From NCBI RefSeq assembly GCF_015710575.1, contig NZ_CP065373.1, positions 496,001 to 560,000 on the forward strand: a stretch of DNA of 64,000 nt, in the 5' to 3' direction. Below, in pieces: positions 1 to 64,000 of this stretch. Position 1 is the stretch's first letter; every line of letters starts with the position of its first letter. The position numbers were made by a program, and so were the translations under genes. The DNA comes from Mycolicibacterium mengxianglii (GTDB lineage: Bacteria; Actinomycetota; Actinomycetes; Mycobacteriales; Mycobacteriaceae). Below the pieces are notes generated by a model. That model saw only the letters and a program-made list of their open reading frames with translations, made no database searches and was not told the origin of the DNA.

Positions 1-3000
1 ACCGACCTCCCACAAGGGCACCATCACCATCGAGGCACCGCCGGAATTGCCCCGGGTGGTGCCGCCGTCACTGCTGCGCCGGGCGCTGCCCTATCTGATC
101 GTGCTGCTGATCGTCGGCATGATCGTCGCCCTGGTGGCCACCGGTATGCGGTTGATCTCGCCGACGACCCTGTTCTTCCCGTTCGTCCTGCTGTTGGCCG
201 CCACCGCCCTCTACCGCGGTAACGACAACAAGATGCGCACCGAAGAGGTCGACGCCGAGCGTGCCGACTACCTGCGATATCTGTCGGTGGTCCGGGACAA
301 CGTGCGCGCGCAGGCCGAGGCGCAACGGGCGGCGCTGCAGTGGTCGCATCCCGAACCGGCTGTGCTGGCGCAGATCCCGGGTTCTCGGCGGCAGTGGGAG
401 CGTGACCCGCAGGATTCCGACTTCCTGGTATTGCGCGCCGGCCTGGCCGACGTGGCGCTGGACACCACCCTGCGCGTCAAGGACGCCGCCGACGAGATCG
501 ATCTCGAACCGGTGTCCTACAGCGCGCTCCGCGCCCTGCTCGACACCCAGCGGACCGTGTCCGATGCGCCAGTGGGCATCGACCTGACGAAGGTCTCCCG
601 CATCACCGTGGTGGGCGACCCCCACGAGGCCCGGGCCGCAGTGCGGGCGTGGATCGCACAGGCGGTCACCTGGCATGACACCGGCGTGTTGGGTGTCGCC
701 CTGGCCAGCCCGCAGCTGGAGCAGCCGGACTGGTCCTGGTTGAAGTGGTTGCCGCACACCGACATTCCCGGTGAGGTCGACGGCACCGGGCCGGCCCGTT
801 TTCTGGCCGCCAACACCGACGAGCTGATCGCGAAAATCGGACCGGCGCTGGCCGACCGCCCGCTCTTCAAAGGGTCGACCCGATCCCACGACGAGGCCTT
901 GCGGCACCTGGTCATCATCGTCGACGACCCGGGCTATGACCTGAGCGGCTCGGTGCTCTCAGCCGGACTGGCCGGTGTCACGGTGGTGCAGATCGCCGAC
1001 ATCGAACCGGCCGGCGATCAGTATCCCGACCCCGAACGCCCGCAGCTGCTGGTGCGCGACGGGCGTATCCAGCGGTGGTTGACCGGCGGTTGGCAGCCGT
1101 ACGTGGATCGTGCCGATGTGATGGGGACCGCCGAAGCCAACCACCTGGCACGTCAGTTGTCGCGGTGGGATTCCAACCCGACCCACGCAGGGCTGCGGTC
1201 GGCCGCCACCCGGGGTGCCTCCTTCACGACATTGCTCGACATCGCCGATGCCTCGCAGCTGGACGTGCCCACACTGTGGGCGCCGCGTCGCCGCGAGGAC
1301 GAGCTGCGGGTTCCCATCGGGGTGACGGCCACCGGCGAACCGTTGTACTTCGACCTCAAGGACGAAGCCGAAGGCGGGATGGGACCGCACGGTCTGATGA
1401 TCGGCATGACGGGCTCCGGAAAGTCCCAGACCCTGATGTCGATCCTGCTGTCGCTGTTGACAACCCACTCCGCCGACCGACTCATCGTGATCTACGCCGA
1501 CTTCAAGGGCGAGGCCGGCGCCGACATCTTCCGCAACTTCCCGCAGGTCGTCGCGGTCATCTCCAACATGGCGGAGAAGAAGTCGCTCGCCGATCGGTTC
1601 GCCGACACGCTGCGCGGCGAGGTGGCCAGGCGCGAGACGCTGCTGCGTGAAGCGGGGCGACGGATCCAGGGCAGCGCGTTCAACTCGGTCACCGAGTACG
1701 AGGCGGCGGTCGACGCGGGTCATGACCTGGCACCGATACCGACGTTGTTCGTCGTGGCCGACGAATTCACGCTGATGCTCGCCGACCATCCCGAGTACGC
1801 TGAGCTGTTCGATTACGTTGCCCGCAAGGGTCGTTCGTTCCGCATCCACATCCTGTTCGCGTCGCAGACCCTCGACGTCGGCAAGATCAAGGACATCGAC
1901 AAGAACACGTCGTACCGGATCGGTCTGAAGGTGGCCAGCCCGTCGGTGTCACGGCAGATCATCGGTGTCGAAGACGCCTACCACATCGAATCCGGTAAGG
2001 AACACAAAGGCGTCGGCTTCCTGGTGCCTGCTCCCGGCGCTGAGCCGATCAAGTTCCGCAGCACCTACGTCGACGGAATCTACGAACCGCCGCGGACGCC
2101 CACCTCTTTTGTGGTGCCGACGGTTTCGGAGCCCAAACTGTTCACCGCCGGTGCTGTCGAACTCGACCAGGACGTGGTGTTCCTGCCTGAGGGTGAAACG
2201 GTGTCTGGGCCGCCGAAGAAGCTGATCGCGACCATCGGCAACCAGCTGGCGCACTACGGTCCGCAGGCACCCCCACTGTGGTTGCCGCCGTTGGACGAGC
2301 CGGTTGCGCTCACCTCGGTGCTTGCACACGCCGGGATCGAGGAACGGCAGTGGCGCTGGCCACTCGGCCAGATCGACCGCCCGTTCGAGATGCGCAGGGA
2401 TCCGCTGGTGTTCGACGCCCGCTCCGCGGCGGGCAACCTGCTGATTCACGGCGGCCCGAAGTCGGGCAAGTCGACCGCACTGTTGACGTTCATCCAGTCG
2501 GCAGCCGAACTGCACAGTCCCCGTGAGGTGAGCTTCTACTGCCTCGACTACGGCGGCGGCGTCCTGCAGGCCGCCTCGGAGCTGGCCCACGTCGGCAGTG
2601 TGGCCTCGCCGCTGGACGGTGAGCGGATCCGACGCACCTTCGGTGAGATCGAGGCGTTGCTGCGGTCACGGCAGCGCGGCGGTGACCGTGCTCGCGACGA
2701 TGGCTACGGCCATGTCTTTCTGGTGATCGACAACCTGTACGCGTTCAGCCGGGACAACACCGACCAGTTCAACACCCGCAACCCGTTGCTGGCCAAGGTG
2801 ACCGAGTTGGCCAACTCGGGTCTGGCCTACGGGATCCACGTCGTGATCACCACACCGAACTGGCTGGAGGTCCCGCTGGCGATGCGCGACGGCCTGGGGC
2901 TTCGGCTGGAGCTGCGGCTACCCGATCCCCGTGACAGCAATGTCCGTGTTCCGGGGGCGCTGCGTCGGCCCGCCGAAAGTGTTCCGGCTGACCAGCCGGG

Positions 3001-3931
3001 TCGCGGCCTGACCATGGCCGCCGAGCAGTTCCTGTTCGCCGCACCGGAATTGGACCGGGCCGCGGCCATCAGCGCCCGCCATTCCGGAGTCAGCGCACCG
3101 CCGGTGCGGTTGCTGCCCACCAATCTGGAAGCGGCGGTCGTGGCTCCGCTGTACCGCGGGCCCGAGCAGTTGGTCCTCGGCCAGCGCGAGGACGACCTGG
3201 CGCCGGTGGTGGTGGACTTCGGTGACCAGCCGCTGATGATGGTTTTCGGTGACACCAAGTCGGGCAAGACGACCCTGCTACGGCACCTCATCCGGACCGT
3301 GCGCGACAATTCCACCGCAGATCGGGTGGCGTTCACGGTGCTCGACCGTCGCCTGCATCTGGTCGAGGAGCCGTTGTTCCCGGACAACGAGTACACCGCG
3401 AACATCGACCGGGTGACCCCGGCGATGCTCGGTCTGGCGGCGATCATCGAACAGCGCCGTCCCCCGCAGGGCCTGTCCTCGGACGAATTGAAGCGCTGGA
3501 CCCTTTCCTCCCGGTCGGGCCAACTGCACTACCTGATCATCGACGACGTGGACGCCATCCCCGACGGCCCGGCGATGAGCGGCCAGTACGTGGGGCAGCG
3601 TCCGTGGACACCGATCATCGGATTGCTCTCGCAGGCAGCTGATCTCGGGCTGCGGGTGATCGTCACCGCCCGGGCCACCGGGTCGGCGCATGCGCTGATG
3701 ACCAACCCGTTGTTGCGCCGGCTCAATGACCTGCAGGCCACCACCCTGATGCTCTCCGGCAACCCGGCCGAGAGTGGAAAGATCCGCGGTCATCGGTTCG
3801 CACGTCAGCTCGCAGGCCGCGCCGTGCTCCTCGATGACGGCGACACCCCCACCCATCTCCAGCTGGTGAACCCATTGGCCGGAACCGAAGTCGAAGACGG
3901 CTCGCACATGAGAGGCAGGAACCAATCGTGA
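1..3931 (+). CDS. eccC3: ESX-3 secretion ATPase EccC3 (5' partial)
   Basis: This is the FtsK/SpoIIIE-type motor of the ESX-3 type VII secretion system, which sits in the inner membrane and recognises and drives export of Esx and PE/PPE substrates. The reading frame is open from base 2, so the gene starts upstream. By memory of the M. tuberculosis protein only about 14 residues are missing; the TTG at 47 is an internal codon, not the start. Two membrane helices lie at about fragment residues 28-50 and 53-72. Three ATPase domains follow, with P-loops GMTGSGKS (about 467), GGPKSGKS (about 815) and GDTKSGKT (about 1083). The Walker B of domain 1 is canonical (VVADEF), while domain 2 has VIDN and domain 3 IIDD. 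Degenerate second and third ATPase sites are usual in EccC. The stop overlaps the PE start by 4 bases. Confidence 0.97.
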
Positions 3932-4254
3932 CTCTTCGCGTCGTTCCCGAAGGAATGGCCGCCGCCAGCGCGGCGGTCGAAGCTCTCGCCGCCCGGCTCG
4001 CGGCAGCCCACGCGGCCGCGGCACCGGCCATCACCGCGGTGATACCTGCCGCCGCCGATCCGGTATCGCTGCAGACAGCGGTGGGCTTCAGCGCCCAGGG
4101 TGCCGAACACCAGACTGTTGCCGCCCAGGGCGTTGAGGAGTTGGGCCGCTCCGGCGCCGGTATCGGTGAGTCCGGAAGCAGTTATGCCACCGGCGATGCG
4201 CAGGCCGCGAACTCCTGGGCTCCGGTGTATCTTTCGCGCAGCGGCGGGCTATGA
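3928..4254 (+). CDS. PE5: ESX-3 PE protein (PE5-like)
   Basis: This is a PE-domain protein of 108 residues, nearly all of it PE domain, that is expected to pair with the following PPE protein and be exported through ESX-3. It starts with GTG inside the eccC3 stop (GTGA overlap). The sequence is alanine-rich and helical throughout, beginning TLRVVPEG, and carries the type VII secretion signal YxxxD as YATGD at residues 86-90. It overlaps the PPE start by 4 bases (ATGA), which fits translational coupling of a PE/PPE heterodimer. The symbol follows its position in the ESX-3 operon and its close resemblance to M. tuberculosis PE5. In M. tuberculosis PE5-PPE4 is linked to siderophore-dependent iron acquisition. 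Confidence 0.93.
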
Positions 4255-5837
4255 CCGCGCCGGTGTGGATCGCCTCGCCCCCCGAGGTGCACTCCGCGTT
4301 GCTGTCGGCGGGCCCCGGACCGGGCCCGCTGCTTGCCGCCGCCGGCGCCTGGACGGCATTGGCCGGCGAATATTCCTCTGCGGCAGCTGAACTGACTTCA
4401 GTGCTCGGCACCGTGCAGGCCGGCGCCTGGGAAGGCCCCAGCGCCGAACAGTACGTGGCCGCACACGCCCCGTACCTGGCCTGGCTGACCCAGGCCAGTG
4501 CCAACAGCGCGATGGTCGCCGCCCAGCAGCAGACCGCAGCCGTTGCCTACACGACCGCCTTGGCCACAATGCCGACGCTCGCCGAGCTCGCCGCGAACCA
4601 CACCATGCGTGGTGTGCTCATGGCCACCAACTTCTTCGGTATCAACACCATCCCCATCGCGATCAACGAAGCCGACTACGTGCGGATGTGGGTCCAGGCC
4701 GCCACCAGCATGGCCACCTATCAGGCCGTCGCCGGCACCGCACTGGCATCCGCACCCCGCACCACACCCGCGCCGTTCGTGCTGGCCCCGGGTGTCGGGG
4801 AGGCCGGTTCGATGATGGCCTCGCTGACCGCAACAAGCGCACAGGCGCAGGCCACCGAATCGGGCTCGGCACTGCAGAACTCGAACGCCATCACCGACCT
4901 GCTCGAGGACTACATCAAGTCGTTGCCCGGCGGTGACGAGATCTGGAAGTTCCTCCAGGACCCGTTGGGCACCATCCAGCAGATCATCACCGACTTCTCG
5001 ACCAACCCCTCGGCGGCCCTGGCCACGTGGGGCCCGCTGCTGATGGCAGTGGCGTATCAGCTGATCACCCAGCCGCTCGGGTGGGCCACCTGGGGACTGA
5101 TCCTGGCGGCGCCCCTGCTGATCCCGGCGCTGATCGCCACCGCATTGTCGCTGCTGGGCCTGCTGGGTGCACTCCAGCTGCAGCTCCCTGTGCCTGCTGC
5201 GGACGCCCCCGTGGCCGCGCCGGCACCCGGCCAGCAGCAGCAGAATTACCCCGCGGCCGGGATCACTGCGCCCGGCTCGCCCGGGGTGAGTGCGCCCTCG
5301 GCGCCGGCACCGTCGTCAGCTGCGGTTCCCACCGGGACCGCGGCGTCTGCGGCCGCTGCGCCGGTGGTGCCTTACGCAGTGCAGGGCATCGACCCCGACG
5401 AGGGCGTCGGACCGACGCTGAATGACGGTCTCAGCGCCAAAGCACCCGCCTCGGACATGGCGGCGGCGAGCTCGGCCGCGGCGTTGGCGGCCACCCAGGC
5501 ACGGCGCAAGGCGCGACGTCGCCGTGGAGCCGAGGCCAAGGATCGCGGTTACCGCGACGAGTACATGACGATGGACGACGGGCCCGTCGCGCCTCCGCAG
5601 GACCAAGCGCCGGCGTCCCGGCCGACCACCACCCGGGCCTCGGCGCAGGGCGCAGGAACGCTGGGTGCGTCCGGCTTGACCGGCACCGAGACCAAGACCG
5701 GGGCCGTGGACGCCGCGGGTATGACCGCGCTGGAGGGGGACTCCTTCGGCAACGGACCCACCATCCCGATGTTGCCGAACACGTGGGGTTCCGGCGCGGA
5801 GGCAGAACAGGGGGCCCCACCTGAAGAAACCGGGTAA
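4251..5837 (+). CDS. PPE4: ESX-3 PPE protein (PPE4-like)
   Basis: This is a 528-residue PPE protein that should form a dimer with the PE protein encoded just upstream. The PPE motif is at residues 10-12 and a WxG motif (W60-E-G) marks the helical turn of the PPE domain, which covers about the first 180 residues. A hydrophobic stretch at roughly 275-312 follows. The C-terminal third is Ala/Pro-rich and low complexity, with a basic patch ([10 protein letters not shown]) near 430. PPE4 in M. tuberculosis is part of this operon and contributes to iron uptake. The start is set by the ATGA overlap with the PE gene. Confidence 0.93.
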
Positions 5838-5878
5838 GCATCGAAGTCATTGTCGGCAACACAGATTGGAGAGCACGT

Positions 5879-6172
5879 ATGAGTATGTTGGACGCTCACA
5901 TTCCCCAGATCATCGCCTCGGAGTCGGCCTTCGCGGCCAAGACGGCCGTGATGCGCAGCACCATCGCCCAGGCAGAACAGGCGGCGATGTCGGCGCAGGC
6001 ATTCCACATGGGCGAGTCGTCCGTGGCCTTCCAGGGAGCGCACGCCCGTTTCCTCGAAGTTGCCGCGAAAGTGAACACCCTGCTCGACGTCGCCCAGGTC
6101 AATCTCGGTGATGCCGGTGCCACCTATGTCGCCGAGGACGCGGCAGCCGCCAGCACGTACGGAGGAATCTGA
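5879..6172 (+). CDS. esxG: ESX-3 secreted protein EsxG
   Basis: EsxG is a 97-residue WXG100-family protein that forms a tight heterodimer with EsxH and is the signature ESX-3 substrate. The sequence closely follows the mycobacterial EsxG pattern ([32 protein letters not shown]). As in other EsxG proteins the loop where WXG would be expected has GESSVAF and no tryptophan. A YxxxD/E-type signal is visible as YVAED near residue 83. A GGAGAG ribosome site lies a few bases before the ATG. The stop overlaps the esxH ATG by one base (TGATG). Confidence 0.96.
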
Positions 6173-6459
6173 TGTCCCAGATCATGTACAACTACCCGGC
6201 GATGCTCGGGCACGCCGGCGAGATGTCCGGTTATGCCGGCGCGTTGCACGCCATCGGCGCCGACATCGCCGCCGAACAGGCTGCGCTGCAGGGGGCTTGG
6301 CAGGGTGAAACCGGCATGACGTACCAGGCCTGGCAGGCACAGTGGAACACCGCCATGGAGGAGCTGGTGCGGGCGTACCGCGCGATGGCCACCACCCATG
6401 AGACCAACACGGTGTCCATGCAGGCCCGCGATCAGGCCGAAGGGGCGAAGTGGGGCTAG
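6172..6459 (+). CDS. esxH: ESX-3 secreted protein EsxH (TB10.4-like)
   Basis: EsxH is a 95-residue WXG100 protein and the partner of EsxG. The dimer is exported by ESX-3 and is implicated in metal acquisition and host interaction in pathogens. The WXG motif is W43-Q44-G45. A strong GGAGGA ribosome site lies within the end of esxG. His14 and His76, described as zinc ligands in the M. tuberculosis protein, are present, but residue 70, His in M. tuberculosis, is Arg here. Otherwise the protein is nearly identical to other EsxH proteins ([14 protein letters not shown] at the start, AEGAKWG at the end). Confidence 0.96.
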
Positions 6460-6480
6460 CGGGAGGGCCGTGCCGGGGAA

Positions 6481-7335
6481 ATGGGCGCACCTAACGCTGT
6501 CGAGCTGACGGTCGAGGCTGCCTGGTTCATCGCGGATGCGGTTGAGGCAGGCGCCTTTCCGTGGGTTCTGGGCATCACGACGCCGTACCGTGACGCCAGG
6601 GCCCGTTCGACGTTCGTGGCACGCCAGACCGCTGAGCTGACGGCGCTGGGCGTGATCTCCCCGTCGTCCGGGCAGATCTCACCGGCGGTCGCGGAGTGGA
6701 TCCGCGTGGTGTGCTTTCCGGACCGTTGGCTCGAAATGCGTTATGTGCGCAGCGGTTCGGACACCACCGAGCTGCTCCGCGGCATCGTGGCCCGGCGCGG
6801 CGATCACACGGTCGTGGCGCTGCGCAATGCGCAGTTGGTGACGTTCACCGCCTTGAGTGTCGACGACCCGTACGCTCTGGTACCCATCCTCGCTGCAGGG
6901 CTGGACAACCGGGCGCCGGCCCGATTCGCCGAGTTCGCAATGCCGGCCCGGGTCGGGGCTCGGGCCGACGAACAACTGCGCGCCGGCACAGACCTGGCCG
7001 CAGTGCTCGACTATCTGGGAGTGCCCACCACTGCCCGGCCCGTGGTCCGCGCTGTCTTCAACGGGCCTCGCAGCTACGTCGAAGTCGTGGCCGGTCAACG
7101 CCGCGATGGCAGCCACGCCACGTCCGAGGTGGGAATCGCCGTGGTGGACACCACCGAAGGACGGGTGGTGGTGAGCCCCAGCAGAGCGGCCGACGGCGAA
7201 TGGGTGTCGACGTTCGCACCCGGCACTGCGTTCGCGATCGCGCTCGCCGCCGAGAACCTCACCGCAACACTGCCTGACGGGCAGTGGTTCCCGTCCACCC
7301 ACCTGGCCCGCGACTTCACTGCGCGCCAGGGTTGA
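6481..7335 (+). CDS. espG3: ESX-3 cytosolic chaperone EspG3
   Basis: EspG3 is the cytosolic chaperone that binds ESX-3-specific PE-PPE dimers at the PPE tip and keeps them soluble before secretion. The 284-residue protein begins [10 protein letters not shown], as EspG3 proteins do, and contains the conserved blocks [34 protein letters not shown] and [11 protein letters not shown]. It lies 21 bases after esxH and shortly before eccD3 in the usual ESX-3 order. No membrane segment is seen, which fits a cytosolic protein. Confidence 0.95.
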
Positions 7336-7364
7336 TTTGTCAGCTGAAAGAGAAGAACCGATAC

Positions 7365-8780
7365 ATGAGTGAGTCCCCGGTCCTGCCCATCGTCAGGGTG
7401 GCCATCCTCAGCGACAGCCGGATGACGGAGATGGCGCTGCCCGCGGAACTTCCGCTACGCGAGGTGCTTCCGGCCGTCCAGCGGCTGTTGCCGACCGACG
7501 TCGAGGACACAGCCACCACGCCGGGTGGGCTGAGTCTGGCTCCGATCGGCGGTGCGCCGTTCAGTCTGGACGCCAGCCTGGACACCGTAGGGGTGGTCGA
7601 CGGTGACCTGCTTGCGCTGCAATCGCTCCCGGCCGGGCCCGCCGCGCCGGGGATCGTCGAGGACATCGCCGACGCCGCAGTGATCTTCTCCGCGGCACGG
7701 CTGCAGCCCTGGGGACTTCGCCACATCCAGCTCGGCGCCAGGGCCGCGGTGGTGGCCCTGATCCTCCTTGCGACCGGCCTCGGTGTCGCGCATACCGTCG
7801 CCGCGGACGAGCCCATCGGGCTCTATGTGGTGAGCGTTCTCGCAGCGGCCACCGCGGTGGCCGCGCTCTTGCTGCGGGCCCGCTCGCAGCGGCCTGCGGC
7901 CGAGATCTCCATCGTCGCGCTGGCGCCGATCGCCGCCGCGTTCACGCTGGCCGTACCCGGTGACTTCGGGGCGGCGCAGGTACTACTGGGCGCTGCCGGC
8001 GTGACGGCCTGGTCGCTGATCAGCGTCATCCTGGCTTCCCCCGGCAGTGCTGAAGAGGCGCAGCGGTCGCGGGCCTTCTTCACCGCCACCAGCGTGGTGG
8101 GCTTCGGCGTGTTGTTGGCCGCGGGCGCGGCGTTGATCTGGTCGCTGCCGTTGCTCACGCTGGGCTGCGGTCTGATCGTGCTGGCGCTGCTGGTGACGGT
8201 GCAGGCTGCCCAGCTTTCGGCGATGTGCGCGCGATTGCCGCTACCGGTCATTCCCGCCCCGGGTGACCCCGCACCGTCGGCGCCACCCCTGAGCGTGCTG
8301 CGGGACCTGCCGCGGCGCGTACGGATCAGCGAAGCCCATCAGACGGGATTCATCGCCGGCGCGGTGCTGCTGTCGGTCCTCGGCGTGTTGGCGATCGCCG
8401 GACGGCCCGAGGCCCCGGGTGTGTGGGGTTGGTACGTGGTGGCCGCGGTAGGTGCTGCCGCGGTGCTGCGGGCCCGGGTGTGGGACACCGTGTCCTGCAA
8501 GGCATGGCTGTTGGCCCAGCCACATCTGGTGACGGTGCTGCTGACGGTGCTGTTCATCGTCCAAGAGCGTTACCTGGCGGCACTGTGGTCCTCGCTGGTG
8601 CTGGCAGCGTTGGTGGCCATCTGGTGCTTTGTCGCCACCAACCCCAGACTTGCCTCCGCAGACAGCTATTCACTGCCGATGCGCCGCGTGGTCGGTTTCC
8701 TGGCCTCCGCTATCGACGCCTCGCTGATCCCGGTGATGGCATACCTGGTCGGTATCTTCACCTGGATCCTCAATCGATGA
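7365..8780 (+). CDS. eccD3: ESX-3 membrane channel component EccD3
   Basis: EccD3 is the polytopic membrane component of the ESX-3 secretion complex. The 471-residue protein has an N-terminal cytosolic ubiquitin-like domain (about residues 5-85) followed by about eleven membrane helices, the usual EccD layout. The ATG at 7365 (SESPVLPIVRVAIL) is chosen because it follows an AAGAGAAG ribosome site and matches the family N terminus; the frame is open further upstream but would run back into espG3. The stop overlaps the mycP3 start by 4 bases. Confidence 0.95.
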   Translation: MSESPVLPIVRVAILSDSRMTEMALPAELPLREVLPAVQRLLPTDVEDTATTPGGLSLAPIGGAPFSLDASLDTVGVVDGDLLALQSLPAGPAAPGIVEDIADAAVIFSAARLQPWGLRHIQLGARAAVVALILLATGLGVAHTVAADEPIGLYVVSVLAAATAVAALLLRARSQRPAAEISIVALAPIAAAFTLAVPGDFGAAQVLLGAAGVTAWSLISVILASPGSAEEAQRSRAFFTATSVVGFGVLLAAGAALIWSLPLLTLGCGLIVLALLVTVQAAQLSAMCARLPLPVIPAPGDPAPSAPPLSVLRDLPRRVRISEAHQTGFIAGAVLLSVLGVLAIAGRPEAPGVWGWYVVAAVGAAAVLRARVWDTVSCKAWLLAQPHLVTVLLTVLFIVQERYLAALWSSLVLAALVAIWCFVATNPRLASADSYSLPMRRVVGFLASAIDASLIPVMAYLVGIFTWILNR

Positions 8781-10171
8781 TCCGAGCCGGATTGCGGTGC
8801 GTGGCCGCCGGGGCGGCGGTGCTGCTTGCGGCGGGCCCGACGGCGTGGGCGGTCAGCCCTCCGGTGGTGGACCCCACCGCGCAGCCACCGTCGGGCAGCA
8901 CCGGACCGGTTGCGCCCATGACGCAACGCGGTGAGTGCATCATCACCGGGCTCACCCCGGTGTTCGCCGCCGCCGCCGTTCCCACGGGTCAAACCATGCT
9001 GAATGTGCCTGGCGCCTGGCGATTCTCGCGGGGCGAGGGGCAGACGGTCGCGGTGATCGACACGGGTGTGCAGCCTGGACCGCGGCTGCCCAACGTCGAC
9101 GGGGGTGGTGACTACGTCGGGAAGACCGATGGGCTCACCGACTGCGACGGGCAGGGCACGATGGTCGCCGGCATCATCGCAGGACAACCGGGTGACGACG
9201 GTTTCGCCGGCGTGGCACCGGCAGCGCGGGTGTTGTCGATCCGGCAGACCTCGAGGATGTTCTCGCCGAGCGCCCCGGCCGAGGACCAGGCCGCCGCGCA
9301 GGCCCGCATCGACATCGCGTCGCTGGCCCGAGCGGTGGTGCGTGCCGCCGACGAAGGGGCACGCGTCATCCACATCTCGGCCGTCACCTGCCTCGGCACG
9401 GACAGCACCATCGACCAGGCCACCCTGGGTGCGGCACTGCGGTACGCGGCGTTGGACAAGGATGCGGTGATCGTCGCCGCGGCAGGCAATACCGGCCCGG
9501 GTGGCGGCACCGGTGGACCCGCCTGCCAGTCCAACCCCCTGAACAACGTCGGACCCTCGGAGGACCCGCGCAACTGGGCCGGTGTGGGTTCCATTTCGGC
9601 ACCGTCGTGGTGGCAGCCCTACGTGCTGTCGGTGGGATCGCTGACTCCGCAGGGCCAGCCCTCGGCGTTCACGATGGCAGGCCCGTGGGTCGGCATCGCC
9701 GCACCGGGGCAGGACATCGTGTCGGTCAGCAATGCGCCGGACGGGGGCTTGGCCAACGGTGTCCCGAACAACCGCAACGAACTCGCCGCGGTCCACGGAT
9801 CCAGTTATGCCGCCGCATACGTGTCCGGTGTTGCTGCGCTGGTGCGCAGCCGTTTTCCGGAGATGCGCGCCGCCCAGGTGGTCGAACGATTGACTGCTAC
9901 CGCCCACAATGGCGCGCACACCCCGTCGAACCTGGTGGGGGCCGGTACCGTCGACGCGGTCGCCGCACTGACCTGGCAACTGCCCGTGCCCGCTGCGGGC
10001 GACCAACCCCCCACCCGGATCGCGGCACCCGTGGATCCGGAACCGGCCAACCACCTCCCGCGCAATGTGGCCTTCGGCGGTACCGCAGCGCTGGTGCTGG
10101 CGGTAGCCGTGACCGCACTCGTGGTGCAGCGCCGCAGACAAGAGTCTCCAGGAGAGGAACGAGTCCGATGA
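8777..10171 (+). CDS. mycP3: Mycosin MycP3 with catalytic His replaced by Gln
   Basis: Mycosins are membrane-anchored subtilisin-like proteases attached to the periplasmic face of type VII secretion complexes. This 464-residue protein has a signal peptide (cleavage likely after AWA, about residue 25), the subtilase domain, and a C-terminal membrane helix before a basic tail. Asp95 (VIDTGV), the oxyanion Asn238 (AAAGN) and Ser343 (GSSYAA) are in place. The His motif, normally DGHGT, reads DGQGT: codon 126 at 9152-9154 is CAG. The four cysteines of the mycosin extension and domain (54, 123, 205, 250) are kept, so the fold looks intact but the charge-relay triad is incomplete. Work on other mycosins found that the protein, more than its protease activity, is needed for secretion. 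One C/T-to-G base change would explain the substitution. Confidence 0.95.
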   Translation: MIRAGLRCVAAGAAVLLAAGPTAWAVSPPVVDPTAQPPSGSTGPVAPMTQRGECIITGLTPVFAAAAVPTGQTMLNVPGAWRFSRGEGQTVAVIDTGVQPGPRLPNVDGGGDYVGKTDGLTDCDGQGTMVAGIIAGQPGDDGFAGVAPAARVLSIRQTSRMFSPSAPAEDQAAAQARIDIASLARAVVRAADEGARVIHISAVTCLGTDSTIDQATLGAALRYAALDKDAVIVAAAGNTGPGGGTGGPACQSNPLNNVGPSEDPRNWAGVGSISAPSWWQPYVLSVGSLTPQGQPSAFTMAGPWVGIAAPGQDIVSVSNAPDGGLANGVPNNRNELAAVHGSSYAAAYVSGVAALVRSRFPEMRAAQVVERLTATAHNGAHTPSNLVGAGTVDAVAALTWQLPVPAAGDQPPTRIAAPVDPEPANHLPRNVAFGGTAALVLAVAVTALVVQRRRQESPGEERVR

Positions 10172-11034
10172 CGGGCCGAATCATGTTGGCGCTGTTGGCC
10201 GTTATTCCGGCCGCGATGGCCTACCCGTGGCAGTCGACGCTGGACTGGTGGGTGTTCGGGATCGCCGTCGCGGTGCTGATCGTGGTGTTCGCATGGTGGC
10301 GCGGAACCTTCGTGACCACCCTGGTGGCGCGACGCGCCGCGTTGTTGCGCCGCCGAGACGAACCGCGGCATCAGGTGCAGCACAGCGACACCGACGCCCG
10401 CACCACGGCCGTCCTACAGGTGCTCTCCGGCGACGACGACCAGCAGCTGCTGTCGACACTGGCCGGGTACCTCGACAGGTACGGAATCCGATGTGACGCG
10501 GTGCGGGTCACACACCGTGACACCCCAGCCGGGCGTAGCACCTGGGTGGGGCTCACGCTGTCGGCGGCGGCGAATCTCGGTGCGCTGCAAGCACGGTCTG
10601 CGAACATCCCGCTGCGCGAAACCGCGCAGGTCACCCTGCGGCGGCTCGCCGACCACCTGCGCGAGCTGGGCTGGTCCGTCAGCACCGTCGATGCGAACAT
10701 CCCCGACCTGCTCGGTCCCGCCCCCAAGGAGCGTTGGCGGTCGGTGCAGGACGGCGAGCATGGGTACCTCACCTGCTACGCGGTGCCCGCCGGTGACAGT
10801 CTGGCCGAGACGTTGGACGAGGTGCGCACGGCGTCGTCCAGCGAGGTGTGGACGGTGGTCGAACTGAGCGGCATGCCGACGCGACCGGATGTCGCAGCCG
10901 TCTGTGCCATCCGGACCGACGAACTGCCCGACGCCGCACCGGTGCCCAACCTGCGGCCGCTGCGGGGACAACAGCGCAGGACGCTGGCGACACTGCACCC
11001 CGAATCGACCGCACGCCTGGCGCTCAGCATCTGA
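10168..11034 (+). CDS. eccE3: ESX-3 membrane component EccE3
   Basis: EccE3 is the peripheral membrane subunit of the ESX-3 core complex and here the last gene of the operon. The 288-residue protein has two N-terminal membrane helices (about 3-20 and 24-42) and a soluble domain with the blocks WVGLTLSAAANLGAL and AQVTLRRLADHL. The ATG at 10168 overlaps the mycP3 stop (ATGA) and follows CCAGGAGAGG. The next gene runs the other way and ends 7 bases downstream. Confidence 0.94.
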   Translation: MTGRIMLALLAVIPAAMAYPWQSTLDWWVFGIAVAVLIVVFAWWRGTFVTTLVARRAALLRRRDEPRHQVQHSDTDARTTAVLQVLSGDDDQQLLSTLAGYLDRYGIRCDAVRVTHRDTPAGRSTWVGLTLSAAANLGALQARSANIPLRETAQVTLRRLADHLRELGWSVSTVDANIPDLLGPAPKERWRSVQDGEHGYLTCYAVPAGDSLAETLDEVRTASSSEVWTVVELSGMPTRPDVAAVCAIRTDELPDAAPVPNLRPLRGQQRRTLATLHPESTARLALSI

Positions 11035-11041
11035 TCCGCAG

Positions 11042-11926
11042 TCAGTGCAGACCGAACAACTGCGCGGCGTTGTCGAATAGCACGCCGCGGGCCCATTCGT
11101 CGTCGACCCCGTCCAGTTCGGTGATGGAGCTCAGGGCCTCGCTGTAGCCGTAGGGGATGTTCGGGAAGTCGCTGCCGAACAGGATGCGGTCGCCGGCGTC
11201 GCGCAGCCGGGGAAGAAGGTCCCGGGGAAACGGCATCGTCTCCTCGCAGAACCGGGTGAAGGCCATGGTGGTGTCGAGGCGTAGCTCGTCGTAGCGGTCC
11301 GTCAGCGCCAGGAATTCGCCGTATTCCGGCATGCCCAGGTGGGCGATGATCAGCGGCAGGCGCGGGTACCTGCTCAGCAGCCGCTGCACCGGCGCGATGC
11401 CGGTGTGGGTGCCGGGCACCGGCCCGGAACCGCAGTGGATCACCACCGGGATCCCCGCGTCCTCGATGCTGCCCCACACGTTGTCCAGAAGCGGATCGTT
11501 GGGGTCGTAGCCGCCGACCTGGATGTGCGCTTTGAAGACCCGGGTGCCTGACGCGATGGCCGCGAAGACGTAGTCGGCGGCGTCGGGTTCGGGGAAGAAT
11601 GTGGCCGTTGCCAGGCAGTCCGGCGTCGCGGCCGCGAACTGCGCCGACCATTGGTTCAGCCACGCCGCCATCTCCGGCTTGTGCGGATAGACCAACGAGG
11701 TGAAGGCCGACACGCCGAAGTCCCGCAGTGTCCGAACCCGTTGTGCCTCGTCGGCGCGGTAGGTGATCGGCCATTCCCGGCCGATCAGCGGACCCTGGGC
11801 GTCGAAGTACTGCCACACCTTGTCCATCACCGACTTCGGCATGAAGTGGGTGTGCACGTCGATGATTCCCGGCAGTCCCAGAGACTGCCAGATTCTGCGG
11901 ACTGATTGTGCTTCCTGCATCGCCAT
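11042..11926 (-). CDS. Amidohydrolase family 2 metal-dependent hydrolase
   Basis: This is a 294-residue TIM-barrel amidohydrolase of the Amidohydro_2 type (decarboxylases and hydrolases such as the ACMS decarboxylase group). Metal-binding landmarks are visible in order: [28 protein letters not shown] and FGSDFP. The substrate cannot be told from sequence. The ATG at 11926 is preferred, with another in-frame ATG two codons later; the frame is open further upstream but would overlap the divergent methyltransferase, which begins only 13 bases away. The two genes must share a very compact promoter region. Confidence 0.85.
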
Positions 11927-11939
11927 AGATGATGGCACT

Positions 11940-12704
11940 ATGTGGAACCCCGACGTGTACCTGGCCTTCGCCGACCACCGCGGCCGGCCATTCTTCGACC
12001 TGACAACGCGTATCGACTGCAGGCAGCCGCGGCGGGTTGTCGACCTCGGCTGCGGGCCGGGCAACCTGACCCAGACTCTGGCTCAGCGGTGGCCGGACGC
12101 GGCGCTCGAGGCCGTTGACGACTCCCCGGAGATGGTGGCCGCCGCCCGGGAACGCGGGATCGACGCCGTGCTCGGCGACGTGACGACGTGGACACCGGCA
12201 CCGGATACCGATGTGGTGATTTGCAACGCGGTGCTGCACTGGGTGCCCGGGCACACCGAATTGGTGACGCGTTGGGCGCGTGCGCTGGCGCCGGGATCGT
12301 GGCTGGCCTTCCAGGTGCCGGGCAACTTCGACGCGCCGTCGCACCAGTCGATGCTCGCCGTCGCTCGCCGCGAACCCTTCGCCGAAGCCTTGCGGGACAT
12401 GCCGTTTCAAGGGGGAGAGGTGGTGCAGACGGCGAGCCGATATGCCGGCCTGTTGACTGACGCCGGCTGCACCGTCGACGCGTGGGAGACCACCTATGTT
12501 CACGAACTCACCGGTGCGACACCGGTGTTGGACTGGATCACCGGGTCCGCCTTGACCGCGGTCAAGAGCAGGCTCTCAGAGGAAGCGTGGCAGCAGTATC
12601 GACATGCTCTGACGCCCCTGCTGGCCGACGCCTACCCGGCCCGCGCGGACGGCCGCACGTTCTTCCCGTTCCGGCGGATCTTCGTCGTCGCGCGGAAGGA
12701 CTAA
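11940..12704 (+). CDS. tam: Trans-aconitate 2-methyltransferase
   Basis: This is a 254-residue class I SAM-dependent methyltransferase that by similarity methylates trans-aconitate, a by-product that inhibits the citric acid cycle. The SAM-binding motif [12 protein letters not shown] is near residue 35, and the family block [11 protein letters not shown] follows. The sequence starts WNPDVYLAF, as Tam proteins do. The gene has the same place relative to ESX-3 and stf0 as Rv0294 in M. tuberculosis. A possible -10 (GATGAT, 11928-11933) sits 6 bases before the ATG, suggesting a leaderless transcript. Its end overlaps the convergent cysNC gene by 4 bases. Confidence 0.92.
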
Positions 12705-14560
12705 GCGCGCGCTTTTTGCAGTGCCTCGAGAACCCGGGCGACCAGGACATCGATATCGGCTCCGGTGGTGTCGAGTACCAGGTCGGGGTTCTCGGGTGGC
12801 TCGTACGGCGCGTCCACCCCGGTGAGGCCCTGGAGTTCACCGGCCCGCGCCCGCGCGTAAAGACCCTTGGGATCGCGCTTTTCGCATTCGGCCACCGAGG
12901 TGGCGATGTACACCTCGATGAACGGCAGCTTGGCAGCTTCGTTGAGCGTGCGGGCGATCTCCCGGTCCGACTTCAGCGGCGACACCAACGACGCCAACGC
13001 CACGACGCCGGCGTCGGCGAGCAACCTGGTGAGATGGCCGACGCGGCGGATGTTTTCGGCCCGGTCACCGGCGGAGAACCCGAGGTCGTCGGACAGTCCG
13101 TGTCGCAGGTTGTCGCCGTCGAGCAGGTAGGCCACGTCACCGGCTTCCACCAGTGCGCGTTCCACGGCGACCGCGACCGTGGACTTGCCGGAGGCGGGTA
13201 GCCCGGTGAACCAGATGGTGGCGCCGCGCTGGCCCGTCTTCTGCCAGCGGTAGTCGCGGTCCAGACTCGACGGATGCCAGCGAATATCGTTGCGGGTCTG
13301 GGCTCCCGCCTTGATCTCGCGGGCTTCGATGATGGTGCCCGCGCCCACGGTGTCGTTGGTGGCCTCGTCGATCAGGATGAAGGCGCCGCTGTCGCGGTTC
13401 TCGGCGTACGGGTCGGCCACGACGATCGAGCTGGTGCGCAATGTCACCGCCCCGATATCGTTGAGAACCAACTTAACTGGACCGTCGAGATCGTCGAGCG
13501 TCTCCGGATCCAGACGGGTGTGCAGCTCCTGGACCGTGGTCCGCACCGTCCTGGTGCCCTGCTTGAGCGCCAACCGGTCACCCGCGCGCAGCGGGGTGTC
13601 GGTGAACCAGCACACCGTCGCGAACAACTCCCGGGCCAGGACCGGTAACACCACTTCCGTGGCGCCGCTGACAAAGACGTCACCACGGCCGACGTCGATG
13701 TCATCAGCCAGTTCGATCGACACCGACAGCGGGGCCACGGCCGTGGTGCGGTTGTCATCGAGGGTGTCCAGCGCCGTGACAGTGGAGCGGGTACCCGACG
13801 GCAGGGACACCACGGGGTCACCGACGCGCAGCGTGCCCGCCGAGAGCCGCCCGGTGTAGCGGCGGCGCTGGTCGGTGGTCGGCCGGGATACCCACTGCAC
13901 CGGAAGCCGCAGCTTCGAGGGCTCCGGGTGCGGCGCAGCCAGTTCGACGGCTTCCAGATATTCCAGCAGGGTCGGTCCCTGGTACCAGGGCGTGCGCTCG
14001 GAGCGCACCACCACGTTATCGCCGTGTTTGGCCGCGATCGGGATCACGGTCAGCTCGGCAGCGCCCAGGCGGTCCGCCATCTGGCGCAGTTCGGTCTGTA
14101 CCTCGGCGAAACGTCGAGCGTCGAAGTCGACCAGGTCGATCTTGTTCACGGTGGCCACGAAGTGCTTGATGCCCAACAGCTTTGCGATCCTGGCATGTCT
14201 GCGTGTCTGACGCAGTACGCCGGCGCGCGCATCCACCAGCAGGATCGCGACGTGGGCATTGGATGCGCCGGTGAACATGTTGCGGGTGTAGCGCTCGTGC
14301 CCGGGGGTGTCGGCCAGGATGTAGCTGCGCGACGCGGTGGAGAAGAACCGGTAGGCGACATCGATGGTGATGCCCTGTTCGCGTTCGGCACGTAACCCGT
14401 CGGACAGCGCCGCGAGGTCGGCGATACCGTCGGAGTCGGTCACGGCTTCCAGATGATCCAGCGGCAGGCTGTCGGTGTCGTGCATCAGGCGCCCGATCAG
14501 GGTGCTCTTGCCGTCGTCTACCGAACCGGCGGTGGCGATCCGGAGTAGCTGTCGCCCCAT
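12701..14560 (-). CDS. cysNC: Bifunctional sulfate adenylyltransferase subunit 1 / APS kinase CysNC
   Basis: This 619-residue fusion couples the GTPase subunit of ATP sulfurylase (CysN) to adenylylsulfate kinase (CysC), so together with CysD it turns sulfate into PAPS, the universal sulfate donor. The CysN half starts with the GTP-binding P-loop GSVDDGKST (residues 12-20), followed by DTPGHE and NKIDL. The CysC half has its own P-loop GLPASGKST near residue 451 and the block DGDNLRHGL. The ATG at 14560 begins [10 protein letters not shown], the expected N terminus. It lies 28 bases after cysD on the same strand. Its 3' end overlaps tam by 4 bases. Confidence 0.95.
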
Positions 14561-14588
14561 TACATCCCCCGTCGCTTCGCTCGCCCCA

Positions 14589-15502
14589 TCAGAAGTAGCC
14601 CTCCCGCTTGCGGTCTTCCATCGCCGCCACCGAAGTCCGGTCGTCAGCCCGGGTCTCACCACGTTCCGACACTGTGGCAGCGGAGATTTCGCGGATGACA
14701 CCGGTGATGTCGGTGGCGCGGGAGCGGACGGCGCCGGTGATCGTGAGGTCGCCCACGGTCCGGTAGCGCACCCACTCCACGGCGGACTGCTCGTCCTCGC
14801 GCGGCGCGACGTATTCCGAGACGGCGAGCAGGATCCCGTCGCGGGCGACGACCTCGCGCTCATGTGCGAAGTAGATCGACGGCAGTTCGAGGTTCTCCAG
14901 CTCGATGTAGCGCCAGATGTCGAGCTCGGTCCAGTTCGACAGCGGGAACACCCGGACCTGTTCGCCCTTCTTTATCCGGCCGTTGTACAGCGACCACGGT
15001 TCTGGCCGTTGGGATCTCGGGTCCCACTGCCCGAACTCGTCGCGGAAGCTCAGGATGCGTTCCTTGGCGCGGGCACGTTCCTCGTCACGACGGGCTCCGC
15101 CGAATGCTGCGTCGAACCCGCCGGCCTCCAGGGCGTCCAGGAGGGTGCGGGTCTGCTGGCGGTTGCGGGAGGCACCCGGGCCGGGGTCGGGCACCCGGCC
15201 GCTGTCGATGGTCTCCTGGACGGATCCGACGATGAGTTTGTGGCCGTACTCGTTGAGCCGCCGATCGCGGAACTCGATGACCTCTGCGAAATTGTGACCG
15301 GTGTCCACATGCAGCACCGGGAACGGCAGGGAGCCGGCCGGAAAGCCTTCTCCGCCAGGCGGAGAAGCACAATCGAGTCTTTCCCGGCCGAGAACAGCAG
15401 GACCGGACGCTGCAACTCGGCGACCACCTCGCGGATGATGTGAACAGCCTCGGCTTCTAGCAGTCGCAGTTCGTCGACCCGCGTGGTGTCCGTGCCAGTC
15501 AT
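14589..15502 (-). pseudogene. cysD: Sulfate adenylyltransferase subunit 2 CysD, frameshifted
   Basis: CysD is the catalytic ATP-sulfurylase subunit that adenylates sulfate; CysN drives it. The N terminus ([12 protein letters not shown], then [11 protein letters not shown], the PP-loop) is in one frame from the ATG at 15502. The rest ([29 protein letters not shown]-type block, EDRKREGYF at the end) is in another. The two halves join after KAFRP, at about 15332-15338, where one base, probably a G of a GGG run, is missing; restoring it gives the normal uninterrupted CysD of about 304 residues. Either the gene is truly broken or the assembly has an error here. The start overlaps the stf0 stop (ATGA), and cysNC follows. 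Confidence 0.88.
15347..15367. repeat. Perfect inverted repeat inside cysD
   Basis: Two 10-base arms, CTTCTCCGCC and GGCGGAGAAG, are separated by a single A. The repeat lies within the CysD coding sequence, about 10 bases from the point where the reading frame is lost. A hairpin this tight can disturb polymerases or base calling, so it may be connected with the missing base. It also encodes ordinary conserved residues (LRLAEKAF), so it may be accidental. Confidence 0.7.
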
Positions 15503-16302
15503 AGCGGGAGCCCCTCTCGTTCGGCATCGGCGCGGTAGCGCTCCACCCACTCGTCGGAGCGGTGATCGGCTTGTCGCTCCAGGACGGGGGAGGGGGCCAG
15601 TCGCGGATCGAGGCCGAGTGCCTCGAGTACGGTGCCGACCGTCTGGGTCAGGTTGCGCCACAGCACCGGATAAGGCACCTCGATCGGCTCGATGTTCTCC
15701 TCGGCGAACCAGGCGCGCCAACCCGCCCCCTGCTCTTTGAGCATCGACACCACGTGGGCGATGGCACCGGCGTGATACTCGGCGCGGGCGTCGCGGACCG
15801 GGTCCGGACGCCCCCGCCACACCCTGGTCTGGACTGCCCGCCAGAACGAGACTGCTTGCGATACGACGTCGGGCCGGTAGACGTGGATAAGCACCGGGTC
15901 GCTGCCGATGACGTCGCGGATGGCGGCGAGCAGGCCGTCCCCGGAACGGTCGGGCAGGTCTTTGGCTCGTTGCAGCAACAGCGGGGTCTGGTTCCACATC
16001 AATTTTCCGCCCCAGATGCCATTGGGAGTGCGGCCCACGGTGCGGATGTAGTCACGCCAGATCTCGGCGGGTGCGATATCGGGCTTACCCTCGATCAGCG
16101 GGTCCAGCAGGCGCAGGATCGACTCGTCCTCGACACCGGCGAACCATTCCCGCGGCTGCGGCGACATACTCGTCTGCGGCAGGTACTGAAAGAATTCCTG
16201 CGGTTCACCCGCCATTCCTGTCGCGCGCAACGACTCCACCAGCAGTGTGCTACCACTGCGTTGGGACGCGAGTACCAAATACGCGGTGGGGCTCGATGCC
16301 AT
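15499..16302 (-). CDS. stf0: Trehalose 2-sulfotransferase Stf0
   Basis: Stf0 transfers sulfate from PAPS to the 2-position of trehalose, the first step of sulfolipid synthesis in M. tuberculosis; non-pathogens make the product too. The 267-residue protein has the 5'-phosphosulfate-binding loop QRSGSTLL at residues 14-21 and a stretch nearly identical, from memory, to the M. smegmatis enzyme ([42 protein letters not shown]). A -10-like TAGGCT (16310-16315, minus strand) lies 7 bases before the ATG, so the gene probably has its own leaderless promoter. Its stop overlaps the cysD start by 4 bases, physically linking PAPS production and use. Confidence 0.95.
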
Positions 16303-16309
16303 GCGCGAG

Positions 16310-16315
16310 AGCCTA
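16310..16315 (-). promoter_or_regulatory. Putative -10 box of stf0
   Basis: The hexamer TAGGCT on the minus strand fits the mycobacterial TANNNT consensus and ends 7 bases before the stf0 ATG, the spacing expected of a leaderless transcript. No clear Shine-Dalgarno sequence precedes that ATG. Confidence 0.4.
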
Positions 16316-16367
16316 ACTGCAATTCAATTGCGCTGCATATAGCCGGTTTTCATCATCGTGAACAAAA

Positions 16368-17732
16368 CTATTGTCGGTCGCTGACTTCGATGCCGCGTTC
16401 AGCGGCGATAGCCGACCGGCTGGGCAATCTCAGCCCCTTGATGTGGGCGTAGGTCTCGGTATAACGCTCAGCGATTCGGGTGCCGGCGAACTCCGACGGG
16501 ATGACGTCATTGGTCTTCACGCGCCAGTCGTTGAGCAGCAGCGCGAGTTCCCGGGCAATCGCCTCACTCTTTTCGCTGACCTCACCGGTGAGCAGATTGT
16601 GCGTTTCCGTCGGATCGGCAATCAGGTCGTACAGTTCGCGTTCCGGACGGGGCGACGATGCCTGCGGGCCCACAATCTGACCGGGTGCACTTTCTTCGAT
16701 ATCCCACGGTAGATCCAACAATGGGCGCTGCGCGTAATTCTCGATGTAGCTGTATTCCTTTGTTCGAATGGCCCGGATCGGGTCGAAGGAATCGTGATAG
16801 GTCTTGGTGGTGAACACCGCGGTGCGCACCTCTGCGCCGCCGTCGGAGTTCAGTAATTCCGGTGCGTGTGACAGCCCGTCGATATCGTCTGGAATCGGAA
16901 TGCCGAGAAAATCCAACAGCGTTGGCACAACGTCGACCCCACTGAAGAGCTCGTCGTACACCCGGCCAGGGTGCCGACGGCTCCGCGGCGGCCGGATGAT
17001 CATCGCGACGCCCGTGCCAGCTTCGTAGAGTGTCGACTTTGCCCGGGGCAGCGCCGGACCGTGGTCGGTGAGGAACACGACCCAGGTGGACTCTGCCAGC
17101 CCGGTGTCCTCGAGGGTGTCCAGCAGTTGGCCGACGGCGGCGTCTGCGGTGGTGATCGACCCGTAGAAATCGGCGAGGTCCTGCCGGACGGCGGGGGTGT
17201 CCGGCAGGTAGTCAGGTAGTTCGACTGCGCCGGGATCGGCGGGCTGATAGCGCTCGTGGGGGTAGGGCCGGTGGGTTTCGAAGAACCCGGCCGTCAGCAG
17301 GAACTTCTGCCCGGGTGGGTGGCGTAGCCATTCGCCGGCGCGGTCCACCACGTACTCACAGTAGGAATTGGAGACGTCGAACTCGTCGAAACCGAGCCGA
17401 TTCGGAAAGCTCGTCTCGTGCTGCATGCCGAACAGGGCGGTGTGCCAACCGGCCTCGCCGAGGAGTTGCGGCAAGGTGCGCACACCGGTGCGGTATTCCC
17501 AGCCGTGATGTGCCAGGCCGACCAGGCCGTTGGTCTGGGGGTAGCGGCCGGTGAAGATCGAACCGCGCGACGGGGAGCACAGCGGCGCGGTGGCATGGGC
17601 GCGGGTGAACACGATGCTCTCTTCGGCCAGCTGGTCCATCCGCGGGCTCGAGACATCCGGGTGACCGTAGACGCCGAGATGGCGACCGAGGTCGTGCCAG
17701 TGGACGATCAGGACGTTTTCGTCGGTGGTCAC
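16368..17732 (-). CDS. Sulfatase (formylglycine-type)
   Basis: This is a 454-residue type I sulfatase, expected to hydrolyse sulfate esters. The signature CSPSRG, whose cysteine (C52) is converted to formylglycine, is followed by TGRYP; HWHDLG near the start and FLTDHG in the middle supply further metal and active-site residues. No signal peptide is evident, so it is probably cytosolic. The GTG at 17732 (TTDENVLIVHWHD) is chosen because the longer open frame would run into the divergent DUF222 gene. It corresponds in position to M. tuberculosis Rv0296c. It reads toward stf0, 65 bases away, so it may act on sulfated products of the same pathway. Confidence 0.9.
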   Translation of the reverse strand: MTTDENVLIVHWHDLGRHLGVYGHPDVSSPRMDQLAEESIVFTRAHATAPLCSPSRGSIFTGRYPQTNGLVGLAHHGWEYRTGVRTLPQLLGEAGWHTALFGMQHETSFPNRLGFDEFDVSNSYCEYVVDRAGEWLRHPPGQKFLLTAGFFETHRPYPHERYQPADPGAVELPDYLPDTPAVRQDLADFYGSITTADAAVGQLLDTLEDTGLAESTWVVFLTDHGPALPRAKSTLYEAGTGVAMIIRPPRSRRHPGRVYDELFSGVDVVPTLLDFLGIPIPDDIDGLSHAPELLNSDGGAEVRTAVFTTKTYHDSFDPIRAIRTKEYSYIENYAQRPLLDLPWDIEESAPGQIVGPQASSPRPERELYDLIADPTETHNLLTGEVSEKSEAIARELALLLNDWRVKTNDVIPSEFAGTRIAERYTETYAHIKGLRLPSRSAIAAERGIEVSDRQ

Positions 17733-17811
17733 CGTCCCAGCTTGCCTGTCCACAGTCCGACTTTCCTCCACAGGGTGTGCTTGTGGCGCAACCGATATCA
17801 CACCCCGCTGG

Positions 17812-17832
17812 CACAATAGAACACATGTTCGA
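17812..17832 (+). promoter_or_regulatory. LexA (SOS) box overlapping the start of the DUF222/HNH gene
   Basis: TAGAAC-ACAT-GTTCGA at 17817-17832 matches the mycobacterial SOS box TCGAAC-N4-GTTCGA at 11 of 12 arm positions. It covers the ATG at 17825. A weak -10 (CACAAT, 17812-17817) sits 7 bases before that ATG, so the transcript is probably leaderless and a LexA dimer would cover its start point. Confidence 0.65.
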
Positions 17833-19306
17833 GTCCTCCACTCCGTCGCTGCGGTCACATCTGGTGACCCGCATCGTGGATGCTGCTCGGGCCGCGGCAC
17901 AGTGTCAGGCGGAAATGCTGGTGAGCATCGGGGAGCTGTTCAGGGCGCGGCTCGCGGAGTTCGGCGAGTGCGAGGACTACGCCGTGGACACCTACGCCGC
18001 CGTCGCGGCCGAGGTCGCTGCGACGCTGCGGTGCAGTCTCGCGATGGGCTCGTCCCACCTGCGGTACGCATTGGCCATGCAGGAGCGGCTGCCGCAGGTG
18101 GGCAGGGTGTTCGAGGGCGGCGGCATCGATTACGACACGTTCAAACGGATCGTGTTCCGCACCGACCTGATCGTCGACGACGGCCGATTGGCCAGCGCGG
18201 ACGAACATCTGGCGTTGGCCGCACCACGCTGGGGCACCCTTTCACGCGGCAAGCTGGACAAGGCCATTGACAAGGCAGTCGCCAAGGCCGACCCGGATGC
18301 GGTACGCCGTCGCGCCGAAGACTCCGGCGGGGACCGCTATGTCGAAATCTGCGAGACCGACGCCGGGGTGTGCGAGATCCGAGGCCGGGCCTTTGATGTC
18401 GTGGGCCGGGCACTGGACAAGCGGCTGGACGAGTTGGCGGCCACGGTGTGCGACCAGGATCCACGTACGAAAGATCAGCGCCGCACCGACGCCCTACAAC
18501 CGCTGGCGGACAGGGCTGATCGACTGGCCTGCCGGTGCGGCCTGGATGCATGCCCGATGGCGGGAATGAAGCCGCCGAGAACGGGCATCGTGATCCACGT
18601 CGTAGCCGAGCAGGCCACCCTCGAAGGCAGCGGCGATGCCCCCGGTTACACCTTTGATGCCGACAGTCTGATCCCGGCGGAGTTGCTACGAGAGTTGGCG
18701 GCGGTAGCCAAGCAGGTGCCCGTCATTCCGCCGGTCGACGCAGTGCCCGAGTCGTCATACGTTCCGTCCAAGGCGTTGGCTGACTTTGTACGGTGTCGGG
18801 ATCTCACCTGCCGTGCACCGGGCTGCGACAAACCGGCGACATCCTGCGAACTGGATCATACGGTTCCGTACGCCGACGGCGGCGCCACCCATGCTTCGAA
18901 CATCAAGTGTCTCTGCGTAACTCACCATTTGTTGAAGACGTTCTGCGGCTGGCGGGACCTACAGTTGCCGGACGGCACCATCGTGTGGACGTTGCCGGGC
19001 GGGCAGGTGTACGTGACCACCCCGGGCAGCGCACTGCTGTTCCCCGGTCTGTCTGCTCCCACCGGTGTGCTCTCTGCCGCCCAGGGGCGGGGCATCGGGA
19101 AGCCGGGTACCGCGGCGGGGCTGGCGGAGCGGATGGCGAAGATGCCGCGCCGCAGTCGGACCCGACGCCAGAACCGGGACGCCGCCATCGCCGAAGAGCG
19201 CCGACTGAATCAGCAGAGCCGCCAGGCTGCCCGCGAGAAGAACCGCAAGATCATCGGACCCCATGCCGGCGAGGATTGCCCGGATGAAGATCCTCCGCCC
19301 TTCTAG
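17825..19306 (+). CDS. DUF222 / HNH endonuclease protein (REP13E12 family)
   Basis: This 493-residue protein belongs to the DUF222-HNH family, known in M. tuberculosis as REP13E12 repeat proteins. The N-terminal helical DUF222 region covers about the first 230 residues. A C-terminal HNH nuclease motif follows, with CRAPGC, ELDH (H345), a glycine-rich turn, then CLCVTHH, which together would hold a zinc ion and a catalytic metal. The tail is strongly basic (PRRSRTRRQNR). The biological role is not settled, but several M. tuberculosis members are DNA-damage induced, and the SOS box over this start codon suggests the same. Its stop overlaps the convergent permease by 4 bases. Confidence 0.88.
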   Translation: MFESSTPSLRSHLVTRIVDAARAAAQCQAEMLVSIGELFRARLAEFGECEDYAVDTYAAVAAEVAATLRCSLAMGSSHLRYALAMQERLPQVGRVFEGGGIDYDTFKRIVFRTDLIVDDGRLASADEHLALAAPRWGTLSRGKLDKAIDKAVAKADPDAVRRRAEDSGGDRYVEICETDAGVCEIRGRAFDVVGRALDKRLDELAATVCDQDPRTKDQRRTDALQPLADRADRLACRCGLDACPMAGMKPPRTGIVIHVVAEQATLEGSGDAPGYTFDADSLIPAELLRELAAVAKQVPVIPPVDAVPESSYVPSKALADFVRCRDLTCRAPGCDKPATSCELDHTVPYADGGATHASNIKCLCVTHHLLKTFCGWRDLQLPDGTIVWTLPGGQVYVTTPGSALLFPGLSAPTGVLSAAQGRGIGKPGTAAGLAERMAKMPRRSRTRRQNRDAAIAEERRLNQQSRQAAREKNRKIIGPHAGEDCPDEDPPPF

Positions 19307-20973
19307 CCGCCCTGTGCGGGCAGTACGTGGTCACCGGACTTGTCGGTGCTCAGGCACAGCGAGCAGATGAATCCCTCGTGGGCCGCGGACTTGACCATGT
19401 CCGGGCGTTCGTACTCGTGGTGGCACACATGGCACCTGAGATGTTCGCCCGAGGGGTTACCCAACTCGTCGTGCATCGGGAGGTCGATTCCGTCATCGGT
19501 GCGGCGCAGGTAGTACTTGCCCTTGGTGGCCACCGCGAAGATCGGCGGCAGCACCAATCCGAGACCGATTGCCACCAGCGGAGAGTAAGGCCGGATGGCG
19601 TCGCCGAGCCCGCCGAAGAAGGCCAGGATCGATACCCCTGCGGCGATGAGCATCGAGCCGAAGCCCACCGGGTTGACCGGATACAACATCCCGCGCCGGA
19701 ACTCGGGTTGCAGCGGCGAGATTTTCAGCAGGTACTTGTTGAAGACGATGTCGGAGGCGACGACCACCACCCAGGCCATACCGCAATTGGCGTAGAAGCC
19801 CAAGATGGTGTTCAGGAAGTCAAACATGTTGGCTTCCATCAGAATCAATGCGATCAACAGGTTGACACCGAGGAACACCAGACGCCCGGGGTAGTGCTTG
19901 GTGAGGCGGGTGAACGAATTGGTCCACGCCAGCGAACCGGAATAGGCATTGGTGACATTGATCTTGATCTGGCTGATCACCACGAGTACCACGGCCAGAG
20001 TCATCGCCAACCAGGCCGGCAGGAAGTTCTCGTAGATCTCCAGGAATTGGTGCACCGGTTGGTTGGCGATACCCGCGCCGTCTGCGACATTGGCGATGAG
20101 ATAGACCGCCAGGAACAGGCCGACAACCTGCTTGATGGCGCCGAAGATCACCCAGCCGGGGCCGGCCAGGAACATCCAGGTCCACCAGCTGCGATTGTTC
20201 TCCGGCGTCCGGGGCGGCATGAAGCGCAGGTAGTCGATCTGCTCGGCGATCTGAGCGATCAGTGACAAACACACGCCCGCGGCCAGCAGTGTCGCACCGA
20301 AATCGAACCCGCTGTAGCCCTCCTCGCCCTGGTAGGCGAAGAAATCGCCCACGGACTCCGGATGGCTGATGACCAGGTAGGCAAACGGGGCCACCATCAG
20401 GATCAACCACAGCGGCGTCGTCCAGACCTGAAGTGTCGAAAGCACTTTCATGCCGTAGATCACCAAAGGGAAGATGATGATGGTCGAGGCGGCATAACCG
20501 ATGGGCAGTGGTACGTTCAGGCCCAATTCCAGACCCTGGGCCATGATCGAGCCCTCGAGTGCGAAGAAGATGAATGTAAACGTCGCGAAGATGACGTTGG
20601 TGACCACCGAGCCGTAGTAACCGAAACCGCTTCCGCGGGTGATGAGGTCGAGGTCGATGTTGTACCGGGCGGCGTAGTACGCGACGGGATAACCGGTCGC
20701 CATGATCACCACTGCGAAAATCAGGATTCCCCAGAGCGCGTTCGTGGTGCCGTAGGAGATGCCGATGTTGGCGCCGATGGCGAAATCAGCAAGGTAGGCA
20801 ATGCCTCCGAGGGCCGAGATCCCGACCACCCGGGTCGACCACTTCCGGTAACTCCGAGGCGCGAATCGGAGGGTGTAGTCCTCCAGCGTCTCCTTGGTGG
20901 CCGTCATCGTGTCGAGGTCGGCCTCGCCGATGTCGCTATCCGGCAGCGGCTCCTTGTTGATGTCGTGGGTCAT
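19303..20973 (-). CDS. NCS1-family nucleobase/cation symporter with C-terminal zinc-ribbon
   Basis: This 556-residue protein has about twelve membrane helices and resembles NCS1 permeases for purines, cytosine, allantoin or hydantoins. The N-terminal tail (LEDYTLRFAPRSYRKWS) and the core (GYPVAYYAARYNIDLDLITR) are typical. The last 45 residues leave the family pattern and contain two CxxC pairs, CHVC and CSLC, spaced about 20 residues apart, which look like a cytosolic zinc ribbon. The substrate is not identifiable. The ATG at 20973 is preceded by a strong GGGGAGGA ribosome site. No neighbouring catabolic gene is adjacent. Confidence 0.85.
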   Translation of the reverse strand: MTHDINKEPLPDSDIGEADLDTMTATKETLEDYTLRFAPRSYRKWSTRVVGISALGGIAYLADFAIGANIGISYGTTNALWGILIFAVVIMATGYPVAYYAARYNIDLDLITRGSGFGYYGSVVTNVIFATFTFIFFALEGSIMAQGLELGLNVPLPIGYAASTIIIFPLVIYGMKVLSTLQVWTTPLWLILMVAPFAYLVISHPESVGDFFAYQGEEGYSGFDFGATLLAAGVCLSLIAQIAEQIDYLRFMPPRTPENNRSWWTWMFLAGPGWVIFGAIKQVVGLFLAVYLIANVADGAGIANQPVHQFLEIYENFLPAWLAMTLAVVLVVISQIKINVTNAYSGSLAWTNSFTRLTKHYPGRLVFLGVNLLIALILMEANMFDFLNTILGFYANCGMAWVVVVASDIVFNKYLLKISPLQPEFRRGMLYPVNPVGFGSMLIAAGVSILAFFGGLGDAIRPYSPLVAIGLGLVLPPIFAVATKGKYYLRRTDDGIDLPMHDELGNPSGEHLRCHVCHHEYERPDMVKSAAHEGFICSLCLSTDKSGDHVLPAQGG

Positions 20974-21438
20974 GGCACGTCCTCCCCGTTAGTGCGCTGG
21001 GAGGACACTAAGTTCGTCCTGTTGCGTCGGTGTGACGCTCGTGTTCCTTGTGTAAGGCAACTCAAGCTCAGGCGGACCCAGACCCGATTCACCGAGGTTG
21101 TGCAGAATTGCGGGCGTTATCTGGGGTGATGGGGATGGCCGCGTTGGCGAATGGGATCACCTGGCTGCCAACGAAACGAGCCTTCGCGCACGATCGGCTG
21201 CAGCACAGGCAGCGGCGCCGCCCGGCATGTCGTTCGGCGCGCGCTCCGGCGGCGTCGGCCGGAATGGGTTGGGACTCCACGGGACTGGACCCGGCGCCGC
21301 CACCGCCTGGGCGCAGCCCCACGCCGCGCCGCTGAGGTAACCGATTTACTTTGCTGACGGCATGGCGTCCCTTCGCAGGCCAAACGGATAGGGGGTGCGC
21401 GCGAATTCGGCATGACGAGTTTGTGATACCCCTGAGGG
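20974..21438. other. Gene-free region between divergent permease and PAP2 genes
   Basis: These 465 bases separate two divergent genes. Short open frames on both strands lack ribosome sites and have Arg/Pro-rich composition typical of GC-rich noncoding reading, so none is called. It presumably carries both promoters. No convincing riboswitch, terminator or RNA gene was recognised. Confidence 0.5.
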
Positions 21439-22101
21439 GTGAGTCGGCGAGCGTGGGTGACAGCCATTGTCGCGGTGGTGATATTTGCTGCGATGGGGCT
21501 GGGTTACTGGCAGGAATGGGCCTGGATGCACGCCGTCGACTCATGGTCGCTGCGTGTCGCGTCGTCGGTCGGCGCCGGTTTCTCGGGATGGGTGACCGCG
21601 TGGGACGTGCTCTGCACGCTGCTGGGGCCGATGGCCTTCCGCATCGTCGGCGTCGTTGTCATCATCTGGTTGCTGCTACGCCGCCACGTGCGAGCTGCCC
21701 TGTTTCTCGTGTTCAGTGTGGAGCTCAGCGGCCTGGTGACCGAGTTCGCCAAGCTGCTCGCCGACCGACCGCGCCCGGGTTCGGCGATGGTCTACGCCTA
21801 CAGCACGTCGTTTCCCTCCGGGCACGCCCTCGGGGTGATGGCTGCGGTGCTGGCGTTTTCGACGTTGCTGATGCCAGCCGTTTCCACACGCTGGCGGGTT
21901 CCGTTGATCGTGGCCGGAACCGCGATCGTCATCCTGGTCGGTGTAGGCCGCGTCATCCTCAATGTGCATCACCCGTCGGATGTCGTCGCCGGGTGGGCCT
22001 TGGGCTACCTGTGGTATCTGGCCTGGATGGTGATGCTGCGGCCGATCCCGGCGACTACGGCGTCGGCCGAAATACCGGCAGCGCCCGATAACGGGCGGTG
22101 A
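21439..22101 (+). CDS. PAP2-family membrane phosphatase
   Basis: This is a 220-residue integral membrane phosphatase of the PAP2 superfamily, acting on lipid phosphates or polyprenyl pyrophosphates. The three active-site motifs are present: KLLADRPRP (near 104), FPSGHA (near 126) and GRVILNVHHPSD (near 170). About six membrane helices are predicted. The GTG start at 21439 follows CTGAGGGG. Its last 47 bases overlap the convergent PAP2/kinase gene, an unusually long tail-to-tail overlap. The exact substrate is unknown. Confidence 0.85.
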   Translation: MSRRAWVTAIVAVVIFAAMGLGYWQEWAWMHAVDSWSLRVASSVGAGFSGWVTAWDVLCTLLGPMAFRIVGVVVIIWLLLRRHVRAALFLVFSVELSGLVTEFAKLLADRPRPGSAMVYAYSTSFPSGHALGVMAAVLAFSTLLMPAVSTRWRVPLIVAGTAIVILVGVGRVILNVHHPSDVVAGWALGYLWYLAWMVMLRPIPATTASAEIPAAPDNGR

Positions 22102-23545
22102 ACCGCACCTTGTCGAACTCGTCGCCCACTTCGCCGTCCCGCGCCACCGGAATCGGCCCGTCGAGCGACTCGAACGTGAACTCCGGCACCTGCATCTCGT
22201 GATACAGCGGGCTGCGGGTCAAGCGGCCGAGTGACAGCGCGAGGAGGATCCGGGTGCGCGACAGTCGCTTGCCGGTCTCCAGCAGGCGCACGTCGATGAG
22301 CCCGTCATCCATACGGGTGCGGCGGGCCGGGGCGAATCCCGATGGCAGATACACCGAATTGCCGATGAAGGACAGCGACGTCTGAATGGTCTTGTTGTCG
22401 TAGCGGATCCTGACCGGCGTCGCGTGACGCAGCGTGTACAGCATGGCGTAGATGCCCGCCAGCGGTTTGCCGACGCGGCGCTCGTACTTCTCGCGGGTCT
22501 GCACGAACATGGGATAGGCACCGACGCTGGCGGTGTTGATCACTATGCGGTTCTCGTTGATGCACACCAGGTCGACGCAGGACACGGCGCCCTTGCGGAT
22601 GGCCTCGACGGTTTTGCCCACCGTGTCACAGCCGATGTCCTTGGCGAAGTGGTTGAACGTGCCGGCCGGGAAGACGGCCAGAGGCAGGCCCGATTCCACT
22701 GCGACAGCCGCCGCCGTGGACACCGTTCCGTCGCCGCCGCCGATGCCCAGGACCTCGGCGCGTTTGGCGGCGTCGCGCAGGACTTCTTCATGGTCATCGG
22801 TGGAGGCAAGTTCGACGATCTCGGCCTTCGGTAACGCCTCGAGGACCTCGGCGATCACGCGGGCGCCGGTGCCACTGCCGGACGCAGGGTTGACGACCAG
22901 GACCAGACCCGCTCCCTCAGGGCGGTTGACGGTGGGAACGAACAACGGCTCGGTCTTGGGCAGCTGGGTCTCCACGACCGGCGGCACGAGCTTGCCGCCG
23001 AGGACCGCGACGCCCGCGCCGATGCCGAAGCCCGCCACGACGTCACCGGGGTAGTGCGCGCCGGTCGCCACGCGCGACAGGCCGACCAGCCCGGCGAGCA
23101 GCGCGAGACCGAAACCCAGTGGTGGGCTCTCCATGCCGGCGGCCACGGCGAACGCCGCTGCGCTGGCGGAGTGGCCGGAAGGCAGTGAGCTCGACGTCGG
23201 GAAGCGGCGGATCTGGCGGGGCAGAGGCACCGAGGTGCGCGCCGGCCGCTGCCGCTTCCACATCCGCTTGGCCAGTTGGTTGGTCAACAAGCTGGTGACG
23301 CCCAGTGCGACGACGCCCCGCACTGCGCCCCGCGTCGCCTTGGGCTGGCCCGATGCCGCCAGCGCCGCCGCGACGGCGAACCAGAGCTTCGAGTGGTCAG
23401 CGGCGCGCGTCAACGGCGGCATCAAGGTGTCCAGCAGTGGAGTCGGCGAATTCGCGATGGCTTCGAAGATCTCCCGATCCAGGGTGCCGAGGCCCTGCGT
23501 GATCTGGTGGATGCCTCGGGTGCGTTGCCAGGGCCAGCGGTTCAT
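22055..23545 (-). CDS. Bifunctional PAP2 phosphatase / diacylglycerol-kinase-like protein
   Basis: This 496-residue fusion has an N-terminal PAP2 phosphatase domain (motifs KRMWKRQRPAR, LPSGHS and GLSRVATGAHYPGD) and a C-terminal lipid-kinase domain of the DAGK/YegS/sphingosine-kinase type, with the nucleotide-binding GGGDGT near residue 270 and PAGTFNHFAKD after it. The two activities oppose each other chemically, so the protein may remodel phospholipid or polyprenyl lipid pools. Such fusions are known in actinobacteria, but their substrates are mostly undefined. Start ATG at 23545. Confidence 0.88.
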   Translation of the reverse strand: MNRWPWQRTRGIHQITQGLGTLDREIFEAIANSPTPLLDTLMPPLTRAADHSKLWFAVAAALAASGQPKATRGAVRGVVALGVTSLLTNQLAKRMWKRQRPARTSVPLPRQIRRFPTSSSLPSGHSASAAAFAVAAGMESPPLGFGLALLAGLVGLSRVATGAHYPGDVVAGFGIGAGVAVLGGKLVPPVVETQLPKTEPLFVPTVNRPEGAGLVLVVNPASGSGTGARVIAEVLEALPKAEIVELASTDDHEEVLRDAAKRAEVLGIGGGDGTVSTAAAVAVESGLPLAVFPAGTFNHFAKDIGCDTVGKTVEAIRKGAVSCVDLVCINENRIVINTASVGAYPMFVQTREKYERRVGKPLAGIYAMLYTLRHATPVRIRYDNKTIQTSLSFIGNSVYLPSGFAPARRTRMDDGLIDVRLLETGKRLSRTRILLALSLGRLTRSPLYHEMQVPEFTFESLDGPIPVARDGEVGDEFDKVRFTARYRALPVFRPTP

Positions 23546-23569
23546 TCACCCCACCCTAGGGGCTCGCGC

Positions 23570-24535
23570 TCACTTGCCTTTGTCGTCGCTGTCGGCCTTG
23601 GCCTCGGTTCGCTCGTTCGGCACGATGATGCGCCTGGTCGCCACTGGTTTGCCGTCGACGTTCTTGGTGACGGTCGGGGCCGCCGGTGGAGGGGTGGCGA
23701 TGCGTCCCTGCACCGGTGCACCGTTCTTGACGGACGGAACCGACACGCGTTTGGTCGGGGCCTTCTCGTCCTTGCTGTCACCGCCGCCACCCGCGCCGGC
23801 CATACCGCCATGCGGCATCATCGGGTAGCCGCCCATGCCGCTCTGGGGTGTCGCGTTCGTGGCCGCAGGAGCGGGCACCGCAGTGCCCGCGGAGCGTCCT
23901 GATGTCGGCACCGTTGATCCGGTGGGAGTCGCGGCCGGGCCGAGCATCGACATGGGGGCCGTGGAACCGATGCCGCCACCGCCACCACCCGCCGACCCGC
24001 CACTTCCACCAGCGCCGAGTTCACTGTCGCCGGCGAGGAATTCGTCGCTCAGCCCACTGCCGCCGAGGTCTTCCGGGCTGATTTCACCGCCGGCTTTCTG
24101 CATCATGCCCATGCCTTGCTGCAGGAGCTGCTGGCCGGTCTGGGCGAGCTGCTGCGGGATCTGCGACAGCGGCTGCAGCGCGCCGCCCAAGGCTCCGGAG
24201 ATGGCGCCGGCCATGCCGCCCACCATCTGCGGCAACTGCTGTGCCATCTGTGAGGTGGGATCGACGGCCTTCATCTGGGCTTGCGCAGCCTCGTCCTGGG
24301 CGGGGAAATTCTGCATCGCCTCGGCAGTCAACGCTTCGCGTTCGGCGTGGCCCTTCTGGGCTTCGGCGTTGTCCTTGATGTCACCTTCGTTAGCGGCGGC
24401 CACCAACGCTTGCAGCCATGCCTCGATCGGTGTGCTGCCCGGGGGGATTGCGTCCGGCGTGATCGGCGGTGGCGGCGGTACTCCGTTGGCGGCCGCCCAG
24501 TTCTGCAGGTCAAAGGCGATGTTCTCTTCGCTCAA
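23570..24535 (-). CDS. Mycobacterial conserved protein, helical with Gly/Pro-rich tail (module gene 3)
   Basis: I do not recognise a function. The 321-residue protein is acidic and helical up to about residue 155 (ADPTSQM-type glutamine-rich helix, QQLPQMVGGMAGAISGALGG, a small-residue zipper). It then becomes glycine-rich (a run of GGGGGG near 190) and ends in a Pro-rich, basic-acidic tail. No signal peptide or membrane helix is evident. Helical, Ala/Gln-rich N-terminal halves followed by disordered tails recall ESX-1-associated Esp proteins, but that is only a resemblance. From memory it is like M. tuberculosis Rv2083. The TTG start at 24535 overlaps the upstream stop (TTGA), so its translation is coupled to the 746-residue gene. 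Confidence 0.75.
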   Translation of the reverse strand: MSEENIAFDLQNWAAANGVPPPPPITPDAIPPGSTPIEAWLQALVAAANEGDIKDNAEAQKGHAEREALTAEAMQNFPAQDEAAQAQMKAVDPTSQMAQQLPQMVGGMAGAISGALGGALQPLSQIPQQLAQTGQQLLQQGMGMMQKAGGEISPEDLGGSGLSDEFLAGDSELGAGGSGGSAGGGGGGIGSTAPMSMLGPAATPTGSTVPTSGRSAGTAVPAPAATNATPQSGMGGYPMMPHGGMAGAGGGGDSKDEKAPTKRVSVPSVKNGAPVQGRIATPPPAAPTVTKNVDGKPVATRRIIVPNERTEAKADSDDKGK

Positions 24536-26772
24536 CGTGCGCCCCCTTGCGTTGCCATGCTCAGAGCTTGGAACCAGGCGAAGTGGTATTTCAGGGTGGT
24601 CTTGTCCGAGGCGATGAGGCCGCTGATGGCTGCCAACAGCTGCCAATTCCCGACGTCGGTGGTGTCGACGTGCTCGGGGTAGGCCTTGACGACTTTGTCT
24701 CTGACGGCTGTCAGATGCTCGTAGAGCAGGTCGGCCTCGGACTCCAACACGCCCGTTCCCGCGATGCCCGCTTTGGTGAGCGTGTGTGCCAGGCGCGGTA
24801 GGCCGTCGCGCCAGTTGGTGGCCTGAGTGAGTTCCCAATTGAGCTCGTCGATGTCGGGGACCTGACGTGCGCGAAACGACATCTGCACGGGCTCAGCATC
24901 TTTGGCTGGCGGCAAGTAATGTCCGGGAGTCCACACTGCCAGGTTGGTGACGTCGCCGAGGAGATGCTGGATTGTGCCGCTGCGGCGGGCGGGCTCGAGA
25001 AGGCTTACGCCCTTGGGTATTTCAATGTGCGGCGGGATCCAGCCGGAGGCCAGGTCGGTGGCCAGCACTGTTGAGCCGTCCTCGCGGTCGGCGATGGCCC
25101 ACTTGAGTTTCGGTTCCTGGCGCGCGACGGCTTCCAGGAGGCGGTCCAGACGGGCTTGGGCTATCGACTGCTCGGAGGCTGCGCCCGCGACGGCTCCGGC
25201 TGTTGCCGAGGTCAGGGCGTTCTCGACGAGGCCGGTGGGGGGTGTGGTGGCCGCCGCAGCTGAGGTGGGCTGCTGACGGACGACGGCGGGTTGGGTGCCT
25301 GCGGCGGTTCCGCTGGCGGGGTGGACGGGGGCTGAGGCGGGCATTGCTGCGGCCGGAGGTGCGGGAGTCGCCGCTGGTGTCGCGGGTCGAAGGTCTGAGC
25401 CGTAGGTGGGTAGCGGGCCGGCGGCTGCCGGGGGTGGTGGTGCCATGGGTGCTGCGGCCATCGGGGGTGGCGCTGCGACCGGGGCGGTGTACATAGGCTG
25501 TGCCTGGGTATCGACCGGTGGGGGCGGCGCGGCGGCCGTCTCTGAATAGTGTTGCGGTGCTTCATAAGCAAAGCCGGATGTCGGAACCGTGGCGGCTGAA
25601 GGGGCCGGCGCGACAGGATGCTGCGGGGCCTGCGACTGCACGGTGTCTGAGATGCCCTGCGAAAGTGCCTCCGCGCCAGCGGATGCCGGTGCTCCGGCTT
25701 GCACGCCGCTGTTGAAGCTCTGGGCCAGACTCTCGGGGCCCAGTGACTGAGAGCTGGGGGCTAGGGAGCCGGCTGAGGGGAGGGCGGAAGTGCTGGGGGT
25801 GGTGGTGCCGAAATTGGTTGCGCCAGAGAGAGCGCCCGCACCACCGCCGGTAGTTATGGGGGTAGCGGTTGCGGCTTGGGTGACCCCAGGACTGGTCTGT
25901 GCCGCGTTAACTGCGATCGGTGATTCGCTGCTTCGAACGAAATTGGAAGTGGGCGCCGGGTCTGTACGGCGAGGCGCGACCGCGGCGTCGTTCGCGTTCT
26001 TGAGCGATTCGCCACTAGTCACATAAGACGTTGGCGAGGCGTGCGTTTCGGAACCGGGCGCGCCAGATGCTGCGTTCTCTGTCTGCCCTTGCGACTTGGT
26101 GTTGAGCTTCGAGATACCCCCTTGGGCTGCGCCGTCGTCGAACGGCCCAGACTCTTGCGTGGACAGAAGTCGCTGTATTTCTTGTCGAACCGCATCTTCG
26201 CTCGGCTTTCTCGGGCCATGCTTCAGGTCAATGCCGTTCGCCTGTGCGAAGTCGTCAGGACTTCTAAGATCCCCGTCGGCAACAAGCACCTTCGCTATTG
26301 CGTCCCTAACGTTCGATGACCAGTCGGTGCTGATGCGCTCAGCCTCTTCGTTCGCTTTCGTGATAACTGCGGTTATTGCAGCGACTGTATCCAATCTAGC
26401 TTTGCTGTTCCTTATCTTATATATCGCATCGTTACCTCGTTCTGCCGTCCCTCTTAGCTCCGACCTTAAACCCTCTATCGCGTCGGCTGCGGCACGATAA
26501 GACGACGCTTTCGTGTCGTTCTTTTCGGAAGTGGTACGCGCTAGAAGTTCGCCTTTGTGAAACGCATCTTTAGCGGTCTGAGCAGTCGCACCTTCTTGCT
26601 CAGCTAAAGACACAGTTCGTGTCTGGTATAGGAGGTGTTCATACCCGTCGTAAGTGTCGCGGATCGCGCCACGCTTACCGCTTGATATCCGAGCTGAGTA
26701 AGTCGCCGCCGAACTTGGCCACCACGCTCCTACGAGAAGCTGGGACCACTCACCGGGTGGGTAATCCGTCAT
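24532..26772 (-). CDS. Large mosaic protein with conserved C-terminal domain (module gene 2; Rv2082-like)
   Basis: This 746-residue protein has three parts. The N-terminal 200 residues are helical and begin TDYPPGEWSQLLVGAWWPSS, a start I associate with mycobacterial families such as Rv2082. A long Ser/Thr then Pro/Ala-rich linker follows (about 210-540). A conserved globular C-terminal domain of about 200 residues (LKWAIADREDGSTVLATDLASGWIPPHI..., split by positions) resembles regions I believe Pfam lists as DUF5632/DUF5631. The function is unknown. The coding sequence for the N-terminal half is unusually AT-rich (27 of 60 bases GC at 26401-26460, 29 of 60 at 26341-26400). The ATG at 26772 overlaps the upstream gene's stop (ATGA). 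Confidence 0.8.
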   Translation of the reverse strand: MTDYPPGEWSQLLVGAWWPSSAATYSARISSGKRGAIRDTYDGYEHLLYQTRTVSLAEQEGATAQTAKDAFHKGELLARTTSEKNDTKASSYRAAADAIEGLRSELRGTAERGNDAIYKIRNSKARLDTVAAITAVITKANEEAERISTDWSSNVRDAIAKVLVADGDLRSPDDFAQANGIDLKHGPRKPSEDAVRQEIQRLLSTQESGPFDDGAAQGGISKLNTKSQGQTENAASGAPGSETHASPTSYVTSGESLKNANDAAVAPRRTDPAPTSNFVRSSESPIAVNAAQTSPGVTQAATATPITTGGGAGALSGATNFGTTTPSTSALPSAGSLAPSSQSLGPESLAQSFNSGVQAGAPASAGAEALSQGISDTVQSQAPQHPVAPAPSAATVPTSGFAYEAPQHYSETAAAPPPPVDTQAQPMYTAPVAAPPPMAAAPMAPPPPAAAGPLPTYGSDLRPATPAATPAPPAAAMPASAPVHPASGTAAGTQPAVVRQQPTSAAAATTPPTGLVENALTSATAGAVAGAASEQSIAQARLDRLLEAVARQEPKLKWAIADREDGSTVLATDLASGWIPPHIEIPKGVSLLEPARRSGTIQHLLGDVTNLAVWTPGHYLPPAKDAEPVQMSFRARQVPDIDELNWELTQATNWRDGLPRLAHTLTKAGIAGTGVLESEADLLYEHLTAVRDKVVKAYPEHVDTTDVGNWQLLAAISGLIASDKTTLKYHFAWFQALSMATQGGAR

Positions 26773-27329
26773 TTGCAAGCTGCAACCACGGCGGCGTCCG
26801 CGGACTCCGTGCGCGCGTAGACGGACTGCAGTTCCTGCGACGACGCGTTGGCGAGTTGCGTCAAAATCATGTCGTCATACGCGGCTATAAGTTCGCGGAA
26901 GTCTTCGGTCATGTCCGGCGGAGCTGCGGGGTTTTCCGCCAGTTTGGAACGAAAATAGTCGGTCATAACGTGGAACGCGAGCCTGGTGTTTACTACCATC
27001 CCGTATTTAAGGCTCGGCTCCTCGCTGCTCTGCCCTCCAGCCCCTTCTACTGCCCTAGCAGCTATTGTGTACGCGTCACACATCGCTTTCCTAGACATTG
27101 ACATTTCTTGGTCGCTGTAGTGAGTCGTCGCTGCAACAGGCGGTGGGCTTTCGGCACTGTTCGGCCGGAACCACGACGCCACAGCAACGACAAGCGCGAC
27201 GAAGGCGACGGCCAGAGAGATGGTTACCGCGACGCGTGATTGTTTGGGCGCCAGCGGCGTTCCGGGCGGCGGGCCGATCGATGGTTGCCAAGATCCCCCC
27301 GGTGTGGTGCCGTAAGGCAGGCCAGTCAT
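26769..27329 (-). CDS. Single-pass membrane protein (module gene 1)
   Basis: This 186-residue protein has a short Pro/Gly-rich cytosolic N terminus, one membrane helix at about residues 33-53 (VAVTISLAVAFVALVVAVAS), and an exported helical domain of about 130 residues rich in Ala and acidic residues. It contains two conserved-looking cysteines (one in MCDAY, one near the C-terminal AACK), which could form a disulfide outside the cell. No enzymatic motif is seen. The ATG at 27329 (TGLPYGTTPGG) is chosen; two earlier in-frame ATGs exist. Its stop overlaps the 746-residue gene's start, so it heads a three-gene coupled unit. Confidence 0.75.
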   Translation of the reverse strand: MTGLPYGTTPGGSWQPSIGPPPGTPLAPKQSRVAVTISLAVAFVALVVAVASWFRPNSAESPPPVAATTHYSDQEMSMSRKAMCDAYTIAARAVEGAGGQSSEEPSLKYGMVVNTRLAFHVMTDYFRSKLAENPAAPPDMTEDFRELIAAYDDMILTQLANASSQELQSVYARTESADAAVVAACK

Positions 27330-27429
27330 GCGGTCGATGGTAGCCCTCATTTGCCAATGCGCCATTCACATGTTGACGAGAATGTTTCGAGCGCTGCCGG
27401 AGGCGAGGGGTGTCATCGGCTCCGCTTCA

Positions 27430-28105
27430 CGGTTGCGAATGCGGCGGCAATCGAGCCAGCGGCGGTCAATCTGGGGCGTGCTGCGATGTTCTCTCCTAGC
27501 CCAGAGGGAATAGCTAGGGATACGAGGAGCTTGGAGAAACGGCTGGACACGTTGCGGGTGTGTATGGGTGCGGCGTGGGCCGGCCGCGCGCCGCCGGGCC
27601 GTCCCTGGGCCAGTTGGCGCCGTTGCTGCCCGGCATTACGTACGCCTCGGAATCCGAGGGCCATTAACTTCGCGAATTGGGCAACGGTCCGTAGGTGGCT
27701 CAGGTCCGACGCTGGCCGGCCTGGAAGGTTACGGAGCCAATTCGTTGCAGCCGGCACGGCACGCTTTGCCGAGTGGCTTGCTTTCGGCCAGCGACATGGA
27801 AGTGCTCAAAAAGGTCGTGGGCGGGTGGGCGTCGCAGGGGATTTGCTCCAACTCGGCGTGGCTGGCATGACTATTTGACTGACACGCAGAACGAGCGCCG
27901 ACACGAAGAATTTGGTGGAGCTATTGGCAATGTGGCTGGAGGAATGGGCGGGGCAGCCTTCGTCGTGGCGACGGCCGGAGCCTTCAGTAACCCTGTGACC
28001 GCCGCAATCGCGGCTGGCGTCTTCGTGTCAATGTCCAGTGAGGTTGGAGAGTCTGTAGGGAGCGCCGTGGGTAGGACGTTCGACTCACCTCGCGCGGGGG
28101 GTTAG
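27430..28105 (+). pseudogene. Decayed gene, possible secreted WXG100/toxin-like protein
   Basis: No single frame crosses this stretch, but protein-like fragments appear in turn in all three forward frames. They include ANAAAIEPAAVNLGRAAM and a following helical piece ending GAAWAG (27436-27580), LGQLAPLLPGITYASES (27602-27660), GLEGYGANSLQP to GGWASQG (27715-27840), and GGAIGNVAGGMGGAA with a small-residue zipper ending AVGRTFDS (27915-28090). The last fragment is the most convincing. The pattern fits a gene of about 200 residues broken by several indels. The WXG-like N terminus and Gly-zipper C terminus suggest a secreted or membrane-active protein, but this is inference. Confidence 0.35.
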
Positions 28106-28113
28106 GGATCGGC

Positions 28114-28450
28114 ATGGCGCATGTCGCTGGGTGGGCTGGACTGATTCTGATGGGACTCGCAGTGTTATGCGGTTGGGTACCCGCTGTGGAAGTCCGCGCG
28201 ACTGTCACCGGATTCAATCCAGCGCCGTTCATACTGGATTGGGACTGTGCTCGCTTTGGCGATGCTTTTCTTGTCGCAGCTTCCCGACTGGCGATCCGCC
28301 TTGTTCCTCGCCGGTGGTATGGCTGTCGGAATGACCGCAATGGCTGTGAGGTGGACCCGCCATCTCAAGATCCGCGGGCGCATCTACTCGGTCTTCGCGC
28401 ACAATCGCGGCCCTGACCGACCGCCTGCGCTGAGCGAAGAACGAGGCTGA
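28114..28450 (+). pseudogene. Small membrane protein broken by one frameshift
   Basis: From the ATG at 28114 a hydrophobic segment (GWAGLILMGLAVLCGWVPAV) and a short loop to FILDW are encoded. At about 28244-28248 the sense continues in the next frame as LALAMLFLSQLPDWRSALF, a second and third membrane helix, ending in a basic tail at 28450. Joining the frames gives a protein of about 111 residues with three membrane helices. It starts 8 bases after the decayed gene upstream and could be its partner or immunity-like protein. The function is unknown. Confidence 0.4.
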
Positions 28451-28528
28451 CGCCACGGGCACGAAGTCGCCCAAGGACGACCGAGCGCCATCTCGGCAAC
28501 CTCGACCAAATCGTGTCTAAAGCTTGAC

Positions 28529-28558
28529 TTGACCCTCGGCGGCGGCACACCCAACGAT
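28529..28558 (+). promoter_or_regulatory. Putative promoter of the L,D-transpeptidase-like gene
   Basis: TTGACC (28529-28534) and AACGAT (28553-28558) are 18 bases apart. The second hexamer ends 6 bases before the ATG at 28565, which suggests a leaderless transcript. Confidence 0.4.
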
Positions 28559-28564
28559 GGATGA

Positions 28565-29230
28565 ATGCGCCGACTGCTGAGTGTGCTGTGCGCTGCTGCC
28601 TGCGTGGCGATGTTGGCGCTGGCATCTGCCCCGGCGGGCGGGGCGCTGACCGAGCCGTGGTTCGGCCGCAGCGTCGGCAATGCCACGCAGGTCATCTCGG
28701 TCGTCGGCGTCGGCGGGTCGGACGCCAAGATGGACGTCTACCAACGCACCAACGCCGGGTGGCAAGCCGTCGCGGCAGCGATCCCGGCCAAGATCGGCGC
28801 CAAGGGCATGTCGGCAGACCACTACGACGGCTCGATGATGACGCCCATGGGCGTCTACACCCTGGACTTCGCGTTCGGCACCGAGCCCAATCCCGGCGGT
28901 GGCCTGCAGTACGTCCAAGTGGGCCCGGATCACTGGTGGGACGGCGACATGAAGAGCCCCACCTACAACACGATGCAGGTCTGCAAGAAGGACCAATGCC
29001 CGTTCAGCACATCGTTGTCCGACGGCACCGAGAACCTGCAGATCCCGCAGTACGCCCACGCCGTAGTCATGGGCGTCAACAAGGAACGCGTTCCCGGCAA
29101 GGGCGGCGCCTTTTTCGTCCACAGCACCGACGGCGGCCCGACGGCCGGGTGCGTGGCCATCGACGACGCCACGTTGGTTGACATCATGCGGTGGTTGAAG
29201 CCGGGCGCCGTCATCGCTGTCGCGAAGTAG
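28565..29230 (+). CDS. Exported L,D-transpeptidase-like (YkuD-type) protein
   Basis: This 221-residue protein has an N-terminal signal peptide (cleavage around residue 27) and a catalytic region matching the YkuD pattern, with His186 and nucleophile Cys196 in HSTDGGPTAGC. YkuD enzymes form or trim 3-3 cross-links in peptidoglycan, which dominate in mycobacteria. The protein lacks the Ig-like and proline-rich domains of the main mycobacterial Ldt enzymes and is shorter, so its exact reaction is uncertain. Two additional cysteines (140, 145) may form a disulfide. It stands alone between a decayed region and a convergent gene. Confidence 0.75.
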   Translation: MRRLLSVLCAAACVAMLALASAPAGGALTEPWFGRSVGNATQVISVVGVGGSDAKMDVYQRTNAGWQAVAAAIPAKIGAKGMSADHYDGSMMTPMGVYTLDFAFGTEPNPGGGLQYVQVGPDHWWDGDMKSPTYNTMQVCKKDQCPFSTSLSDGTENLQIPQYAHAVVMGVNKERVPGKGGAFFVHSTDGGPTAGCVAIDDATLVDIMRWLKPGAVIAVAK

Positions 29231-29253
29231 ATACCGCCGGCCCGCGCTGCCGC

Positions 29254-29712
29254 CTACAACGCCAGTGCTTCCCCGGGAGTCAGCTTGAAGTCCAACCCTT
29301 TCAACGACATCGTCGCCTCATAGGTCCGCTGGTAGCCCGTCGAGGCGATCTTCCAGCCGTCGGCAGTACGGCGGTAGGTGTCTTCGTAGAACGCCGCACC
29401 GATGAGCATGAAATCGAAGTCCGCCACGATCACCCGGTCCTGCAGGTACCACGTGCCTGTCGCTGAGTCCCCGTCGACGACGATCTCCGGGTGCGTCACC
29501 CGATGCTCGGTGATGACGTTGGCAGGCAGTGACGCTCGCATGTACTCCACCAGGGCGTCGCGATCGGTGAAATGGTGCTCCTCGCCGACAGATGAGCCGT
29601 ATGCGCCGACGACGTCCTCGGTCAACGTGTCGGCGAAGTCCGCCCAGTGCTTGGTGTCCAACGCGCGTAGGTAGCGGTACTTCACTCGTTCGATGTTTTC
29701 GCGGTCGCCCAT
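29254..29712 (-). CDS. NTF2-like / SnoaL-type protein
   Basis: This 152-residue protein has the cone-shaped NTF2-like fold pattern: an N-terminal helix with RENIERVKYRYLRALD, then DFADTLTEDVV, and beta strands with TGTWYLQD and IGAAFYEDTYRRTADGWKI. Members are isomerases, dehydratases, hydroxylating-enzyme partners or simply ligand-binding proteins, so no reaction is assigned. An in-frame ATG three codons earlier (29721) is possible; 29712 matches the family start better. It is divergent from the next membrane protein with about 50 bases between them. Confidence 0.72.
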   Translation of the reverse strand: MGDRENIERVKYRYLRALDTKHWADFADTLTEDVVGAYGSSVGEEHHFTDRDALVEYMRASLPANVITEHRVTHPEIVVDGDSATGTWYLQDRVIVADFDFMLIGAAFYEDTYRRTADGWKIASTGYQRTYEATMSLKGLDFKLTPGEALAL

Positions 29713-29756
29713 GAAAAACATTTAGCACACCTGCTGAATTTTCATGTGCGTCCCAA

Positions 29757-29762
29757 TAAGGT
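29757..29762 (+). promoter_or_regulatory. Putative -10 box
   Basis: TAAGGT fits TANNNT and ends 6 bases before the GTG at 29769, the arrangement of a leaderless mycobacterial transcript. Confidence 0.4.
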
Positions 29763-29768
29763 CACGTC

Positions 29769-30530
29769 GTGACCAAACTTCTCGACGGGTATCTGAAGTC
29801 GCCGCTGTCAGGCATCGCGCCGTGGATTCTGTTCTCAGTGCTTTCGACGCCGCGCCACTTCGAGATTGCAGTCTGCGTCGCCTGGGGCCTGGCGCTGGTC
29901 ACGATGTGGCTCGGGCACCGTCGCGGCGTGGGTGTCTACGCGCTCGACGTACTGGGCGTGACGTTCTTCGCCGTGCTGGCAGTGGTCGGACTGGTGGCGA
30001 GCACTGGGACCATCGAGTTCCTCGAAGTGTGGGCCGGTGAGATCACCAACGTTGTGCTGGCGGTCTTCGTCATCGCGACGATCATCATGCGCCGGCCGTT
30101 CACGTTGGCCTACGCCAAAAAGCAAGCCGACGAAGAGTATTGGGACACACCGCTTTTCCTGAAGATCAACTATGTGATCTCCGGAGTGTGGGCGGGAGCG
30201 TTTGTCTTCAACGCCGTCATGGGCTTCATCGGAGACGCCGTACTGCATGACTCCGGCAATTTCTGGACGGGGTGGGTGCTGCAACTGGCGGCGACGTTCT
30301 TCGCGATCGCCTTCACCGAGGTTTATCCCGACCATGCAACGGGTGATCAGCCCGCGTCACTGATCAAACTCTTCGAATGGGTTCCGATGTTCGTACTCAT
30401 CGCCGGCATTTTCGGCTGGGTCACCGACGCCCTGCCTGATATCGCAGGCATCGCAATGATCGTCGTGGGCATCGCCGGGAATGCCGTCGTCAGCAAGCTC
30501 TCTCCGCCGACACAGAAGGTTGAATCATGA
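29769..30530 (+). CDS. Integral membrane protein of unknown function
   Basis: This 253-residue protein has about seven hydrophobic segments and no recognised catalytic motif. A cytosolic loop near the middle carries AYAKKQADEEYWDTPLF. The GTG start at 29769 is supported by the leaderless -10 just upstream. It is followed by a convergent TetR gene, so it may be controlled with its divergent NTF2-like neighbour. I do not recognise the family. Confidence 0.7.
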   Translation: MTKLLDGYLKSPLSGIAPWILFSVLSTPRHFEIAVCVAWGLALVTMWLGHRRGVGVYALDVLGVTFFAVLAVVGLVASTGTIEFLEVWAGEITNVVLAVFVIATIIMRRPFTLAYAKKQADEEYWDTPLFLKINYVISGVWAGAFVFNAVMGFIGDAVLHDSGNFWTGWVLQLAATFFAIAFTEVYPDHATGDQPASLIKLFEWVPMFVLIAGIFGWVTDALPDIAGIAMIVVGIAGNAVVSKLSPPTQKVES

Positions 30531-30557
30531 GCCGTGTCGTCTCGGTCGCCGACCGAC

Positions 30558-31154
30558 TCACCGGCTCAAGTAGCGACTAGCCATGTCGACCAGAGTCCGT
30601 CGTTCCCGCTGCCAGTCGATGGACTGATTGACGATCATCTCCGCCAACACCATGCCGCGCAGCGCGGCCCAGATCACCTCGGCGACGTCGCGGTGCGCGG
30701 GGTCGTCGGAGATCAGTCGCCCCAGGCCGCTGATTGCGTCGTTCATCTCGAGCAGGTGCCGCATCGAGGAGTCCCCCAGAGTGCCGCGGGTGGCACGCAA
30801 GATCTCGAACGCGGCCAGCGACGTCGGGCTGGTGTAGCAGTTCCACGCGATGTCGACGACGGTCTCGATGCGTTGCTTCAGGGGCATATCGCTCACCTCG
30901 GCCGTCGACAGGCTTTCCAGCAGCTTGGCCACGCCATCGTCGACGACGGCCATCAGCAGGCCGTTTCGGTCGCCGAAGTGGTACTGGATCACGCCCCAGG
31001 TGACGCCCGCGCGCTCGGCGACGTGCTTGGCCGTGGCCGCCGAGAAACCCTCTTCGACAATGCAGAGCACCGTCTCGTCAATGATGCGGGCGCGGGTGTC
31101 GTCGCCGCGCTTGCGAGGTGCGGTGGTCTTACGGGTAGGAGATGCACTTGTCAT
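30558..31154 (-). CDS. TetR-family transcriptional regulator
   Basis: This 198-residue regulator has an N-terminal helix-turn-helix (TAKHVAERAGVTWGVIQYHF, about residues 40-60) and a C-terminal ligand-binding region that I cannot match to a known inducer. It is divergent from the gene pair at 31182-33516, with only 27 bases between the start codons, so it most likely controls that pair and itself. A TATAAA on its own strand lies 7 bases before its ATG. Confidence 0.88.
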   Translation of the reverse strand: MTSASPTRKTTAPRKRGDDTRARIIDETVLCIVEEGFSAATAKHVAERAGVTWGVIQYHFGDRNGLLMAVVDDGVAKLLESLSTAEVSDMPLKQRIETVVDIAWNCYTSPTSLAAFEILRATRGTLGDSSMRHLLEMNDAISGLGRLISDDPAHRDVAEVIWAALRGMVLAEMIVNQSIDWQRERRTLVDMASRYLSR

Positions 31155-31157
31155 TGT

Positions 31158-31176
31158 TGACTTTATAACATTGTCA
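31158..31176. promoter_or_regulatory. Candidate TetR operator and overlapping divergent promoters
   Basis: TGAC (31158-31161) and GTCA (31173-31176) form the ends of an imperfect inverted repeat. Between them lie TATAAC (31164-31169), a good -10 for the rightward gene, and TATAAA on the minus strand (31167-31162) for the regulator. A TetR dimer bound here would block both promoters. Confidence 0.4.
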
Positions 31177-31181
31177 GCTCT

Positions 31182-32423
31182 ATGTTTGGGAACGTGACTG
31201 CAGCCCACAGCCGGTACGAGTCGTTGTCCAGAGACGAACTGGCCACCCTCGTGCCCGAACTCCTGCTGATCGGCCAGCTGATCGACAGATCCGGAATGGC
31301 CTGGTGCATCAGCAATTTCGGCCGAGCCGAGATGCTGCAGGTCGCCATCGAAGAGTGGATGGGCGCCAGCCCGATCTACACGCGACGCATGCAGAAGGCG
31401 CTGAAGTACGAAGGCGTCGACATCTTCACTGTCTTCAAGGGCCTGCAACTCGACATCGGTGCCCCGCCTCAGTTCATGGACTTCCGCTACACCGTGCACG
31501 ACCGGTGGAACGGGGAGTTCCACCTCGACCACTGTGGCGCCCTGCTCGACGTCGAGCCCATGGGTGAGGACTACGTGCGCGGCATGTGCCATGACATCGA
31601 GGACCCGACCTTCGATGCGACCGCCGTCGCCACCAACCGGCGCGCGCAGATACGGCCCATCCACCGGCCGCCGCGTACTCCGGCGGACCGGCACCCGCAC
31701 TGCGCGTGGACGGTGAAGATCGACGAATCCTATCCGCCGGTCGAGGATCATCCGCATCTCGCGCTGGTCGCCGAAACCAAAGCGGCCAGTTGGGAATTGG
31801 CGCCCATCGATGCCAGCGACAGTGGCGAATCCGACTACTCCGGCCCGTTGTTGGCCGACTTGGACTTCGCCGCGTTCTCGCATTCGGCGTTGGTCCGGAT
31901 CGCTGACGAGGTGTGCTTGCAGATGCACCTGCTGAACTTGTCCTTCATCGTCGCGGTGCGCAAGCGCGCGGACGACGCTCTGGCCAAGGACATCTGCACC
32001 AAGCAGCTGACCGGCCTCGCCGGCATCGCTGCCGAACGCATCCACAAGGCACTGAACCTGCCGAAGGACATCGAAGGTGCGCAACGCGTCCTCGAACTGC
32101 ACCCGCTGCTGAATCCGGTGGGTTACGTCGACGCCGACGTCGAAGACGGCAGGGTGCACGTGCGCCCGTCCGCCGCCCACGAGGATGGGGCGTGGATCTC
32201 GTTGTGCACCCCGGCGTCCACCCAGTCGCTGCAGGCGATCGCCACCGCGGTCGACCCGCACCTGGCGGTTCATGTCACCGGCACCGACACCGACTGGACG
32301 CTGGAACTGCAGCACAGCGACACCGCGGCCAAGGAGCCGTCCGAGGTCGAGGTCGTCAAGTTCAGTGGCGGAGCGACCTTCGAGTTCGAAAGCCGTAAGT
32401 CGTTGCCGCTCACCGTGGTCTGA
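31182..32423 (+). CDS. Conserved hypothetical protein paired with a DapB-fold dehydrogenase
   Basis: This 413-residue protein has no signal peptide or membrane helix, and I do not recognise its family. The middle is rich in His and acidic residues (HLDHCGALLDVEPMGEDYVRG region and HPHCAWTVKID near residue 170), which could bind metal, but no known motif is certain. It ends 4 bases before the next gene, so the two are probably one transcript under the TetR regulator. Confidence 0.7.
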   Translation: MFGNVTAAHSRYESLSRDELATLVPELLLIGQLIDRSGMAWCISNFGRAEMLQVAIEEWMGASPIYTRRMQKALKYEGVDIFTVFKGLQLDIGAPPQFMDFRYTVHDRWNGEFHLDHCGALLDVEPMGEDYVRGMCHDIEDPTFDATAVATNRRAQIRPIHRPPRTPADRHPHCAWTVKIDESYPPVEDHPHLALVAETKAASWELAPIDASDSGESDYSGPLLADLDFAAFSHSALVRIADEVCLQMHLLNLSFIVAVRKRADDALAKDICTKQLTGLAGIAAERIHKALNLPKDIEGAQRVLELHPLLNPVGYVDADVEDGRVHVRPSAAHEDGAWISLCTPASTQSLQAIATAVDPHLAVHVTGTDTDWTLELQHSDTAAKEPSEVEVVKFSGGATFEFESRKSLPLTVV

Positions 32424-32427
32424 GTCG

Positions 32428-33516
32428 ATGGCCTACCGCGTGGTGCAGTGGGGCACCGGCGAGGTCGGCTGCGAATCGCTGCGTGGCATCCTCGACCACC
32501 CCGGTCTGGAACTGGCCGGCGTCAAGGCCTATGTCGACAGCAAGCACGGTGTCGACGCCGGGGAGCTGATCGGACGGTCGAAAGTCGGCGTCCTGGCGAC
32601 GAAATCCGTGGATGATGCGTTGGCCGGACCGGTCGACTGCGTGCTCTACACGCCACGAACACCGTCGGTCGCCGACGTCAGCCGCATTCTCGAGGCCGGC
32701 ATCAACGTGGTCACCACCTCGTTCGCTTTCCATCAGGCCCGCGCCGACGCCCGAGACCGCGACACGCTACTCCAGGCGTGCCTGCGGGGCGGGAGTTCAT
32801 TGCACGGAACCGGGCTCAACCCCGGCAATCTGGGCGCGGTGCTGCCGTTGGCGATGGCGGGGATGTGCCGCGACATCGAGCAGATCACCATTCAAGAGCG
32901 CGCCGACTGGTCGATGTACGACAGCGCCGAGATCACGTTCGGGCAGATGATGTTCGGCGCCGACCCTGCCGATGTCACCCCCGAAAGTCCGTCCCTGCGG
33001 TACACCAGTGAACTGTTCCAGCAACAGGTTTGGCTGCTCGGCGATGCGCTCGGGGTGAACCTCGACGAGGTGAGCATCGACCTCGAAACCGTGCCCGCCG
33101 CGGCCGATGGCGAGTTCCTTGGCCGCACGCTCGCGGCCGGGACCGTGGCGGGTCAGCGGTGGCGATGGTCGGGCCGTCGCGCCGGTGTCACCGTCATCGA
33201 AGTCGAGACCTTGTGGATGCTGGGGCAGAAGCAGCCCGGACATTGGCCGTCGCCCCAGCACGGCTGGACCATCACCGTCGAGGGATCCCCGTCACTGCAG
33301 GCTCATGTAGTGACCCTGGCGAGCTTCCGTCGGGATGTCCCACTGAGCGAGCATGTACACGCAGCGAGCGTCGCCACCGCGATGCAGGCCGTGAACGCGG
33401 TACCGGCTGTCTGCGCGGCGTCGGCGGGGTTTGTGACGATGGCGCAACTGCCCCTGGCCTGGCTGCCTGGGGGCGGTGGGGTGTCGGGTTGCCCGGATTC
33501 GACGTCTACCGGTTAG
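32428..33516 (+). CDS. DapB-fold NAD(P)H-dependent amine/semialdehyde dehydrogenase-like protein
   Basis: This 362-residue protein has an N-terminal Rossmann fold (YRVVQWGTGEVG) like dihydrodipicolinate reductase and 2,4-diaminopentanoate dehydrogenase, followed by a catalytic domain with LHGTGLNPGNLG. Mycobacteria have many of these and the substrates are mostly unknown. Start ATG at 32428, 4 bases after the preceding stop. Its N-terminal open frame extends upstream inside the preceding gene but is not needed. Confidence 0.8.
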   Translation: MAYRVVQWGTGEVGCESLRGILDHPGLELAGVKAYVDSKHGVDAGELIGRSKVGVLATKSVDDALAGPVDCVLYTPRTPSVADVSRILEAGINVVTTSFAFHQARADARDRDTLLQACLRGGSSLHGTGLNPGNLGAVLPLAMAGMCRDIEQITIQERADWSMYDSAEITFGQMMFGADPADVTPESPSLRYTSELFQQQVWLLGDALGVNLDEVSIDLETVPAAADGEFLGRTLAAGTVAGQRWRWSGRRAGVTVIEVETLWMLGQKQPGHWPSPQHGWTITVEGSPSLQAHVVTLASFRRDVPLSEHVHAASVATAMQAVNAVPAVCAASAGFVTMAQLPLAWLPGGGGVSGCPDSTSTG

Positions 33517-33565
33517 GGTGGCCTCTCGACCGCCAGCCAACAGGTTCGAATACAAGGTGTAGCCA

Positions 33566-35413
33566 GTGAGCGACCCCTACGGGTTGTCAATCGGAACAAC
33601 CAACCTGGTCGCGGCGCGTGTTGGAGCCCAGCCCGTGACGCGCCGCTCCGTGCTGACCCTCTATGGGCACCGCCCAGCCGAAGTGGGACTTCCGTCGGAG
33701 AATCCGAATTTGACCGAACCGGGGCTGGTCTTGCGCGGTTTTGTCGAACGCATCGGTGATCCGGTGCCGTTGATCGCGGTCGACGGTTCGCCCCACCTCG
33801 CCGACGCACTCCTGGTCGAAGCCCTGGGCGCGATGACCGACGTCGCTGGAGGTCTCAGTCCCGCCAGTGACGTGGTGGTGGCGGTGCCCGCACACTGGTC
33901 GCCGGCCGCCGTCCGCGCGCTGGAGGCGGCCATGCGCGGAAACCGGAAACTCGCGTCTTCCGGGGTGGCCCCTCGGCTGATGTCGGATGCGGTGACCGCG
34001 CTGACAGCCCTGCAGGTCAACCCGGGTCTGGCCGCACGCGGGATTGTCGCGCTGCTCGACTTCGGTGGCAGCGGCACCAGCATCACCCTGGCGGACGCGG
34101 CCTCGGGCTTCCAGCCGGTCGCCGAGACCGTGCGCTACCCGGATTTCTCCGGAGACCAAATCGACCAGGCGCTGCTGACCGCCGTGCTGGCTGATATCGC
34201 CGGCCGCGGCGACGTCGATCCGGGAGCCACCGCGGCGGTCGGATCGTTGGCGCGGTTGCGCGACGAATGCCGTCGGGCCAAGGAACGGTTGTCCGGCGAC
34301 ACGGCCACCACCGTGAGCGTCCAACTGCCTGGGGTGAGGACCGAATCTCGGCTTACCCGAACGGAACTCGAGAACCTTATCCGCCCCGCGCTCGACGGCG
34401 CGATCGCCGCCCTCGATGAGTTGCTGCAGCGCAACCGCATCGCTTGGTCGGATCTGACCGCCATCGCCACTGCCGGTGGCGGCGCGTCGATCCCGCTTGT
34501 CACACAGCGACTTTCGGAGCGGTCTGCTGCAGCGGTGGTCACCACGCCGATGCCGGCCTTCGACACTGCCGTCGGCGCGGCACTGATCGCTGCGCGCGGC
34601 CCCGACGCCGACGCTCCCACCGGGCTGTCGACGGCCCTGGGTGACGCGGCGACCGCTGGATTCGGCCTCGGCGGCGCGGCTCTGGGGCCTGACCCGAACG
34701 CGCCCGGATCTGCGACGTTCCGCGCGTTGGCGTGGTCGCAGGCCGATGACAGCGTTGCCGAGCCGGTGCCCTATGACGGCCCCTACCAGGGCGGCTACGA
34801 CGGGCCCTATGACGAACCGAACCCGTACGCGCTCGACACCGGCGCCCGACCGCAGATCGAGTACACCCCGGCGACGGGAGCCTTCGAGGATCCGCCGCGG
34901 CCCTGGTACCGGTTGCCGCAGCTGGCTTTCGCCGCCGCGGCCCTGCTCGCTGTGGTCGCGTTGGGCGGTGTGGCCTACACCTTGACCGGTGACTCGTCCA
35001 GCACGGATACCACCCCGACCAGCATGCTGCCACCTGTGCTGCCAACCAGTGAGTTGCCGCCACCGCCGCCGGAAACCCCGGTCGAGCCGCCACCGCCGGA
35101 GACGATGTACGTTCCGCCGCCGGAGACGACGTACGTGACCATCCCACCGAGTGAGGAGCCGCCACCGCCGCCGCCGACCACGACGACACCGCCGACCACG
35201 ACGACCACAACCCCGACGACGACAACCACCACCACGACCACCACCACGACGACGACCACGACCACGACGCCACCCACAACCACGCAGCCGACTACAACGG
35301 AACCGCCGACGACAACGCAGCCCACCACGACGCGGCCGCCGTTGACGACGACGCACCTCAACATCCCGTTCCTGCCGGTGCCGATCCCGATTCAGGTACC
35401 GCAGCAGCCCTGA
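33566..35413 (+). CDS. Membrane-anchored Hsp70-like protein with Pro/Thr-rich extracytoplasmic tail
   Basis: Residues 1-370 form an actin-like/DnaK-type ATPase domain: LSIGTTNLVAARV at the start (phosphate 1), VVAVPAHWSP, LLDFGGSGTS (phosphate 2) and TAGGGASIPLV (adenosine). The substrate-binding domain of true DnaK is absent. A flexible acidic/Tyr-rich linker and one membrane helix near 450-470 (AFAAAALLAVVALGGVAY) follow, then a tail of about 140 residues made of PPPP and long threonine runs. The layout resembles a cytosolic nucleotide sensor tied to a cell-wall-spanning stalk. GTG start at 33566. Confidence 0.78.
   Translation: MSDPYGLSIGTTNLVAARVGAQPVTRRSVLTLYGHRPAEVGLPSENPNLTEPGLVLRGFVERIGDPVPLIAVDGSPHLADALLVEALGAMTDVAGGLSPASDVVVAVPAHWSPAAVRALEAAMRGNRKLASSGVAPRLMSDAVTALTALQVNPGLAARGIVALLDFGGSGTSITLADAASGFQPVAETVRYPDFSGDQIDQALLTAVLADIAGRGDVDPGATAAVGSLARLRDECRRAKERLSGDTATTVSVQLPGVRTESRLTRTELENLIRPALDGAIAALDELLQRNRIAWSDLTAIATAGGGASIPLVTQRLSERSAAAVVTTPMPAFDTAVGAALIAARGPDADAPTGLSTALGDAATAGFGLGGAALGPDPNAPGSATFRALAWSQADDSVAEPVPYDGPYQGGYDGPYDEPNPYALDTGARPQIEYTPATGAFEDPPRPWYRLPQLAFAAAALLAVVALGGVAYTLTGDSSSTDTTPTSMLPPVLPTSELPPPPPETPVEPPPPETMYVPPPETTYVTIPPSEEPPPPPPTTTTPPTTTTTTPTTTTTTTTTTTTTTTTTTPPTTTQPTTTEPPTTTQPTTTRPPLTTTHLNIPFLPVPIPIQVPQQP
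35175..35345 (+). repeat. Low-complexity ACC/ACG repeat encoding poly-threonine
   Basis: Threonine codons (ACC, ACG, ACA) recur almost without interruption and encode a Thr-rich stalk broken by Pro pairs and Gln. Such repeats vary in length between strains by slippage. On the opposite strand they give a spurious valine/glycine frame. Confidence 0.75.
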
Positions 35414-35453
35414 GGTGCTGGCACGTCGCCGGTATCACGCGCACACTGGTGTC

Positions 35454-35846
35454 ATGAGCAGCAATAATCCCTTCGGGTTCGACCCTGAGGATCTCGACCG
35501 GATGGTCCGCGAAGCCGGCGAAGGTCTGCGTGACGCCTTCGGACGGGTCTTCGACGCCACCGGCCAGCGCGGCGGCTGGAACACCTTCTTCGATCAGGGG
35601 GGCCCCCGTTCGCGGCCGGAGCCGGAGACCACCGGTGACGCCGGCGACGGTGTGTGGGCCATCTACGCGGTCACCGACGACGGCTCGGCCACCGTGGAGC
35701 AGGTGTTTGCGACCGAACTCGACGCCTTGCGGGCCAACAAGCACAACACCGATCCGAAGCGGAAGGTGCGGTTTCTGCCCTACGGAATCGCGGTCAGCGC
35801 GCTGGATGAATCCGACGGCCCTGCCGACTCCCTTGAAGCCCAGTAG
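35454..35846 (+). CDS. Small conserved hypothetical protein
   Basis: This 130-residue protein starts SSNNPFGFDPEDLDRM and has a C-terminal half (VWAIYAVTDDGSATVEQVF, RKVRFLPYGIAVS) that looks like a small beta-rich domain. No enzymatic motif, signal peptide or membrane helix is seen. A weak -10 (CACACT, 35442-35447) lies 6 bases before the ATG. It is 40 bases from the Hsp70-like gene and may be its companion, but nothing proves this. Confidence 0.7.
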   Translation: MSSNNPFGFDPEDLDRMVREAGEGLRDAFGRVFDATGQRGGWNTFFDQGGPRSRPEPETTGDAGDGVWAIYAVTDDGSATVEQVFATELDALRANKHNTDPKRKVRFLPYGIAVSALDESDGPADSLEAQ

Positions 35847-35857
35847 CGACCGACGTC

Positions 35858-36802
35858 TCAGGCATTGAGTTCCTGGCGCGGGAGGTCGGCGGCCAGGTCG
35901 TAGACCCGGAACGGCGTGCCCTGCGCCCCGTCGGTTCCTGGCAGCGGAGTGATGGGCATCTCGACATCGGGGGCTGTAAAGGTGACGATGGACTGCCTCC
36001 ATTGATCGATGTCACCGGATACGACCCCGTGTACGACGGCCGGCCACCGGCCATTTGTCCACATCTCGATCAACTGGCCCACATTGACAACGAGTGCTCC
36101 AGGGACGCGGGGGACGGCCAGCACCTCGCCGGTCTCGGGAACCTTCAGCTGCAATCCGTCGTACGTCCCGCGTTGGTGGAGCATGTTGACCATTGTCTCG
36201 CGGTCGGTGTGCCATTCGAGGACGGGACTGCCCGGTGCCATGAAGTGGTGATAGGGGTACCTGCTCACCGCGAACGACGTGCTCTGCCGCCGCATGTGAG
36301 GCTCGAAGAAATCGCCGGCCTGACCTAGTGCATGTGCGAGTAACGACAACAGCGGTGAGATGAGAGCGCTGGTGCGGTTGAAGCACTCCGAGACTGCCGG
36401 GCGGAAGTCCGGCATCTCAGTTCCAGGCCACAGATTGGTTCCAAAGTGCCCGATGTGCTCAACACTGACGCCCGCCGCTAGTGCTTCGGTTGGAGACTCG
36501 AAGCGGTTGATCTCGAATTGCTCAGCCACGTAGCGGTGTTCCACGGGATCGTATTTCTTCACCAAGCCGTAGAAGGGGTGTCCGGACTTGTTGCGCAGAG
36601 CTTCTCGCACACTTTCGGGCTGGTCTTCTACGAGCAGGTTCATCTGGTCGTATGCGGCGTCGAACACCGAGGTTTCAATGCCGTGGCCGACCATCTGGAA
36701 GAAGCCGTAGGTGCGCAGCGCATGGTCGATCTCACTCGCGGCCTGGTCGACCTTGCGGCCGGCAAAGGCGTCAGCCACGTCGATTACGGGAATTGTGTGC
36801 AT
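35858..36802 (-). CDS. Fe(II)/2-oxoglutarate oxygenase, IPNS-like (first of two)
   Basis: This 314-residue enzyme belongs to the isopenicillin-N-synthase-like group of non-haem iron oxygenases, which use 2-oxoglutarate and O2 to hydroxylate or demethylate small molecules. The iron ligands are H198-x-D200 (EWHTD) and H258 (VVHGV). The 2-oxoglutarate anchor R269-x-S271 follows. It starts MHTIPVIDV after a strong GAGGAGG site, 14 bases downstream of the substrate-binding-protein gene, so the two form one transcript. Its substrate is unknown; its partner genes suggest a modified nucleobase or amine. Confidence 0.88.
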   Translation of the reverse strand: MHTIPVIDVADAFAGRKVDQAASEIDHALRTYGFFQMVGHGIETSVFDAAYDQMNLLVEDQPESVREALRNKSGHPFYGLVKKYDPVEHRYVAEQFEINRFESPTEALAAGVSVEHIGHFGTNLWPGTEMPDFRPAVSECFNRTSALISPLLSLLAHALGQAGDFFEPHMRRQSTSFAVSRYPYHHFMAPGSPVLEWHTDRETMVNMLHQRGTYDGLQLKVPETGEVLAVPRVPGALVVNVGQLIEMWTNGRWPAVVHGVVSGDIDQWRQSIVTFTAPDVEMPITPLPGTDGAQGTPFRVYDLAADLPRQELNA

Positions 36803-36816
36803 GTTGCTTCCTCCTC

Positions 36817-37866
36817 TCACGCCGCCAGATCGGGGTTTTCCGCGTAGACCTCTTCCAACAGGCTCAGATCGAACAGCTCCTCGGTCGATATTTCGGTGCC
36901 CGACACCGCGATGTTCTTCGCCACCGCCTCTGCTCGATCAGGTGAAATCGTCAGCAGAGGGCCGGGTTCGGCGATCAGCGGCGTTTGGTCCCGGTTCTGG
37001 GATACCTGGTGTCCTTCATCGAGGCCCGCGTCCGCGCCATACTTCATCGCCAGCTCGGTACCGAGGTTGTTGTCGGCTATGTTGTCTTGCCATCCTTTGA
37101 TTTCGGCGACGAAGAACGCCTTCAAGGCTTCGCGATTGTCGCGCAGATCCTCCCCTCGAACTGCGTAGGCCTGGCTCAAGCCGACAAACCCGAAGTCCGC
37201 GAGCAGCATGGTTTTGGTGGGAAAGCCTGCCGCTTGAAGCGTGTTCGGCTCGTCGAACGAGTACCCCAGGTAGCCGTCGATCTCTCCGGTGGTGAGGATG
37301 GCCGGGTCGTAGTTGGACGGTACGTAGGTGACTGTTGTCGGGTCCACTCCGTTTGCGGTGAGAAAGTTGCTCAGGTACAGCTCGTTGCCTGGGGACACTG
37401 CGATGCGTTTGCCCGCAACGTCTTTGGGTGTGGTGATCGGAGCCTTCTCGGGGGAGATCACGGCCATGGGGCTCTGCTGGAACAGGCTGCCTACGATTTT
37501 CGAATCCGCGCCTTGTAGAACGGCTTCGGCAGTGGTCTCGGGGCTTGTGAACGCAACGAGTACCTGTTTGGCGATCAACTGCGCGTCGGGACTGGCTCCG
37601 CCGGTCGGCACGAGTTCCGTCGAGGTGAACCCGGCATCGCGGTAGTAACCCTTGGAATCGGCGATGTAGTCGCCTGCGAATGTGACGTCCTTGATCCAGC
37701 TCAATGCGACCCGCAGCTTTCCCGAATCCGTTGCTGCTGAGGTGCTGTCAGGTTCGGGATCGCCGGCACCGCAGGCGGCTACGAGAGAGGTGACGGCAGC
37801 GATGGCGACGCCGACGGAAAGTTGCCGCAGAGCACGATGCCGACGTGTCGGCGGACGGAAGCCCAT
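36817..37866 (-). CDS. ABC transporter substrate-binding lipoprotein, THI5/SsuA-like
   Basis: This 349-residue lipoprotein is the extracytoplasmic receptor of an NMT1/THI5/SsuA-type ABC importer (substrates in this group include pyrimidine precursors, sulfonates and taurine). The lipobox LVAAC places the lipidated cysteine at residue 32. The binding fold shows LSWIKDVTFAG and GGASPDAQLIAK, and later GYLGYSFDEPN. ATG at 37866 after GAGAGGAC. The matching ATPase and permease are in the divergent operon at 39905-43344. Confidence 0.85.
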   Translation of the reverse strand: MGFRPPTRRHRALRQLSVGVAIAAVTSLVAACGAGDPEPDSTSAATDSGKLRVALSWIKDVTFAGDYIADSKGYYRDAGFTSTELVPTGGASPDAQLIAKQVLVAFTSPETTAEAVLQGADSKIVGSLFQQSPMAVISPEKAPITTPKDVAGKRIAVSPGNELYLSNFLTANGVDPTTVTYVPSNYDPAILTTGEIDGYLGYSFDEPNTLQAAGFPTKTMLLADFGFVGLSQAYAVRGEDLRDNREALKAFFVAEIKGWQDNIADNNLGTELAMKYGADAGLDEGHQVSQNRDQTPLIAEPGPLLTISPDRAEAVAKNIAVSGTEISTEELFDLSLLEEVYAENPDLAA

Positions 37867-37976
37867 GAGTGTTTGTCCTCTCGACGGGGAAGAAACCGCG
37901 GGTCTGGCGCGTGGCGGCGTGGTCACGACGTGCATATGATGGCGAGTGCTCCTGCTAATCACACTCGTCAGGACTC

Positions 37977-37989
37977 GATAAGTGCTTGC
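37977..37989. promoter_or_regulatory. Candidate XRE-cupin operator, copy 1
   Basis: GATAAGTG-CTT-GC is found between the divergent substrate-binding-protein and regulator genes. The same GATAAGTG-N3-GC core, inverted, occurs before the deaminase operon. Its position, shared only by the two regulatory gaps of this cluster, suggests a regulator site. Confidence 0.35.
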
Positions 37990-38009
37990 AGTGATATTGG
38001 GGAGTGTGA

Positions 38010-38684
38010 ATGTCAGAAGCATTTTTTGACTGTTACGAGCGAGTAAATATGACTGATCCCACTTATTCCGATCCGGCAACTCTCGGGCGGCTGATTGGCG
38101 ACACCATTCGAAGTCTGCGGGAAGGGGCGGGGCTGTCGATGCGGGAGCTCGCTGAGCGTGCAGGGCTCAGCCAGCCGTTTCTGAGCCAGATCGAACGCGG
38201 CGTCAGCAGTCCCTCCATGGCGTCTACCTACCGCCTGGCACACGCACTGGGAGTGCGTCCCGGCGATCTGATGCCAGCGGTGGATCCGGCCGGGGTCTCG
38301 GTAGTTCGAGCGAGCGAGGGCGTACACATTCCTGTCTCTGACCATCCCGACAGTGCTGCGGGCAGGGCACTGCTACTTCGTGATTCGAGTGCACTGGAAG
38401 TCGTGGAATATGTCATCGAGCCTGGCCAGCGGGCAGACGAATGGTTCGAGTCCGCGGGGGAGTGCGGGCTCTACGTGATATCCGGCCATATAGATGTCGA
38501 AGTAGTCGGTTCGGGGACTCACCATTTGGGGCCGCGAGACTTCATCAGCTTCCCCGCAGGCTCGCGCGACAGATGGAAAACCAGGGGCGACGAGATGGTT
38601 CATCTGTTGCTCGCAACGGCTGCGTTTCTGGTTCCGATGAAGCAGTCGAACTCACGAATCCGGACCGCGCCGGCGGCAAGTTGA
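38010..38684 (+). CDS. XRE-family regulator with C-terminal cupin domain
   Basis: This 224-residue regulator has an N-terminal helix-turn-helix (MRELAERAGLSQPFLSQIE, about residues 43-62) and a C-terminal cupin (about 120-200, DFISFPAGSRDRWK), which normally binds the inducing small molecule. The ATG at 38010 follows TTGGGGAG; a second in-frame ATG at 38049 is possible. Set between the divergent arms of the transport and catabolic cluster, it is very likely its local regulator. Confidence 0.85.
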   Translation: MSEAFFDCYERVNMTDPTYSDPATLGRLIGDTIRSLREGAGLSMRELAERAGLSQPFLSQIERGVSSPSMASTYRLAHALGVRPGDLMPAVDPAGVSVVRASEGVHIPVSDHPDSAAGRALLLRDSSALEVVEYVIEPGQRADEWFESAGECGLYVISGHIDVEVVGSGTHHLGPRDFISFPAGSRDRWKTRGDEMVHLLLATAAFLVPMKQSNSRIRTAPAAS

Positions 38685-38766
38685 GCGCACGTTGTGCGGG
38701 AGCGCCTGTTTACTTACCGGAAACGATAGCTCAATAGTCATGACATTTGAATAGCCCAATCTGATC

Positions 38767-38779
38767 GCTGTCACTTATC
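38767..38779. promoter_or_regulatory. Candidate XRE-cupin operator, copy 2
   Basis: Read on the minus strand this is GATAAGTG-ACA-GC, sharing 10 fixed positions with the copy at 37977. It lies about 55 bases before the deaminase start codon. Confidence 0.35.
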
Positions 38780-38831
38780 TGGGATCATGCTCCGCAGAGC
38801 TGGCCGTAATGCGGGCAGGAAAGGGCCCCGT

Positions 38832-39908
38832 ATGTCCATTTCCGACACTCCGCGTGCTATCGACGCATCTGTGATCAGCCTGGCGCACAACCTTCCGAAA
38901 GTCAGTCTGCACTGTCATCTGATCGGAACCATCTCGGCGACAACACTTCTCGAGCTTGCCGCCAAGCACGGCGTCGTCATGGAAGGCGGCAGGAATGCGG
39001 ACAACCTTTTCGATCATGACAGCTACGAGGATCTGGGTGAGTTCCTGCGGGTTCTCGACGTTGCGGGATCGGTGATTCGCGACGTCGACGATTTCCACCG
39101 GGTGACGTATGAATCGCTGACCCAAGGCGGCGCCGACCACAATGTGCTGTATCGGGAGATCTTCCTGAGCCCTCCAGGACACGCGCACTCGTCGTATCCG
39201 ACAATGCTCGAAGGAGTGGTCGCCGGTATGCGGGACGCACGTGCTGACACCGGTATCGACAGCAGACTGATTGTGGCGATCAACCGCGAACGGAGTGCCG
39301 CAGAGGGACTGCAACTGGTGGAGGAGGTGATCGCGAACCGCATCGATGAAGTGGTTGGCATAGGCCTCGACTACGCAGAGGTCAACGGGCCCCCAGAGAA
39401 GTTCTGGAAAGCGTACCGACGAGCCGCCGAGGCGGGACTCAATCGGACTGCACACTCGGAGTCCGGCCCACCTGAGAACATCGAGACAATACTGGATCTA
39501 TTGGGCTGCAGCAGAATCGATCACGGTTACCACGTGGTCGAGGATCCCGACATCACCGCTCGCTGCGTGGCCGAACGCGTCCCATTCACCTGCACGCCCG
39601 TGAGCTCGGACATCGGTCGGTATTCCGGCAGTGGCGACGGCACCCACACCAAGATCGCCGAGATGGTAGATGCCGGGTTGTGCGTGACCATCGACTCCGA
39701 CGACCCACCCATGTTCGGTACCGACCCGAGCAACGACTACCTGGTGTTGGCGAAAGCACTGGGCTACGGCCTCGACCAGCTAACCGCCTTCACTTACAAC
39801 GCAATTGACGCGGTATGGCTCGATGAGTCGGACAAACAGTCTTTGCGGACAGAGGCGACGCGGCGAATTGCTGCGATTGTGGAGGCTGACACGGCGGCCA
39901 TTCCGTGA
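38832..39908 (+). CDS. Adenosine-deaminase-family amidohydrolase with altered catalytic motif
   Basis: This 358-residue TIM-barrel protein belongs to the adenosine/adenine deaminase family. Zinc ligands H27 and H29 (LHCHLIG) are present, as are DHGYHVVED and the Asp pair in IDSDDPPMF. The motif that carries the proton-shuttling Glu, normally HAGE, reads H208-S-E-S with one residue fewer. This predicts a related but shifted active site and possibly a substrate other than adenosine. The ATG at 38832 follows AGGAAAGG. The stop overlaps the ABC ATPase start (GTGA), so the deaminase is part of the uptake operon. Confidence 0.85.
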
Positions 39909-40696
39909 CCCAGCGCCCCGCCGGAACCGGGTTTGACGTCACCGGCCTGCAGAAGCGTTTCCAAGCAGGCCGGCGTAGTGTCCTGGCCCTCGAGGGGATA
40001 GATCTCCGTACGAGCGAAGGAACCTTCTGCGCTTTGATCGGGCCGTCCGGATGCGGCAAATCCACCATTCTGCGCATCGCGGCTGGACTTGAAACACCGA
40101 CTGCCGGCGAGATGCTGATCAACGGTAAGAGTCCACGAGAGCTGCGTTCAGCGGGTGATCTGGGCATCGCGTTCCAGGACTCCGCCTTGTTGCCCTGGCG
40201 CAGTGTCGAGGCCAACATCAGGCTGCCTCTGCAGATCGCGGGACGTCCCGTCGACAGTCGCAAGATCGCAGATCTGATCGGGCTGGTCGGGCTCGAGGGC
40301 TTCGAAAAGGCCAAGCCGGCCCAGCTGTCCGGCGGTATGCGTCAACGCGTGTCGATCGCGCGTGCGTTGTCCACCGAGCCGGAGGTTCTCTTGCTCGACG
40401 AACCGTTCGGTGCGCTCGACGACATGACGCGCCAACGGTTGAACATCGAACTGCAGCGGATTTGGTCAGAGCGGGCAGTGACCACTCTCATGGTGACTCA
40501 CGGCATCAACGAGGCGATTTTCCTCTCGGACCTCGTTGTGGTGATGACCAGCCGTCCGGGGCGGATCCGCGAAACCGTCGAGGTCACGCTGCCGCGCCCC
40601 CGTACCCCAGAAATGCTTCGCAGCGAGGAGTTCGGGCGCATCCACGACTATGTGGAGGGGTTGCTGTTCGGCCGCTTGGAAGCGACGGCGGGGTGA
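39905..40696 (+). CDS. ABC transporter ATPase, SsuB/TauB type
   Basis: This 263-residue ATPase energises the importer whose receptor is at 36817 and permease at 41677. Walker A is GPSGCGKST (residues 46-54), the signature is LSGGMRQR, Walker B is [12 protein letters not shown], and the switch His is in THGINEA. It is closest to ATPases for sulfonates, taurine and THI5-type substrates. The GTG start overlaps the deaminase stop by 4 bases. Confidence 0.9.
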
Positions 40697-40723
40697 ATCA
40701 ACCAGCTCGACGAAGAGGAAGCA

Positions 40724-41680
40724 ATGGACTCGTTACCCACAATCGACCTGCGGCCCCTACGCGACGGTGCTGATGTCGCGAAAGTCGCTCAGGCTCTTCA
40801 TCATGCGTGCATGGACCTCGGGTTCTTCACCGTGATCGGGCACGGCATCCCGGGCGACCTCATTGACGCCATGTTCGGCCACGCTCGTGCTTTCTTTGCG
40901 TTACCAGTGGAAGAGAAAATGGCGATAGCAATCGCGAAGTCCGATTGCCACAGTGGTTATGCCCCGATGGCCGCGGAGACCCTCGACGATTCCGTCGGCG
41001 GGGATCTCAAGGAGACACTCGACATCGGTACCGATCGCTCACCCGAACATCCACAGGTGTTGGCGGGCACGCCTTTACACGGCCCAGCGCAGTGGCCGGA
41101 GTCGCTACTTCCTGAATTCAAGGAGACCGCGTACGAATATGCGCGTGCCTGCCTGGCGGTCAATGCCCAGTTGATGAGTGGGATGGCGGTGGCCCTGGGT
41201 GTGCGTGACGACTACTTCGCGCCGATGTTCACCGACCCGATCTCCTCGATCCGTCTCATCCACTACCCCGCAGTGTCTGCTGCCGGCACGTCGGGCGCCG
41301 GCGCCCATACCGATTACGGCTCTTTGACCCTGTTGGCACAGGATGACGTGGGAGGCCTGCAAGTGAAGAGCCGTGGCGGCAGCTGGATCGATGTCGCGTC
41401 ACCGCCGGGCGCACTTGTCGTGAACCTCGGGGACATGATCGCACGGTGGACCAACCACAAGTATGTCTCGACTGAGCACAGGGTGCTGGGGCCGGTTGGC
41501 CGGGATCGCTACTCGATCCCCTATTTCGTCGCACCCGACTTCCACACGTCGATCGCCGCGATTCCCACCTGCATCGGAGAGGGTGAGCTGCCGGTCTATC
41601 CACCGGTCACGGCCGGCGAGTACATGCTCAGTCGCTTCGCGGCCACGCACGACTATCTGAAGACCGACGGGGCCGCATGA
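40724..41680 (+). CDS. Fe(II)/2-oxoglutarate oxygenase, IPNS-like (second of two)
   Basis: This 318-residue oxygenase is of the same broad group as that at 35858 but only distantly similar to it. Iron ligands are H195-x-D197 (GAHTDYGSL) and H252 (STEHRV), with R262-x-S264 (RYSIPYF) for 2-oxoglutarate. It begins MDSLPTIDLRPL after GAAGAGGAAG. Lying between the ATPase and the permease of one operon, it must act on an imported compound or its product. Its stop overlaps the permease start (ATGA). Confidence 0.9.
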   Translation: MDSLPTIDLRPLRDGADVAKVAQALHHACMDLGFFTVIGHGIPGDLIDAMFGHARAFFALPVEEKMAIAIAKSDCHSGYAPMAAETLDDSVGGDLKETLDIGTDRSPEHPQVLAGTPLHGPAQWPESLLPEFKETAYEYARACLAVNAQLMSGMAVALGVRDDYFAPMFTDPISSIRLIHYPAVSAAGTSGAGAHTDYGSLTLLAQDDVGGLQVKSRGGSWIDVASPPGALVVNLGDMIARWTNHKYVSTEHRVLGPVGRDRYSIPYFVAPDFHTSIAAIPTCIGEGELPVYPPVTAGEYMLSRFAATHDYLKTDGAA

Positions 41681-43344
41681 CCAGCATCCTCGGTGATCGG
41701 CACGAAACTGACGGGGGTTCGGCAGTTGCGCTGCCCCCTCCGGCTGGTTATCACCGAGGGAGACACCGCCTGACGCGGTTGCGTCCGAATTCCACGGCTT
41801 CGTTGACCCTCGGCCTTCTGCTGGCTTGGCAGTTCGTCGTCGGTGCTTTCGGAGTTGGTTCGGGTTCACTGCCGCCGCCGAGTGCCATCGTTGCAACGCT
41901 CTGGGACAACCGGGCGCTGTGGCCCGGGCCAGTAGCGGTCACTGCGACGGAGGCACTTTCGGGATTCGCCATCGCCATCGCTGTGGCCGTCGGTATCGCG
42001 GCTGTCTGCGTGTTGCTGAGCTGGGCCGAGCGGACGGTGGCCCGAATCGCCCTCGCGATCTACTGTCTTCCGCTCATTGCGGTTGCTCCACTGTTCAATC
42101 TGATCTTGTCCGGTACCGGGGACAAGGTTGCGCTCGCCGCACTCATGGCGTTCTTCCCCATCTTGATCTCAGTTTTGGCCGGCTTGCGCAGCGCCCCGGC
42201 GGTGTCGTTGGAACTGGTGCACGTGTACGGCGGCAACGGACTGCAGAAACTGCGTTATGTACGCGCGAACGGGGCGCTCCACGGGTTGGTAGCCGGCATG
42301 AAGATCGGCGCACCCGCAGCGGTACTCGGGGCGCTGATCGGCGAATTGATCGGTGCGGAACGCGGTCTCGGAGTATTGATGCTCAGCTCCCAGCACACGC
42401 TCGACATCGATCGGACCTATGCAACGGCAGTGGTAGCTGCCGCTTTGGCTGCGTCCGGGTATCTGATCTCGGCAGGTATCCAGCGGCTGCTGCCAGTCGG
42501 GTTCAGCGCGGGTGACGACATGTCGAGTTCGGCGGTTCAGGCCACGGCGACCCACCGCGCGCTGGCGGGCGGTCTTGTCGGCATCGCCAGCACGCTTCTC
42601 TTATTGGGTCTGTGGTGGTTGGCGGTCCACACCGTAGGGGTCAGCCCGATCCTGATGAAAGATCCGCTGACGTTGTACGACTACCTCTTCGTCGAAGCCC
42701 GGGCGGCATCAAATCGGGCAGTCATTGCCGAACAGCTCTGGATAACATTGGGACACATTGGGATCGGGGCGGCCGCGGGGATCTCCGCGACCATGGTCGT
42801 GGCTACGGTGTTTCTCCTGCTTCCCAGTGCGCAGAAGCCACTGATGTCCTTCGCGATGGTGTTCCAGACTGTCCCGACGGTCACATTTGTCCCACTCATC
42901 GCAGTTACCTTCGGGCGAAACACCCTCGCAGTCGCGTTGATGGGTGTCGTCGCGATTCTGTTCTCCTCCCTGATCGTGGTGCTGACTGGCCTGCAATCCA
43001 CGTCGACGAAAATGATCGACGTGGCCAGCGCGTACGGAGCGGACCGATGGAAGGTGTTCCGGCTCATTCGGCTGCCGGCCGCGATCCCAGCCATCTTCGC
43101 GGCGCTCCGGATTGCCGTGCCCAATGCCGTCATAGGCGCGTTGATGGCCGAATGGATGATCACCGGCAACGGTTTGGGGCACCTGATGACCACCGCGGAG
43201 TCGCGCCTGAACTATGGCGCCATCTGGGCCTCGGTGGTGGTGCTGACGATCGTCACGGCCCTGGCGTACACGGTGGTGTCAGCTGCGGAGCGTCTCGCCC
43301 TCGCTGTCTATGCACCCCACGCGATGGCCGGGGCGGGCCACTAG
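41677..43344 (+). CDS. ABC transporter permease, two SsuC-like domains fused
   Basis: This 555-residue membrane protein contains two complete binding-protein-dependent permease domains in tandem, each with the coupling loop that contacts the ATPase: SLELVHVYGGNGLQKLRYV near residue 175 and MIDVASAYGADRWKVFRLI near 445. Most importers of this class build the channel from two copies of one permease of about 260 residues; here the dimer is one chain, so the two halves can differ. Start by ATGA overlap with the oxygenase. It ends the operon. Confidence 0.9.
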   Translation: MTSILGDRHETDGGSAVALPPPAGYHRGRHRLTRLRPNSTASLTLGLLLAWQFVVGAFGVGSGSLPPPSAIVATLWDNRALWPGPVAVTATEALSGFAIAIAVAVGIAAVCVLLSWAERTVARIALAIYCLPLIAVAPLFNLILSGTGDKVALAALMAFFPILISVLAGLRSAPAVSLELVHVYGGNGLQKLRYVRANGALHGLVAGMKIGAPAAVLGALIGELIGAERGLGVLMLSSQHTLDIDRTYATAVVAAALAASGYLISAGIQRLLPVGFSAGDDMSSSAVQATATHRALAGGLVGIASTLLLLGLWWLAVHTVGVSPILMKDPLTLYDYLFVEARAASNRAVIAEQLWITLGHIGIGAAAGISATMVVATVFLLLPSAQKPLMSFAMVFQTVPTVTFVPLIAVTFGRNTLAVALMGVVAILFSSLIVVLTGLQSTSTKMIDVASAYGADRWKVFRLIRLPAAIPAIFAALRIAVPNAVIGALMAEWMITGNGLGHLMTTAESRLNYGAIWASVVVLTIVTALAYTVVSAAERLALAVYAPHAMAGAGH

Positions 43345-43825
43345 CGGCGGGCGGCAGTGCCCCAGTAGACCCCAGCTGGTGTCGGCTGGGCCGAGGGGAC
43401 GCGTCCCGTGGCAACCCGAGCAGCACACGAACCCCGGGCCGACAAAGCCCGTCCCGCTCCGGGCGCGATCAGCATGATGGCCGGAGCGATCAACCCACGG
43501 CTGACGACGCCTCCGAACACCATCGGTGCGGCAAGGAGATGGTCCGCGCCCCGGATTGTCGGAGACGCTGGGGAGCAGGCGAAGGAATGACGTGCGGGCT
43601 CGCCGGCGGTGCCGATGTGCGAGAAAGTGCCGGTCTCGGCAAAGCCGCACTAGCCGCTAGATAATCGCAAATTACAGGAATGTTTCCTGGCAATTCCCTG
43701 AGAGACCGCAAAATATCCGCTTTTCGGCGTGCCGGGTGGCCCGTTTGCGTTCAAGATTCATCCCGAAACTCGAAGAGGCATACGCGTGGACGGACTTCGT
43801 CCATTCTGCAAACCAAGGGAGACAG
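43345..43825. other. Gene-free region before the oligopeptide-type transporter operon
   Basis: Short open frames on both strands lack ribosome sites and protein-like composition. The last 150 bases are more AT-rich and contain a palindrome (annotated separately); the promoter of the operon at 43826 is probably there. Nothing else was recognised. Confidence 0.5.
43675..43689. promoter_or_regulatory. Palindrome upstream of the oligopeptide-type transporter operon
   Basis: CAGGAA-TGT-TTCCTG is a perfect 6-3-6 inverted repeat about 135 bases before the start codon at 43826. It is suitable as a regulator site; no matching regulator gene is nearby. Confidence 0.3.
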
Positions 43826-45481
43826 ATGAGAGCGCTGCGCACCACCCTGCGCAAAACAGCCGTTCTGTTCGCCACCGCCACCGTCGCCACGTTCGGCGTC
43901 GCGGCGTGCGGTGGTGACGACGGCGCTGAGGGATCCGGAGGCGGAGAGATCAACATCTCCATGACCTCGTTCCCGGATTACATCGACCCGCAGCTGTCCT
44001 ACACGGTCGAAGGGTGGGAGACGCTCTACAACACCTACGTCCCACTGCTGACCTATAAGCACGCCAAAGGTGAGGACGGCGCCCAGGTGGTGCCGGGCCT
44101 CGCCGAGGCGATGCCAGATGTCTCGCCGGACGGCAAGATCTACAAGCTCAAGATGCGCTCGAATATGAAGTACTCCGACGGCACGCCCATCAAGGCCTCG
44201 GACTTCACCTATGCGATCCAGCGGCTGTTCAAGGCCGACTCAGGTGGCTCGGTGTTCTTCGACGGAATCGTGGGCGCCACCGAGTATGCGGACGGCAGCG
44301 CCGACACCATCAGCGGCATCGTCACCGACGACACCACCGGTGACATCACGATCACGTTGAAAGACGCGAACGGCACCTTCGAAAACCTGCTTGGGCTGAT
44401 GTTCGCGGCTCCCGTCCCGCCCAGCACCCCGCTGTCCGATGACGCGACCAACAACCCGCCGCCGTCCAGCGGCCCTTTCATGATCACCAACGTCGAAGCA
44501 CCACAGACTCTGACGCTCGAGCGCAACCCGAACTTCCAGACCGTGAAGGACGCGGGCGCCACCGAGGTAGCCGACGTGAATGTCGACAAGGTCACTGTCA
44601 CGCAGAACAAGAGCAATACCGCACAGGTGACAGGCGTGGAGCAGAACACCATCGACTTCATGGTCGACCCACCGGACGCGGACCGCATGCAGGAGGTCAC
44701 CTCCCGATTCGGTGACCGCTTCCGGCTCGAAGAGTCGATCAACACCTTCTACTTCTGGATGAACACCCAGACCGCGCCCTTCAACGATCTCCGGGTCCGT
44801 CAGGCGGTCAACTACGCGATCGATCCCGAGGCACTGAACCGCGTGTTCGGCGGCCGGCTCCATCCGACCCAGCAGATCCTGCCGCCGGGCATGCCTGGTT
44901 ATGAGGAGTACAAGCTGTACCCGGGTCCGGATATGAACAAGGCGAAACAGCTTATTGCCGAAGCCAATCCGGCTGATCGTGATATCACGGTGTGGACCAA
45001 TGACGAGCCCGATCGCAAGCGGATCGGCGAGTACTACCACGACGTGCTCAACCAGTTGGGGTTCAACGCGACGCTCAAGGTGATCGCCGGCGACGTCTAC
45101 TTCACCACCATCGGCAACAACTCCACCCCGGATCTGGACACCGGTTTCGGGAACTGGTACCAGGACTTCCCGCACCCGGACGACTTCTTCCGGCCGTTGC
45201 TCAACAGCGCGTCGATCCTGCCCACCAACGGCAACAACTACTCGCGAGCATCCATCCCTGGGCTGGACGCGAAGATGAACGAGCTGTTGACCAAGCAGCT
45301 CAGCGACGGTGACACCGAGCAGCAGTACGCGGCGCTGGACAAGGCGTTCATGGAGCAGGCGGTGTGGGCGCCGTACGGCAACGATCAGACGGCGACCTTT
45401 GTGTCTGACCGGATCGATTTCGACAAGGCCTCCAGCCACATCCTGTTCACTCAGGACTGGTCGGCGCTGGCGCTGAAGTAG
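43826..45481 (+). CDS. Oligopeptide-type ABC transporter substrate-binding lipoprotein
   Basis: This 551-residue lipoprotein is of the SBP_bac_5 (DppA/OppA) family, which captures peptides, nickel chelates or other compounds for import. The lipobox GVAAC puts the acylated cysteine at residue 28. Family landmarks include YSDGTPIKASDFTYAIQR and DLRVRQAVNYAID. ATG at 43826 after AAGGGAGAC. It is the first gene of a run of five transporter genes, and its stop touches the next start by one base. Confidence 0.9.
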   Translation: MRALRTTLRKTAVLFATATVATFGVAACGGDDGAEGSGGGEINISMTSFPDYIDPQLSYTVEGWETLYNTYVPLLTYKHAKGEDGAQVVPGLAEAMPDVSPDGKIYKLKMRSNMKYSDGTPIKASDFTYAIQRLFKADSGGSVFFDGIVGATEYADGSADTISGIVTDDTTGDITITLKDANGTFENLLGLMFAAPVPPSTPLSDDATNNPPPSSGPFMITNVEAPQTLTLERNPNFQTVKDAGATEVADVNVDKVTVTQNKSNTAQVTGVEQNTIDFMVDPPDADRMQEVTSRFGDRFRLEESINTFYFWMNTQTAPFNDLRVRQAVNYAIDPEALNRVFGGRLHPTQQILPPGMPGYEEYKLYPGPDMNKAKQLIAEANPADRDITVWTNDEPDRKRIGEYYHDVLNQLGFNATLKVIAGDVYFTTIGNNSTPDLDTGFGNWYQDFPHPDDFFRPLLNSASILPTNGNNYSRASIPGLDAKMNELLTKQLSDGDTEQQYAALDKAFMEQAVWAPYGNDQTATFVSDRIDFDKASSHILFTQDWSALALK

Positions 45482-46517
45482 TGTCCACCCCGACAGAGGT
45501 CGTCGAAGCGCCCGGGGACCCGGTTCTTCCGGCCGGAGTCCCCGCGGCGCAGATCGAAGGCCGAAGCCCCTGGTACCTCGGGTGGTTGAGGTTGCGGCGC
45601 AACAAAGTTGCGCTCGGCTTCGGCGTGCTGTTCATCCTGATCGTGCTGTTCTGCCTGGCGGCACCGCTGTGGGCCGATCACGTGGCGCACACCGGGCCGA
45701 ACCAGAACCACATCACCGACAAGGTGCTGATCCACGGGGTGGAAACCGACGTCGTATCGGCCAGTGGAACCCCGATCGGCCCCGGCCTGCGCGGGCGCTA
45801 CCTGCTGGGTGCTGATCAGAACGGCCGCGACGTGATGGTGCGGTTGATGTACGGCGGGCGCACATCGATCCTCATCGGTGTGGCCGCGGCGGCCATCACC
45901 ACCGTGCTCGCCGTGCTGGTCGGAATGCTCTGCGGCTATTACCGCGGCTGGATCGACGCGGTGCTGTCGCGGGTGATGGATGTGGTGTGGGCGTTCCCGG
46001 TGCTGCTGCTCGGCATTGCGCTGGGGACGGCACTCGCGTTGGGCGGCATCAAGGTCGGCGATTTCCAGCTTGCCGGCGACTCGCTGTGGATCCCGATCCT
46101 GATCATCGCCCTGGTCTACGTGCCGTACATGGCCAGGCCGATCCGCGGTGAGGTCCTCGCATTGCGGGAGAAGGAGTTTGTCGAGGCGGCAGTCGCCCAG
46201 GGTAAGGGCCCGGTGCGGATCATGGTGAGCGAGCTGCTCCCCAACGTGATCTCGACCATCATCGTGTTCTTCACCCTCAACATCGCCAACAACATGCTGC
46301 TCGAATCGGCGCTGTCGTTCTTGGGTGCGGGTGTGCGTGCGCCGAACGCCTCATGGGGACCATGATCGCCGACGGGTACCAGACGATCTACACCGCACCA
46401 CACCTGACCATTGTCCCCGGCTTGCTGATTGTGCTGACAGTGTTGTCGCTCAACGTGTTCGGGGACGGATTACGAGACGCGATGGATCCGCGAGCCAAGA
46501 TCCGCTTGGAGCACTGA
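45481..46517 (+). pseudogene. DppC/OppC-type ABC permease, frameshifted
   Basis: The frame from the GTG at 45481 gives a DppC-like permease (VALGFGVLFILIVLFCLAA, LLGADQNGRDVMVRLMYGGR, coupling loop EFVEAAVAQGKG) but stops at 46365 just after PNASWG. In the adjacent frame the protein continues normally, TMIADGYQTIYTAP to GDGLRDAMDPRAKIR, to a stop at 46517. One base is missing from the GGGG run at 46355-46358; adding it restores a protein of about 345 residues with all its membrane helices. It is either an assembly error or a true lesion that would disable the transporter. Confidence 0.88.
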
Positions 46518-46521
46518 GCAG

Positions 46522-47484
46522 ATGCTTCGTTTCATCACCAGACGACTGGCAGGCATGAGCGCGGTGCTGTTCGCCATCTCGGTGCTGGTCTTCCTGATCT
46601 TCAATGTCATACCCAACTCCGACCCCGCTGCGCGTATCGCGGGAAAGAACGCCGATCCGGAGCTGATCGCCAGGGTCAGCGCCGATCTCGGCCTCGATCA
46701 GCCACTGCCGGTGCAGTACCTGACGATGATGAAACAGATCTTCACCGGGCAACTGACCTCCTATGCCAGCTCACAGAACGTTGTCGACCAGATCTGGAAG
46801 GGTCTGCCCGCCACACTGTCGTTGTGCATCGGCGCGGCAGTGCTCTGGATGGCGCTGGCGATCTGGTTCGGGTACCTCAGCGCGGTACACGCCGGCAAGT
46901 TCACCGATCGCGCATTGACCATTCTGTCTTTGGTGGGCATCTCGATGCCGGTGTTCTGGCTTGCCGCAATCCTGTTGTACTACTTGAGCTTCAAGGCCGA
47001 ACTGTTCCCTACCAGTAGTTACGTGCCATTGACCCGGGACCCGTTGGACTGGGCGTACCACCTGATCCTGCCGTGGATCACGCTGGCGGTGCTCTATGTG
47101 GGTTTCTACAGCCGGGTGCTGCGGTCCAACATGCTCGACGTGATGAACGACGACCACGTCCGCACTGCCCGGGCAAAGGGCATCAGCGAACGCCAGGTCC
47201 GAGTCAAACACGTGTTGCGCAATTCGATGATCCCGATCGTCACGCTGTTCGGTCTGGACTTCGGTGCCGTGGTGGGTGGCGGGGCCATCCTCACCGAAAC
47301 GGTGTTCAACATCAACGGCGTCGGCTTGTACGCCGGGCAGGCGATCGGCACGCTGGACCTGCCACCGCTGATCGGTGTGACGATGTTCGGCGCGTTCTTC
47401 ATCGTGCTGTTCAACACTGTGGTCGACGTCGCCTATGCGTTCTTGGACCCTCGAATCAGATTGGGAGAGGCGGCACCTGTATGA
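46522..47484 (+). CDS. DppB/OppB-type ABC permease
   Basis: This 320-residue permease has six membrane helices, the first in the usual DppB N-terminal position (RRLAGMSAVLFAISVLVF), and the coupling loop DDHVRTARAKGISERQV. It pairs with the frameshifted permease before it. It starts 4 bases after that gene's stop and overlaps the next by 4 bases. The order receptor-C-B-D-F differs from the common A-B-C-D-F arrangement. Confidence 0.92.
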   Translation: MLRFITRRLAGMSAVLFAISVLVFLIFNVIPNSDPAARIAGKNADPELIARVSADLGLDQPLPVQYLTMMKQIFTGQLTSYASSQNVVDQIWKGLPATLSLCIGAAVLWMALAIWFGYLSAVHAGKFTDRALTILSLVGISMPVFWLAAILLYYLSFKAELFPTSSYVPLTRDPLDWAYHLILPWITLAVLYVGFYSRVLRSNMLDVMNDDHVRTARAKGISERQVRVKHVLRNSMIPIVTLFGLDFGAVVGGGAILTETVFNINGVGLYAGQAIGTLDLPPLIGVTMFGAFFIVLFNTVVDVAYAFLDPRIRLGEAAPV

Positions 47485-48509
47485 GCCCCATCCTCGAAGT
47501 AGAAGACCTGCGAGTCGGTTTCACCACCGAGGACGGTGTGGTCCGCGCCGTCGACGGAGTCTCGTTCGGCCTGGCGGCCGGCGAAGTACTGGCGATCGTC
47601 GGAGAATCCGGCAGCGGTAAGAGCGTGACCGCACAGACCCTGATCGGGTTGACCCGCGCCCCCAACGCGACGATCAGCGGATCGGTGCGATTCCACGGAC
47701 AGGACCTGGTCAGTCTCGGCGACAACGACTTACGCCGTATCCGCGGTGAAGACATTGCGATGGTCTTCCAAGATCCGATGACGTCGCTGAACCCGGTGTA
47801 CCGCGTAGGTGATCAGATCGCGGAGATGATCCGGGCGCATCGCGATGTCTCCCGCGCCGAGGCCAGAGACCGCGCGGTGGAACTGCTGAGGTCGGTGGGC
47901 ATCCCGAATCCGGAGCGCCGGGTGCGTGATTACCCGCACGAGTTCTCCGGAGGCATGCGGCAGCGGGTGATGATCGCGATGGCGCTGTCGTTGGAGCCGA
48001 CGGTGTTGATCGCCGACGAACCCACCACCGCGCTGGACGTCACGATCCAGGCGCAGATCCTGCGGCTGCTCGACGATCTCAACGCCCAGCGCGACCTCGC
48101 GGTCATCCTGATCACGCACGATCTCGGGGTGGTGGCCGAGGTGGCTGATCGGGTGGTGGTGATGTACGCCGGGCACGTGGTGGAGGACGCGGCAGTGGAC
48201 GAGATCTTCTACGATCCGCAACACCCTTACACCTGGGGACTTTTCGGCTCCTTGGCGCCGTTGGACGCCCCGCAGCACAGCCGGTTGCCGCAGATCGGCG
48301 GCGCCCCGCCGTCGCTGCTGTCACTGCCGACGGGATGCCGCTTTGCGCCCCGCTGCCCGCACGCCTTCCAAGCGTGCAGCGAGCCGCCGCCGCTGCAAGC
48401 CCGGGCCGGGGGTGCCCACCTCGACCGGTGCTGGTTGGACCCGGCCCTGAAGTCGACGCTGCGTGACGTCGACGGCCGGATCGGGCTGCGCAAGCCGGTG
48501 GCCTCATGA
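47481..48509 (+). CDS. DppD/OppD-type ABC ATPase
   Basis: This 342-residue ATPase of the oligopeptide transporter has Walker A GESGSGKS, signature EFSGGMRQR, Walker [12 protein letters not shown] and switch THDLGVV. The C-terminal extension carries the cysteine-rich motif [14 protein letters not shown] typical of Opp/Dpp ATPases, which hold an iron-sulfur cluster in some members. Start by ATGA overlap with the permease. Confidence 0.93.
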
Positions 48510-49522
48510 CCGGCCAGGGCGAGCCGCTGCTGGAAGTCACCGATCTGGTCAAACACTTCCCGATCAAGTCCGGGACGGTGATCGAGCGCGAGGTGGCGCG
48601 GGTGCGTGCCGTGGATGGGGTGAGCCTGGTCCTGCACGAAGGCGAAACCCTCGGGCTGGTCGGTGAATCGGGCTGCGGGAAGTCCACGCTGTGCCGGTTG
48701 ATCATGCAGCTGCTGACCCCGACATCAGGCTCGGTGCGCTTCGAGGGCCAGGAACTGGTGGGCCGATCACGTCGCGAGATGCGTCCGATACGCCGAAACA
48801 TCCAAATGGTGTTCCAGGACCCCTTCGCCTCGCTGAACCCGCGTAAGCGGATCGGGCAGATCATCGGCGATGCCATGGAGCTCCACGGCCTGGCCAGCGG
48901 CAACGAGGTCAAGACCCGGGTGCAGGGCCTGTTGGACCGGGTCGGTCTGCAGGCTGAGCACTACAACCGCTTCCCTCACGAGTTCTCCGGCGGGCAACGG
49001 CAGCGCATCGGGATCGCGCGGGCACTGGCGCTGCAACCCAAGCTGATCATCGCCGACGAGCCGGTGTCGGCGCTCGATGTGTCGGTGCAGGCGCAGATCA
49101 TCAACCTGCTCGAAGAGCTCCAGGAGGAATTCCGGCTGTCCTACCTGTTCGTCGCGCACGACCTCGGTGTGGTCCGACATGTCTCGGACCGGGTGGCGGT
49201 GATGTATCTGGGCAAGGTCATGGAGACCGCCGCCGCTAATGATCTGTACGACAGGCCGTTTCATCCCTATTCCAATGCGCTGCTGTCCGCGGTTCCTATT
49301 CCGGATCCCCGCCGCAACGCTGCGCGTGAACGGCTGATCCTGGAGGGCGATGTGCCCAGTCCGATCAACCCGCCGACCGGTTGCCGGTTCCACACCCGGT
49401 GCCGCTGGGCCACCGAGGTGTGCAAGGCCGACGAGCCGGCCCTGCTGGACCGGGAGCCCGCCCATGCCGCGGCCTGCCATCATCCACGGAACCTGGAGGC
49501 GGTAACGACCCCGGTGGGGTGA
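48506..49522 (+). CDS. DppF/OppF-type ABC ATPase
   Basis: This 338-residue second ATPase pairs with the DppD-like subunit. Walker A is GESGCGKST, the signature EFSGGQRQR and Walker B LIIADEPVSALD. The C-terminal motif CRFHTRCRWATEVC is also present. Start by ATGA overlap. The next gene, an iron-sulfur subunit of a molybdenum hydroxylase, begins only 36 bases later on the same strand, so the enzyme may be co-transcribed. Confidence 0.93.
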   Translation: MTGQGEPLLEVTDLVKHFPIKSGTVIEREVARVRAVDGVSLVLHEGETLGLVGESGCGKSTLCRLIMQLLTPTSGSVRFEGQELVGRSRREMRPIRRNIQMVFQDPFASLNPRKRIGQIIGDAMELHGLASGNEVKTRVQGLLDRVGLQAEHYNRFPHEFSGGQRQRIGIARALALQPKLIIADEPVSALDVSVQAQIINLLEELQEEFRLSYLFVAHDLGVVRHVSDRVAVMYLGKVMETAAANDLYDRPFHPYSNALLSAVPIPDPRRNAARERLILEGDVPSPINPPTGCRFHTRCRWATEVCKADEPALLDREPAHAAACHHPRNLEAVTTPVG

Positions 49523-49558
49523 CGTTTGGTCAGGTCCGGGCCGGGGTACCTGCCGGGA

Positions 49559-50080
49559 ATGGCTCAGTCGGACCCCTACACCGAGGTGGCACTGGAAGTC
49601 GACGGGCAGACTCACACCCTTCGGGTGGACAATCGCGTGACGCTGCTGGATGCCTTGCGAGAACACCTCGGGGTGCCGACCGCCAAGAAGGGCTGTGACC
49701 ACGGCCAGTGCGGCTCCTGCACCGTCCTGGTCGACGGCCGACGAGTGCTCAGCTGCTTGTCGTTCGTCGTTGCCGCCGACGGCACACGCGTCACCACCGC
49801 CGCGGGTCTGAGTCCCGACGACGAGTTGCACCCGGTTGCCCAGGCGTTCCAGGACGAGGACGCCTTCCAATGCGGCTACTGCACCCCGGGCCAGATCTGT
49901 TCGGCGGTGGGCATGCTGGACGAAGCGAAGGCAGGTGCCCCCAGTTTCGTCACCGACGACCTGGACAGCACACCGGAGCTCAGCCGGGACGAGATCCGGG
50001 AACGCATGAGCGGCAACCTGTGTCGCTGTGCGGCATACCCGAACATCGTCGCCGCGATCGAGGCGGCGGCGACGCGATGA
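49559..50080 (+). CDS. Molybdenum hydroxylase [2Fe-2S] subunit (PaoA/YagT-like)
   Basis: This 173-residue subunit carries two [2Fe-2S] clusters of a xanthine-oxidase-family enzyme: C46, C51, C54 and C66 for the plant-type cluster, and C105, C108, C155 and C157 for the second. No twin-arginine signal is seen, so the complex is cytosolic, unlike E. coli PaoA. The ATG at 49559 (AQSDPYTEVALEVDG) is chosen over a TTG at 49526. It overlaps the FAD subunit by 4 bases. Confidence 0.9.
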   Translation: MAQSDPYTEVALEVDGQTHTLRVDNRVTLLDALREHLGVPTAKKGCDHGQCGSCTVLVDGRRVLSCLSFVVAADGTRVTTAAGLSPDDELHPVAQAFQDEDAFQCGYCTPGQICSAVGMLDEAKAGAPSFVTDDLDSTPELSRDEIRERMSGNLCRCAAYPNIVAAIEAAATR

Positions 50081-51072
50081 AACCCTTCGACTACCACGTG
50101 GCGCAGAGTCCGGCCGACGCGGTGGCCACGTTGGCGCGCCACCCCGAGGCGGCCTTCCTGGCCGGCGGCACCAACCTTGTCGACCACATGAAACTCGGTG
50201 TCGCCAGCCCGAGCATGCTCGTCGACGTCAGCCGGCTTGATCTGGCCGAGGTGGTTGCGTTGCCCGATGGGGGAGTGCGCATCGGTGCCACCGCCCGCAA
50301 CAGCGATCTGGCCGCCGACCCGATGATCCGTGCGCACTATCCCGTGTTGACCCGAGCCCTGCTGTCCGGCGCCTCCGGTCAGTTGCGCAATGTGGCCACC
50401 ACGGCGGGCAATCTGCTGCAGCGCACCCGTTGCGTCTACTTCCAGGACGTCACCACACCGTGCAACAAGCGCACCCCGGGTACCGGCTGCTCGGCAGTGG
50501 GTGGTTACCTGCGCTATCACGCCATCCTCGGCGCCTCCCCGGAATGTGTCGCCGTACATCCGTCGGATATGGCGGTCGCGATGTGCGCGCTGGACGCGCA
50601 GGTGGTGATTCAAGGTGCGGACGGGGAGCGTCGGGTGGCGGTGGAGGACTTCTACCGGCTGCCGGACACCGAGCCCCAGCGTGACACGGTGCTGAGCCAC
50701 GGCGAGCTGATCACCGCCGTCGAGGTGCCCCCGGCGGTCGCCGGTGCGGTGTCGAATTACCGCAAAGTGCGCGACCGGGCGTCCTACGCCTTCGCCCTGG
50801 TCTCGGTGGCGGCAGAGGTAGCGTTGGCGCCCTCGCGCGAAATAAGTTCGGCTAGAATTGCTTTGGGTGGAGTCGCGCACAAGCCGTGGCGCGCCCGCAA
50901 AGCCGAAGAGGTCCTGATCGGCGCGCAGGCAACCGAGGAGACGTTCACCGCCGCGGCTGAGGCTGAGTTGGAGGCTGCGGAGCCGTTGCCCGGTAACGAG
51001 TTCAAGGTCACTCTGACCCGCCGGGCGCTGATCGCGGAGCTGCGCGCGCTTTGCGGGAGGGGGCAGTCATGA
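50077..51072 (+). CDS. Molybdenum hydroxylase FAD subunit with extra [4Fe-4S] insert (PaoB/YagS-like)
   Basis: This 331-residue FAD-binding subunit has the FAD motif LAGGTNL near residue 29 and ATTAGNLLQRTRC. C119, C129, C138 and C157 (CNKRTPGTGC in the middle) match the additional [4Fe-4S] site known from PaoB and 4-hydroxybenzoyl-CoA reductase-type subunits. Within this family that points to a PaoABC-type aldehyde oxidoreductase over a classical xanthine dehydrogenase. Start by ATGA overlap. Confidence 0.9.
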   Translation: MKPFDYHVAQSPADAVATLARHPEAAFLAGGTNLVDHMKLGVASPSMLVDVSRLDLAEVVALPDGGVRIGATARNSDLAADPMIRAHYPVLTRALLSGASGQLRNVATTAGNLLQRTRCVYFQDVTTPCNKRTPGTGCSAVGGYLRYHAILGASPECVAVHPSDMAVAMCALDAQVVIQGADGERRVAVEDFYRLPDTEPQRDTVLSHGELITAVEVPPAVAGAVSNYRKVRDRASYAFALVSVAAEVALAPSREISSARIALGGVAHKPWRARKAEEVLIGAQATEETFTAAAEAELEAAEPLPGNEFKVTLTRRALIAELRALCGRGQS

Positions 51073-53174
51073 CCCTGCTGGAACCCCACGCGATCGGCAC
51101 CCCGGTGGCACGACTGGACGGTCGGTTGAAGGTCACCGGCCGCGCGCCGTACGCCTTCGAGCACTCCGTGGAGAACCCGGCATACCTGCATCCGATCCAA
51201 TCGACCATCGCCCGGGGGCGGGTCATCGAGATGGACTCTGCCGCTGTCCGCGAGCTCGATGGCGTTCTCGACGTCCTGACGGTCTTTGACGCACCGGAGC
51301 TGGCGGACACCTCCGATGGTGAGCTGGCGATCCTGCAAGACGACCGGGTGCACTTCCGTGGCCAGCTTATCGGCGCCGTGGTTGCCGAGACCGCTGAAAT
51401 CGCCCGGCACGCAGCAGGTTTGGTTCAGCCGAAGTACATCGAAGAACCTCATGACACTGAACTCACGGTCGACCACCCAGCGCTGTACACACCGGAGTCT
51501 GTCAATCCCTCCTTTCCGTCGGACACCGACGAGGGTGATGTGGATGCCGCGCTCGCCGCTGCCGATGTCACGGTGGACCAGGTGTACTCGACGCCGATCG
51601 AGCACAACAACCCGATGGAGCCCCACGCCTGCATCGCGCAATGGGAAACCCGCGACGGGGCGCCCGCGATCACCATGTACGACTCCACCCAGGGCGTACA
51701 CGTGGTCCGCGAGACCCTGACACCGCTGTTCGGTCTGGACCCCGAACAGTTACGGGTGGTCGCTCCGCACGTCGGTGGCGGCTTCGGCTCGAAGGGCCGG
51801 CCCCACGCCCACAACGTCCTGCTGCTGCTGGCCGCCCAACGCGCCGGCGGCCGCGCGGTGAAGTTGGCACTCACCCGCCAACAGATGTTCTCCCTCGTCG
51901 GCTACCGCACCCAGACGATCCAGCGACTCCGCCTGGGCGCCGGGCGCGATGGCAGGCTGACGGCACTGGCCCACGAGGTCGTCGAACAAACCTCGACCGT
52001 CAAGGAATTCGCTGAACAGACCGCGGTGACATCGCGCAAGATGTACGCCTCGCCGAACCGGCGAACCTCCCACCGGCTGGCGAAACTCGATGTGCCCGTA
52101 CCGTTCTGGATGCGCGCCCCCGGTGAAGCCCCAGGCACCTACGCCGCCGAGGTGGCGATGGACGAACTCGCCCACGCCTGCGGCATCGACCCGATCGAAC
52201 TGCGTGTCCGCAACGAACCGGACGTCGATCCCGAGACGGGCAATCCCTGGTCGGGGCGGCATCTGGTCGAGTGCCTGCGCCTGGGGGCGGAACGGTTCGG
52301 CTGGTCGAACCGCGATCCAGCTCCCGGCTCCCAGAGGTCGGGCGACTGGCTGACCGGGCTGGGGGTGGCGTCGGCGACGTACCCGGGGATGGCGATGCCC
52401 GGTAACTCCGCACGGATCACCTATTCCGCAGAGGGGCGCTACTCCGTGCACATCGGTGCGGCCGACATCGGGACCGGCACCTGGACGACGCTGACGCAGA
52501 TCGCCGCCGACGCCTTGGGGTGTGGCATCGAAGCGATCGACCTCCAGATCGGCGACACCGACCTGCCCCCCGCGTCGGTGGCCGGTGGCTCCTCGGGAAT
52601 GACGTCCTGGGGATCAGCAATCGTGGCCGCGGCCAACCAATTTCGCGCCGACCACGGGAACCCGCCGACCATCGGCGCGACAACCACCACCGCAGCGCCG
52701 GAGAACACGGTCGCCGAGGAGTTCACGGTGCAGTCGTTCGGGGCCCACTTTGTGGAGGCACACGTCAATCGGGATACCGGCGAAGTACGGGTGCCCAGAA
52801 TGCTCGGCGTGTTCTCCATTGGCCGTGCCATCAACAGGCGCACACTGCGCTCGCAACTCATCGGCGGGATGACCATGGGTCTGTCGATGGCACTCCATGA
52901 AGAGAGCGTCCGCGATCACCGATTCGGCCACGTCGTCACGCAGGACCTCGCGACCTATCACTTCGCCGCCCACGCCGATGTCGAAGACGTGGAGGCGATC
53001 TGGCTGGACGAGGCCGACGAGAAGTTCAACCCGATGGGCTCGCGCGGGGCAGGTGAGATCGGAATCGTCGGTGCGGCCGCCGCGGTGGTCAACGCCGTCT
53101 ACAACGCCACCGGCGTACGAGTCCGTGACCTACCGGTCACGCTGGACAAGGTGCTGGCCGGGCTCGTCCAGTAG
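51069..53174 (+). CDS. Molybdenum hydroxylase catalytic subunit (PaoC/YagR-like)
   Basis: This 701-residue subunit binds the molybdopterin cofactor and the substrate. Landmarks are GTPVARLDGRLKVTGRA at the start, GGGFGSKG near residue 240, and the catalytic Glu in GAGEIGI near 662. It ends the operon of three overlapping genes. The substrate could be an aldehyde or N-heterocycle; neither XdhC-type maturation factors nor a specific catabolic partner is in the window, and the peptide-type transporter upstream is the only functional hint. Confidence 0.9.
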   Translation: MTLLEPHAIGTPVARLDGRLKVTGRAPYAFEHSVENPAYLHPIQSTIARGRVIEMDSAAVRELDGVLDVLTVFDAPELADTSDGELAILQDDRVHFRGQLIGAVVAETAEIARHAAGLVQPKYIEEPHDTELTVDHPALYTPESVNPSFPSDTDEGDVDAALAAADVTVDQVYSTPIEHNNPMEPHACIAQWETRDGAPAITMYDSTQGVHVVRETLTPLFGLDPEQLRVVAPHVGGGFGSKGRPHAHNVLLLLAAQRAGGRAVKLALTRQQMFSLVGYRTQTIQRLRLGAGRDGRLTALAHEVVEQTSTVKEFAEQTAVTSRKMYASPNRRTSHRLAKLDVPVPFWMRAPGEAPGTYAAEVAMDELAHACGIDPIELRVRNEPDVDPETGNPWSGRHLVECLRLGAERFGWSNRDPAPGSQRSGDWLTGLGVASATYPGMAMPGNSARITYSAEGRYSVHIGAADIGTGTWTTLTQIAADALGCGIEAIDLQIGDTDLPPASVAGGSSGMTSWGSAIVAAANQFRADHGNPPTIGATTTTAAPENTVAEEFTVQSFGAHFVEAHVNRDTGEVRVPRMLGVFSIGRAINRRTLRSQLIGGMTMGLSMALHEESVRDHRFGHVVTQDLATYHFAAHADVEDVEAIWLDEADEKFNPMGSRGAGEIGIVGAAAAVVNAVYNATGVRVRDLPVTLDKVLAGLVQ

Positions 53175-53200
53175 CCGAAAAAAGTTCGTGAGCTCGTTAT

Positions 53201-53225
53201 GAAAATGAGATTTTCGTCGTACAGT
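53201..53225 (+). promoter_or_regulatory. Leaderless promoter with embedded palindrome
   Basis: TACAGT (53220-53225) is a good -10 ending 7 bases before the GTG at 53233. GAAAAT-GAG-ATTTTC (53201-53215) is a perfect inverted repeat sitting between -35 and -10. The arms recall the mycobacterial Zur box (GAAAAT-N-ATTTTC), but the spacer is two bases longer. Confidence 0.45.
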
Positions 53226-53232
53226 CCAATGC

Positions 53233-53871
53233 GTGGGTAGGCATTCTGTGACCCGCAGACGGCGAAAGTCACCGGCAGTGCTGGCTGTCCTCGGAACATC
53301 GGCAGCGGTGTTGTTCGCCGTCGGCGGTGACGTGCACTCGGTTCCGGTGAAGGCCGTCGCCGAGCCCCCTGTCGTCGAAGACATGTGCTGCGCCGAGCTG
53401 GTGGCAACCGCCGGCGACCTTCTGGCCGTCGCCCCAGCAGCGGCGTCAACAGCGTCCCGGTGGCGGGTGATCGACACCCGGGTAGAGCAGGTGCTGCCCG
53501 CAGGCGACGCGCCCGAGCAAGGTCTTCAGGTCAAGACGATCCTGGTGGCCCGCGCAATCAGCGCGCTGTTCCCCGAGATCAACAGCATCGGCGGGGTTCG
53601 ACCGGACTCGTTGCGCTGGCATCCCGGTGGACTGGCTCTCGACGTGACGATTCCTGATCCCACCAGTGCCTCGGGTATCGCCTTGGGCAACGAGATCGTC
53701 GCCTTCGCCCTCAAGCACGCTGGCCGCCTCGGCATCCAGGACGCCATCTGGCGCGGTGTCTACTACACCCCCGGCGGCGCGCAGGCCGGCGGCCACGGGC
53801 ATTACGACCACGTTCACATCACCACCACCGGCGGGGGATATCCAGACGGCGACGAGGTCTACCTGCGCTGA
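53233..53871 (+). CDS. Exported M15-like peptidase-fold protein
   Basis: This 212-residue protein has a basic N terminus and one hydrophobic signal/anchor segment (about 14-31). Its C-terminal half shows the M15-type zinc-peptidase pattern: HPGGLALDV for the first ligands and GHYDHVHIT for the last, after ISALFPEINSIGG. M15 folds include D-Ala-D-Ala peptidases and cell-wall endopeptidases, so a role in peptidoglycan is possible. GTG start at 53233, consistent with the leaderless promoter just upstream. It is a single-gene unit. Confidence 0.75.
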   Translation: MGRHSVTRRRRKSPAVLAVLGTSAAVLFAVGGDVHSVPVKAVAEPPVVEDMCCAELVATAGDLLAVAPAAASTASRWRVIDTRVEQVLPAGDAPEQGLQVKTILVARAISALFPEINSIGGVRPDSLRWHPGGLALDVTIPDPTSASGIALGNEIVAFALKHAGRLGIQDAIWRGVYYTPGGAQAGGHGHYDHVHITTTGGGYPDGDEVYLR

Positions 53872-53962
53872 ACACCCCAGCCCGGGGCTACGGATTTCGT
53901 CGAATCTCTCGCCGGAGACAGAGTGATATCCCGCTACATCTGCGGTATCGCAACGAAGTTCC

Positions 53963-53968
53963 TAGTAT
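53963..53968 (+). promoter_or_regulatory. Putative -10 box of the PotABCD-type operon
   Basis: TAGTAT fits TANNNT and ends 6 bases before the ATG at 53975, consistent with leaderless transcription. No ribosome site is seen before that ATG. Confidence 0.45.
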
Positions 53969-53974
53969 GCCTGC

Positions 53975-55084
53975 ATGCGATCTGGAACCGCCGTGTCAGC
54001 GCGGGGTGCACAGCCCGACCGCCACGCGGCCGTTCCTCAGATCGAACTGATCGGTGTCCGCAAGGAATTCGGGGATAGCCGCAACCGAACTGTGGCCGTC
54101 GAAGGTGCCGATCTGTCCGTCGACGACGGTGAGCTGTTCGCGATCCTCGGCCCGTCGGGCTCCGGCAAAACAACCCTGCTGCGGTTGATCGCAGGCTTCG
54201 AACAGCCGACCGCAGGCACCGTCAAATTGGGCGGCCGAGACGTCACCGCGCTTCCACCCGCCAAACGGGACACCAACACGGTGTTTCAGCAGTACGCACT
54301 GTTCCCGCACATGAGCGTCGCGCAGAACGTGGAGTACGGGTTGCGGGTGGGCGGTGTCGGCAAGGCCGAGCGGCAACGCCGGGCCGCAGAGGCACTCGAG
54401 ATGGTCCGGCTCACCGGCTACGGCGCGCGTAAACCCGCGGAGCTCTCCGGCGGGCAGCAGCAGCGGGTCGCTTTGGCCCGGGCGCTGGTCGGACGTCCCC
54501 GGGTGCTGCTACTCGACGAACCACTGGGGGCGCTTGACCTCAAGTTGCGCGAGCAGATGCAGGTCGAGCTGAAGGCGATCCAGCGTGAGGTCGGCATCAC
54601 GTTCGTCATCGTCACCCACGACCAGGACGAGGCGTTGACGCTCTGCGACCGGTTGGTGGTGCTCAACGACGGCCGGATCGAGCAGATCGGCCCCGCCCGC
54701 GAGGTGTACGAAAACCCCGCCAACCGGTTTGTCGCCGATTTCGTCGGTACCTCCAACGTGCTCGACGGTGAATCCGCCGAGGCAGTGCTCGGCAGGCGGG
54801 GCACGTTCGCGATCCGCCCGGAGCGCATCGCCGTGCTCGACGGGGCCACCCCCGTTCCTGCCGGCCACCGCAGCGTGTCCGCCGAGGTCGCCGAGGTGGT
54901 GTACGCCGGGCCGATCACGCGGATCGCGGCAGCCGTGACGGGTGCCGACGGACTGCGCCTCACCGCCACATTGCTGTCGGCCGAAGCGTCGACCGCGATC
55001 GCACACGGAACACGCGTCGTTCTGGCCTGGCCGGACACGGCCGTCCTCGATCTCACACCGGTCCAACCTAAGGAGTCGCAATGA
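53975..55084 (+). CDS. PotA-type ABC transporter ATPase
   Basis: This 369-residue ATPase drives a polyamine/2-aminoethylphosphonate/thiosulfate-class importer. Walker A is GPSGSGKTT (residues 59-67), the signature LSGGQQQR, and Walker B LLLDEPLGALD, followed by THDQDEA. A C-terminal TOBE regulatory domain (FAIRPERIAVL) follows. It leads a four-gene operon with start/stop overlaps. Confidence 0.92.
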   Translation: MRSGTAVSARGAQPDRHAAVPQIELIGVRKEFGDSRNRTVAVEGADLSVDDGELFAILGPSGSGKTTLLRLIAGFEQPTAGTVKLGGRDVTALPPAKRDTNTVFQQYALFPHMSVAQNVEYGLRVGGVGKAERQRRAAEALEMVRLTGYGARKPAELSGGQQQRVALARALVGRPRVLLLDEPLGALDLKLREQMQVELKAIQREVGITFVIVTHDQDEALTLCDRLVVLNDGRIEQIGPAREVYENPANRFVADFVGTSNVLDGESAEAVLGRRGTFAIRPERIAVLDGATPVPAGHRSVSAEVAEVVYAGPITRIAAAVTGADGLRLTATLLSAEASTAIAHGTRVVLAWPDTAVLDLTPVQPKESQ

Positions 55085-56271
55085 GTCTCACCTTTCGCAG
55101 CCTGGGCGTCGCGCTGGCGGCGGGCGCGTTGTTGATGGCCGGCTGTTCGAGTTCAGAGGACTCCGGCGGTGGTTCGGAGGGGCCACCCGAGATGGAGGCT
55201 GCCACCGAAGTCGGCGACGGCGAGGGCGAACTCAACCTGATCGCCTGGCCCGGTTATGCGGAGAACGGGTCCAACGATCCGGCGGTCAACTGGGTCACCC
55301 CGTTCGAGCAGCAGACAGGGTGCAAGGTGAACGTCAAGATCGGCAACACCTCCGACGAGATGGTGCAGTTGATGCGCACTGGCCAGTACGACGGTGTATC
55401 CGCCTCAGGCGACGCCACGTTGCGGCTGATCTACGCCGGGGATGTGGCCCCGGTGAACACCGACCTGGTGCCCAATTACGAGACCGTGGTGCCGTTTCTG
55501 AAGGACAAACCCTGGAACTCCGTCGACGGTCAGATGTACGGCGTCCCGCACGGATGGGGTGCGAATCTGCTGATGTACAACACCGACGTGGTCACAGACG
55601 CCCCGGATAGCTGGGGTGCAGTGTTCCCTGGCGCTCCGGAGTTCAAAGGCAAAGTGACCGCATACGATTCGCCCATCTACATCGCGGATGCGGCGCTGTA
55701 CCTGTCGAAGACCAACCCCGATCTCGGTATCAAGGACCCATACTCGCTGACGACCGAGCAGCTCGATGCCGCCACCGATCTGCTCAAGGAGCAGCGGGAG
55801 AACATCGGCGAATACTGGTCGGATTACACAAAAGAGGTCCAGGGCTTCGAATCCGGCACGACGGTGATCGGCACCAGCTGGCAGGTCATCGCCAACACGA
55901 TCGAAGCCGACGCCAAGGTCAAGATCGCCACGGTGCTGCCCAAGGAGGGCTCGACCGGCTGGTCGGACACCTGGATGCTCGCGGCGAAGGCTGCCCACCC
56001 CAACTGCATGTACAAATGGATGGACTACATCATCTCCCCGGAGGCCAACGCCCAGGTGGCCGAATACTTCGGTGAGGCGCCGGCGCAGACGAAGTCCTGC
56101 GACCTGACTGCCGACAAGCAGCACTGCGCCACCTACCACGCCACCGACGAGGCGTATGCGGCCCAAATCCACTACTGGACCACGCCGCAGACCAAATGCG
56201 TTGACGGCAGCGGGGACAACTGCACCAGCTATGACCAGTGGGTCGACAAGTGGCAGGAGATCAAGGGCTGA
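55081..56271 (+). CDS. PotD-type substrate-binding lipoprotein
   Basis: This 396-residue lipoprotein receptor has its lipobox LMAGC at residue 22. The binding fold resembles PotD/PotF (LNLIAWPGYAENG, GVPHGWGANLLMYNTD, SPIYIADAALYL). It also has an extra disulfide-like C-terminal region with several cysteines (SCDLTADKQHC, KCVDGSGDNC), which is unusual and may stabilise it outside the cell. The ligand is probably a polyamine or related cation, inferred from family only. Start by ATGA overlap. Confidence 0.88.
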   Translation: MSLTFRSLGVALAAGALLMAGCSSSEDSGGGSEGPPEMEAATEVGDGEGELNLIAWPGYAENGSNDPAVNWVTPFEQQTGCKVNVKIGNTSDEMVQLMRTGQYDGVSASGDATLRLIYAGDVAPVNTDLVPNYETVVPFLKDKPWNSVDGQMYGVPHGWGANLLMYNTDVVTDAPDSWGAVFPGAPEFKGKVTAYDSPIYIADAALYLSKTNPDLGIKDPYSLTTEQLDAATDLLKEQRENIGEYWSDYTKEVQGFESGTTVIGTSWQVIANTIEADAKVKIATVLPKEGSTGWSDTWMLAAKAAHPNCMYKWMDYIISPEANAQVAEYFGEAPAQTKSCDLTADKQHCATYHATDEAYAAQIHYWTTPQTKCVDGSGDNCTSYDQWVDKWQEIKG

Positions 56272-57119
56272 TGACGCCGGCGCCGGTGCCGCGGGTGCGG
56301 GAGAAAGCGGCGCTGGCGTTCCTGTTGGTCCCGCCGCTGGCGTGGTTGGTCATAGCGTATCTGGGATCGCTTGCGGTACTGATGGTGTCGGCCTTCTGGG
56401 GCACCAACAGCTTCACCGGTGCGGTGGTACACAAGTTCACCACCGCCAATCTGGTGCGGGTCCTGACTGACGAGGTGTTCAGGACAGTCACCGTGCGGAC
56501 CGTCCTGGTGGCTCTGGCAGTCACCGTGCTGTGCGCGATACTGGCCGTCCCGTTGGCACTGTTCATGGCCAAGTTCGCCTCGCCGACGGCACGCATTGCG
56601 CTGGTGGTTGCCGTCACCACCCCGCTGTGGGCGAGCTACCTGGTCAAGGCCTACGCCTGGCGGATGCTGTTGTCGCCCGAGGGTGGGCCGCTGTCGTGGG
56701 CCACCGGGTACTCGCCGGGCTACGGTCTGGTGGCGACGGTGATCACGCTGACGTATCTGTGGTTGCCCTACATGGTGATCCCGGTGTTCGCCGCGTTTCA
56801 GCGGGTGCCCGATGCCTTGGTGGATGCCAGCTCCGACCTCGGAGCGTCCGACCTGAGCACCCTGCGATTGGTGGTGGCGCCCATGGTCTTTCCGGGCATC
56901 GCGGCTGGATCGATCTTCACCTTCTCGCTGTCGCTCGGCGACTACATCGCGGTGACGATCGTCGGGGGCAAGACGCAGCTGCTGGGCAACGTCATCTACG
57001 GCCAATTGGTCACGGCCAACAACCAGCCCATGGCCGCGGCGCTGTCACTGATTCCGTTGCTGGCGATCGTGCTGTACCTACTGGCGATGCGGCGCACCGG
57101 TGCATTGGAGAACGTGTAG
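56271..57119 (+). CDS. PotB-type ABC permease
   Basis: This 282-residue permease has six membrane helices and the coupling loop DALVDASSDLGASDLSTL. The ATG at 56271 overlaps the previous stop by one base (TGATG); an earlier in-frame start would lie inside that gene. It pairs with the next permease to form the channel. Confidence 0.92.
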   Translation: MTPAPVPRVREKAALAFLLVPPLAWLVIAYLGSLAVLMVSAFWGTNSFTGAVVHKFTTANLVRVLTDEVFRTVTVRTVLVALAVTVLCAILAVPLALFMAKFASPTARIALVVAVTTPLWASYLVKAYAWRMLLSPEGGPLSWATGYSPGYGLVATVITLTYLWLPYMVIPVFAAFQRVPDALVDASSDLGASDLSTLRLVVAPMVFPGIAAGSIFTFSLSLGDYIAVTIVGGKTQLLGNVIYGQLVTANNQPMAAALSLIPLLAIVLYLLAMRRTGALENV

Positions 57120-57919
57120 TGCTGTCTTCGCGATTGCGCGGAGTGACCCGCACCTGGACCGTCCTGGTCCTGGTATTCGTCTACGCGCCACTGCTGTTGG
57201 TGGTCGTCAACGCCTTCAACGCGTCGAAGACGTTCGCGTTCCCGCCGTCGGGGTTCACACTGCAATGGTGGCGCACCGCCCTGCACAGCGAGGGCATGTG
57301 GGCCTCGCTGGGCAACTCGGTGGTGGTCGGACTGGTCGCCACCGGTCTGGCCCTGGTGCTGGGAACCATGGCCGCGTTCGCCGTGCAACGTTACGACTTC
57401 TTCGGCAAGCAGACCGTCAATCTGCTTGTGGTGCTGCCGATCACGTTGCCCGGCATCGTCACCGGTATCGCACTGAACGCGACGTTCACCTCCGCGCTCG
57501 GGGTCACCCTCGGCATGGCGACCGTCATCGTCGGGCACGCCACGTTCTGCATCGTCATCGTGTTCAACAACACCCAGGCCCGGCTGCGGCGCCTCGGCAC
57601 CAGCCTGGAAGACGCCTCGGCCGACCTCGGTGCGTCGTCCTGGCAGACGTTCCGGTTCGTGACCCTGCCCATGATGCGTGGCGCACTGGTCGCCGGTGCG
57701 ATTCTGGCATTCGCGCTGAGCTTCGATGAGGTTGTGGTGACGACGTTCACGGCCGGTCCGACGGTACAGACCCTGCCCATCTGGATCTTCGGAAACCTGT
57801 TCCGCCCCAACCAGGCTCCGGTGATCAACGTGGTGGCCGCCGCGTTGACCCTGGCCGCGATCGTGCCCGTGTGGCTGTCGCAGCGCATCGGCGGCGACCC
57901 TGCAGGGACGCGGATTTAG
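57119..57919 (+). CDS. PotC-type ABC permease
   Basis: This 266-residue second permease of the Pot-type importer has the coupling loop TSLEDASADLGASSWQTF and six membrane helices. It starts with GTG overlapping the previous stop by one base. It ends the operon; the next gene is convergent, 20 bases away. Confidence 0.92.
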   Translation: MLSSRLRGVTRTWTVLVLVFVYAPLLLVVVNAFNASKTFAFPPSGFTLQWWRTALHSEGMWASLGNSVVVGLVATGLALVLGTMAAFAVQRYDFFGKQTVNLLVVLPITLPGIVTGIALNATFTSALGVTLGMATVIVGHATFCIVIVFNNTQARLRRLGTSLEDASADLGASSWQTFRFVTLPMMRGALVAGAILAFALSFDEVVVTTFTAGPTVQTLPIWIFGNLFRPNQAPVINVVAAALTLAAIVPVWLSQRIGGDPAGTRI

Positions 57920-57939
57920 CGCGTCGCCGCGGGCTGTGT

Positions 57940-58764
57940 CTACTCGGCCTCGGCCTCGGCGTCGCTGCGCTCCTCCTGTAGCCGATCCTTGCTGCGCAGC
58001 AGGCGAAGAAGCGTCACCAGAGCCAACCCGCCCACGATGTTGCCGACGACGGTGTAGCCGAACCAACCCAGCCAGTCGAGGTATCCGAACGGGGCGTCAC
58101 CGGTGATCAGTGCCCCGAAGATCAGCAGCGAGTCGAGGATGGAATGGAACATCTGGAGGCCGGCCAGCAGGAAGGCCCCGGCCACCGCTGCGGCGATCTT
58201 GCCGGGAACCGAATCGGTACCGTGCTGCATGCGGGTCATCAGCGTGATGGCCATGCCTCCGAGAAGCGCCAGCACAACCGTTTCCCGGGAGATTCCGGCG
58301 GTAGCGAAGTGTGAGGCCGACTCCACGGTTTGGGCGTGCAGTTTGGGAAAGCCGGCCATGATCAGCCACATGATCACCCAGCCGCCCGCCAGATTGGCCG
58401 CAAGGGTGCCGCTCCAGAGCTTGAGGAGTTGCCGGACACTGGCCCGTTTGGCGGCGACGGTGGTGACCGGCACCAAAAAGCCTTCGGTGAACAGTTCACT
58501 GCGGCCCAGCAGGAGCGCAAGGAATCCGATGGAGAAGGCCAAGCCTGCCAGCAATTGATTTCCCGTGGCGTTCAGCACCGACAGATAGGCGAGCACACCC
58601 ATGGCGACCTCGGTACCGCCGAAGAAGCCGGTGATCAGCACTTCTCGCCAACTGCGGTGCAGGCGCTGCGTGCCCTCGGTGATCTGCCGCTGGAACGCGT
58701 CCTCCAATTCGTCCTCGATGGGACTGTCGGACTCGCCGAGCTCACGCTGGCTGGTGTTGCTCAT
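57940..58764 (-). CDS. Formate/nitrite transporter family (FNT) channel
   Basis: This 274-residue protein has an acidic N terminus (about 30 residues) and six membrane helices in the FNT/aquaporin-like arrangement, with GRSELFTEGFLVPV and WSGTLAANLAGGW (the conserved Asn in helix 3). FNT channels conduct small monoacids such as formate, nitrite, lactate or hydrosulfide; the acidic tail and sequence resemble the less-studied YfdC-like branch. ATG at 58764. Confidence 0.85.
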   Translation of the reverse strand: MSNTSQRELGESDSPIEDELEDAFQRQITEGTQRLHRSWREVLITGFFGGTEVAMGVLAYLSVLNATGNQLLAGLAFSIGFLALLLGRSELFTEGFLVPVTTVAAKRASVRQLLKLWSGTLAANLAGGWVIMWLIMAGFPKLHAQTVESASHFATAGISRETVVLALLGGMAITLMTRMQHGTDSVPGKIAAAVAGAFLLAGLQMFHSILDSLLIFGALITGDAPFGYLDWLGWFGYTVVGNIVGGLALVTLLRLLRSKDRLQEERSDAEAEAE

Positions 58765-58848
58765 GTCGGATCCTTATGCCGGGAGCGGGGGAGACCACAC
58801 CGAGTACCCACAGCATGTGCAAACACGCAGCCCCAATCAACATCAGTG

Positions 58849-58898
58849 CATTCGCCACACCGAATGTGCACGGAAATGCTCGCCTGTCCTTTTATTGT
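58849..58898 (+). promoter_or_regulatory. Inverted repeat and -10 box before the GH16-like gene
   Basis: CATTCG (58849-58854) and CGAATG (58861-58866) form a perfect 6-6-6 repeat, flanked by GTG and TGCAC. TATTGT (58893-58898) is a good -10 ending 6 bases before a GTG at 58905. The repeat lies about 25 bases before the -10, where an activator or repressor would bind. Confidence 0.4.
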
Positions 58899-58904
58899 GT
58901 GGCT

Positions 58905-59789
58905 GTGCCTGAGATGGATCGCCGCAGTGTGATGTTCATGATGGGTCTGGGGGCGGCAGCCGCAGCGCTGCCCGTCGGGGTGGCCGGCGCCGAGCCTGTG
59001 ATCGGAGACAGCCCACCGGGGCCGGTCGATGTGGTTACACCGCCGGAGGCAGCCGCACCAGCACCGGCCTTTCTGTTCCAGGAAGAGTTCAACGGTCCAG
59101 CGGGTGCGCCGCCGGATCCGGCGTGGTGGCACATCGTGCCGGCGCGGGAGCTCATCAGGAATCCGAACGAGTGGGACAAACCGTTCAACATGGGGCGGTA
59201 CGTGACCGATCAGGAACACGTGTTCCAGGACGGCGCCGGCAACCTCGTCATCCGAGCGACGCGGGGGCCCGGGACCACGATCCAGGAGAAGTACGCCAGC
59301 GCCAAGGTCGTCGGTTTGTGGCGGGGCGCCATCGGCACCACCTGGGAGGCACGCGTCAAGCTGAACTGCCTGACCGACGGGGCATGGCCGGCGTTCTGGC
59401 TCGTCAATGAAGATCCCGTCCGCGGCGGCGAGGTCGACCTGGTGGAGTGGTACGGCAACCGCGACTGGCCGTCGGGCACCACGGTGCACGCCCGCCTGGA
59501 CGGCGAGTCGTTTGCGACCAACCGGCACCCCATCGACAGTGACTGGCACACCTGGCGGATGTCGTGGATGCCGACGGGGATGTATTTCTGGAAGGACTAC
59601 GCCCCAGGTATGGAGCCGTTCTTCCAGGTTCCGGCGAATTCCCTGCAGGACTGGCCGTTCAACGACCCCGGCTACACGCTGGCGCCGGTGTTCAACATCG
59701 CCGTCGGCGGCTCCGGTGGCCGGGAACCCGCTGCGGGTAACTACCCGGCGGAGATGCTCATCGACTGGATCAGAGTCTTCCAGGGCTGA
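58905..59789 (+). CDS. Exported glycoside hydrolase family 16-like protein
   Basis: This 294-residue protein has a twin-arginine-type signal (MDRRSVMFMMG, cleavage near AGA) and a GH16 beta-jelly-roll with the catalytic motif ExDxxE as E176-V-D178-L-V-E181. GH16 enzymes cleave beta-1,3/1,4-glucans, agars or related polysaccharides. It may degrade environmental or fungal glucan. The GTG at 58905 fits a leaderless transcript; an ATG three codons later (58914) is an alternative. Confidence 0.88.
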   Translation: MPEMDRRSVMFMMGLGAAAAALPVGVAGAEPVIGDSPPGPVDVVTPPEAAAPAPAFLFQEEFNGPAGAPPDPAWWHIVPARELIRNPNEWDKPFNMGRYVTDQEHVFQDGAGNLVIRATRGPGTTIQEKYASAKVVGLWRGAIGTTWEARVKLNCLTDGAWPAFWLVNEDPVRGGEVDLVEWYGNRDWPSGTTVHARLDGESFATNRHPIDSDWHTWRMSWMPTGMYFWKDYAPGMEPFFQVPANSLQDWPFNDPGYTLAPVFNIAVGGSGGREPAAGNYPAEMLIDWIRVFQG

Positions 59790-59840
59790 CGCGAGACGCG
59801 TTGCCGCTCCTGCTGTTCGAAGCCGATTCCCGTCAAGTCG

Positions 59841-61565
59841 TCAGGGTCGGAAAAGAATCCCGTCATCTGAGGCCGCTTGCATCAACTGCGGAATGGTCAG
59901 CGTTCCGTAACCGGTGTGGACCGGTCCCTGTGCCGTGCCCAGAAAGAGAACCACGCCCGGGTCGGGGGTGACATCGAGGTGGTAGGCCTGCACGCCGGGC
60001 AGGTGGTACTGGAAGAAGTTCCCGAGGAAGTCCACCAGGAAGATCACGCTGCCGATCGGACCGGCACCCCACAGGGTTGACGCGTTGTACAACGGCGTCA
60101 TCGCTGCGGGGTCGCCGATCATCACGATCGGACCGTAGTGCGGTTTGCTCCCGCCGCCGGGCACGTAGGGCGGCATTAACGGTTGCAGCCCCGGCAGATC
60201 GGTGGCCAGGAAGGGTGCGGAACTGCCGTAGGTCCCGATGTTGACGAACATCGAGTCGGCGCCATTGCCCGGCACGATGGTGTTGATACCCGGGGACTCG
60301 AACCCGATGCCGGCAAGCCCGGTCTGTTGCGCGACGAATTGGGCCTCCCAGCCGCCGAGAGAGTGACCCGTGACGAAGATGTCGTCGGAGCTGTAGCCCT
60401 GCAAGGCGGCCTCTGCCTGCACTCGCTCGGCGAAATCGAGGGCATCGTAGAACGCCAATGGCGTCGACCCCGTGAAGACCACCTGCAGGTCGGCGACGAT
60501 CTGGCTGACCGTGATCAGCGGGTTGAACAGCAGATGCGTCCCGCCTGTGGTGCCCTGGTAGGCGATGATGAGCTGCCCCTCCGGGGTCACCCAGACGTCG
60601 CCCACCATGCCCGTGAAGTTGTTGGTGGCGGACATCTGAAATCCGTCGACGGTGAACGGGACCAATCCGCCGGGGGTTGAGCCGAGGACATATCCGGCCG
60701 CGGAGGCGTTGAGGAACTGGGCCACCGTCGGGGTCGGTCTCGTCGTCGGACCGGTGTAGGTCAGGGTGGGAACCACCGGTTGCACGGGTGGTGTGCGGTG
60801 GAGGCCGATCAGCCGCTCCAGTTCGCGGAACGTGCCGAACAGCAGGTGATTGATCGGGTCCAGGTTGATCGGACTGCTGGGGGCGTTGACCGCTGAGGTC
60901 AGATCGAGTGCCTGCAGCACCGCATTGACCAGGCGGCCGGGCAGTTCCACCAACTCGGCGATCGGCGACAACGGTTCCGGCGGGCGGGGCGTCGTTATCG
61001 CCGGAGTGCTCGGACCTACGACGACGGCTGCCGGTGCCGGTGCCGGCGCCGGTGCCGTGGTGCTGGTCTGCGCGCTGGGGACCTTCACCCTCACGGGTTC
61101 GACCGGCCGGGTGAGCGGGGCGTTGTTCTCCTGGGCCGCTGCTGGTTTCGCTACGGGACGGTAAGCGGAGAGCTTGCCGCGGGCGGGTTCCTCCTCCGAT
61201 TCCGATGTGGGGTCCTGATTTGGGCTCGAATCATGCTCCGCGCCAACGGGTTCGGCAATGCCGGGTTCCTCGGCGGTGTCCGGAGCCTCGTCGACTTCGG
61301 TGTCGCTGGTGTCGCTGGCCCTGTCCGGATCGTCCGTCGCGGGTGCGTCGTCGTCGCTCTTGGCCTTGTCGTGGGTTGTCGGCTTGTCGGCGCGCTCCGC
61401 GGGGCCGGCTTTGGCGTTCGTGTCCGATGTCGACTCGGAGGCGGGGGAGTCGGCCCACGCCACGGCCGGTACGGGCGCGCCCGCGATGCCTATCCAGACC
61501 GCTACTGCCGCGACGCTGTAGCGAAAAAGCCTGTCCGTGCGTCTCGCTGGCGTGACGTGTTGCAC
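59841..61565 (-). CDS. Exported alpha/beta-hydrolase (lipase-like) with acidic/Pro-rich spacer
   Basis: This 574-residue protein has a signal peptide (cleavage near AWA, about residue 38), an Asp/Glu/Ser-rich then Pro/Ala-rich spacer of about 160 residues, and a lipase-type hydrolase domain with the nucleophile elbow GHSLGG (Ser402). The catalytic Asp and His are not certain, though HYGPIVMIGDP and HLDVTPDPG regions are candidates. The GTG at 61565 is preferred to an ATG at 61616 because GGGGGAG lies 8 bases before it. It is probably wall-associated and acts on lipids or esters. Confidence 0.8.
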   Translation of the reverse strand: MQHVTPARRTDRLFRYSVAAVAVWIGIAGAPVPAVAWADSPASESTSDTNAKAGPAERADKPTTHDKAKSDDDAPATDDPDRASDTSDTEVDEAPDTAEEPGIAEPVGAEHDSSPNQDPTSESEEEPARGKLSAYRPVAKPAAAQENNAPLTRPVEPVRVKVPSAQTSTTAPAPAPAPAAVVVGPSTPAITTPRPPEPLSPIAELVELPGRLVNAVLQALDLTSAVNAPSSPINLDPINHLLFGTFRELERLIGLHRTPPVQPVVPTLTYTGPTTRPTPTVAQFLNASAAGYVLGSTPGGLVPFTVDGFQMSATNNFTGMVGDVWVTPEGQLIIAYQGTTGGTHLLFNPLITVSQIVADLQVVFTGSTPLAFYDALDFAERVQAEAALQGYSSDDIFVTGHSLGGWEAQFVAQQTGLAGIGFESPGINTIVPGNGADSMFVNIGTYGSSAPFLATDLPGLQPLMPPYVPGGGSKPHYGPIVMIGDPAAMTPLYNASTLWGAGPIGSVIFLVDFLGNFFQYHLPGVQAYHLDVTPDPGVVLFLGTAQGPVHTGYGTLTIPQLMQAASDDGILFRP

Positions 61566-61797
61566 GCGGATGGCTCCCCCCTGGCGCCACCACCGGCACC
61601 GACCCGGTGACAACATACACTGTCACGTGATGCCGATCACAACGGTTCGGCCAAAATCGTTGGAGCTCGGGCGAGGTGGTCATATCGGCGCCGTCACAAT
61701 TTGTGACAGCCGAAAGAGGCACCTTGCGGGGGATGGGGGTGGGAGCTGTAGAGGCGCCACTCGGAGGCACCGACCGATTGACCGCAATCGGCTCAGC

Positions 61798-61828
61798 TTG
61801 ACCCTCCCCTTGGGGGAGGCCTCACTGT
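61798..61828 (+). promoter_or_regulatory. MerR-style promoter with 19-bp spacer
   Basis: TTGACC (61798-61803) is separated by 19 bases from CACTGT (61823-61828). The spacer holds an inverted repeat CCTCCCC-TTG-GGGGAGG (61803-61819). An overlong spacer filled by a dyad is the hallmark of promoters switched on by MerR-family regulators. The -10 ends 6 bases before the ATG at 61835. Confidence 0.5.
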
Positions 61829-61834
61829 GGCGGT

Positions 61835-62200
61835 ATGACCGTGAACAAGACCGAAAGCACCAGCACCACATGGGACGCGCTGCCCGCGGTGGTGACGACG
61901 TACCTGACCGCGCACCGGACGCGTGACGTGGCCACGGCGATCCGCGCCTTCACCGAAAATGCCGCAGTCACCGACGAGGGCCACACCGTCCACGGACGGG
62001 ACGCGATTGCGGCCTGGCTGGGCAGTGCGGGCACCGAATACACCTTCATCACCGAGTTCACCGGCGCCACGACGACCGACGCAGGGCATGTCGACGTGCT
62101 CCAACGCCTGGAGGGAGACTTTCCCGGTGGTGTGGCCGACCTGCATTACCGGTTCACGCTCGACGGCGAGTTGATCAGCCGACTCGTGATCGAGCCCTGA
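61835..62200 (+). CDS. SnoaL/NTF2-like protein
   Basis: This 121-residue small protein has the SnoaL-like pattern: YLTAHRTRDVATAIRAFTENAAVTDEGHTVHGRDAIAAW split across one helix and strand set, then ADLHYRFTLDGELISRLVIEP at the end. Such proteins often bind or isomerise small hydrophobic compounds and commonly sit beside oxidoreductases. It starts 3 bases before the SDR gene ends its spacer, so the two are one unit under the MerR-style promoter. Confidence 0.8.
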   Translation: MTVNKTESTSTTWDALPAVVTTYLTAHRTRDVATAIRAFTENAAVTDEGHTVHGRDAIAAWLGSAGTEYTFITEFTGATTTDAGHVDVLQRLEGDFPGGVADLHYRFTLDGELISRLVIEP

Positions 62201-62203
62201 CCG

Positions 62204-63052
62204 GTGGCGACGAAGAACTGGTTCATCACCGGCGGCACCCCCGGTGGATTCGGAATGGCATATGCCGACGCCGCATTGGAGGTCGGAGATCGGGTGACGC
62301 TCACTGCGCGCCGGCCCGAGGAGTTGGACACGTGGGCACGGACCCATGGTGACCGCGTGATTGTTCTACCCCTCGACGTCACCGATGCGGGGCAGGTGCA
62401 GAGCGCGGTTCGTGCGGCGGAGAAGCACTTCGGCGGCATCGACGTCCTGGTGAACAACGCCGGACGTGGATGGTACGGATCGATCGAGGGCATGGCCGAT
62501 GCGGACGTGCGCGCGATGTTCGAGCTGAACTTCTTCGCCGTGCTGTCTGTCGTCCGGGCCGCGCTCCCGGGCATGCGTGCCAGAGGCAGCGGGTGGATCA
62601 TCAACATGTCGTCGGTGGCGGGGCTACGCGGTATCGCCGGATTCGGTTACTACAGCGCGACCAAGTTCGCCGTCGAGGCAGTCACCGAGGTGCTGCGCGA
62701 AGAGGTTGCGCCGCTGGGGATTCGGGTGATGGCGGTGGAGCCCGGAGCCTTCCGCACCCGCGCGTATGCCGGCTTCGCCGACGAGCCCATCGCAGAATCC
62801 ATCGTCGAGTACCGGCCGATGCTGGAGCAGGTCCGCGCCGCGATGATCGAAGAGAACGGCGTGCAGCCCGGAGATCCACAACGCGGCGCCCGCGCGGTGA
62901 TCTCCGCGATGGCCCAGGACCCGCCTCCTCGTCGGCTCGTTCTCGGCAGCGGCGGGTTCGACGCCGTCGTTGCGACGCTCGAGGACTCGCTCGCCGAGAT
63001 CTGCGCTCATGAGGCGCTGTCCCGCGGCGCCGACTTCCCGCCGATTGACTGA
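62204..63052 (+). CDS. Short-chain dehydrogenase/reductase
   Basis: This 282-residue classical-type SDR has the nucleotide-binding turn TGGTPGGFG at residues 9-17, NNAGRG, the catalytic Ser in MSSVAG and Tyr-Lys in YYSATK. The residue after the first strand (ARRPEEL) suggests NADP(H). The substrate is unknown. The GTG start at 62204 follows the preceding stop by 3 bases, so translation is probably coupled. Confidence 0.88.
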   Translation: MATKNWFITGGTPGGFGMAYADAALEVGDRVTLTARRPEELDTWARTHGDRVIVLPLDVTDAGQVQSAVRAAEKHFGGIDVLVNNAGRGWYGSIEGMADADVRAMFELNFFAVLSVVRAALPGMRARGSGWIINMSSVAGLRGIAGFGYYSATKFAVEAVTEVLREEVAPLGIRVMAVEPGAFRTRAYAGFADEPIAESIVEYRPMLEQVRAAMIEENGVQPGDPQRGARAVISAMAQDPPPRRLVLGSGGFDAVVATLEDSLAEICAHEALSRGADFPPID

Positions 63053-63174
63053 CTGCGGGACGAGGTTGCGCTCCTTGAGCTTCCGCCCATCTCCGCATAT
63101 CGCGAATAATTCCTAAAACATCAGCGTTGCAGGCGGGATGGACCAGCCGAGGAAGCCCCTGCACGGGGCGGTCG

Positions 63175-63870
63175 ATGAACGCTGACGGTGACCGTGCCCG
63201 GGTACGGGGTACGGCACTGTTGGTGGGGCTCACCGTAGCCACCTACGGCATTCCCTACGGTGCGGTCGCAGTCGCGGCCGGTCTGGACGTGTGGCAGGTC
63301 TGCTTTCTGAGCCTGGTCATGTTCACCGGTGGCTCACAGTTCGCCCTGGTGGGAATCATCGCCGCAGGCGGAACCGCGGCGGGGGGACCGGCGATCGCCA
63401 ACGCCGCGCTCTTGGGAGTACGCAACATGTTCTACGGGGTGACGCTCGCACCGATCATTCGGCCAGGTAAGTGGCGACGGCTGGCCGCCGCCCACCTGGC
63501 CATCGACGAATCCACCGCCGTGGCGACGGCGCAGGCGACGGTGCCGTTGAAGCGGCTCGGGTTCTGGGTGACTGGCGCCGCGGTGTTCGTCGTCTGGAAC
63601 GTCACCTCGTTGTTGGGTGCCCTGCTGGGCCAAGCCATCGGCGACGTGCGGGCACTCGGCTTGGACGCGGCCGCACCGGCCGCGTTCCTGGGACTGCTGT
63701 GGCCGCAACTCAAGCGGCGGCAGGCTCGGATCGTGGCGATCGCCTCGGCCCTGGTGGCAGTTGCCGCGACGCCTTTGGTTCCGGCCGGACTACCGGTGTT
63801 GCTCACCGTCGTCATCGCCGTTCTGGTCGGGACAACAAACGCCTTCCGTGAAAGCCGGCCCGCGCAATGA
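63175..63870 (+). CDS. azlC: Branched-chain amino acid exporter subunit AzlC
   Basis: This 231-residue membrane protein is the large subunit of an AzlCD-type (LIV-E) exporter of branched-chain amino acids. The family block MFTGGSQFALVGIIAAGG and GVRNMFYGVTLAP are clear. The ATG at 63175 is chosen within a slightly longer open frame; no strong ribosome site is seen. The stop overlaps the azlD start (ATGA). Confidence 0.85.
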   Translation: MNADGDRARVRGTALLVGLTVATYGIPYGAVAVAAGLDVWQVCFLSLVMFTGGSQFALVGIIAAGGTAAGGPAIANAALLGVRNMFYGVTLAPIIRPGKWRRLAAAHLAIDESTAVATAQATVPLKRLGFWVTGAAVFVVWNVTSLLGALLGQAIGDVRALGLDAAAPAAFLGLLWPQLKRRQARIVAIASALVAVAATPLVPAGLPVLLTVVIAVLVGTTNAFRESRPAQ

Positions 63871-64000
63871 CACTGTGGTCGATCCTCGTGCTCGCGTCGC
63901 TGGCCTGCCTGCTGTTGAAGATCATTGGTTACCTCATCCCGGAGGATCTCGTGAAAAGCGGGCCCGTCCGGCGCACCGCGGATCTCCTACCGGCGGCGCT
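63867..64000 (+). CDS. azlD: Exporter small subunit AzlD (3' partial)
   Basis: The first 44 codons of an AzlD-like small membrane protein are in the window: a hydrophobic helix (LWSILVLASLACLLLKIIGY) then a charged loop. The gene continues beyond base 64000. Start by ATGA overlap with azlC, its partner. Confidence 0.8.
   Translation, partial: MTLWSILVLASLACLLLKIIGYLIPEDLVKSGPVRRTADLLPAA

What the first reader, a model, noticed from the sequence alone, without database searches (positions are those of the whole stretch)
9152..9154. MycP3 has Gln instead of the catalytic His
The subtilisin His motif of mycosins (DGHGT) reads DGQGT, with codon CAG. The Asp, Asn and Ser sites and the mycosin cysteines are intact, so the protein looks folded but its charge-relay triad is incomplete. 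Studies of other mycosins reported that the protein stabilises the secretion complex even without protease activity. A natural protease-dead MycP3 would support a purely structural role for ESX-3. A one-base error is possible.
Basis: partly seen in the sequence, partly recalled or inferred. Interest (0 to 1): 0.75.

Follow-up and report, generated by a model that had tools for sequence, protein, structure and literature searches.

The report
Naturally protease-dead mycosin of ESX-3
A secretion-machine protein long called a protease has lost a catalytic residue in this mycobacterium, and its relatives have lost catalytic residues many separate times while keeping the rest of the protein, which suggests it serves mainly as a structural part there.

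Summary
Codon 126 of mycP3 (window 9152-9154) is CAG, Gln, where the subtilase catalytic His belongs. Asp95, Asn238, Ser343 and four cysteines are intact, and the gene sits in an ESX-3 locus with eccA to eccE. A sequencing error is very unlikely: a 99% identical protein and eight 71-78% relatives also carry Gln. The finding widens: in one evenly drawn genus sample, 21 of 90 MycP3 copies (18 of 83 genomes) lack the triad Asp, His or Ser, against 0 of 58 complete MycP1, 1 of 40 MycP5-like and 3 of 78 MycP4. A tree of 242 MycP3 rows gives 24-32 losses if losses are never undone. Broken copies are open, keep 139 of 146 conserved columns at 90% or more, and show dN/dS like intact ones (0.14 against 0.17). 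No substitute His is consistent. Best reading: a natural pseudoprotease kept as a structural ESX-3 part. Activity is untested, and other mycosins in the cell could cut in its place. Three in four sampled MycP3s keep the triad, so proteolysis is probably a lineage-specific extra. I found no published report in the open library searched.

The parts
8777..10171 (+). mycP3, mycosin of ESX-3, 464 aa; start overlaps the eccD3 stop and stop overlaps the eccE3 start
9152..9154 (+). codon 126 CAG = Gln at the catalytic His position
9059..9061 (+). codon 95, catalytic Asp, intact
9371..9373 (+). codon 199, His where most intact relatives have Asn; His there in 1 of 25 His126-lacking rows, so not a consistent substitute
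9488..9490 (+). codon 238, oxyanion Asn, intact
9803..9805 (+). codon 343, catalytic Ser, intact
47..3931 (+). eccC3
   Evidence: TIGR03924 and TIGR03925 over cut-off
3928..4254 (+). PE protein gene
   Evidence: PF00934
4251..5837 (+). PPE protein gene
   Evidence: PF00823
5879..6172 (+). probable esxG (size and place only; no NCBIfam or Pfam match)
   Evidence: inference
6172..6459 (+). esxH-like WXG100 gene
   Evidence: TIGR03930
6481..7335 (+). espG3
   Evidence: PF14011
7365..8780 (+). eccD3 (start codon inferred; one search was given one codon more)
   Evidence: TIGR03920; frame
10168..11034 (+). eccE3
   Evidence: TIGR03923

Best explanation
This is a genuine, natural pseudoprotease form of MycP3. 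The His-to-Gln change removes the general base of the Ser-His-Asp relay, so peptide-bond cleavage should be lost or reduced by orders of magnitude. The protein is kept because its other job remains: as a membrane-anchored periplasmic cap, presumably a trimer as in ESX-5, it holds the EccB ring and the ESX membrane complex together. In ESX-3 the proteolytic function is under weak or no selection in many lineages, so triad residues are lost again and again (His to Gln, Arg, Thr or Tyr; Ser to Gly, Asp or Ala; Asp to Gly or Ser) while the scaffold is preserved. Shown here: the residue, its recurrence, repeated losses, preserved frame and core, and low dN/dS among relatives. Inferred: loss of activity, and the structural role in ESX-3.
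For: Gln in P0002, in eight further proteins at 71-78% identity and in the more distant loci L036, L037, L039, L040 and L046. ESX-3 locus with EccA to EccE, PE, PPE and EspG. Triad broken in 21 of 90 MycP3 copies of an evenly drawn genus sample, in 18 of 83 genomes. Controls from the same sample: MycP4 3 of 78, MycP1 0 of 58, MycP5-like 1 of 40; Fisher p 0.0003, 1e-5 and 0.002 one by one and 8e-8 pooled, on counts not corrected for kinship. Loss-only counts on the MycP3 tree run from 32 with no support filter to 24 at support 95, and from 13 to 9 in the even sample; 22 independent pairs differ in triad state on supported branches. dN/dS medians: broken-broken 0.139 (12 pairs), mixed 0.180 (16), intact-intact 0.168 (132). 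Of 146 columns at 95% or more in intact rows, 139 are at 90% or more in broken ones; the four cysteines hold in 74 of 74 broken rows. On paralogues: MycP1 S354A and MycP5 active-site mutants still secrete, and mycosins stabilise the complex (PMC5082899, passages; PMC8131196, passages).
Against: No activity assay exists. The passages read on the ESX-3 structure name no MycP3 (PMC6986878) and PMC8131196 says earlier T7SS structures lacked MycP, so the cap role in ESX-3 is carried over from ESX-5. The window's genome also has a MycP4 whose triad reads intact, so proteolysis in trans is possible. Most sampled MycP3s keep the triad, so proteolysis probably matters somewhere. The 12 broken-broken dN/dS pairs all come from Ser-to-Gly copies of two related groups and are not independent; for His-lacking copies there are only five mixed pairs (0.137 to 0.180), and the window gene itself was too far from any held DNA to be paired. 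Co-loss of the oxyanion Asn is strong in raw counts (70 of 104 broken against 19 of 207 intact) but not significant in independent pairs (median p 0.69). MycP4 also lost Ser in one substitution type, so the trend is not confined to MycP3.
Confidence: 0.83

Rival explanations
1. Catalysis survives by another route: a different His, the Gln itself, or substrate-assisted cleavage in which a substrate His does the work (known for engineered subtilisin lacking its His; recalled, not looked up).
For: Only one triad residue is missing in the window protein; His199 and His340 lie in or beside active-site motifs.
Against: His199 occurs in 1 of 25 His126-lacking rows and His340 in 3 of 25, and His340 also occurs in 3 intact rows. 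The only two columns with His in over 40% of the His126-lacking rows are mostly His in intact rows too. Many other lineages lost Ser, which these routes cannot replace.
Confidence: 0.08
2. The gene is decaying: MycP3 and perhaps ESX-3 are on the way to loss in this lineage.
For: Broken rows sometimes carry two or three hits: 12 of 74 in the reduced set.
Against: Open frame and locus with EccA to EccE; dN/dS of broken pairs as low as of intact ones, with the limits named above; the four cysteines kept in 74 of 74 broken rows.
Confidence: 0.04
3. MycP3 proteolysis is still needed but is supplied in trans by another mycosin of the cell, such as MycP4. This is not exclusive with the best explanation.
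For: Each of the 22 genomes with a broken MycP3 that were searched holds further mycosin matches. van Winden et al. favoured redundancy with other proteases for MycP5 (PMC5082899, passages).
Against: Mycosins are described as working specifically within their own ESX system (PMC5082899 introduction). No fixed partner: at the cut-offs used, three searches found no MycP1 or MycP5 in the window genome and no MycP4, MycP1 or MycP5 in G084; G084 does hold other mycosins.
Confidence: 0.15
4. Base-calling or assembly error.
For: One base separates His and Gln codons.
Against: Same residue in P0002 and in relatives on other contigs, with CAG at six distinct loci outside the window and Gln in 7 of 396 genomes.
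Confidence: 0.01

Closest known systems
MycP3 crystal structure, PDB 4kg7 (species Mycobacterium thermoresistibile is recalled)
   Different: 4kg7 keeps His at the position of Gln126
Laboratory active-site mutants MycP1 S354A (PMC5082899, passages read) and MycP5 S461A (named in PMC5156307, first of two parts read)
   Same: Full-length mycosin without a working triad
   Different: Engineered, hit Ser, in ESX-1 and ESX-5; here natural, mostly ESX-3, and hit His, Ser or Asp
CspA and CspC subtilase pseudoproteases of Clostridioides difficile (PMC6636752, passages read)
   Same: Subtilisin-like proteins that lost triad residues (CspC has Thr and Gly at the His and Ser places) and kept a role
   Different: Spore germination proteins described as confined to one family; not part of a secretion complex

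Membership tests
Mycosin (T7SS_mycosin, TIGR03921) | Profile match over the curated cut-off | tested here: met
   378 bits against 278.75
Mycosin (T7SS_mycosin, TIGR03921) | Encoded inside an ESX locus between eccD and eccE | tested here: met
   EccA, EccB, EccC, EccD and EccE models over cut-off, PE, PPE and EspG matches
Mycosin (T7SS_mycosin, TIGR03921) | Conserved cysteines and C-terminal membrane helix | tested here: met
   Cys 54, 123, 205 and 250 invariant in 242 rows; predicted helix 427-455, its membrane nature inferred
Active subtilase (peptidase S8) | Subtilase fold | tested here: met
Active subtilase (peptidase S8) | Complete Asp-His-Ser triad | tested here: not met
   Gln at the His place
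Active subtilase (peptidase S8) | Cleaves peptides | not testable with these tools
   needs a purified protein
Subtilase pseudoprotease | Triad residue missing with the fold kept | tested here: met
Subtilase pseudoprotease | Gene held under purifying selection after the loss | tested here: inconclusive
   low dN/dS in relatives with broken triads, but no close DNA relative of the window gene itself was held

The most novel reading that the evidence does not exclude
Losing MycP3 proteolysis is itself favoured: as protease-dead MycP1 raises ESX-1 secretion in the laboratory, triad loss in MycP3 would release a brake on ESX-3 and its metal uptake, so lineages switch the protease off again and again while the scaffold is held fixed. 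MycP3 would then be a secretion regulator tuned by repeated loss of catalysis.
Probability: 0.15. Interest if true: 0.85.

Novelty: new variant of a known kind. Interest (0 to 1): 0.62.

Why it matters
Mycosins are called proteases, yet in 2016 only one substrate, EspB of MycP1, was known (PMC5082899). Nature appears to have repeated the active-site experiment in ESX-3 some two dozen times or more, with different residues, and left the rest intact. That offers ready-made natural pairs of intact and broken MycP3 to ask whether ESX-3 needs proteolysis at all, and it warns against treating MycP3 of every species as an enzyme. The contrast with MycP1, where none of 58 complete copies was broken, suggests that the protease job differs between ESX systems.

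Tried and rejected
Sequencing error: rejected. A substitute His: rejected as a general explanation. Coupled loss of the oxyanion Asn238 or of Asn199 with triad loss: suggestive in raw counts, not significant in independent pairs (median p 0.69 and 0.125); for rows lacking His the trend with Asn238 even went the other way. Chance pattern hits: 3 of the 10 Gln pattern matches are not mycosins. A published Mycobacterium abscessus mycP3 insertion mutant has an ESX-3 phenotype (PMC9505556, passages read); I first hoped this was a broken MycP3, but the copies that I guess, from genome size and place, to be of that type (L104-L106) are intact, so I make no use of it. Structure: one AlphaFold job with 44 of the proteins gave a moderate model (mean pLDDT 66.5), good for the fold but not for active-site geometry. 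No Rfam match at gathering score in the window. A first loss count with a faulty collapse step gave the same number at every cut-off; it was replaced. Two papers likely to discuss mycosin active sites are not held (PMC3859186 and PMC6442028), so the novelty claim rests on searches of an open-access library only.

Rows dropped: one search listed 101 places; 10 at 46-51% identity (another mycosin type, not examined) and one at 54% (L186, fetched later, triad intact) were left out of the 90. That sample was found with a broken query at E up to 1e-100, which could lean slightly towards its relatives. Controls: all 79 MycP4 and all 59 MycP1 places listed were fetched; of 56 MycP5-like places listed (some are pieces of one gene) 41 regions were. 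Partial copies left out of the control counts: L286 (MycP1), L255 (MycP5-like), L178 (MycP4, no Asp column). For the tree, 311 rows were cut to 310 by length and to 242 by similarity, which keeps 83 of the 90 even-sample rows.

Full report
What is there. The window holds an ESX-3 locus from eccC3 (47-3931) to eccE3 (10168-11034); eccA3 and eccB3 lie just upstream in the same genome (L187). mycP3 runs from 8777 to 10171 and overlaps both neighbours by four bases. Codon 126 is CAG. The crystallised MycP3 4kg7 aligns without gaps there and has His. The genome is one contig of 5,962,395 bases in which the search with this protein found one ESX-3-type mycosin, one MycP4 and a third mycosin that is split over two frames.

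Is it an error? Hardly. P0002, four residues different elsewhere, has Gln too. Among the 121 proteins of the first search (query included; 120 listed of 4052 found) the His is missing in 13 and the Asp-His-Ser triad is incomplete in 20. In the clade of the window protein (18 rows, two of them loci that repeat or nearly repeat a protein row; support 100/99) the states DHNS, DHDS, DQNS, DQDS, DQNA, GQDS, SHDG and DHDG mix, with five changes at the His site alone (letters are residues 95, 126, 238, 343). So this clade lost its active site in several ways, unless some rows regained it.

How wide is it? I took the ESX-3-type mycosins of an evenly drawn sample of 98 genus genomes: 90 copies in 83 genomes, fetched. 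The triad is broken in 21 of 90, in 18 of 83 genomes; in 15 of these 18 every copy in the set is broken, and in one of the 15 (G030) a further, more distant copy is intact. The same sample served for controls: MycP4 broken in 3 of 78 complete copies (one substitution type, Ser to Asn), MycP1 0 of 58, MycP5-like 1 of 40. A second search started from a broken protein, hence biased, added 92 proteins, 58 of them broken; hits named Mycobacterium heraklionense and Mycolicibacter minnesotensis and kumamotonensis have Gly for Ser.

How many losses? On a FastTree tree of 242 reduced rows plus a MycP4 outgroup, with the four catalytic columns masked, the state changes at least 31 times. If losses are never undone the count is 32, falling to 24 when branches under support 95 are collapsed and siblings counted once. 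In the even sample alone it is 13 or 9. Single-gene trees can misplace rows, so I treat about two dozen as the statement to hold; 22 independent pairs on supported branches differ in state. Some changes could be regains, which the method cannot tell.

How it works. Papers read in passages report that active-site mutants of MycP1 and MycP5 still secrete, that MycP1 mutants secrete more, and that mycosins stabilise the complex (PMC5082899); and that a MycP5 trimer caps the EccB5 chamber and is needed for its order (PMC8131196). A commentary, first of two parts read, sums up the former (PMC5156307). Carrying this to ESX-3 is inference. The simplest account is that MycP3 is needed as a cap and that its cutting is dispensable in many lineages. 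The data cannot say whether intact MycP3s cut anything, or whether another mycosin cuts for the broken ones.

Against known things. It is a mycosin by profile, locus and fold, but fails the defining triad of active subtilases. Pseudoprotease subtilases are known (CspA and CspC, PMC6636752, passages), and engineered dead mycosins are known. I saw no report of natural or repeated triad loss in mycosins in searches (open-access papers only, mostly seen as listings; two likely papers not held). Hence: new variant of a known kind, ordinary in chemistry, surprising in frequency.

Noticed in passing
window genome G000:C1:5474454-5476543, minus strand (outside the window): The third mycosin of this genome is split: Asp and His motifs in one open frame, Asn and Ser motifs in another. 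Frameshift or assembly slip; left as it is.
   Followed up: partly
L137, L151, L174: MycP4 with Asn in place of the catalytic Ser (G-T-N-Y) in 3 of 79 fetched copies.
   Followed up: no
MycP5-like loci L228-L257, L287-L297: The oxyanion Asn is Asp in 37 of 41 MycP5-like rows, although the triad is kept in nearly all; odd for an active subtilase.
   Followed up: no
L062/L084, L097/L092, L094/L085: Three genomes (G022, G069, G073) carry two ESX-3-type mycosins each, all six with Gly for Ser and Asp for the oxyanion Asn.
   Followed up: partly
L292: A mycosin-5-like copy in G043 reads GPGF where GTSF is expected.
   Followed up: no
L038, L041, L043: The Gln motif pattern also hits three loci without similarity to MycP3 or MycP4; what they are was not looked into.
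   Followed up: no
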